NCBI GenBank assembly: GCA_031258225.1
Contig: JAIRND010000101.1
Location: 1 to 34,467, forward strand
Direction of reading: 5' to 3'
From: Treponema sp.
Lineage (GTDB): Bacteria; Spirochaetota; Spirochaetia; Treponematales; Breznakiellaceae
DNA: 34,467 nt
The notes beneath the pieces are model-generated. The model had not been told where the DNA came from and searched no databases. It saw only the letters and a list, made by a program, of their open reading frames with translations. Positions 1 through 34,467 of this stretch are shown one piece after another. Each line of letters starts with the position of its first letter. Positions within the stretch are counted from its first letter, which is position 1. Made by a program: the position numbers and the translations under genes.

Positions 1-65
1 TACTTTGAATTGCTGGGAGGGGTGGGTTATTGAGTAACCGGCTGTCCGGGGCCATGCGAAGGGCT

Positions 66-392
66 TTAATGAACCTTTGAAAGTATCTCCGGGTTATCCG
101 CCACGTAGCTCAACACATCGGCCATGATGCCGGTGTAGCCCTTCCCCAGAGCCTTGTATTTTGCCAATACATCCGGCATGAGCCGGAGGGCAACAACCGG
201 GCGGATGTCCTTTTTCTTCTGCGCTGCCCTCAAGGCCGCAAATTCGGCCAAGGCCTCTGGGGTAGAGGGGGGACATTCCGAATCGTATTCTTCGGGATGT
301 CTTTTCGCTTCCCTTGCGACCTTTTTCGCCGCCTTTATGATCTCCTTAGGTGGCTTTGGTCCAACCCTTGCCATCGATGCGATAATAGCCAT
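66..392 (-). CDS. brnA: BrnA-like antitoxin (toxin-antitoxin component)
   Basis: 108-aa ORF with C-terminal 'DIRPVVALRLMPDVLAKYKALGKGYTGIMADVLSYV', resembling the BrnA_antitoxin RHH-like signature; SD 'GGAGG' upstream of the ATG; sits just downstream of BrnT-like sequence on the same strand. Confidence 0.6.
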   Translation of the reverse strand: MAIIASMARVGPKPPKEIIKAAKKVAREAKRHPEEYDSECPPSTPEALAEFAALRAAQKKKDIRPVVALRLMPDVLAKYKALGKGYTGIMADVLSYVADNPEILSKVH

Positions 393-601
393 TGTAACTC
401 CTCCGCTCCGCCTTGGTAGCGGTACGCGCTGTTATGATCCGCTTGTTTTTCCCGCGATCTGTATAGACCACGAAAAAAACAGGCCCCACTTTCCCCAGGG
501 TTTGCCAGCGTTTTTCCCCGGATGTGTTCCCCTTCGCTCCTGTCCAGGCGTTCCAGTCTTTCAGGATCGGAAAAGACTTGAAACCGGTGTACCGGGCCCA
601 T
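346..601 (-). pseudogene. BrnT-like toxin, frameshifted and apparently lacking its N-terminus
   Basis: Frame 1 gives 'HRFQVFSDPERLERLDRSEG'; the next frame continues 'NTSGEKRWQTLGKVGPVFFVVYTDRGKNKRIITARTATKAERRSYNGYYRIDGKGWTKAT*'. The frame changes at a G4 homopolymer (CCCC at 529-532 on +). Confidence 0.5.
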
Positions 602-673
602 ATACTTTAGGCGGGATGAACAGAAAACGTGTAGGGCAGTTTCAGCGCCCGGTTGGTTTTGAAACAGGCTTAG

Positions 674-1246
674 GTGCGAATGATGGTGATGGCGAGATTC
701 ATTTTTACGTTTTTCTTCCTGAGTTTCTCCGGTTGGGTACTTGAAACAGTATCGGAGAGTATTGTCAGAGAAAAACCGGTGAACAAGGGTTTTTTCAGGG
801 GTCCCTGGGTGCCGGTACAGGGGCTCGGCGGGATTGTGGTCTACCTGCTGATGTATCCCCTGCGGGCCTACCCCGCGCTGATATTTTTCGCGGGGGCCGC
901 GCTATGCACGGCGCTGGAATATCTGACCGCCCTGTTTCTGGAACACTGCTTCAGGGTAAGAAGCTGGGATTACACGACCTACCCCTATACCAGGTGGTGC
1001 CATTTTCGGGGCCGTATCTGCCTGACCATATCCCTGTTTTTTGGAATAGTAAGCCTTGTGGTGGTCTATTTTTACTGGTCCCTTGCCGCGGGCCTGGCGG
1101 CCGCCCTGGGAACGTGGCTCCTTCCCCTTGACGGCGTGCTGCTGGTCCTTTTTACCGCCGATGTATGCCATTCCTGCGTCAAGATCAGACGGCTAAACAG
1201 GGAAGGCGTCAAACTAAACGGCTGGAACGTTTTTTCCGTCAGCTAG
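674..1246 (+). CDS. Multi-pass membrane protein, putative ABC-transporter type IV (CmpB-like, PF06541-type)
   Basis: 190 aa; 'FFFLSFSGWVLETVSESIVREKPVNKGFFRGPWVPVQGLGG...LEYLTALFLEHCFRVRSWDYT' fits this family pattern. Confidence 0.65.
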   Translation: MRMMVMARFIFTFFFLSFSGWVLETVSESIVREKPVNKGFFRGPWVPVQGLGGIVVYLLMYPLRAYPALIFFAGAALCTALEYLTALFLEHCFRVRSWDYTTYPYTRWCHFRGRICLTISLFFGIVSLVVVYFYWSLAAGLAAALGTWLLPLDGVLLVLFTADVCHSCVKIRRLNREGVKLNGWNVFSVS

Positions 1247-1412
1247 CAGCCTGTTGTACTTGTAGGTTTTTGCTCCACGTTGTGTCGCAAAAACCACGAT
1301 AAATGGGCTGCTTGCGGCTAACGCCGCTTCGGAGTTTGCGGGGTAAAAAATCGCCCTGCGGACGATTTTTTGGGTTTTACGCGCGAAGCGCGACAAACTC
1401 CTGGGAGTCGGT
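1243..1412. repeat. Intergenic nested-hairpin palindromic element(s)
   Basis: AGCAGCC...GGCTGCT enclosing GGTTTTTGC...GCAAAAACC; then GGAGTTTG (1331-1338)...CAAACTCC (1394-1401) enclosing AAAAAATCG...CGATTTTTT and CGCGCGAAGCGCG. Confidence 0.65.
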
Positions 1413-1422
1413 GGGACATGAA

Positions 1423-1905
1423 ATGAAAAACAGGGAACTGTTCAATCTGTACGCCGGCGATATTATTAGCCATGAACTTTTTCTACAGACAAAACATATT
1501 TTTTCCCACGGCATCATCACAATCCACGACCACAGCATAGCCGTCGCGGAACTGGCTTTTTCGATGAGTGAGGACAATCCCCGCATCGACAAAAAATGCG
1601 TGGTCAGGGCCGGCCTCTTGCACGACTTTTTTCTCTACGAGTGGCATGTTCCCGGCAGGCGCTATATGCTCCACGGCTGGGCCCATCCCGCCATTGCCGC
1701 GGAAAAGGCGCGTGAAATTTTCGGCGTCAGCGACAAGGAATACTCCTGCATCAGGACGCACATGTGGCCGTGGACTCTGTTCCATCCGCCCCGCTGCCGG
1801 GAAGGGTGGATCATATCGCTTGCGGATAAACTTGTCGCGCTAAAAGAAACGATTTTCAACCGGGGGAAACGCCATCCCCTCCGGCAGTTCCCGACAACCA
1901 CGTAA
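1423..1905 (+). CDS. HD-domain metal-dependent phosphohydrolase
   Basis: ORF 1303..1905, likely starting at ATG 1423 (MKNRELFNLY). Motifs 'IHDHSIAVAELA', 'RAGLLHDFF', 'SLADKLVALKE'. Confidence 0.7.
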   Translation: MKNRELFNLYAGDIISHELFLQTKHIFSHGIITIHDHSIAVAELAFSMSEDNPRIDKKCVVRAGLLHDFFLYEWHVPGRRYMLHGWAHPAIAAEKAREIFGVSDKEYSCIRTHMWPWTLFHPPRCREGWIISLADKLVALKETIFNRGKRHPLRQFPTTT

Positions 1906-1914
1906 CTGACGTAA

Positions 1915-2003
1915 CCAGCAGCCTGCCGCGCCGCCTCATAGGTGGCGCCCTTCGGCGTTTTTTTGGGTTTTACGCGCGAAGCGCGGCAAACTGCCAGTCA
2001 CAG
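1915..2003. repeat. Second copy of the palindromic repeat downstream of the HD gene
   Basis: 33-bp block 1960-1992 matches 1367-1399 at 32/33 positions (TTTTTGGGTTTTACGCGCGAAGCGCG(A/G)CAAACT); imperfect terminal IR CAGCCTGCCGCGC / GCGCGGCAAACTG. Confidence 0.65.
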
Positions 2004-2020
2004 CCTGAATGTTAACCGCT

Positions 2021-2419
2021 TTAGGCCCTGGACTTGGAGGAACGAGCCGCGGGTTTCCTGGCCGCCGGCTTTTTCGCCGCCGGTTTTTTGGACGCCCTGC
2101 CGGGTTTAGCGGAAACCTTGGGCTTTGAGTCCATCTTTGTGGCCCTGGGAATAGCCTTGAAAACGGACGCGAGTTTTGGATTCTTGAGCGTCTCGGTCAG
2201 CTCGTAGGCGGCCTGCAGGTTCATCCAGTACTCCGGTTTGGTTCCGAAGTACTTGGAAAGCCGGATCGCGATGGGCACGGAAATCTTGAGTTTCCCGCCA
2301 AGCAGAAGACGGATACTGGATTGACTCAGCTTAATATCCCCGGCAACTCTGGCCGCCGTGAGATTGTACTGATCCATAAAGGACTTGAACGCCGCGCTCG
2401 GATTCTGTTCTTTTGCCAT
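2021..2419 (-). CDS. HigA-family HTH (addiction-module antidote type) protein with basic Lys/Ala/Pro-rich C-terminal tail
   Basis: 'FKSFMDQYNLTAARVAGDIKLSQSSIRLLLGGKLKISVPIAIRLSKYFGTKPEYWMNLQAAYEL' is a HigA-type XRE domain; tail 'AKPGRASKKPAAKKPAARKPAARSSKSRA'. SD AAGGAG upstream. Confidence 0.8.
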   Translation of the reverse strand: MAKEQNPSAAFKSFMDQYNLTAARVAGDIKLSQSSIRLLLGGKLKISVPIAIRLSKYFGTKPEYWMNLQAAYELTETLKNPKLASVFKAIPRATKMDSKPKVSAKPGRASKKPAAKKPAARKPAARSSKSRA

Positions 2420-2529
2420 GAATTACTCCTTGGTAATTATTTTATACCTAAACGTAACACAAACTTTCTGGTATGGCAAGACATTTATAAAGAAATTGCG
2501 ATAAAATCGGCCTGAATATGACGTTTTTT

Positions 2530-2558
2530 GAAAAAAAACGCGGGGACAGCCCCCCGCG
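2530..2558 (-). terminator. Rho-independent terminator downstream of the DAACS symporter
   Basis: On the minus strand CGCGGGGGGCTGTCCCCGCG is followed by a run of 8 T. Confidence 0.65.
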
Positions 2559-2642
2559 CGGCTCAGTATTCCTGTGAAACGGGCGCAAGGGGGCCGCGCA
2601 GACTCATCCACACCATAACATAACCGGCTTTGTGGACGGATT

Positions 2643-3875
2643 CTACATAAAATGCCGGGGGCTCTTGTCTTCCTGCAGATCGCTCAGGCGCGCGATAACA
2701 AAGGACGAAAATGAGGCGATCACCGTGTCAAGGAAGGTCCCAATGGTAATAAGGTAAAAGGCCAGGGGTTTAAGGAGCAGATATCCTGCTTCGTAACTCT
2801 GCCCATACCCCATGCAGATCAGCGCCAGGGCCGTATAGGCTCCGTCTCCGGGGTGGCCGGCAAGAAAGAAAGAGATGATAAAGGCCCGCAGTCCGATTAA
2901 AAATGAATTCGCGAGCGTCATATCCAGCCCGGAATACGATTTGATGATAAGGATAAAGGCCACAGCCGCAGTCATGGCGCTGCCGGCCCTGCCAAAGGTA
3001 TTGAAAAGGGCATGGGTAACGGTATTGGCGCGTCTGCGGACGCCGAAATTTTCCTTTCCGCAGCGCAGCGTTACCGGCAGGGTAAAGTTAATGTCGCCGG
3101 AGAACCACGCCGTAATGGCGGCGGCCAGGCTTCCGTAGAGCAGGGCCCAGGGATTCACCTTTGGCCTTAGAACATAAAGAAACAGGGGCAGAACAATAAA
3201 GCCCAAAACAAGGCTAAAAACCGCCAAAAGGACGATAAAATCGGTATAAACCCCCGCCTCAAGAACGGTACGAAACCTCATGGCCCAATACGCCGCAAGA
3301 ATGACCATCAAAAGCCCCATGATCTCGGAAAAAAACACAACGATATGATAAAAAACACGGGAAAGGGAATCGATAAGGGCGATAACCGGTTTAGTGAAAC
3401 TGCGATCATACGAAAGTCCCATGCCAAGAAAGAAGGCGAACACGCAGACAGGAAACAGGTACAGGGTATCGCCGGTCAGGGCCTGAAACATATTTGAAGG
3501 GAACAGGGCAAGGATATTAGCGGCGGTATCAAGCGAAACGCTCCCCAGTTCTTCCTCAAAATGAATGGGGATCTCGTGGGGGGAAAAAATCCGGACAACC
3601 ACTACCCCCGCGGCGATAACAAAAGCCGCGGCGCCGGCGATAAACAGGAATGTGCGGAACACCAGGGGCCAGAAACGCTTGTCCTGACGCAGATTGTATA
3701 CGGCGATACTAAGGGAGAACACCAGCAGGGGAATTACCGCGTAACGGCCAATCCGCAGGGCCAGTTTTTCCAGCCAGTCCATGATTCCGGCAATCTGCCC
3801 ATTTCCCTGGGACAAAAAACGCGCTATAAGCACGCCCACAAGGGCTCCCAAAAACAACTTTATCCAGACTTTCAT
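2643..3875 (-). CDS. Dicarboxylate/amino acid:cation (DAACS) symporter family protein
   Basis: 410-aa multi-TM protein; 'RIGRYAVIPLLVFSLSIAVYNL', 'GDTLYLFPVCVFAFFLGMGL' and late 'SGDINFTLPVTLR' typical of DctA/GltP-like proteins. Confidence 0.75.
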   Translation of the reverse strand: MKVWIKLFLGALVGVLIARFLSQGNGQIAGIMDWLEKLALRIGRYAVIPLLVFSLSIAVYNLRQDKRFWPLVFRTFLFIAGAAAFVIAAGVVVVRIFSPHEIPIHFEEELGSVSLDTAANILALFPSNMFQALTGDTLYLFPVCVFAFFLGMGLSYDRSFTKPVIALIDSLSRVFYHIVVFFSEIMGLLMVILAAYWAMRFRTVLEAGVYTDFIVLLAVFSLVLGFIVLPLFLYVLRPKVNPWALLYGSLAAAITAWFSGDINFTLPVTLRCGKENFGVRRRANTVTHALFNTFGRAGSAMTAAVAFILIIKSYSGLDMTLANSFLIGLRAFIISFFLAGHPGDGAYTALALICMGYGQSYEAGYLLLKPLAFYLITIGTFLDTVIASFSSFVIARLSDLQEDKSPRHFM

Positions 3876-3896
3876 GAACGTGAGTTTACTTACTTT

Positions 3897-5363
3897 TTAT
3901 GCCGTTTCAAAGTACCTTTGAGCGTTTCTGAATGAAATATCCCGAATCATGCCGCTCAACAGTTCAAAATCACCGGGCGCTTCCCCCTCCTCCACCCAGG
4001 TCCCCAGCAGATTACAGAGAATACGGCGAAAATACTCGTGGCGGGGATAGGAAAGGAAGCTGCGGGAATCGGTGAGCATTCCCACAAAGCGGGACAGGAG
4101 TCCTACGTTCCCCAGGAGCCGCATCTGGGCTTCCATACCGTCCCGGTGATCCAGAAACCACCAGGCGGAACCCAACTGCATCCTGCCGGGGATTGGGGCC
4201 GCGCCGCCCGGCGCTTTCCCCTGGAAGCCCCCCATGATCGTGGCCAGGGAGTAAAAATCCTTGGGGTTAAGGCTGTAGAGTATTGTTTTGGGGAGCTTCC
4301 CCGCGGACTCAAGGTAATCCAGCAGCCGGGCCAGCGCGAAAGCCGCCGGAAGATCGTGAACCGCATCATACCCGGTGTCGGCCCCCAGTTCCCCAAAGGC
4401 GCGGGAATTGACATTCCGCAGGGCGGCGACGTGTATCTGCATGGCCCAGCCCCGGTCATGGTAGGCCGCAGCCAGACGGGTCAGCATAAAGGTCTTCCAG
4501 GATTCCGTCTGATCGGCGCTGGGGGGCGTTCCCTCCAGGGCCCCGGCAAAGCTATCCTCAAGTTCCCGCTCCCAGGCCCCTTCGCCGCTTTCCCGCCCTT
4601 CCACGCCGATTCTAAAGGGTATATGGTCCAGCCCGTGGTCCGAGGCGCGGCAGCCCAGGGTGTCAAAGAAGGCGATCCGGTCCTCCAGGGCCGCCAGAAG
4701 GTCCCGCGGCGTCCTGATGCTCCGTCCCGATGCCCTGGACAGGGTCCCGATATACCCGGCAAAACCGGGGCTTTCGATGGCAAGGGCCCGGTCGGGCCGG
4801 AACGAGGGCAGTACCCTGGCGGCGGTCTTCCCGTCCCGCCGGATCTTCGTATGCCATTCAAGGGAGTCCGCCGGATCGTCGGTGGTCCCCACCGCGTAAA
4901 CGTTGAATTTTTTAAGAATCCCCAACGCCGAAAGTTCCGGGTCGTTCCGCAGCTTTTCATTCGCCGCTTCCCATATCGGCCGGGCGCTTTTGCCGTTCAG
5001 GACCTCGTGGATGTCAAAGTAACGCCGCAATTCCAGGTGGGTCCAATGGTAGAGGGGGTTCCCTATCAGGGCCGGCATGGTTTCCGCCCAGGCAAGAAAT
5101 TTGTCCCAGGGCTCCGCGTCCCCGGTTATCAATCGCTCGCTTACGCCGTTGGCCCGCAGCATCCGCCATTTGTAGTGATCCCCGTGGTGATTCTCCCCCA
5201 GCCACATGTAGGCCAGATCGGGAAACCGGCGGTCCTCCGCGATCTCCCTGGGGTTAAGGTGACAGTGGTAATCAAAAACCGGTTCCCCCGCAGCGGCTTC
5301 GTGGTAAAGCCGCCGTGCCGTACCGGAAGTAAGAAGAAAATCCCTGTCCATAAACGCCTTCAT
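3897..5363 (-). CDS. uxaC: Glucuronate (uronate) isomerase
   Basis: 488 aa; 'MDRDFLLTSGTARRLYHEAA...VFDYHCHLNPREIAEDRRFPDLAYMWLGENHHGDHYKWRMLRANGV' is characteristic of UxaC. Confidence 0.95.
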   Translation of the reverse strand: MKAFMDRDFLLTSGTARRLYHEAAAGEPVFDYHCHLNPREIAEDRRFPDLAYMWLGENHHGDHYKWRMLRANGVSERLITGDAEPWDKFLAWAETMPALIGNPLYHWTHLELRRYFDIHEVLNGKSARPIWEAANEKLRNDPELSALGILKKFNVYAVGTTDDPADSLEWHTKIRRDGKTAARVLPSFRPDRALAIESPGFAGYIGTLSRASGRSIRTPRDLLAALEDRIAFFDTLGCRASDHGLDHIPFRIGVEGRESGEGAWERELEDSFAGALEGTPPSADQTESWKTFMLTRLAAAYHDRGWAMQIHVAALRNVNSRAFGELGADTGYDAVHDLPAAFALARLLDYLESAGKLPKTILYSLNPKDFYSLATIMGGFQGKAPGGAAPIPGRMQLGSAWWFLDHRDGMEAQMRLLGNVGLLSRFVGMLTDSRSFLSYPRHEYFRRILCNLLGTWVEEGEAPGDFELLSGMIRDISFRNAQRYFETA

Positions 5364-5456
5364 CTGCCGGCCTCCGTTGGGTCATGATCTTGGGTCATGA
5401 TAAATGATCGGGATCGGTAAGGGTATTCTGTAGGCTGGGCTGCCGCTTCAATTTTT

Positions 5457-6437
5457 CTATGCGTTTATCCGGCCCAGGAAGAGCCGGCCCATGAGCGCGG
5501 CCAGGGTCTGCTGAAACACAATGCCCAAAAGGGCGGGCAGGGCCGCGGATTCGGGGAGAAATTCGATGGCAAGGGTGGCGGCGGCGCTGATATTACGGAG
5601 GGCGGAGCTAAAAAACACCGTTACCTGTTTGTCCCTGTCAAGGCGGCAGATACGCCCGGCGAACCAGGAAACGCAGTGCCCCCCAATGGCGAAAAAGACC
5701 CCAAGGGCGGCAACGATCCACAGCCGCCTGTCGTCAATACGGATATGGGGAACAATTGCCGCGGCATTGGCGGCGATGACGAGGATCAGGCAGAACTTCG
5801 CGAGGGGATTAAGGGGGGGCAGGAGGAGACGGGGAACGCGGCCCCGGCTTATCTCGTTCGCGCCTACGCCAACGATTGTCGGGACCACCACCATCAGCAC
5901 CAGGGCCAGGGCCATACTCCGCATGTCCAGAACCACCCTGGCTCCCATCAGTACCGACAGGGTAAAGGGCACCACCACCGGCGATACGGCGGTGGCAACC
6001 AGGATCATCGCCAGGGCCAGGGCCTTATCCCCCCGGTAGATGTTGACCCAGATAAAACTCGATACCGCCGTGGGCGCGGCGTACAGCAGGACAAAGCCCG
6101 AAACGGTGTCCCCATCCCCCGGAAAAAACAGGCTGGAAAGAAAGAACACCAGCGGCGGTATGATCACATGGGAACAGACAAGGGCCAGGATCATGGGAAG
6201 CGGGTGCCGCAGGGCACGGCCGAGTTCCCGAATCCTCAGTTTAAGGGCCCCCGAAAGGGTCATAACGGCGAAGATCCAGGGGATAAAGGGGCGAAAAACG
6301 ATAAAAAAGCGGGGCAGCATAAAGCCCAGCGCCACCCCCGCCGGGGTCAGGACCGGCATCAACTGTTCAAGGCGCCGGTTCAGCGCCGCCATCCATGCCG
6401 GTTGTTGTTGTTCCTCCACGGAATCACCACAGCGCAA
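5457..6437 (-). CDS. Bile acid:sodium symporter (BASS)-like transporter
   Basis: 326 aa, about 9-10 TM segments; 'LYAAPTAVSSFIWVNIYRGDKALALAMILVATAVSPVVVPF' resembles the BASS core. Confidence 0.65.
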   Translation of the reverse strand: MRCGDSVEEQQQPAWMAALNRRLEQLMPVLTPAGVALGFMLPRFFIVFRPFIPWIFAVMTLSGALKLRIRELGRALRHPLPMILALVCSHVIIPPLVFFLSSLFFPGDGDTVSGFVLLYAAPTAVSSFIWVNIYRGDKALALAMILVATAVSPVVVPFTLSVLMGARVVLDMRSMALALVLMVVVPTIVGVGANEISRGRVPRLLLPPLNPLAKFCLILVIAANAAAIVPHIRIDDRRLWIVAALGVFFAIGGHCVSWFAGRICRLDRDKQVTVFFSSALRNISAAATLAIEFLPESAALPALLGIVFQQTLAALMGRLFLGRINA

Positions 6438-6446
6438 CGGCCGGCG

Positions 6447-6734
6447 CTACGAGAGTTTTTTGGGGGGACGGCGGGGGCCGAACAGGGGATCGAAGTACTT
6501 CTCCACGTCTACCTTTTTGATTACCACTTTGAGGATCAGACGGTACAGTACAAAACTCGCGACAATGGGGAGGATCAGGATGACGATGATCCCCCAGGAC
6601 TGGACGGACTCCGGAAGAAATTTGATGACTTGCGCGTAGATCACAAGCAGCAGCAAAAAACAGATGATGTACAGCACGATGTTAAATACGGTGGCCCCCA
6701 GGATAAAAAGCAGGGTATTCGTCCGTTTGTTCAT
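6447..6734 (-). CDS. Small membrane protein, two TM segments, cotranscribed with lspA
   Basis: 95 aa with two hydrophobic stretches; ATGA-type 4-nt overlap with the lspA stop. Confidence 0.6.
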   Translation of the reverse strand: MNKRTNTLLFILGATVFNIVLYIICFLLLLVIYAQVIKFLPESVQSWGIIVILILPIVASFVLYRLILKVVIKKVDVEKYFDPLFGPRRPPKKLS

Positions 6735-7264
6735 AGCGTTACTCCATGTTCTGAATTTTTTGAGGAAACTATAATACCGGCAATGAACAGGATACAGCAG
6801 ATCACGATACTGGAATCGGCAACGTTAAACGTGGGGAAACGTTCCATCCACAAAATTCCGTAGAACCTTACGCTGATAAAGTCCACTACGCCGCCGGGCC
6901 GCAGGATCCGGTCGGCAAGGTTCCCCAGGCCGCCGCCCAGGATTCCGGCCACCGCCCAACGCTGCAGGCGGGTAAAGTCATGGGAATTGAGGTAGTACCA
7001 GAACACAAAACCAAGCACCACAACAGGGGCGATGATGAACAGTACGAACTGCACGTTAGCGGGCAGATTCTCCCCCAGGCTAAAGGCGATTGCCTTGTTC
7101 CGTACATGGACGATGTACAGAAAACCGTTATCAAACACATCCTTGATAAAACTTCCCTCAAGGGGCCAGTTTTTGACAATAAACGCCTTGACCCCCTGAT
7201 CGATCAACACGATCAGCGCCGTCAGGCTGAGGGGCAGCAATTTATGTCTGACCGTTTCGTTCAT
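6731..7264 (-). CDS. lspA: Lipoprotein signal peptidase (signal peptidase II)
   Basis: 'LIDQGVKAFI', 'GGGLGNLADRILRPGGVVDFI', 'FPTFNVADSSIV' are the catalytic Asp motifs of LspA. Confidence 0.95.
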   Translation of the reverse strand: MNETVRHKLLPLSLTALIVLIDQGVKAFIVKNWPLEGSFIKDVFDNGFLYIVHVRNKAIAFSLGENLPANVQFVLFIIAPVVVLGFVFWYYLNSHDFTRLQRWAVAGILGGGLGNLADRILRPGGVVDFISVRFYGILWMERFPTFNVADSSIVICCILFIAGIIVSSKNSEHGVTL

Positions 7265-7312
7265 TTCAACTCCATTAAGCCCAGGCCGGCCTTAAACCGG
7301 GCGCGGGATTGG

Positions 7313-8086
7313 CTACAAACCGGTGGGAACATCGACAAACTCAACATCAATGGATAACTCCGCCGCGCAGTGTTCCATTACCCGGCGGACCCCCCACACC
7401 TCGGTGGAATGATGGCCGCCGGCGATCATGTTCAGCCGGCCCTCCTCAAGTTCGTGGTAGACTGAGTGCGACGCCTCGCCGGTGATGTAAAGGTCGATCC
7501 CCTCCTCAATCGCCTGCAGGGCCTCCCTGGGGGCGCCGCCGGAGATTACCGCGCAGGTTCCGTTCAAATCCCCGCCAAACGGAAACACCCCCAGCGGCGG
7601 GCGGCCCAAAAAACTTATCCGCTTAACCGCTTCCTCTATGGGGATGGGAGGATCAAGGACCCCCTTATACCCTATTTTGCGGTCGTGGTACAGGCCAAAG
7701 GGCTGGATCTCCGTGAGCCCCACCAGTTCCGCCAGGACCGCGTTGTTCCCCAGCAGGGGATGCGCATCCAGCGGAAGATGAACGGCGTAGAGGGCGATAT
7801 TGTGATCCAGGAGGAATTTGAGCCGTTCCCGGTGGTTCCCCTGTACCCGAGGCGAATCGCCCCACAACAGGCCGTGGTGTACAAAGAGCAGCCCCGCCCC
7901 GCGGGAAGCGGCGTGCTTAAAGGTTTCCAGATTCGCGTCCACCGCGAAGGCGATCTTCCCGATCTCCGATCCGTCGTTGTCCACCTGCAGGCCGTTTTGG
8001 GAATCATCAGCGCCGCTAAAACTTTCAATGTCCAACAGGGACTTGAAGTAGGCGTCCAGCTTCCGGGTGGTACTATGCGCGTTCAC
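7313..8086 (-). CDS. NIF3-like dinuclear metal center protein (DUF34/YbgI family)
   Basis: 'DDSQNGLQVDN', 'LLFVHHGLLWG', 'LYAVHLPLDAHPLLGNNAVLAELVGL', 'AGGHHSTEVWGVR'. GTG start. Confidence 0.9.
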   Translation of the reverse strand: MNAHSTTRKLDAYFKSLLDIESFSGADDSQNGLQVDNDGSEIGKIAFAVDANLETFKHAASRGAGLLFVHHGLLWGDSPRVQGNHRERLKFLLDHNIALYAVHLPLDAHPLLGNNAVLAELVGLTEIQPFGLYHDRKIGYKGVLDPPIPIEEAVKRISFLGRPPLGVFPFGGDLNGTCAVISGGAPREALQAIEEGIDLYITGEASHSVYHELEEGRLNMIAGGHHSTEVWGVRRVMEHCAAELSIDVEFVDVPTGL

Positions 8087-8092
8087 AGAGTA

Positions 8093-9676
8093 CTAGTGTA
8101 ACCGGAGATCCCCAAAATTCCAATAGCGGGTTTCCAGGTAAAGCCCGTCGCTCAGGTGGAGGCGGCCTGTAAAGGACGAGGCGGTTCCGCCTGTTAGGGG
8201 TCCGGCGGCGGCCAGCTCGCAGAAACGGGCAATAAGGGCGGCGCCGTCTTCCGCGCAGCCCCCGGGCCGGCCGGACAGCAGGGCGTTGTACAGCGGGTAC
8301 TCCCGCGGAAGGTCCGAATAACCCAGGGGCCCCGCCCCCTCCAGAGAGGCCAGCGCGGCGGGGGTATCGGAGTTCCGCAGGGCCTTGAACACGGCGGCAT
8401 AGGCCCCGTCCTCCGCGTCCGGGCCCCGGCCGGAAACCAGGTAGAGCGTGGGGATAGGGGGCCGCGGGACCGCTTCAGGTTCCCCCACCCGCTCAGGCCG
8501 AAGGCGGCCGAACCAGGTCCGGAGTCTTGCCAGAACGGCGCCGAACACCCCGGCGGGGGCGGCGCCGTTTCCCGGAGGCGGAACGGCAGGGGCCCGGGAG
8601 GACCAAAAACGGCCCTCCACAACCACGAGCCCCCGCGCGCCGTAGGGGACGGGCGGGTCGGGGCCCCGGACAAGCCCGGCGGCCCCCCTGCCGGACCCCC
8701 CGGCGCCGGAGGGGGAAACAAGGTAGGCCAGCGCGGAAGCGCCCGTTCCCCAGCCCGCCAGGAACAGGGGCGCCCCGGCGGAGGCGGGGGCCAGGGAGTT
8801 CAGGTTTTCCGTTGTATAGGGGAGCAGGAATTCAAGTTCGGCCATCTTCTCCGCCTCCAGGGCCCGGCCCGCGTCGTTGGCCTTTTTAAGCCTGGTCCCG
8901 TCGCGAAAGGCCCGCCAGAGCCTGAGCAGCCGCCCCGGCCAGCCGGAATCCCCGCGGCTATAACTTATCACGGTAAAACCCCGCTCCTCCAGGGCGGCGC
9001 AAATTCCGTCCACCGCGCTAAATCCGCCAAAATCGGGGGGAACCAGGAAGATAAGGGGCCTAGGAGTCTGTGGGGCTTGTGGATTTTTGCGGTCGTTGAC
9101 CGCAAAAATCTCCGATTCTCGGGCTTCTTTGGGAGTCTGCAAGGTAGAAAACGCACAAAATTGCGCGTTTTCTTTATTATTTGGGCTAAAGCCCCACAGA
9201 CTCCCAGGCCCGCAGCGATCCGCGCCGGAGGGCTCCCCCGAATCCCGGCCGTCAAAGACATGCAGGGTATAAACAGGGCTTCCGGCCCTCTCTGGCCCCC
9301 GCAGCGTAACATCCCGTGAACTTACGGGAACCTGGGGAACGGGGGCGAACCACAGGGCCGCGGCGCTTGTCAGGACCAGGAACCCAAGGGCGGGGACGAT
9401 AAACAGGGCCCCCCGCTCATGAAACCCGGCGTTGCGGCGGACCCCCGTAAGGAGGGGGCGGAGGTTCATCAGGGCTATCATCAGGTGGTTAAACAGCAGC
9501 GGAACGCATTCGGGCCTGAATCCATAGGCGGGGAAGATGGTAAGGGCGATCCCCAGGGCCAGAACGGGAAACCAGGCGATACCGTCAAGGGGCCAAAGCC
9601 CCTTAAACAGGGGACGGATAAGAAAAACAAGCGTAAACAACGAACTAAGGAGTTCCGGTACCAAAATTTCCCGCAT
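8093..9676 (-). CDS. Membrane-anchored alpha/beta-hydrolase-like protein of unknown function, interrupted in frame by a palindromic element
   Basis: ORF 8093..9703, ATG at 9676 (MREIL). N-terminal TM helices, then 'PLIFLVPPDFGGFSAVDGICAALEERGFTVISYSRGDSGWPG' and 'FLAGWGTGASALAYLVS'. Confidence 0.55.
   Translation of the reverse strand: MREILVPELLSSLFTLVFLIRPLFKGLWPLDGIAWFPVLALGIALTIFPAYGFRPECVPLLFNHLMIALMNLRPLLTGVRRNAGFHERGALFIVPALGFLVLTSAAALWFAPVPQVPVSSRDVTLRGPERAGSPVYTLHVFDGRDSGEPSGADRCGPGSLWGFSPNNKENAQFCAFSTLQTPKEARESEIFAVNDRKNPQAPQTPRPLIFLVPPDFGGFSAVDGICAALEERGFTVISYSRGDSGWPGRLLRLWRAFRDGTRLKKANDAGRALEAEKMAELEFLLPYTTENLNSLAPASAGAPLFLAGWGTGASALAYLVSPSGAGGSGRGAAGLVRGPDPPVPYGARGLVVVEGRFWSSRAPAVPPPGNGAAPAGVFGAVLARLRTWFGRLRPERVGEPEAVPRPPIPTLYLVSGRGPDAEDGAYAAVFKALRNSDTPAALASLEGAGPLGYSDLPREYPLYNALLSGRPGGCAEDGAALIARFCELAAAGPLTGGTASSFTGRLHLSDGLYLETRYWNFGDLRLH
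9056..9211. mobile_element. Palindromic element with 23-bp terminal inverted repeats inserted in frame inside an ORF
   Basis: TIR GGGCCTAGGAGTCTGTGGGGCTT (9056-9078) vs revcomp of 9189-9211 (GGGCCTGGGAGTCTGTGGGGCTT), 22/23; internal 13-bp perfect stem 9082-9094/9098-9110; second 9-bp stem 9146-9154/9165-9173; length 156 = 52 codons. Confidence 0.75.
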
Positions 9677-9725
9677 AAACGCTAGTTTACCGCAAGACTT
9701 CACAAAGAATCTTGCCTTCGCAAGA

Positions 9726-9755
9726 TTGATCCCCGCCCTGTGTTTTGGATATACT
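9726..9755 (+). promoter_or_regulatory. Putative sigma70 promoter for the HDOD gene
   Basis: TTGATC (9726-9731), 18-nt spacer, TATACT (9750-9755). Confidence 0.4.
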
Positions 9756-9864
9756 AAGACCAGGAGTAATCGGGGTTCCCGCCGGAGCGGGGTCCCCTAA
9801 GCCCCCGATAAGTGCGTAGACGCGGCGATAGCGGAAACAAAAGAACCGGGAAGGAAGGCACAGA

Positions 9865-11358
9865 GTGGCAGCCCAGGAACTGGTTGTTGACGAACCAAAG
9901 ATAAAAAAGGCGATCCAGGCGGGGATACCCCTCACCATTACTACGTTTACCCTGCCCCATGAAATAGAAATTTACATTGAACAGGTGTTGGTTGTGTTCT
10001 TGCGGGAAGTACACCAGGAAAAACTTAAAGATTACATTGTGTACTGTGTTCAGGAACTGGCGGTTAACGCGAAAAAGGCCAACACCAAACGGGTCTACTT
10101 CATGGAAAAGGGCCTGGACCTGACCAATCCCGTGCAGTACAAGGAGGGCATGGCCTCGTTCAAGGACACTACGCTTTCCAATATCGCCCACTACCTGCAG
10201 ATGCAGAAAGAACAGGGCCTCTACGTCAAGTTAACCCTCCAGGTACGGAAAAACATCATCCATATCGAAGTCCGCAACAACGTGGCCGTAACCAAAACGG
10301 AACTTATCCGTATTCATGACAAGCTGGCCCGTTCACGGCAGTACAACTCGCTGGAAGACGCACTTGCCCAGGTACTCGACAATTCGGAAGGCGCCGGCCT
10401 GGGGCTTGTGATTCTGGTCCTTATGCTGAAAAAGATGGGGCTTGACGAGGACTGCTTCGATATACTCTCCACGGAAAAGGAAACCATTGCCCGGCTTATC
10501 GTTCCCCTTGACAGGACCCGGGTGGAGAACCTGTCGCTCCTGGCCAAGACCGTGGTGGATCAGGTAAACTCCCTGCCCCAGTTCCCGGAAAACATTCTTA
10601 CGATCCAGAAGATGATCAACGACCCCAGGTCCGACATGGGAAGCATTGCCCGGCACATCTCCCAGGACCCGGCAATGACCGCGGATCTGCTAAAGATCGT
10701 CAACTCCGCCCAGTACATGCTGGCAAAGAAGGTCGATACTATCGCGGAGGCGGTCAAGATGGTCGGAATACGGGGCATCAAGAACCTGTTGTACTCCTAC
10801 GGAACCCAGAAAATACTTGGGGACAACACGGTTGAAAAAAGGGCCCTGTGGGAACATTCCTACAAGGTGGCCTTTTACGCCTACAACCTGATCAGGAATT
10901 TCAAGCGGGAAAACACCCTGCTGGACGATGTGTACGTGAGCGGCATCCTGCACGACATGGGAAAGATCGTCTTTTCCAATGTCCACCCCGAACTGTTAAA
11001 CAATATTCGTAATTTCTGCCAGGAAAAGGGCCTGCCCCTGTCCATGTTCGAGGACCTTTCCGCCGGGCTTAACCACGCGGAAATCGGCGCCCTTATCGCG
11101 GAGAAGTGGAATTTCCCCGAACCCCTGGTAGTGGCCATCCGCTTCCACCACGACCCTGAATCCGCGGACCCAAAGTACCGGGACCTGGTCCAGGCGGTGT
11201 ACCTGGCGAATATGCTCTGCGAATACGAACGGCAAAACGTTACCTACGACCAATTCGACATTGGGGTGCTGGAAACCTACGGTATTAAATCGAAAAAACA
11301 GATTGAGGACATGGTCTCCCAGTTTGTCATGGGCTTTAACCGGGACCGCGAGAAGTAA
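9865..11358 (+). CDS. HDOD-domain signalling protein with N-terminal HATPase-like region
   Basis: 497 aa; GTG start with upstream GGAAGG. N-terminus 'YCVQELAVNAKKANTKRVYF' and 'NSEGAGLGLVILVLMLKKMGL' (GHKL N- and G-box-like); C-terminus 'VNSLPQFPENILTIQKMINDPRSDMGSIARHISQDPAMTADLLKIVNSAQY' and 'VSGILHDMGKIVF' (HDOD). Confidence 0.85.
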   Translation: MAAQELVVDEPKIKKAIQAGIPLTITTFTLPHEIEIYIEQVLVVFLREVHQEKLKDYIVYCVQELAVNAKKANTKRVYFMEKGLDLTNPVQYKEGMASFKDTTLSNIAHYLQMQKEQGLYVKLTLQVRKNIIHIEVRNNVAVTKTELIRIHDKLARSRQYNSLEDALAQVLDNSEGAGLGLVILVLMLKKMGLDEDCFDILSTEKETIARLIVPLDRTRVENLSLLAKTVVDQVNSLPQFPENILTIQKMINDPRSDMGSIARHISQDPAMTADLLKIVNSAQYMLAKKVDTIAEAVKMVGIRGIKNLLYSYGTQKILGDNTVEKRALWEHSYKVAFYAYNLIRNFKRENTLLDDVYVSGILHDMGKIVFSNVHPELLNNIRNFCQEKGLPLSMFEDLSAGLNHAEIGALIAEKWNFPEPLVVAIRFHHDPESADPKYRDLVQAVYLANMLCEYERQNVTYDQFDIGVLETYGIKSKKQIEDMVSQFVMGFNRDREK

Positions 11359-11399
11359 AACCGCGGCAAACCGGTGGGCCCTGATGCCCTATCCGTGCT

Positions 11400-12449
11400 A
11401 TGCTCCTTCCTATGCTACAACAGAAAGCTGGCGTTGTCACGCCTGGCGTTGTCACGCCTGGCGTGGCCGCGCCGGGCGCGGACGTGCCGGGCGCGACTGT
11501 GCCGGACGCGGCGTTCGCGACGGCGGACGCCCTGGTAAAGGGGGCTGCCCGGATCATCCGGGGGAAGGGGGAATTTCTTGAATTCCTTACCGCGGCGATT
11601 CTGGCGGGGGGGCATACGCTTATCGAAGACAACCCGGGGCTGGGGAAAACCACAGTGGCCAAGACGTTCGCGAAACTTATCCGGGGAACGAAAAAAAGCC
11701 TTGTTTTTAAGCGTATTCAGTTTACCCCGGACCTGCTGCCCTACGACATCACCGGGGTTGACGTGTTCGACCCCACGAGCCGCCGGTTTCGCTTTGTTCC
11801 CGGACCGGTGCTGGCCAATATTGTCCTGGCCGATGAGATCAACCGGGCCACGCCCAAGGTCCAGTCCGCCCTGCTGGAAGTGATGGCGGAACGGCAGGTT
11901 ACGATTGGCGCCGCCACCCACAGACCCCCGGAACCTTTTTTTGTCATTGCCACGGAGAACCCCATTGAAAGCGAGGGGACCTTCCCGCTGCCCAGCGCCC
12001 AACTGGACCGTTTTATGATGCGCCTCTCCCTGGGTTATCCAGACCGGGAGGCGGAACTCTCGATCCTCGAGGAAAACCCCCAGGAAAAGGCCCTGGCGGC
12101 CCTTAAACCGGTCTGTACGGCGGCGGATTTTATGGCCGCGCGGGAAGCGGCGGCGGGGATTTTCTGCCACCCCACCCTTAAAGGCGCCATTGCCGACCTG
12201 GTCCGGGATACGCGGATTCACCGGGGCTTTACGCTGGGGGCGAGCCCCCGCGCGGGACTGCAACTGCTGGCCGCGGTCCGCGCCCTGGCCCTGGTACGCG
12301 GAAGAACCTACGTTACCGATGAAGACGTGCTTGCCCTTGCCGTCCCGGTACTGAGCCACCGGCTCAAGCTGCGCGACCCCCGCTCCCAGGCCGACAAACT
12401 TATCCGGGAGATCTGCCTTGCCCGAATTGAAGGAATCAAAGCCGTTTAA
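11400..12449 (+). CDS. MoxR-family AAA+ ATPase
   Basis: 'LIEDNPGLGKTTVAKTFAKLI', 'RIQFTPDLLPYDITGVDVFD', 'NIVLADEINRATPKVQSALLEVMAERQVTIG', 'VIATENPIESEGTFPLPSAQLDRFMMRLSLGYPD'. Confidence 0.95.
   Translation: MLLPMLQQKAGVVTPGVVTPGVAAPGADVPGATVPDAAFATADALVKGAARIIRGKGEFLEFLTAAILAGGHTLIEDNPGLGKTTVAKTFAKLIRGTKKSLVFKRIQFTPDLLPYDITGVDVFDPTSRRFRFVPGPVLANIVLADEINRATPKVQSALLEVMAERQVTIGAATHRPPEPFFVIATENPIESEGTFPLPSAQLDRFMMRLSLGYPDREAELSILEENPQEKALAALKPVCTAADFMAAREAAAGIFCHPTLKGAIADLVRDTRIHRGFTLGASPRAGLQLLAAVRALALVRGRTYVTDEDVLALAVPVLSHRLKLRDPRSQADKLIREICLARIEGIKAV
11433..11507 (+). repeat. 15-bp tandem repeat x5 in the N-terminus of the MoxR gene (xxxPG pentapeptides)
   Basis: GTTGTCACGCCTGGC x2, then GTGGCCGCGCCGGGC, GCGGACGTGCCGGGC, GCGACTGTGCCGGAC -> VVTPG VVTPG VAAPG ADVPG ATVPD. 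Confidence 0.85.
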
Positions 12450-13728
12450 GGACGGGATGGCGGACGGGAGCCCCGGCCGGCCTGGCAGGACCCCCCCGCT
12501 GCCCCTGGCGCGCCTGTCCCCCTCCGGTTTCTTTATCCTTGTCGTCATTGCCGCGGCCTTCGGCGTGGGAAGCGTACGGCAGGAACTGGCCCTAAGCCTT
12601 GTGGGGGCGATTCTCCTCTCCGTCTGGACGTACTGCCTTGTCCTGGGTTTTGTCATGGCCCTTGTCCACCGGAACAAAGCGTCCCGCATGCGGTTCGATC
12701 TAAGCCCCCGCGAGATCACGGCGGGGATGGCGGTGGAGACCCTGTACAAAGAGGGGGCCCGCTTTTTTAGAATTCCGGGAATCCTGATCCGCTGCCGCCT
12801 GTGCCTGGAAACCAAAGACGGCCGCCGGGTGGAGCATATCTTCGATCCCGGCCTGCCCGCCGGCCCCTTAACGGTTCCCCTGCGGGGGGCCTACTATTCA
12901 CGCGGGGATGAGCTGCGGGTGCTTGACGCCTTTCATTTCTTCTCCTTTTCCTGGCCCCTGCGCCGGGAGACGGAGGCCCGACTCCTGGTGAGCCCCCGTC
13001 CGCTGGAAGAGGGGCTCCCGGTAAAGCCCCGGTCCGGGGGCCGGGAACGGCATTCCGGCGTCCACTACCTGCGCAACGATGACCTGATCGACCACCGGCC
13101 CTACATTCCGGGGGATGATCCCCGCCGGATCAACTGGAAGCTCTACAGCCACGGTACCTCCAACGCCCTGTTTGTCCGGGAGGGGGAGAGCGAACCCCCG
13201 CCCCACTCGCGGTTCCTCATCCTTGTGGACACGGAGACCGACAGGATCCTCTACAGCCCCGGTGCGGGACGGGACGCGGTGGACCTGCTCTGCGTCCAGG
13301 CCCTGACCATGGCCCGGGAGCTTGCCGGAAGGGGTATGGACGTGCTGACCGGCTATACGGGCGGGACCATACGGGAAGGAGACCCCGCCCAGGCGATGGC
13401 CTGGCCCGCATCCCTGCCCGTTTCGGGTCCGGCGGAACTTCCCTCCGTGGACCGGGGGACCTGCATCCTGGCCCTGCCCCGGACCAGCGCGGGAACAAGC
13501 GCGCTGGATCGCCTCCTGGGCCGCCGCCCCCCTCCTCCACTGCCCTGCGATATCCTCTTTCTCTACACGGAAGACGGGCCGGGCCTGATCCAGGAGGCCG
13601 CGGAGACCTGCGCCCGGCTCTACGGGGCGCGGAACGCCGTCCGCTCCCAGGCGGTTCCCATTGCCCGCGTGCCGGCAACGCCGGGGACGGTGACACCGGG
13701 GACGGCGACACCGGGGACGACGCCGTGA
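12418..13728 (+). CDS. DUF58 domain protein
   Basis: 436 aa; 'DLSPREITAGMAVE', 'DLIDHRPYIPGDDPRRINWKLYSHGTSNALFVREGE' is the DUF58 signature; follows MoxR. ORF opens at TTG 12418; an internal ATG is a possible alternative start. Confidence 0.9.
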   Translation: MPELKESKPFKDGMADGSPGRPGRTPPLPLARLSPSGFFILVVIAAAFGVGSVRQELALSLVGAILLSVWTYCLVLGFVMALVHRNKASRMRFDLSPREITAGMAVETLYKEGARFFRIPGILIRCRLCLETKDGRRVEHIFDPGLPAGPLTVPLRGAYYSRGDELRVLDAFHFFSFSWPLRRETEARLLVSPRPLEEGLPVKPRSGGRERHSGVHYLRNDDLIDHRPYIPGDDPRRINWKLYSHGTSNALFVREGESEPPPHSRFLILVDTETDRILYSPGAGRDAVDLLCVQALTMARELAGRGMDVLTGYTGGTIREGDPAQAMAWPASLPVSGPAELPSVDRGTCILALPRTSAGTSALDRLLGRRPPPPLPCDILFLYTEDGPGLIQEAAETCARLYGARNAVRSQAVPIARVPATPGTVTPGTATPGTTP

Positions 13729-16700
13729 GGGCCGCTATTGTCCTGCGCTCCTGCGCCCTGGTTCTTATCCTGTTCCAGGTGGCACTGCCGGCCGGGGATA
13801 TGACGGATCTGCCGGTCTTTGCCGCCGCCCTGCTGGCCGGTTTCCTGGCCTCCGCCTTGTTGGGGAAGCGGACCCGGTGGAACAGGGGCTTGCGCGCGGC
13901 GCTTCTGATCCTCCTGCCCTGGTTCGCGCGCATCCTTATCAGCCTGCCCGGGCTATTCGTCCCCGGCCCCTTCCCCGGTTCCTCCGGGACGGCCCCCGGC
14001 CTTGACAGCCTGCTCCTGGACTACGACCGCAACGCCTTCGTGTTCCTTATCCCCTACTACTGGACCGCGTTAAGCGGCTTGTTCTCCGCCGCTTCCCGGG
14101 GGGCCTTACGGGCCAGTTGCGGGATCGATCTGCTTATCCTGTCCGGCATCTATACCCTTACCCATACCAGAACTATCGGCCTGTACCGCTGGCCCATCGT
14201 AACCATTGCCGTTTTTGGGACCATCGGGTTTTTGGAACTTGCCGCCCTTATCCGGTCCATACCGGTGGAGTACAAACCGCGCCGGGGGGAACAAACCGGC
14301 GCCGCGGCGCTGCTCCTCTTTCTGGTGGTCCTGGGGGGCCTTCTCTTTATCAGACCCTCCCAGGAAAAGGCGGTAGAACAGGGGGGCGGCCTCCTCGCGC
14401 CCAACCTGTTCAGCTTTGATTTTTCAAAATTCCTCAAACTGGAAAGCCAGATCAGCATGAACGACGATCTGGTGCTGATCGTGAAAAAGGACGGCGATGA
14501 CCAGCACATCCTGCTGCGCCGTTACATACTGTCCGGCTACAACAGCAGGCAGGGTTTTTTCCGCCTAGAGGACCTTGACGGCCAGGATCATCCTGAGTAC
14601 CTGCCGGAACGGAGCATGAACCTGCCCGCCCTGGAACACGCGGAACAAACGCGGGCCGCGCGAATCACCAACCAGGAATACTACCTGGTGAACTTCGATT
14701 CGCGGGCCTTCATTGGTATGAATCAGCCCGTCCGGGTGATCCCCTACCAGGAATGGGACGCCTCCTCATTCAGTTCTGTCTACGCGGTAAGCAGCGTTAC
14801 CAGTGAGGTTATCCCCATCGATCTTATCGAACTGGACCTGTGGCCCCCCTCCCCGGCGCTTCTGGACATGGGGGAGGCGGAGTACCGGCTCTACACCGAA
14901 TACGGCGGTGACGAACGGCTGCGGGCCTACGCGGAAAGCATAAGCGGCGGGACGGAAAACTACTGGGACCGTGTACAGGGAATCTACGAATGGCTTAAAT
15001 TCGGGGAGTACCGTTACAGCCTGCGGGCCGGCATAGCCCCGGACGGGGACCAGTTGAGTCATTTCCTCTTTACGTCAAAAAAGGGTTACTGTTCCTACTT
15101 CGCCTTCTCCTTTGCCCTTCTGCTCCGGTCCCTGGGTATTCCCGCGCGTGTCGGGGCCGGTTTTTTTCTGGACCCCGAGACCAACACGTTTGACTACTAC
15201 CCCGTCCGCGCCGACATGGCCCACGCCTGGGTAGAGGTCTGGTTCCCCGGTTACGGCTGGATCGAATACGATCCCACAACGGATATCCTGGCGGAGGGGG
15301 AGGAATTCAGAATCTCCGCCGGGGTACCCCAGGAACTCTTTGAGAAGTTGATGTGGGAGATCTTTAACTCCCGTAATTCGCTGCGGCCCAAAGAGGGACC
15401 GGATGAAAGCGGGGAGGAACCCCACCGTTCCGTGGAACCAGGTTTTGCGGAGACAGCCCGGAAATACTGGGCCGTGGTCCTCGTCTGCGTCCTGGTCCTC
15501 TGCGCGGCGTTCTTCCGCCTGTGGCCCTTCCTGGCCTGTTGCCTTGCCCGGGGGAAGCGCAACAAAGCCATAGCGTCCTGGAACCGGGCCCTCCACCTGC
15601 TCCGCCTGGGGGGAATAAGGCGGCCAAAGGGCAGCGGGGAGGCGGAATGGGCGCGGGAACTCGACCGGCCCGGAGACGGGGGCCCCTGTTATGAACTCTA
15701 CCGGTTAAAAACCGCCGCCCGCTTCGCGCCGAAATTTGGAGAGGAGGATGTTGCCCTGATGAAGACAACCTGGTCCACATTCATGACCGCTTACCGGCGG
15801 ACAGTACCCCTGTGGCGCCGCGTGCTCGCCGCAATCGCCGCCCCGGCGGCCTGGTTCCTGCCGGGGAGAGCGGCCGGCCCAAACACGCCGGTCCCGCCCG
15901 CCGCTTCGGGGGGGCCCCTTGTCCCGCTGATCCTTCTCCCGCTCATCCTGCTCTGCGCTCCGGGAACCAGCCGGGCCCAGGACAGCTACGACAATTCCCC
16001 GGATTCCCTGCTGGAGAAGGCCCAGGCCGCCGAACAGGCGGAGTACTGGGAGCGGGCCATCGAACTGTACACAAGCGGCCAAGAACAGTACCCCCAGGAT
16101 ATCCGGTTCCCCTGGGCCCTGGGACAATTGTACCAGAGCCGAAACCTTTACAGCCTGGCCTGGGACGAGTACCGCCGGGCGGAGAAGATCGCCCCCCGTG
16201 AACCGGCCCTGCTCTACAGCCTTGCCCAGACCGCCGGGTACCTTAACCTTGACACCCAGTCGGTAAGCTACCTGGAACGGCTTTTGGTTGTTGAACCGGA
16301 TCACCGGCAGGCCATCGGGCAGCTTGGCTGGATGTACTACAAGGTCCACCGCCAGGCGGAGGGGGACCAGCTCCTGCGTTCCGCCGTGGAGCGGTTCCAG
16401 GACACCAGCCCGGAGTACGCCATGACCCTGGGAACCCTTAACGCCGATATGTTCCGCTACGACGAGGGTAAATCGTGGTACCTGCGCGCCATAGAGGGGG
16501 CCGCGTCCCGCCAGGACTCCCTGTTCGCGGCGGTGGCCCACTACAACCTCTCCATTCTGGAAAGCCGCTTCTACCACTTCGATTGGGCCTTTGAACAGAC
16601 CAACGCCTCCCTGTCCCGGCTGAACCGCTCGTCGGGCCGCCTTGCCCGGGGAGAACTCTACCTGCGGCAGCTCGATCTCCGCTCCGCTTTTGCCGATTAC

Positions 16701-17735
16701 GAAGCGGCCTACAACATGGACAGTTCCCCCCTTTCCCGCCTTAACCTGGCCCAGTTGTACCAGATTGCCGGACGCCTGACAGAGGCCAAAGTTTACGCGG
16801 AAGACTGCCTAAAAGCCGGGGACATGTCCTGGATGATGAATTACGGCATCGATCCGGTACGTTACAGCCGGGATATCCACGAAATTCTCTACAAAACCTA
16901 CGACGGCCTTGTCCAGACGGAAAAACTCCGCCCCTACCCCGCCCCCCTGGAGTGGGTGGAAAGCCTCCTCCGGGAAATCGGGTACCGGTTCAAGGCGGAG
17001 GTCCACCGCCACCTGTTCCGCAAGTACAGCCGCCTTTCCGCCGACGCCTACGACGAACCCCACCCTGACTCCCTGATCCAGTATTTCCGGGCCTTTGAGG
17101 GCTATCCCCGCCGCGCGTTACGCTACCTCCGGGCCGCCCGCGACTTTGAAGTGCCCCTTATCCCCGCCTCACAGCCGGGCTATTACTACGAGGAGGGGCG
17201 GCTTATGAACAAACCGGCCCTGACGCTGGAGGCCCTGCGTGGTTTTGACACCCTGTGGGAACGGGACATGATGGCCGACGGATTTGCCGAACTTGCCGGG
17301 TCCGGGGCCTTCCGGCGCCAATCCGCCCAGACCCGCTACCTTGCGGAGGAACTCTACCGCTTAAATCCGGGGGCCCCGCGGCAGCGGGGCATCAAACTGC
17401 CGGTGGAACTGCGCCTTACCAGCCAGGGCGGCGGACAGCCCCCGCCCATCCGCCAGGTCCAGGAGATGCTGAACAAAGCGGGTATCCACAACGCCGGCTC
17501 CCGGTCCCCGGAAGAAACGGCCCGGGGCGAAGGTCAGGGCTTTGTTCTCAGCCTGGCGTTCACGGAATTCGACAACGCCGGCAGCCCCGGCTGGACGGTC
17601 CTCTGCGAACTTGAGGACGAGGCCGCGCGGAACACCGTGCTAATCCGCGACTCCCTCCTGGCCTCCGCCTCCCGGCGGGACGCGGCAGCCTTTGCCAGGG
17701 AACTGGCGGACGCGGTGTTTAGCCATGATAAGTAA
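13725..17735 (+). CDS. Transglutaminase-like (TgpA-type) membrane protein fused to a C-terminal TPR region
   Basis: 1336 aa; GTG start overlapping the DUF58 stop (GTGA). N-terminal TM helices; 'KKGYCSYFAFSFALLLRSLGIPARVGAGFF...AHAWVEVWFPGYGWIEYDPTTD'; then 'LVPLILLPLILLCAPGTSRAQ' and TPR-like repeats from 'AEYWERAIELYTSGQEQYPQDIRFPWALGQLY'. Confidence 0.85.
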   Translation: MRAAIVLRSCALVLILFQVALPAGDMTDLPVFAAALLAGFLASALLGKRTRWNRGLRAALLILLPWFARILISLPGLFVPGPFPGSSGTAPGLDSLLLDYDRNAFVFLIPYYWTALSGLFSAASRGALRASCGIDLLILSGIYTLTHTRTIGLYRWPIVTIAVFGTIGFLELAALIRSIPVEYKPRRGEQTGAAALLLFLVVLGGLLFIRPSQEKAVEQGGGLLAPNLFSFDFSKFLKLESQISMNDDLVLIVKKDGDDQHILLRRYILSGYNSRQGFFRLEDLDGQDHPEYLPERSMNLPALEHAEQTRAARITNQEYYLVNFDSRAFIGMNQPVRVIPYQEWDASSFSSVYAVSSVTSEVIPIDLIELDLWPPSPALLDMGEAEYRLYTEYGGDERLRAYAESISGGTENYWDRVQGIYEWLKFGEYRYSLRAGIAPDGDQLSHFLFTSKKGYCSYFAFSFALLLRSLGIPARVGAGFFLDPETNTFDYYPVRADMAHAWVEVWFPGYGWIEYDPTTDILAEGEEFRISAGVPQELFEKLMWEIFNSRNSLRPKEGPDESGEEPHRSVEPGFAETARKYWAVVLVCVLVLCAAFFRLWPFLACCLARGKRNKAIASWNRALHLLRLGGIRRPKGSGEAEWARELDRPGDGGPCYELYRLKTAARFAPKFGEEDVALMKTTWSTFMTAYRRTVPLWRRVLAAIAAPAAWFLPGRAAGPNTPVPPAASGGPLVPLILLPLILLCAPGTSRAQDSYDNSPDSLLEKAQAAEQAEYWERAIELYTSGQEQYPQDIRFPWALGQLYQSRNLYSLAWDEYRRAEKIAPREPALLYSLAQTAGYLNLDTQSVSYLERLLVVEPDHRQAIGQLGWMYYKVHRQAEGDQLLRSAVERFQDTSPEYAMTLGTLNADMFRYDEGKSWYLRAIEGAASRQDSLFAAVAHYNLSILESRFYHFDWAFEQTNASLSRLNRSSGRLARGELYLRQLDLRSAFADYEAAYNMDSSPLSRLNLAQLYQIAGRLTEAKVYAEDCLKAGDMSWMMNYGIDPVRYSRDIHEILYKTYDGLVQTEKLRPYPAPLEWVESLLREIGYRFKAEVHRHLFRKYSRLSADAYDEPHPDSLIQYFRAFEGYPRRALRYLRAARDFEVPLIPASQPGYYYEEGRLMNKPALTLEALRGFDTLWERDMMADGFAELAGSGAFRRQSAQTRYLAEELYRLNPGAPRQRGIKLPVELRLTSQGGGQPPPIRQVQEMLNKAGIHNAGSRSPEETARGEGQGFVLSLAFTEFDNAGSPGWTVLCELEDEAARNTVLIRDSLLASASRRDAAAFARELADAVFSHDK

Positions 17736-17761
17736 GGGGATCTCAAAACCCGGTTAAGGCA

Positions 17762-18667
17762 CTACTTAATCTCGTCAAGCAGTTCCCGGATAACCTGGTC
17801 CGCCTTGGCGTTATCAACCTGGCAGGTGCCTACCTGGTGGTGCCCGCCGCCGCCATAACGGTAGAGCAGGCTCCCCACATCCACGGTGGCGCCGCGGTTG
17901 ATAATGCTGTAGCCCACGGTAATGGCGGTGTTGCGCTTGTCCCGCCCGTCTATGACCCACAGGGAGATGTTCTGTTCCGGGAACAGGGTGTAGATGATAA
18001 AGCGGTTTCCGGCGTAGATAGGGTCCACGTTCCGCAGATCCACCAGTACGGCGTTTCCCTCTACCCTGGCGTGGGCCTGTATCATCTCCCGGAACATGTC
18101 CCGCTGGGAAAAGTACACATCCAGCCGTTCCTTGACATCGCTCATCTCCAGAATCTCATCGATACTCTTCTCCGCGCAGGCTTTGGCAAGGGATTGCATC
18201 AACTCGTAGTTGCTGATCGTGAAATTCCGGAAACGCCCAAGTCCGGTCCGGGGATCCATGATAAAGCCCAGAAGTATCCAGCCCTTGGGATCAAGTATCT
18301 CGTCCCTGGTAAGGTCCCCCGAATCCACCTTGTCCACGTACTCGATCATCCGGCTAAAGCGGTGGAGTTTTTCATCCCCCCCATAGTACTCGTAGACAAC
18401 CCGTGCGCAACTGGGGGCCATCCGGGAAACCCCCTCGAAAAAGGTTTTGGTCCCCAACCGGTCGGCTTCGCTGGAATGGTGGTCAAACCACAGTTTGCAT
18501 CCCTTCGCGTAGGGGATATTCGCCAGGATGTCGTTATCGGTTACGTTTACCAAGCCATCCTGAATGTCTTTGGGGTGGACGAACTTCCAGTCATCAATAA
18601 GTCCCAGGTAGACAAGCAAGGCCCCGCAAGCCAATCCGTCAAAATCCGATCTGGTAAGTAATCTCAT
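17762..18667 (-). CDS. DHH-family phosphoesterase
   Basis: 301 aa; 'LLTRSDFDGLACGALLVYLG', 'LWFDHHSSEADR', C-terminal 'YRYGGGGHHQVGTCQV' (DHHA1-like). Confidence 0.85.
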   Translation of the reverse strand: MRLLTRSDFDGLACGALLVYLGLIDDWKFVHPKDIQDGLVNVTDNDILANIPYAKGCKLWFDHHSSEADRLGTKTFFEGVSRMAPSCARVVYEYYGGDEKLHRFSRMIEYVDKVDSGDLTRDEILDPKGWILLGFIMDPRTGLGRFRNFTISNYELMQSLAKACAEKSIDEILEMSDVKERLDVYFSQRDMFREMIQAHARVEGNAVLVDLRNVDPIYAGNRFIIYTLFPEQNISLWVIDGRDKRNTAITVGYSIINRGATVDVGSLLYRYGGGGHHQVGTCQVDNAKADQVIRELLDEIK

Positions 18668-18685
18668 GTAAAACCTCTTTTAAGC

Positions 18686-18695
18686 ATTATATAAT
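18686..18695. promoter_or_regulatory. Palindromic divergent -10 region (ATTATATAAT)
   Basis: Perfect 10-bp palindrome containing TATAAT on both strands between the divergent DHH and M16 genes. Confidence 0.45.
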
Positions 18696-18701
18696 AAGGA
18701 C

Positions 18702-21599
18702 ATGAACATCTTCAATTACAAACAGAAACCACGTATGTTTCTGCCGGCCGCTTTCCTTCTGTCGTTTTTCCTTCTTGCCTGTGCTTCCACCACAAAGCCG
18801 GAAACACCTCCTGTCGAGGTCTATGCCGGCCTGGGAGCGCCGGATGACCCCATCCCCTTCATGAAAAACGTCCGTACCGGCGTTCTGCCGGGGGGGCTTA
18901 GGTACTTCATCCTGGAAAATGCCCGTCCGGAGAACCGCGCCTTCCTTACCCTGGCGGTGGATGCCGGATCGATCCTGGAACAGGATGATGAACAGGGACT
19001 TGCCCACTTTGTGGAACACATGGCCTTCAACGGTACGGCCCGGTTCCCCGAAGCCGAGCTTATCAACTACCTGCGTTCCCTGGGGATGCGCTTTGGGCCG
19101 GAGGTAAACGCCTATACCAGTTATGACCGCACGGTGTACGGCATAGAGGTCCCGGTGGAATCCGTGGACACCGGGGGGGAAAAGCCCCTGAAACGGGTCC
19201 CCGCAAAGGCCCTGGAGGTGCTGGACGACTGGACCAGGGCCATTACCTTTGACCCCAGGGATGTGGACGATGAGCGGCTGGTTATCATGGAGGAGTACCG
19301 GTCCCGCCTGGGGGCCATAAACCGGATTCAGCGGCAGCTATTCCCCATGCTGCTCAGGGGGTCCCGCTACGAAAACCGTTTTCCCATCGGGCTGCCGGAG
19401 ATCATCGAGAACGCCCCGGCCCAGCGGCTTGAGGCCTTTTACCGCCGCTGGTACCGGCCAGACAACATGGCCCTGATCGTGGTGGGGGACTTTGACGGCG
19501 CGACGCTGGAGGCGGAACTTGGCTCCCATTTTACCGGCCGGACGGTTGACGGGCCCCTGGTACGGCCCCGTTACGACCTTCCCGCCCCCAAAAAGGGGAA
19601 CCTGGAAACGGCGTTCTTTACGGACCCGGAAATTTCCTTTACGCAGATCAACCTGTACTTCAAGCGCGGCCCCCGGCCGGTCGGCCAGGACCTGGCGGCC
19701 TACCGGGAGGACCTTATTGATGTCCTTATCGACCACATGCTGTCCCTGCGCTTTGAGGAGGCTTCCCAGGACCCCGCGACCCCCTACATATACGCCGGGG
19801 CGGGGGAGACCCGCTATGGCGTGTCTTCCCGCTACTATGTGATGGCGGCGGAACCAAAATCCGGCAAAACTGAGGAAAGCCTGCGGGAGCTGCTGCGGGC
19901 AAAGGAGTCCATGCGGCGATTTGGCTTTACCGAAACGGAGATACGCATAGCCAAGGCGTCCATCCTTTCAAGCCTGGAACAGATGGTCTCCGAAAAGGAC
20001 CGGCAGCAATCGGACCGTTATGTCTCAAGCCTTACGGAGTACGTTCTGGGAGGGGAACCCCTGCCGGACATCGAGTGGGAGTACACGGCGGCGCTTACCC
20101 TGCTGCCGGGGATCGGCACGGCGGACATCGCGCGGCAGGCCAGGGACTACTTTGAGCCGGGCGATATAACGGCCTTTATCATTGCCCCGGAATCCGAAAA
20201 AGAGACCCTTCCCACAAACGCCCAGTTCCGGCGTCTCATCCAGGAGAGCGTCCGGCTCACGATACAGCCGCCCGAAGAACGGGCTGCGGTGGATGCCCTC
20301 ACCTCCCGCCAGCCCGAAGCCGGGATCATCCGCTCGGAAACCGTTGACCGGGAAACCGGCGCCCTTATATGGGAACTGGAAAACGGGGCCACCCTGATCC
20401 TCAGGGAAACGGCGAACCGGAACAACGAAATTACCCTCTACGCCATGGCCAGGGGCGGTACGGTAAGCGTGGAACCGGACCAGAATATTTCGGCGCGCCT
20501 GGCCGCGGAAATGGCGGGGGCCTCCGGCCTTGGCCCCTGGTCCCGGTCCCAGTTGATACAGCTTATCGCGGACAAACAGGTAAGCCTTTCGTTCTGGACC
20601 CGAACCTACAACCGGGGCTTTCAGGGCTTTGCCAGTACCAGGGACATCGGGGTTCTCCTTGAGATGCTCTACCTGTCCTTTACCGAACCCCGGCTGGACG
20701 AGAACGCCGTTCAAGCGTTGCTGGACAGTTACCGTACCAACCTGATCCTGCAGAACGAGAATCCGTCCGCCGTCTTTTCCAACACGGTGGTCAGCCTTAG
20801 TTCCGGGGATCACCCCTATTTTAAGCCCCTTACCGTGGAAGACCTGGACAAGGTGAACATGGCCCAGGCGCTGTCCTTTCTCAAGCGGGGCCTTAACCCC
20901 GGGGACTACACGTTTATCTTCACCGGAAACCTCGATCCGGCAGTACTGCGGCCCCTGGTAGAAACCTGGCTCGCGTCGATACCTCCTTCTCAATCCTGGG
21001 ACACCTGGACGGACCCCGGTATCCAAAGGCCGGGGAAAATCGACAAAACCGTCTACAAGGGGAAAGAGGAGCAGAGCATTGTGTACATGGGCTGGTTCAC
21101 GCCCCTGGCCTTCACGGAAGAACAGAGCGTAACCGCCTCCGTCCTCACGGAGTACCTGGAGATCCGCCTGATCGAGGATATCCGGGAAAAACTGGGGGGA
21201 GTTTACTCGATAGAGGTGGACGTTTCCATTTCCCCGGTTCCCACGGAGGAACTGGTGGCGCAGATCTACTTTGTCTGCGATCCCAAACGGAGCGAGGAAC
21301 TATCCCAGGCCGTCCAGACCCTGCTGCGCCAGATCGCCGGCAGCCCCATCAACGGGGATGTTTTCGCGAAATCCGTTGAAGCCCTGAAAAAGGACTGGGA
21401 AGAGTCGATCCAGAGCAACCTCTACATCGCCCAGAGCTACGCCAACTCATCGGTACTGCTGGACACCCCCCTTTCCCGGCTGGATAAACGCCCGGAACTC
21501 TACGGCCAGGTACGCCCCGAAGACATCCAGCGGCTCTGCCGCCAGTTTATTTCCCAGGGGCCGGCCAGAGTGCTGCTCTACCCGGAGGGCTGGAAGTAG
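18702..21599 (+). CDS. M16-family zinc metallopeptidase (pitrilysin/PqqL-like), predicted lipoprotein
   Basis: 'LAHFVEHMAFNGTARFPE' (HXXEH), 'YTSYDRTVYGIEVP', second M16 half; lipobox-like 'LLACAST' at the N-terminus. Confidence 0.92.
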   Translation: MNIFNYKQKPRMFLPAAFLLSFFLLACASTTKPETPPVEVYAGLGAPDDPIPFMKNVRTGVLPGGLRYFILENARPENRAFLTLAVDAGSILEQDDEQGLAHFVEHMAFNGTARFPEAELINYLRSLGMRFGPEVNAYTSYDRTVYGIEVPVESVDTGGEKPLKRVPAKALEVLDDWTRAITFDPRDVDDERLVIMEEYRSRLGAINRIQRQLFPMLLRGSRYENRFPIGLPEIIENAPAQRLEAFYRRWYRPDNMALIVVGDFDGATLEAELGSHFTGRTVDGPLVRPRYDLPAPKKGNLETAFFTDPEISFTQINLYFKRGPRPVGQDLAAYREDLIDVLIDHMLSLRFEEASQDPATPYIYAGAGETRYGVSSRYYVMAAEPKSGKTEESLRELLRAKESMRRFGFTETEIRIAKASILSSLEQMVSEKDRQQSDRYVSSLTEYVLGGEPLPDIEWEYTAALTLLPGIGTADIARQARDYFEPGDITAFIIAPESEKETLPTNAQFRRLIQESVRLTIQPPEERAAVDALTSRQPEAGIIRSETVDRETGALIWELENGATLILRETANRNNEITLYAMARGGTVSVEPDQNISARLAAEMAGASGLGPWSRSQLIQLIADKQVSLSFWTRTYNRGFQGFASTRDIGVLLEMLYLSFTEPRLDENAVQALLDSYRTNLILQNENPSAVFSNTVVSLSSGDHPYFKPLTVEDLDKVNMAQALSFLKRGLNPGDYTFIFTGNLDPAVLRPLVETWLASIPPSQSWDTWTDPGIQRPGKIDKTVYKGKEEQSIVYMGWFTPLAFTEEQSVTASVLTEYLEIRLIEDIREKLGGVYSIEVDVSISPVPTEELVAQIYFVCDPKRSEELSQAVQTLLRQIAGSPINGDVFAKSVEALKKDWEESIQSNLYIAQSYANSSVLLDTPLSRLDKRPELYGQVRPEDIQRLCRQFISQGPARVLLYPEGWK

Positions 21600-21661
21600 T
21601 ACAAAGCACAACAAACCGCTGGGAGAGGATCATGCCTACTTTATCAGACATGGTTCAGTGA

Positions 21662-21733
21662 TGTAGCGCGTCCGGCATGTGCCGTGGATTTTTTGTACAC
21701 GGAAAATTCACGGCGAAAGGGGGTTGCGCTACA
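21662..21733. repeat. Small nested palindromic element between convergent M16 and pbpC genes
   Basis: TGTAGCGC (21662-21669)/GCGCTACA (21726-21733) enclosing GCCGTGGATTTT (21681-21692)/AAAATTCACGGC (21703-21714). Confidence 0.6.
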
Positions 21734-21811
21734 CAATGCTAAAATTTCATGCCGCACCCCTCGAATAAAAATAGGTGGTACCTATCCCCTTAAAACGGCG
21801 ACTGACACCCT

Positions 21812-24181
21812 TCACCGGGGCTCCAGTTCAACGGCAACGCGGAGCCCCGCGGAACGGCCGCGGGAGTCTACCGCCGTAATGTCCCACAGGCCCGGTTCGG
21901 GCTGCCAGAGAAACCGTTCATACGGTTTGGCCCTTCCCAGAAACAGGGTGTTGGCAAACCAGAAGATATCACCCGCGTCCTGATCGGATTCGGCAAGAAG
22001 GACAACGCGGTTACGGCGCTCGTCCAGGGGACGCAGGATATAGGTGGTGTTCCCAAGGGGGGAGATGATTGACGGGGGAAAACCGGCGGCCTCCGTGGAG
22101 CGGCCTGTCCCTTCCGCGGTGTCCTGTGGCGGATAGGGCGGAGGCAGAAAACGGGGGAGGCCGGCCTGGGCAAAGATCTCCAGCAGGTCGGTGGGCCAGA
22201 ATTCCCGGACCTCACTGGTAATATGGGGGCCCTCCGTCTCGTCGCTGCGGTATCCGGTTCTGGTATCGATGTACACCCGCCGGTGGACACGGCAGCGGTT
22301 GATGGGACTTACGCCGGGGATAAACCAGGTGTCCACAAGCTGGGGGCAGTCGTCGTTGGGGAGGGCGCCGGAAACGGCGCAGACGGAGACCGTGGCAACG
22401 CCTTCCGGCATGGAGCGGGGCGGAAGGGAGGCGGGAATATCCGAAACAATGGCATCGATGACGTGGAACTGCAGGGGAGTGGCGGTAAGGCGGCCCACAA
22501 AGGCGGAATTTCCCTCCCCGGAAAAATTGCCCAGCCACACGGCCAGGACATAGCGGTCAAAGACGGCAATGGACCAGGCATCTTTAAAGCCGATAGAAGT
22601 ACCGGTTTTGTAGGCTACCGGCATGGTACGGCCCGCCCCATAACGGGTATCGTCGGGGGCCGGGTTCCGCTCCAGCATAGCAAGGGTTATGGCCGCCGCC
22701 TGGGGGCTGAGGATCCGGCCACCCCCCGGAACCGCTGCAGCCGTATCAAGGAGGAAGCGGGGGGAGCCCAGGACCCCGCCGTTGGGCAGGGCCGCGTAAA
22801 GACCGGCCAGTTCCAGCATGGTCAGGTCCGCGGTACCCAGAACCACCGAAAGGCCGTAGTGGGCCTTTTCCTTAAGCCCCGTAACGCCGGCCCCCGCAAG
22901 AAAATCGTGGAGGTCAGGATTGTGGATATTCGCGGTCAGTTGAACCGCGGGGATGTTGCGGCTGTCAACCAGGGCAAACCAGGCCTTGACCGGCCCCTTA
23001 AAGGCCCCCTGGTAGTTGTCCGGGGTGTACTCGCTAAACCCCCTGGGGCTGTCTTTCAGCATGGTTTCCGGGTGGATAAGTCCCTGTTCCATCGCCAGGG
23101 CGTAGACAAAGGGTTTAAGCGTGGAACCTGGGGAGCGTTTGCTGGCAAAACCGTTCACCTGGCCCTGAATCCCCTCATCGGCGTAGTCCGCCGAACCGAC
23201 GGCGGCCAAAACCTCCATGCTGGTCCAGTCCAGCAGCAGCATACTGCCGTTGCTGATCCCCCAGCCCCTGTTCCGTACCAGGTAAGATTCCAGTTCCCGC
23301 TCCAGGATGTTCTGAAGATTCCGGTCCAGCGTCGTTACCGTAAGCCCCCGTTCCGTATCCATCTCTCCGTATCGCAGGTACTCGGCAAGATGGGGGGCCT
23401 CGCGGGGAAAACGGTTTACCAGGTAGGGGGGCATGTCCAGTTCCGCGCGGTAGGACAGGTCCTCCGGGTGAACGGCGGTCCAGGAACCGTAGAGGATACG
23501 GCGGGCCTCCATAAGTTCCGATGGTATCCCCCGCTCCGGCACCTTTAAGGGGGCCCTAAGAACGGGGTTCTGGGGTATCACCACCAGGGTAAGTACCTCC
23601 CCCAGGGTAAGTTCCCCAGGGGCCTTGTTGAAGTAATACCAGGAAGCCGCCCCAAACCCTTCGATGTTACCGCCCAGGGGGGCCAGGTTAAGGTAGGCCT
23701 CCAGAATCTCCTGCTTGGAAAGGCAAATCTCCAGAAAAAAGGCGCGGAATATCTGCCCCAGCTTTCCCGGAATGGTATGAGTGGAAAGGCCGTAACGGAG
23801 CCGGGCCAGTTGCATCGTAATGGTGGAGGCCCCCATGCGGCGGCTTTTTTTTACGTAGGTCTCCCAGCCGGCGCGGAACATGGCCGCGGGGTTAAGTCCC
23901 CAGTGTCCGTAAAAATAACGGTCCTCCTGGAGCAGCACCGCTTCCACAAGGGTGGGGGGAAAGTCCGCCAGGGGGGTCCACAAACGGTACTTCTCGTCGG
24001 CGGTAAGAAAGATGTGGAAAAGCCGGCCCTCGCGGCTGGCGTAGGCGCGGGAAAACAGGACGCCGTCAAAAACATCATAAAAAACGGCGTTCCAGCCCAG
24101 GAAGATACCCAGGGCCAGCGCCGCGGCTGCCGCAATCTTGAGGAACCTGAAACGGAATTTCTTTTTTTCTTTTCGCGCCAC
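21812..24181 (-). CDS. pbpC: Penicillin-binding protein 1C (transglycosylase/transpeptidase)
   Basis: 789 aa; 'LLQEDRYFYGHWGLNPAAMFRAGWETYVKKSRRMGASTITMQLARL' (GT51), 'KRSPGSTLKPFVYALAMEQG' (SxxK), 'YKTGTSIGFKDAW' (KTG), C-terminal PbpC-like domain. Confidence 0.93.
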   Translation of the reverse strand: MARKEKKKFRFRFLKIAAAAALALGIFLGWNAVFYDVFDGVLFSRAYASREGRLFHIFLTADEKYRLWTPLADFPPTLVEAVLLQEDRYFYGHWGLNPAAMFRAGWETYVKKSRRMGASTITMQLARLRYGLSTHTIPGKLGQIFRAFFLEICLSKQEILEAYLNLAPLGGNIEGFGAASWYYFNKAPGELTLGEVLTLVVIPQNPVLRAPLKVPERGIPSELMEARRILYGSWTAVHPEDLSYRAELDMPPYLVNRFPREAPHLAEYLRYGEMDTERGLTVTTLDRNLQNILERELESYLVRNRGWGISNGSMLLLDWTSMEVLAAVGSADYADEGIQGQVNGFASKRSPGSTLKPFVYALAMEQGLIHPETMLKDSPRGFSEYTPDNYQGAFKGPVKAWFALVDSRNIPAVQLTANIHNPDLHDFLAGAGVTGLKEKAHYGLSVVLGTADLTMLELAGLYAALPNGGVLGSPRFLLDTAAAVPGGGRILSPQAAAITLAMLERNPAPDDTRYGAGRTMPVAYKTGTSIGFKDAWSIAVFDRYVLAVWLGNFSGEGNSAFVGRLTATPLQFHVIDAIVSDIPASLPPRSMPEGVATVSVCAVSGALPNDDCPQLVDTWFIPGVSPINRCRVHRRVYIDTRTGYRSDETEGPHITSEVREFWPTDLLEIFAQAGLPRFLPPPYPPQDTAEGTGRSTEAAGFPPSIISPLGNTTYILRPLDERRNRVVLLAESDQDAGDIFWFANTLFLGRAKPYERFLWQPEPGLWDITAVDSRGRSAGLRVAVELEPR

Positions 24182-24220
24182 GTACTACCCGTTCGGCGTT
24201 CATTGTAGCATATCACCCAT

Positions 24221-24243
24221 AAAAATACGCCGGCCCCCCGGCG
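24221..24243 (-). terminator. Putative Rho-independent terminator of the sugar ABC transporter operon
   Basis: Minus strand CGCCGGGGGGCCGGCG followed by TATTTTT. Confidence 0.5.
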
Positions 24244-24292
24244 GAAAACCTGTGTGGGGACCGGCGCCTGGAACGGCGCGATTTGGCGCGGT

Positions 24293-25741
24293 TTACTTCG
24301 TCTTCAAAAACTCATCAACCTGCCGCTGCGCTTCAACAAGTACCTTGTTAAAGCCCACCACCTCAAGATCCCGCTTGATCTGGGGAATAACCACCGCGGG
24401 ATCGGAAGTCCCGCTCAGCAGTTCCTTGCCGTACCGGTCCCACACCTGGCGGCAATTGGTCAGTTCGTTAAGAATCGTGGACCGGTCAAGGGAGAAACCA
24501 AGAATGGGCGACGGTTTGGCGCTGGCGTCATTCTCCCGGACTTTCTGCCACTGATCCGGATCCTGATCATCGGTGGTGGACATGCTAAAGAAGGTCGCCT
24601 GCTGATACGCCGACAGGGGCCAGTTGGTGTTGATCTTTTTGATGACCCCCGGCCTTGAACCGCTGGGCCGGGTAACGTAGGCAAAGTGGCGCCCCTCGAT
24701 CCCGTAGGCAAGCATGTCGCGGAACACCGGATCGATGTTCGCCAGTTCCAGCAGCTTGAGCGATTCGGCCTTGTAGCGGGAATTGGCGCTGATGCTGTTA
24801 AGGGAACCCTGTATCGAGTCGGTGGAGAGATTCGGCCCCACAAACTGATGAATGTCGTACTGTTCAACACCCTGCTGGGCTTCCCACACCGCGTCGGCCC
24901 CGGGCCAGCCCTGGGCGGTCATGAAGATCTGCCCTTTGAAGTCTTCCACGGAAACAGCGGCATCGGGGTTAATGATACCGTCCTTGTACCAGCGGTGCAT
25001 GTAGTCAAAAATTTCCCGCACATCACTCTGTTCCAGCGTAAACACTACCTTGTAGCCTGAATCGTTCAGGTTCATGCCCATGGGGGCCAGGCCGGCGGAC
25101 AGTGTGTCGTAGTTCCGGAAGGGCTGGTAGGAAGCGCCGTTGGCAATACGGAAAGGATAGAAACGCTGGCCTTCCCCCGCCTTGATGGCGCGGAAGTACC
25201 GGTCCATGCTGGGAAGATCAGTTTTGGTAATATCAATGTTGTACTTGGTAACGTACCGGTGATCCCAAATAACCCATTGGGTGATGGCGGAATCTTTCCA
25301 GGTGGGGACGGCGTATAGCCTGCCTTTGATCTTGACGCCGGTCCAGATATCCTGGGGAATAAGGCTCCACAATTTGGGGCTGGCGGTCTTTACAAGGTCC
25401 GTCAGGTCCGCAAAGGCGCCCTGGGCAACCCGCTGGCTGTAGTCGCTAAGATCGTCAAACATAAGATCAAAGTACTCACCTGAATTGATGATCGTGGTAA
25501 AACGCTGCTGCTGATCCCCCCAGCCGGAGATTTTAATTTCAAAACGTACACCGATCTGTTGTTCGGTATAGTCGCTCATCAAACGAACACATTCCGCAAG
25601 TTCCGCGGAATCCCCGCCCACAAGCCACCAGGAAACTGTGGGAACCTCCGGCTTTTCCGTCGTACCGGTTCCTGTTTTCCGGCAGGCCGCCGCGAGAATA
25701 CACGCGGCAATTACCAGAGTCAAAACAAAAGCCTTTCTCAA
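24293..25741 (-). CDS. Extracellular solute-binding lipoprotein of a carbohydrate ABC transporter (LipO/YtcQ type)
   Basis: 482 aa; TTG start with upstream GGAG; lipobox 'ILAAACRK'; 'VSWWLVGGDSAELAECVRLMSDYTEQQIGVRFEIKI...INSGEYFDLMF'. Confidence 0.85.
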   Translation of the reverse strand: MRKAFVLTLVIAACILAAACRKTGTGTTEKPEVPTVSWWLVGGDSAELAECVRLMSDYTEQQIGVRFEIKISGWGDQQQRFTTIINSGEYFDLMFDDLSDYSQRVAQGAFADLTDLVKTASPKLWSLIPQDIWTGVKIKGRLYAVPTWKDSAITQWVIWDHRYVTKYNIDITKTDLPSMDRYFRAIKAGEGQRFYPFRIANGASYQPFRNYDTLSAGLAPMGMNLNDSGYKVVFTLEQSDVREIFDYMHRWYKDGIINPDAAVSVEDFKGQIFMTAQGWPGADAVWEAQQGVEQYDIHQFVGPNLSTDSIQGSLNSISANSRYKAESLKLLELANIDPVFRDMLAYGIEGRHFAYVTRPSGSRPGVIKKINTNWPLSAYQQATFFSMSTTDDQDPDQWQKVRENDASAKPSPILGFSLDRSTILNELTNCRQVWDRYGKELLSGTSDPAVVIPQIKRDLEVVGFNKVLVEAQRQVDEFLKTK

Positions 25742-25789
25742 TTATTTACTCCACTGCATATTTTATCAGCGGCGCCACGATCCAACGGA

Positions 25790-26710
25790 TCATCCTTTTA
25801 CGGCGCCGATAGTTAATCCCGAAATAAAGTAACGCTGGAAAAACGGATACGCGCAGGCGATGGGCAGAACCACAATCACCACAATGGCCATCCGCGCCGC
25901 TTCCCGGGGCATCCTCATGATCATTTCCGCCTGCGATGCGCCCAAAATAAGGGCCTGCTGGGCCATGACGTTAATATCCGTAAGCAGCCTGTTAAGAAAC
26001 GCCTGGAGTGTGTACAGCTTCATGTCGTCAATGTACAGCATGGCCTGGAACCAGTCGTTCCAGTACGCGAAACTTAGAAAAAGTCCGATGGTGGCAATGA
26101 CCGGCAGGGACAGGGGCAGTACAATGCGGAAGTAGATCGTAAACTGGCTGGCGCCGTCTATTTTTGCCGACTCTACTACCGAGTCGGGAATGGTAGAACG
26201 GAAAAAGGTCTTGCACACGATCACGTTAAACGACGAAACGCAGAGCGGCAGAATCAGCGCCCAGGATGAATTGCGGAGCCCCAAAAACTGGCTGATAACA
26301 AAATACGTTGAAACCAGACCGCCGTTAAAAACCATCGGGACAAACACCAGCCAGGTAAAGAATTTTTGTAACTTGTACTCTAAACGGGAGAGTATATACC
26401 CCATGGACGTGGTAAGTATTATCCCAAAAATTGTACCCACACTCGTAACAAACAGGGACATGCCCAGCGTGCGGAGTATCATGGCCCGCTGCTCATAGAG
26501 GAATGTGTACCCCTCAAACGAAACCACCCTGGGGATAAGCCGGTAGCCGGATTCCTGCACCGTCATTTGATCGGAAAAGGAAATGGCGATAACCAGAAGA
26601 AGGGGAACAAGGCAAACCAGCGCCAATATCACAAGCAGAAGGTTAAAAACCGCGTTGGTAAGGGGGCCAATACGGGTAAGGCGGGTTATGCCGGCATCGG
26701 CGTTTTTCAT
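25790..26710 (-). CDS. Carbohydrate ABC transporter permease (YtcP/LplC type)
   Basis: ORF 25790..26791, likely ATG at 26710 (MKNADAG); 'NAVFNLLLVILALVCLVPLLLVIAISFSDQ', 'ESAKIDGASQFTIYFRIVLPLSLPVIATIGLF' (EAA motif), C-terminal 'YFISGLTIGAVKG'. Confidence 0.9.
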   Translation of the reverse strand: MKNADAGITRLTRIGPLTNAVFNLLLVILALVCLVPLLLVIAISFSDQMTVQESGYRLIPRVVSFEGYTFLYEQRAMILRTLGMSLFVTSVGTIFGIILTTSMGYILSRLEYKLQKFFTWLVFVPMVFNGGLVSTYFVISQFLGLRNSSWALILPLCVSSFNVIVCKTFFRSTIPDSVVESAKIDGASQFTIYFRIVLPLSLPVIATIGLFLSFAYWNDWFQAMLYIDDMKLYTLQAFLNRLLTDINVMAQQALILGASQAEMIMRMPREAARMAIVVIVVLPIACAYPFFQRYFISGLTIGAVKG

Positions 26711-26724
26711 GACGGGCCCCACTC

Positions 26725-27648
26725 CTAAATCATCGCCGAGTCGGCGTCTACTTTTTTGACAATCTGATTCACCAGAAGTATGGTGAAGCAACTGATAACC
26801 GCCTGGAGTAGGGCCGCGGCGGAAGCCATTCCCACCGTGGAGGAACGGAGCTGTTTGTACACAAACACGTCAATGGTATACACAACCCGGTACAGGGAAT
26901 TGGAATCTCTGGGAACCTGGAAGAAAAGTCCGAAATCCGAATAGAAGATCCTCCCCGCCGAAAGGATGAACATAAGTACGATAACGGTTTTTATCATGGG
27001 AAGTGTGATCTTCCTGATCTGCTGCCATTTACCGGCGCCGTCGATAATGGCGGCCTCGTAGATCGTCTTGTCCAGGGAGGTAATCGCGGCCAGGTAGATA
27101 ACGGTCCCGTAGCCTACCCCCTTCCACTGGCTCATAAAGATGAGGAAGCCCGGCCAAAAGATCCTGTCGGTGTACCAGTTGTGCTGGGGAAGTCCCAGGT
27201 CCAGGGCTACCATATTGATCATGCCCATGTCGTAGCTGAGGAAGGCCCATACCACGGCGGACACGACAACCCAGGACAGGAAGTACGGGAAAAAGAGGAT
27301 GGTCTGATAGATCTTCGCGAGCCGTCCGTTGCGGAGTTCGCTGATGATGAGGGCCAGGCTTACGGGAATCAGGATTCCGGCGGTTATCATGGCGGCGTTG
27401 TAAAGCAGGGTATTTCTGATGATCAGCCAAATATCAGGATTACTAAACAGGAATTTGAAGTTCTCAAGGCCAACCCAGCGGCTCTTTGCGATACTGTTGA
27501 TAAAACTGCCCGATATGCGGTAGTCCTTAAAGGCAATAATAACGCCGAACATCGGTACATAACAAAAAAGAAAATACCATACCGTTGTCGGCAGGGCCAG
27601 CAGCGTGTATTCGGTATCGTCCTTTGACCAAAACCCTTTCTTTGCCAT
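26725..27648 (-). CDS. Carbohydrate ABC transporter permease (LplB/YteP type)
   Basis: ORF to 27684 (TTG), ATG at 27648 (MAKKGFW); 'YVPMFGVIIAFKDYRI', 'YEAAIIDGAGKWQQIRKITLPMIKTVIVLMFI' (EAA motif). Confidence 0.9.
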   Translation of the reverse strand: MAKKGFWSKDDTEYTLLALPTTVWYFLFCYVPMFGVIIAFKDYRISGSFINSIAKSRWVGLENFKFLFSNPDIWLIIRNTLLYNAAMITAGILIPVSLALIISELRNGRLAKIYQTILFFPYFLSWVVVSAVVWAFLSYDMGMINMVALDLGLPQHNWYTDRIFWPGFLIFMSQWKGVGYGTVIYLAAITSLDKTIYEAAIIDGAGKWQQIRKITLPMIKTVIVLMFILSAGRIFYSDFGLFFQVPRDSNSLYRVVYTIDVFVYKQLRSSTVGMASAAALLQAVISCFTILLVNQIVKKVDADSAMI

Positions 27649-27713
27649 TTTTATAAAATATGATATAGCGCTATCCGCCGCCAAGTTTTTTTATGGGTTT
27701 TTTGAAGTTCCTT

Positions 27714-27743
27714 TTGTAATTTTATTGATTTATGTGGTATAGT
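27714..27743 (+). promoter_or_regulatory. Putative ndk promoter with the -10 box 6 nt before ATG
   Basis: TTGTAA (27714-27719), 18-nt spacer, TATAGT (27738-27743), ATG at 27750. Confidence 0.45.
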
Positions 27744-27749
27744 AGTTCT

Positions 27750-28196
27750 ATGACGGAAAAAACTTTTGTTATGTTAAAGCCGGGGGTACTGCAGCGGCGT
27801 ATCGCGGGGGAACTGTTGAACCGTTTTGAACGGAAGGGGTTGAAGATTGTGGCCCTTAAACTGCTGCGGATGAACCGCGAAACGGCGGAAGTCCACTACG
27901 CCGAACACCGGGGCCGGGATTTCTATGAAAAACTGGTGGAATATACCATTTCCGGTCCGGTTATCGCCATGGTCATGGAGGGGGAAGGGGCCATTGCCGT
28001 GGTCCGCGGCCTTACGGGCCCCACGAACCTGTTGGATGCCCCCGCCGGGACCATCCGGGGCGACTACGCCGCCCAGACCCGGCTCAACATCGTCCACGCG
28101 TCGGACTCACCCGGCGGCGCGGAACGGGAGATTGCGCTGTTCTTTAGGCCCGAAGAGTTCTTCCCCTGGGAAGACGGCAACCGGGGCTGGTTTTAA
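27750..28196 (+). CDS. ndk: Nucleoside-diphosphate kinase
   Basis: 'TEKTFVMLKPGVLQRRIAGELLNRFERKGLKIVALKLL', 'NIVHASDSPGGAEREIALFF' (NDK active-site His region). Confidence 0.92.
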   Translation: MTEKTFVMLKPGVLQRRIAGELLNRFERKGLKIVALKLLRMNRETAEVHYAEHRGRDFYEKLVEYTISGPVIAMVMEGEGAIAVVRGLTGPTNLLDAPAGTIRGDYAAQTRLNIVHASDSPGGAEREIALFFRPEEFFPWEDGNRGWF

Positions 28197-28296
28197 CCCC
28201 GGACGCGGGGTACATCCTTGATCGTACTGATGGTAATCAGCCGCAGCCGATATTCCGGCGCTTCCATGAACGGGGCATTGGCGGTACAATGGCCGT

Positions 28297-29679
28297 ATGT
28301 TTGATAAACTGACCCAAAAAATCTCGGACGCCCTGCGCGTTGTGTCGGGAAAAGCCACAATTTCTGAAAAAAACATTGATGACGCGGTGGAGGCCATTAA
28401 AATGGCCCTGCTGGAGGCGGATGTCAACCTCCGGGTGGTCCGCCGTTTTATCAATTCCACTGTGGAGGAGGCCAAGGGCGAGCGGGTCCTGCGTTCGGTA
28501 GATCCGGGCCAGCAGTTTATCAAGATCGTTCATGACAAACTGGTGTCCTTTCTGGGGGGTAACGGCGCGGCGGGGACCGGCGCCAAGGGTGACGATACGG
28601 CCCTGAACCTGCGGGGACCGGATCTTGTCTCGTCGGTCCTTATGCTGGGGCTTCAGGGTTCAGGAAAAACCACCAGCGCCGCCAAGCTGGCCCTGCGGCT
28701 CAAGAAGGGGGGCCGGAAACCCCTGCTGGCGGCCTGCGACCTGGTACGGCCCGGCGCGGTGGAGCAGCTTTCCATTTTGGGCGCGCAGGTTGGCGTTCCG
28801 GTCTACAAAGAAGAAGGCTCCGGCGATGTGGTAAAAGTCTACCGGGGGGCCCTGGACTGGGCCCGGAAAAACCTTATCGACACCCTGATTATCGACACCG
28901 CCGGGCGGCTTCAGATAGACGAGGCCATGATGGCGGAACTTGCCCGGCTCAAAGAAGCCGCAAAGCCCGATGAACTTCTCCTGGTGGCGGATTCGATGAC
29001 CGGCCAGGCCGCCGTGGACATTGCCAAGACCTTTGATGAAAAGATCGGCCTTACCGGCGTGGTACTGACCAAATTCGACTCCGACACGCGGGGCGGGGCG
29101 GCCCTCTCCCTCAAAACCATCACCGGCAAGGCCCTTAAGTTCGTGGGGACCGGGGAAAAGCCGGAAGACTTTGAACCCTTCCACCCGGAACGGGTTGCCG
29201 GCCGCATCCTGGGCATGGGGGACGTGGTAAGCCTTGTGGAGAAGGCCCAGGAAGTTATCGACCAGAAAGAGGCGCTGGAACTTCAAAAACGGATGGAGAA
29301 GGAGAGCTTTACGCTGGAGGACTGGCTTACCCAGCTCCGTTCGGTAAAAAAGATGGGCTCCCTTAAATCCATGCTGGACATGATCCCCGGCATGGCCGGC
29401 AAGGTGAACGAGGAAGACATCGACAAGGCGGAACTAAAAAGCCAGGAGGCGATCCTCTCTTCCATGACGCGCAAGGAGCGGGCCAACCACCTGATTATCG
29501 GTCCCTCGCGCCGTTCCCGCATAGCCCGCGGTTCCGGCTCCTCCGTGGCCGAGGTGGCCCGGCTTCTCAAGAATTTTGAAAAAATGCGCACGATGATGAA
29601 GAAGATGAGCAAGATGGGGAAAAACCAGACTCCGCCCCGCGCCGCTCTTAATAGTTCCGCTCATCGGGGATTTCGATAG
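28297..29679 (+). CDS. ffh: Signal recognition particle protein Ffh (SRP54)
   Basis: 460 aa; 'LMLGLQGSGKTTSAAKLALRLKK', 'LIIDTAGRLQIDEAMMAEL', 'GVVLTKFDSDTRGGAALS', M-domain 'LKSMLDMIPGMAGK'. Confidence 0.97.
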   Translation: MFDKLTQKISDALRVVSGKATISEKNIDDAVEAIKMALLEADVNLRVVRRFINSTVEEAKGERVLRSVDPGQQFIKIVHDKLVSFLGGNGAAGTGAKGDDTALNLRGPDLVSSVLMLGLQGSGKTTSAAKLALRLKKGGRKPLLAACDLVRPGAVEQLSILGAQVGVPVYKEEGSGDVVKVYRGALDWARKNLIDTLIIDTAGRLQIDEAMMAELARLKEAAKPDELLLVADSMTGQAAVDIAKTFDEKIGLTGVVLTKFDSDTRGGAALSLKTITGKALKFVGTGEKPEDFEPFHPERVAGRILGMGDVVSLVEKAQEVIDQKEALELQKRMEKESFTLEDWLTQLRSVKKMGSLKSMLDMIPGMAGKVNEEDIDKAELKSQEAILSSMTRKERANHLIIGPSRRSRIARGSGSSVAEVARLLKNFEKMRTMMKKMSKMGKNQTPPRAALNSSAHRGFR

Positions 29680-29686
29680 TTGGAAG

Positions 29687-30817
29687 CTAATCCCAGTCAA
29701 ATATCTTTTCCATTTCAGGATAGGGATTCGCGTGGTAGTCCTTGTTTTGAGCCTGACCGGACCGGGCCGCGGTCATCACATCGAGGAGTACCCCGAAATC
29801 CTCCAGGGTATGGGCATGGCCGCCATCCCGGTAATGGGAGAGAAGCCGGCCCGGCGCTTCCAGGAGGCGGTAAACACCCTGGGCGGCCAGCAGGGTTTGC
29901 CAGGCCCCCCTGGGATTTGCCCAGGTGTCCAGCAAGCCTTCGGTCTGGATGTAGTAACGCGGCGCGATAAGGGCCTTGAGGTAATGCTGATCAAAGGGGA
30001 GAAGTTCTTCATGATCCTTAAAATCCCGCATCTTCGGGCCCAGCCATTGGGGAACAACTTTTAAGAGGTCCGCCAAAACCTCGCTGCGCGGATCTTCGCT
30101 GCCGGGTTCATTCATCTGATAACGCCAGCAGCCTGCGCCGGCGGCTCCGCTGCCGTTGGCGGCGGTAAAGGTAACGCGCTCGTCGGCGGCTCCCGCAAGC
30201 AGGACCGTCTTGCCTCCCCGTGAATGGCCGGTAATGGCGATACACGCCGGGTCCACCACCGGAAACCGCAGCAGGGCATCCACACAGAGGCGGTATCCCC
30301 AGGCCCAGCCCGCGATAGTCCCGGATTCGATGCCGGGGAAAAGCCGGTAGAGCGGAGACCGCCGGGCCTCCTCCGTGCTGTAGACATCGTGAACAATGGC
30401 GGTCCGGTTGAACCGGGCGGCGATAAAGCCCCGCGCGGTAACGGCGTTAACAACCGTGTCGTTCATATAAGGCCAGCAGCCGTCGCCGCATAAAACGACG
30501 GGCAAGGTACAACCCTGGTCATGGGGCGGGATAAAAAGCTGAAGCTCAAAGGTGAGACGTTCTTTCCCGCTGCCCGCCGTAACGGCATAGGTGATGAACG
30601 TGTCGCGAGACGAACAGAGCAATTCTACTTCCAGTTCCTCCGGAGAGGGGGGCAGGCCGCCGTACTCCAGATCAAGCACCAGGTTCGTAATCCTCCCGCG
30701 CTGGGAGAGCCAGTCCCCGGCGCTTTGAACCGGCGTACCGTCCGGCTTTACCAGGTGATTCGGCAGTTTCTGAAGCACCGTGTCCCGCATACATTCTTCC
30801 TTACCGGGCGCTTTCAT
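29687..30817 (-). CDS. Alpha/beta hydrolase resembling CE15 glucuronoyl esterases
   Basis: 376 aa; nucleophile motif 'IAITGHSRGGKTVLLAGAADERVTFTAANGSGAAGAG', 'LLPFDQHYLKALIAPRYYIQTEGLLDTWANPRG' and late His 'RDGGHAHTLEDF'. Confidence 0.6.
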   Translation of the reverse strand: MKAPGKEECMRDTVLQKLPNHLVKPDGTPVQSAGDWLSQRGRITNLVLDLEYGGLPPSPEELEVELLCSSRDTFITYAVTAGSGKERLTFELQLFIPPHDQGCTLPVVLCGDGCWPYMNDTVVNAVTARGFIAARFNRTAIVHDVYSTEEARRSPLYRLFPGIESGTIAGWAWGYRLCVDALLRFPVVDPACIAITGHSRGGKTVLLAGAADERVTFTAANGSGAAGAGCWRYQMNEPGSEDPRSEVLADLLKVVPQWLGPKMRDFKDHEELLPFDQHYLKALIAPRYYIQTEGLLDTWANPRGAWQTLLAAQGVYRLLEAPGRLLSHYRDGGHAHTLEDFGVLLDVMTAARSGQAQNKDYHANPYPEMEKIFDWD

Positions 30818-30832
30818 GGCGCCGACTTCTGA

Positions 30833-33070
30833 TTAGATATTCCGCGGTTTCCCGTGGAAACGGCAGGGACGCACCCCCGGACAGGTGGAGCGCGCCTCAA
30901 CTTCAAGATCGTCTCCGGGGACCAGCGGCGTTTCAAGACTCCCCCCGCCCCGGCCCTCCACAGAAAAGTTAAGCTGTACCGGTTCAAGTTTCTTCCCCCC
31001 CGCCTCGGGGTAGAGGATCATCTCAGCGTTTACAGCCGTACCGGAACAGTTACGGTAGCGGAACAGGATACGGCCGTCCTTGAGGACAAGGCCGGTAAGC
31101 ACCCGCGGGGGGATGTTTTTGTGTCCGCCCGCGACAGGCCCCGGGCGGAACATATCCGGCGATTGGAAACCCGGAACCTTTACGCCGGCTTTAAAGTTGA
31201 GAAGGCCGATCCCGTAATCCTCAAAATCTTCTGTGCGCAGGTTCCGGTTATCCTGAATGAGGTATTCGCCGGTTTCTCCTTCCGGGCCCACGTAGAGGGT
31301 CCGCCTGCCGGAACAGTAGACGTTGCGCTCAATAACGGCGCTGGCGGGAATCGGCGCCACCGCCCCCTGCCGGTAAAACTGGTCGATGCGCGCAAGCTCG
31401 GGGTAGCGGGTAATGTAGGGCGGGTCCACGGCGCTCGTGGAGGGGCCTTCTTTCAACTCAACGTTGTCCAGCGCGTGGCGTATCTCGTAAAACCGGTTCC
31501 GCATCAGATTATCAACCATTCTCCGCCACATGGGATGGAAAGACGCGCCCCGGCCGTTTAATTCTATGGAAGGATAGCAGTCCACAAAGAGATTACCCCG
31601 GACAACAAAATCCCTGCCGCCCCCCAGGTAGGCCGCGCGGGAAGTTTCCTGGAAGATGTTGTTTTCCATCACCGTACCGGATACGCAGTCGTCGTTGTAG
31701 ACCCCCATGGTTCCCATGCCGACACTGGCCCCCAGGTGGTGGATAAAATTACCGGAAACCACATTACCCCGGAAGGTATAATCCCGTCCGGTGTACACCG
31801 CCCCGGCATCGCCGGTTTCCAGAAGGACGCTGTAAATTTCATTGTCCAGTATGCGGAATTCGTTGCCCCAAAACAGAACCGCCGAATGGGGGCAGTCGTG
31901 GATCAGGTTGTTTCTGATGGTAAAGCCCACGCCCCCCGCGTTGACCGCGCAGTAATAACACCGGCACCACTTGGCGATCTTATAGATGTGGTTGTTTTCG
32001 ATAAGGTTCCCCGAGTCCTCCAGCGTAAGGCGGTCGCCGCCGTTGATAAGGATGCCCCCGTCGCCGCAGTCGTGGATGGTACAGCCTGAAACGGTGATAT
32101 GGGAACCGCCGGGAAAGCGGATGCCGTAGTTCCCCATGTTTCTGATATGGCAGTTTGAAATAACAAGATGGGCGCTCTGTTCCGCGAACAGCGCGGAACC
32201 CCGCCCCGCCTCCAGCGTAAAACCCTCAATAGTAACCCCGCCGGAACGCTCAAGGGCGATAAGGGGTTCCTCCAGCACGGAAACGATAAGTTCTTCCGGC
32301 GTTTTTTCATCCCAGGGAATAAAGTAGAGGATCATGGCGGCCCGGTCGATGTAGTAATCCCCCGGTTCGGTTACTTCCTCAAGAATATTATAAAAACAGA
32401 AACGCTGTCCCGGCGTAAAAGAACTGTACACGTAGGGCGGTTTCGTTTTGATAAAGCGGCGCTTTTTGTCAAAGAGGGCGGCGCGCTCGTAGGTTTCCGC
32501 CCAGTCCCAGGCCCAGTATCCGTGAAGAACAATATCCTCCGATTCCGCCCAGGAGTCGGGCCGGGAGCTGTCGTAGAAGAATCCCCCTTCCGGAGTTCCC
32601 ACCGGCGAACTCCACTCGTTGATCTGTTTTTCGCCGTACCCGGTAATAAGTTCGTAGCCGTCTCCCTTGGGCCATTTGGAGAGATTCAGGGGCCGCCCGC
32701 CTGAAAAAACCTCCGCGTGGGAGGGAGCCACGGGCCTTCCAAAGCCCCTGGACGCGAAACCGCCCGCATCGTTTACGCCGTTTTCCCGGAGATCCACCTG
32801 GAGAACCCGGTCCCGGACCGCCGGGGCGAAACGCTCCAGGACCTTTCCGCTACAGGGAACTATGCCCGAAAGCCGCCTGCCGCCGATGAGCCGCGCGCCC
32901 TCCCCGCAAAGGCGGAGATTCTTCGACACCCCCCGGAGCTTAATACCTTCGGAAAGATAATAATCGCCGGGGCTAAAAACAATCTCTCCCCCCTCCGGCA
33001 ATTCCGCGATAATCGCGTTCAGGGATTTTTCATCCCCCGGTGCGACAGTGATTTTTTTATGGTTCGTCAT
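30833..33070 (-). CDS. Right-handed parallel beta-helix protein, possible GH141-like or polysaccharide-active enzyme
   Basis: ORF to 33085; ATG at 33070 preceded by GGGAGGAG. Repeats such as 'VTIEGFTLEAGRGSALFAEQSAHLVISNCHIRNMGNYGIRF', 'GVYNDDCVSGTVMENNIFQETSRAAYLGGGRDFVVRGNLFVDC'. Confidence 0.8.
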   Translation of the reverse strand: MTNHKKITVAPGDEKSLNAIIAELPEGGEIVFSPGDYYLSEGIKLRGVSKNLRLCGEGARLIGGRRLSGIVPCSGKVLERFAPAVRDRVLQVDLRENGVNDAGGFASRGFGRPVAPSHAEVFSGGRPLNLSKWPKGDGYELITGYGEKQINEWSSPVGTPEGGFFYDSSRPDSWAESEDIVLHGYWAWDWAETYERAALFDKKRRFIKTKPPYVYSSFTPGQRFCFYNILEEVTEPGDYYIDRAAMILYFIPWDEKTPEELIVSVLEEPLIALERSGGVTIEGFTLEAGRGSALFAEQSAHLVISNCHIRNMGNYGIRFPGGSHITVSGCTIHDCGDGGILINGGDRLTLEDSGNLIENNHIYKIAKWCRCYYCAVNAGGVGFTIRNNLIHDCPHSAVLFWGNEFRILDNEIYSVLLETGDAGAVYTGRDYTFRGNVVSGNFIHHLGASVGMGTMGVYNDDCVSGTVMENNIFQETSRAAYLGGGRDFVVRGNLFVDCYPSIELNGRGASFHPMWRRMVDNLMRNRFYEIRHALDNVELKEGPSTSAVDPPYITRYPELARIDQFYRQGAVAPIPASAVIERNVYCSGRRTLYVGPEGETGEYLIQDNRNLRTEDFEDYGIGLLNFKAGVKVPGFQSPDMFRPGPVAGGHKNIPPRVLTGLVLKDGRILFRYRNCSGTAVNAEMILYPEAGGKKLEPVQLNFSVEGRGGGSLETPLVPGDDLEVEARSTCPGVRPCRFHGKPRNI

Positions 33071-33108
33071 GTTTTCTCCTCCCATGGTCTATCGTGCGCA
33101 ACAGGCTG

Positions 33109-33607
33109 CTAGTACGCAGTCATGATTGTAATTGTGGGGGTTTTTTGGTGCTTCCGATGCTACCCGAACCTCCACGACTCTGCCCTCTTTGTGGTGTAGT
33201 CAGACACCATTCAACGTGGGGTTTTAAGTTTGATAGCCGCCTAACCTTAACTCCCTATCGTGAACCGCTACAGGGGCGGGGATAGCCCGGCGGGAAACGA
33301 TGGTGGTTATCGCAGGTATAAGGGTTGGTTGAACAACACAATGTGAACCGGCTGGGGAGCGGCAGGCCGCGGCGGCCACATGACCGAATCCTTGCGCCAT
33401 AAAAATGGGCCGGGTTTTATGGCGCAAGGCAAGCGTGGCCGCCGCGGCCTGCCGCTCCCCAGCCGGATTAATGTTGGAGGAGTTCGAGAGACCGTTATAC
33501 AAGGTTTTCCGCCGGGCTATCCCCGTCCCTGCCGGGAGGCGGTAGAGAGTTACGTTCAGGCGTATCAAACAGAACTACTCACAGGTTGAATATTGACTGC
33601 CTACTAG
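33109..33607. mobile_element. Complex nested inverted-repeat element (MITE-like or structured-RNA candidate)
   Basis: Outer CTAGTACGCAGTCA (33109) / TGACTGCCTACTAG (33594-33607); imperfect roughly 70-bp arms 33228-33298 / 33503-33570; perfect 32-bp arms 33348-33379 / 33435-33466; inner perfect 15-bp stem 33390-33404 / 33415-33429. No transposase ORF. Confidence 0.7.
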
Positions 33608-34467
33608 GTCCACTCGGTTATTTCTTTTTTTGATAGTTCCCATTTGTTGCTGTAGACCATTTTGCGGGTATTACAGTACCTGCAAAACGGTACCGGCCTG
33701 CCCAAAAAACGCGCGATCTCCGCGAAATTCTCCGCCGCGTATATATCGATATAGTCCCCTGCGCTTACCTTCAAATTTTTCCCAAAGTGGTCATTAAAAT
33801 ACTTTATCCAGGGCGGCAATGAACAGGCGTATAGTTTTCCTTCCTGTAATACCGTACACTGATTCGCCCTGAAGCAGTGATCGTGGCTTTCTTTGATATC
33901 CTGGCCGCCTTCCATGTCAAGCAGCCATTTGTACATCCCCCTGGACTTTTTCCCGTAGTCCGTTTTTACCCCGTATTCTTTCGCGATGGATTTTATTTTC
34001 GCGTAATTTAGTTTAATCGGATAATGGCTGATCGCCACTCTGACGCCGCAGGCTTTGCATTGCGTCCAAAACTCCGCCGGCATTTTGAGTAACAAAAGAC
34101 CGTTTGTTACAAGGTCTATTCCGGACAGGGGAAAACGCCTGTGGGTAACGGCCATAATTTCAATCAGGCGGGGATGCAGCAGGGGTTCGCCGCCCAAAAG
34201 CCGGATTGTGGCGATTTTTCCGCCTGACAGGGACGACAACCGCTCACAATCCCTATCGTAGGTTTCAACATCAAGATATTTTTCACGGGCCAGGGGACAA
34301 AAGTTGGCGCAGTATTTGCATTTCAAATTGCAGTGATCCACAACATTTATATCCACAAAACTGATGCTCTTCCCGTCCCCCCCGCGCAGTTTCCGTGATA
34401 CGATAGACATGATCTTCGGCTGGAGTTTTTCAATTACACGGGCCGGGAGTATCTTATACAGTAGTTC
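33604..34467 (-). CDS. Radical SAM protein, frame open to the window edge (possibly 5'-truncated)
   Basis: 'INVVDHCNLKCKYCANFCPLA' (CxxxCxxC), 'IRLLGGEPLLHPRLIEIM', C-terminal 'CRYCNTRK' Cys pair. The tracked ORF starts at 34410, but the frame is open upstream: 'ELLYKILPARVIEKLQPKIMSIVSRK'. Confidence 0.85.
   Translation of the reverse strand, partial: ELLYKILPARVIEKLQPKIMSIVSRKLRGGDGKSISFVDINVVDHCNLKCKYCANFCPLAREKYLDVETYDRDCERLSSLSGGKIATIRLLGGEPLLHPRLIEIMAVTHRRFPLSGIDLVTNGLLLLKMPAEFWTQCKACGVRVAISHYPIKLNYAKIKSIAKEYGVKTDYGKKSRGMYKWLLDMEGGQDIKESHDHCFRANQCTVLQEGKLYACSLPPWIKYFNDHFGKNLKVSAGDYIDIYAAENFAEIARFLGRPVPFCRYCNTRKMVYSNKWELSKKEITEWT

Follow-up and report, generated by a model that had tools for sequence, protein, structure and literature searches.

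A dispersed, probably mobile palindromic element lying in frame within protein genes of a treponeme

Background

Contig JAIRND010000101.1 of Treponema sp. (assembly GCA_031258225.1), whose whole stretch of 34,467 nucleotides is called the window here, carries a palindromic segment inside a long open reading frame. This raises the question whether a part of an ordinary protein gene has come to resemble a repeat or whether a mobile element was inserted there without closing the frame. An earlier note, made from the sequence alone, had favored an in-frame insert. The analysis reported here points in the same direction: the feature is considered, with a probability of about 0.87, to be the filled insertion site of a non-autonomous, MITE-like palindromic mobile element of spirochaetes, situated in frame in a protein gene. 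Dispersed copies, conserved ends, covarying hairpins, empty sites, a net length of 144 bp and in-frame copies in other conserved genes were all demonstrated.

Boundaries and folding of the element

The segment proved to belong to a dispersed palindromic element, as a copy of the sub-family designated G-type. In a covariance model derived from 20 full-length copies it spanned positions 1-148, with a score of 146.5 bits (Table 1). The terminal inverted repeats, two hairpins and internal terminal-motif copy described in the earlier note were all present, the inverted repeats being recovered exactly as given there. Its span of 156 bp or 52 codons had to be corrected: the unit common to all copies runs from CTAG to C(T/C)AG inclusive and is 148 bp long in the window, where it ends in CCAG, while the outer GGGC and GCCC, which lengthen the terminal inverted repeat to 156 bp, belong to the flanks. 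The net insertion in the window gene was 144 bp, i.e. 48 codons.

Table 1. Features of the element, its host gene and further copies in the window.
Feature	Position	Strand	Basis or remark
Host gene: 536-aa membrane protein with an alpha/beta-hydrolase-like domain, 48 residues element-derived	8093..9703	-	ORF, orthologues, predicted model
Palindromic, probably mobile element, G-type	9060..9207	+	covariance model and empty site in orthologues
Left CTAG, at the right-hand end in coding orientation; proposed target, TA duplicate at 9061-9062	9060..9063	+	CTAG here in 54 of the 63 copies scored at both ends
CCAG, taken as a decayed CTAG with the second TA duplicate (T to C)	9204..9207	+	CTAG kept in 45 of the 63 copies; usual decays CTGG or CCAG
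Left terminal inverted repeat (9056-9059 is flank), arms 23 nt, 96% match	9056..9078	+	inverted-repeat search
Right terminal inverted repeat (9208-9211 is flank)	9189..9211	+	inverted-repeat search
Internal hairpin 1, arms 9082-9094 and 9098-9110, 13 nt, 100%	9082..9110	+	arms vary among sub-families (alignment)
Internal hairpin 2, arms 9146-9158 and 9161-9173, 92%	9146..9173	+	double-sided changes across copies in 9 of 11 pairs
Internal copy of the terminal motif, TGGGAGTCTG, with GGAGTCTG at 9132; complementary to 9197-9206	9130..9139	+	half-element boundary; solo halves end nearby
Second copy, intergenic, CTAGCAG-type, 162 bp	1243..1404	+	104.9 bits
Degenerate or half-size copy	1915..1997	+	31.4 bits
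Isolated 5' terminal motif TAGCAGCCTGTTGC, rest of the element missing	33098..33111	-	pattern match

The element strand folded at -50.9 kcal/mol with DNA parameters (z = -11.3), and none of 200 shuffles was as good. Across the 20 copies, 12 pairs were changed on both sides and 80 compensatory cells were counted against 27.7 +/- 3.9 in shuffles (0 out of 500 as high); slid controls brought the count down to 5-22 cells. Helix 1, which is the terminal repeat, was paired in 95.8% of cells and displayed compensatory changes. The terminal repeat and hairpin 2 covaried, and hairpin 1 remained a hairpin though its sequence differed among sub-families.

The make-up of the element appears modular: left and right halves also occur alone between CTAG sequences, and tandem copies may have one CTAG in common. 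Such halves, bounded by CTAG or its variants, were encountered at loci L013, L014-L017 and L301:1581-1663. They suggest either that two units have fused to form the element or that it recombines at the internal copy of the terminal motif.

The host gene and the empty site in its orthologues

The 536-aa frame reads across the whole element, as had been claimed from the sequence. Residues 9-165 of its product aligned with the orthologue in genome G002, followed directly by residues 214-536, on contiguous DNA, and the same was observed in G001 and others. In an alignment of 12 sequences, the 11 orthologues were gapped over 48 columns and the window protein alone was filled, except for three residues in one distant orthologue. 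On sequence comparison, the window locus is thus a filled site facing empty orthologous ones. Orthologues sharing the segment had been named beforehand as a possible refutation; the segment was missing in all 11, and the closest one was short by exactly 48 residues, which also replaces the earlier estimate of about 50.

These results bear on the simplest alternative, according to which the locus is an ordinary coding region with coincidental palindromes in a fast-evolving linker. Linker length does vary among orthologues, as this would require, but near-identical 148-bp copies occur elsewhere in unrelated and intergenic contexts, and neither the fold z-score nor the exact deficit of 48 residues in the closest orthologue fits such an origin. 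The further copies and the empty sites already rule this explanation out, and it retains practically no credence.

The AlphaFold2 model of the protein was of modest overall confidence (mean pLDDT 60.5). Used as a Foldseek query, it matched alpha/beta-hydrolases, in keeping with the hydrolase core proposed earlier. Residues 156-211 displayed a pLDDT below 50; they followed a beta-hairpin (130-150) and preceded the first core strand (217-221). The predicted position of the insert, in a low-confidence, disordered linker ahead of that strand, agrees with the one inferred in the earlier note, between the membrane/linker region and the catalytic domain. If transcribed and translated, the inserted element would form a spacer of 48 residues, probably disordered. 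As far as the model can tell, and with expression not shown, a tolerated disordered spacer is the likeliest outcome for the window peptide. Predicted junction peptides include CGPGSLWGFSPNNK and NPQAPQTPRPLIFLVPP.

Distribution in the genome and in relatives

The search for further copies that had been proposed as a check, their absence being the other refutation named beforehand, found them in abundance. The genome to which the window belongs is a 2.6-Mb MAG (254 contigs, 76% complete); it yielded 35 BLASTN matches, nine of which displayed 84-93% identity over 119-152 bp (window copy excluded), and 81 covariance-model matches at E <= 0.01. Several copies sit at contig ends, which is expected because repeats break assemblies.

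Within the window, the left CTAG of the copy at 1243-1404 contains the TAG stop of ORF 674-1246, so that the upstream gene retains its stop; this is a case of the C/TAG frame considered below. The isolated motif at 33098-33111 adjoins a flank, 'TCATGACTGCGTA' (window about 33111-33125), which, itself or as its complement, also directly adjoins copies at L012, L026, L028, L293 and L313. It looks like another repeat or a piece of a larger composite.

Individual copies elsewhere in the collection displayed peculiarities. At C179 (L003:about 1430-1520), the element end recurred in tandem as an 18-bp array (CCTAGGAGCCTGTGGTT...), which in one frame encodes SLGACG-type repeats. C231 (L301:2005-2152) was a near-consensus G-type copy at a contig end, just 5' of an apparent ribosomal protein S16 gene, which we take to be rpsP at the front of a cluster of the rpsP-rimM-trmD type. 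A related sub-family with the same core and other terminal repeats, AAGAGCCTGTTCAAATTG ... TTTGAACAG, was found in genomes G020 and G008 (L032, L033, L049, L050), with about 20 copies in G020.

Under a stricter filter (E <= 1e-6), matches were found in 20 out of 41 genomes searched, belonging to the window genome's own family (f1) and, in family f5, to G049; none was detected at this threshold in the genomes of families f2, f3 and f4 among those 41. A DNA search added copies in G058 and G055, both from f5. Among GTDB genomes, exact hits to the 28-base 5' end came nearly all from MAGs of spirochaetes, including Treponema and Spirochaetaceae; to judge by record titles only, most of these MAGs are of termite-gut type.

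The sole non-spirochaete match among those listed was L202 (JAISRS010000055.1), at a contig end of the Prevotellaceae MAG Kf353_bin76. Misbinning is likely, since a rich Treponema MAG was obtained from this sample as well. G-type copies from the Treponema MAG Cd354_bin93 (L177 and L210) were about 97% identical to copies of the window genome although their flanks did not match, which suggests that the element spread recently between species, or that this MAG is a close relative.

Other genes carrying the element

Whether the peptide recurs in unrelated proteins had been raised in the earlier note; related peptides were indeed found in several of them, the Pfam names of the host proteins being DUF815, Peptidase_S11, OmpA and 5-FTHF_cyc-lig. 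G-type copies lay in frame in a DUF815 ATPase (C83) and in 5-formyltetrahydrofolate cyclo-ligase (C25), both with orthologues devoid of the element. A shortened copy of this sub-family lay in frame in a 549-aa protein (C104), whose orthologues in G005, G003, G006 and G004 lacked it and whose orthologue in G002 displayed a different filler of similar length. A different 148-bp sub-family was encountered in frame in a biotin-ligase-like protein of another MAG, without orthologue comparison.

In three exported proteins an element of the G-type adjoins or forms the start of the signal peptide: C102 (D-Ala-D-Ala carboxypeptidase), C24 (a secreted 649-aa frame) and C93 (OmpA-family). No good start codon was found between element and hydrophobic core in C24 and C102. 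Private changes place GGAGG a few bases 5' of TTG in C24 and of ATG in C102, just upstream of the signal-peptide core, and these two copies are inferred to supply the translation start. Near signal peptides, the element may contribute both the start codon and the charged n-region.

Some apparent coding contexts were discounted: the 411-aa frame at C26 looks like an antisense frame, and at C180 (587 aa) and L170 (another MAG) the start codon lies after the element. Antisense ORFs across elements, which are common in GC-rich DNA, were left out of the counts.

Reading frames of the G-type sub-family

The eight complete G-type copies compared all displayed a net length of 48 codons (3x48, or 144 bp), and the reading frame therefore resumes after the element. 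Stops in the G-type consensus numbered 0, 5 and 0 in the three frames of one strand and 0, 5 and 0 in those of the other, so that only frame 1 of each strand is closed; the eight copies had their stops solely, or nearly so, in this same frame. It corresponds to the C/TAG frame, which is unusable inside a gene because TAG would already end that gene. At the level of sequence, the G-type consensus consequently places no stop in any of the four combinations of frame and orientation open to a coding CTAG.

All four permitted frames were open in six of the eight copies, namely C231 and C13 (outside genes), C160 (the window copy), C83, C24 and C102. One was closed in C179, which is intergenic, and one in C25, where the gene does not use it. 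Three of the four combinations of frame and orientation were in use: frame 2 of the opposite strand in the window, frame 0 of the same strand in C83 and C25, and frame 0 of the opposite strand in C24 and C102. All four permitted frames were open in 209 out of 100,000 randomized elements that kept the hairpins, and four frames were open in 6 out of 5,000 dinucleotide shuffles.

Other sub-families, in the own genome as in relatives, usually displayed stops in most frames and variable length (net lengths in relatives, among the matches listed, were spread evenly modulo 3, with 25, 29 and 31 for remainders 0, 1 and 2), and they were almost all intergenic. A coding or N-terminal context was assigned to six of ten G-type copies versus one of 23 others (Fisher p = 0.0012); this test was post hoc, included only ten G-type copies and relied on context calls that involve judgement. 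We tentatively consider, at somewhat less than even confidence, that the G-type was selected, or succeeded, as frame-neutral toward its own target, almost any insertion in a gene being read through, and that it is adapted to life inside genes as a source of linkers and signal-peptide starts.

The open frames also bear on the possibility that the interrupted genes are decaying pseudogenes, open only by accident. The MAG is fragmentary, expression is unknown, and a closed frame was indeed noted in C25 and in C179. Against this, six gene-borne copies (C83, C160, C25, C102, C24 and C104) were all open in the frame used despite 6-16 differences from the consensus in the full ones. Apart from the insert, host ORFs were of full length, their flanks scored as gene-like (weakest upstream of C83) and their proteins were conserved in sequence to the end; moreover, two of the hosts, Peptidase_S11 and 5-FTHF cyclo-ligase, are housekeeping enzymes and conserved. 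Decay is accordingly regarded as very improbable. Under the preferred reading of a tolerated mobile element, host proteins would accept the spacer in linkers and N-terminal regions, and gene-borne copies would thereby escape purging.

A selected peptide or RNA module, for instance a regulatory hairpin, could be proposed in place of tolerated selfish DNA. Maintenance of the structure by compensatory change is compatible with it, as are the private changes creating starts in C24 and C102. Yet at least three combinations of frame and orientation are used in different genes, and because of these differing combinations no single peptide is conserved. Most copies are intergenic, and no database match supports a known module: Rfam gave none near the threshold or gathering score, and the inserted peptides gave none at cut-off in Pfam and NCBIfam (one match to DUF3027, E 0.11, fell well short of its threshold). 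A dedicated function therefore has only a small chance of being the right explanation.

Target site and possible mobilizer

Discordant end pairs numbered 21 among the scored copies; eight fit NTAG...CTAN, and 13 did not fit a simple duplication of TA, most of them resembling decay of CTAG. C83 reads CTAG...CTAA, and G002 displays an unoccupied CTAA at that site. Insertion at the TA within CTAG with duplication of TA is inferred; a 4-bp duplication of CTAG is not excluded, but TA is favored because of the CTAA empty site of C83 and the independently varying outer bases.

IS630 reportedly prefers TA in CTAG, according to the title of Tenzen and Ohtsubo 1991 as cited in the ISY100 paper. Terminal inverted repeats, many dispersed short non-coding copies and empty sites in relatives are as expected of a MITE, for which an autonomous partner with matching ends is usual without being required. 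The apparent TA duplication in CTAG points to a MITE of IS630/Tc1-mariner type. A DDE transposase, most likely of that type, is inferred to have mobilized it in trans; a matching partner would have the ends TA-GSAGYCTGT, but no mobilizing transposase was found. Such elements, exemplified by ISY100, share the TA target, and TA duplication is their hallmark (PMC2170065); in contrast to them, the present element encodes no transposase, and the searches revealed no IS sharing its ends.

Transposases of types PF13340 (IS5), PF01797 (Y1) and PF13358 (IS630) were absent from the 76%-complete own genome, other families being outside this search. The IS630-type genes of G027, G006, G008 and G020 had no terminal repeats matching the element. 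At the terminal-motif loci of G055, tried as possible IS ends, no transposase ORF was recognized. Phage or plasmid origin was considered as well and gave no match.

A REP/RAYT-type or IS200/IS605-type element, mobilized in single-stranded form through its hairpins with CTAG as the recognized tetranucleotide, would account for the pair of hairpins in each element, whose arms vary while their pairing is conserved, and for the solo halves; Y1_Tnp genes do occur in G058 and G049. None was found, however, in the own genome, G003, G006 or G055, no terminal motif lay near Y1_Tnp genes, and long terminal inverted repeats with an apparent target duplication are unexpected under such a mechanism. This origin is judged unlikely without being dismissed.

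Comparison with known elements

The earlier note had inferred a class similar to the Rickettsia palindromic elements (RPEs) in this lineage. In-frame mobile palindromes in a spirochaete are supported by the present results; the family itself was not recognized as RPE. RPEs have been described as in-frame insertions in many conserved genes, and an RPE-bearing guanylate kinase is reported to be active (Ogata 2000, 2002, as reviewed in PMC10969869 and PMC2229807). By analogy they are the closest functional counterpart of the element, both being dispersed palindromes of about 100-150 bp, intergenic as well as in frame in unrelated conserved protein genes, with a predicted stem-loop, terminal inverted repeats and an unknown mobilizer. 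Differences lie in the spirochaete host, in peptides without NCBIfam or Pfam match (RPE DNA itself was not compared), in the use of three frame/orientation combinations in host genes and in the CTAG ends with apparent TA duplication, TA ends being present in only some RPEs (PMC10969869, PMC2229807).

Correia/NEMIS elements of Neisseria have 107-bp and 155-bp forms with TA-flanked terminal inverted repeats, the open-frame form occurring inside ORFs and the stop-containing form almost only between genes (PMC2229807). This contrast parallels that between the G-type and the other sub-families, although no sequence relation is known and length, ends and host differ. RUP from Streptococcus pneumoniae and ERIC are also short elements with terminal inverted repeats and TA at their ends, RUP being thought to be mobilized by IS630-Spn1 (PMC2229807); RUP differs in having stops in all six frames, and no partner IS was found for the spirochaete element. 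In-frame fusions are also given for ERIC, the 107-bp Correia form and a Yersinia element, the latter reported as part of a signal peptide (PMC2229807), and similar protein evolution in other prokaryotes has been called conceivable (PMC10969869, PMC2229807).

In-frame insertion of this kind is thus a known phenomenon; as far as the searches reached, the family, the lineage that hosts it and the rule relating target and frame appear to be new. Searches of open-access text returned no account of treponemes carrying such elements, although this is no proof that none exists. Descriptions of in-frame palindromic elements have come mainly from Rickettsia, and spirochaetes represent a separate case. 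Several conserved genes offer both filled and empty orthologous sites, so that tolerance or use of inserts by the host becomes testable in another phylum. The rule that links the CTAG target, the permitted frames and the layout of stops in the element is simple and can be checked; if it holds in other elements, it would explain why some MITE sub-families colonize genes and others do not.
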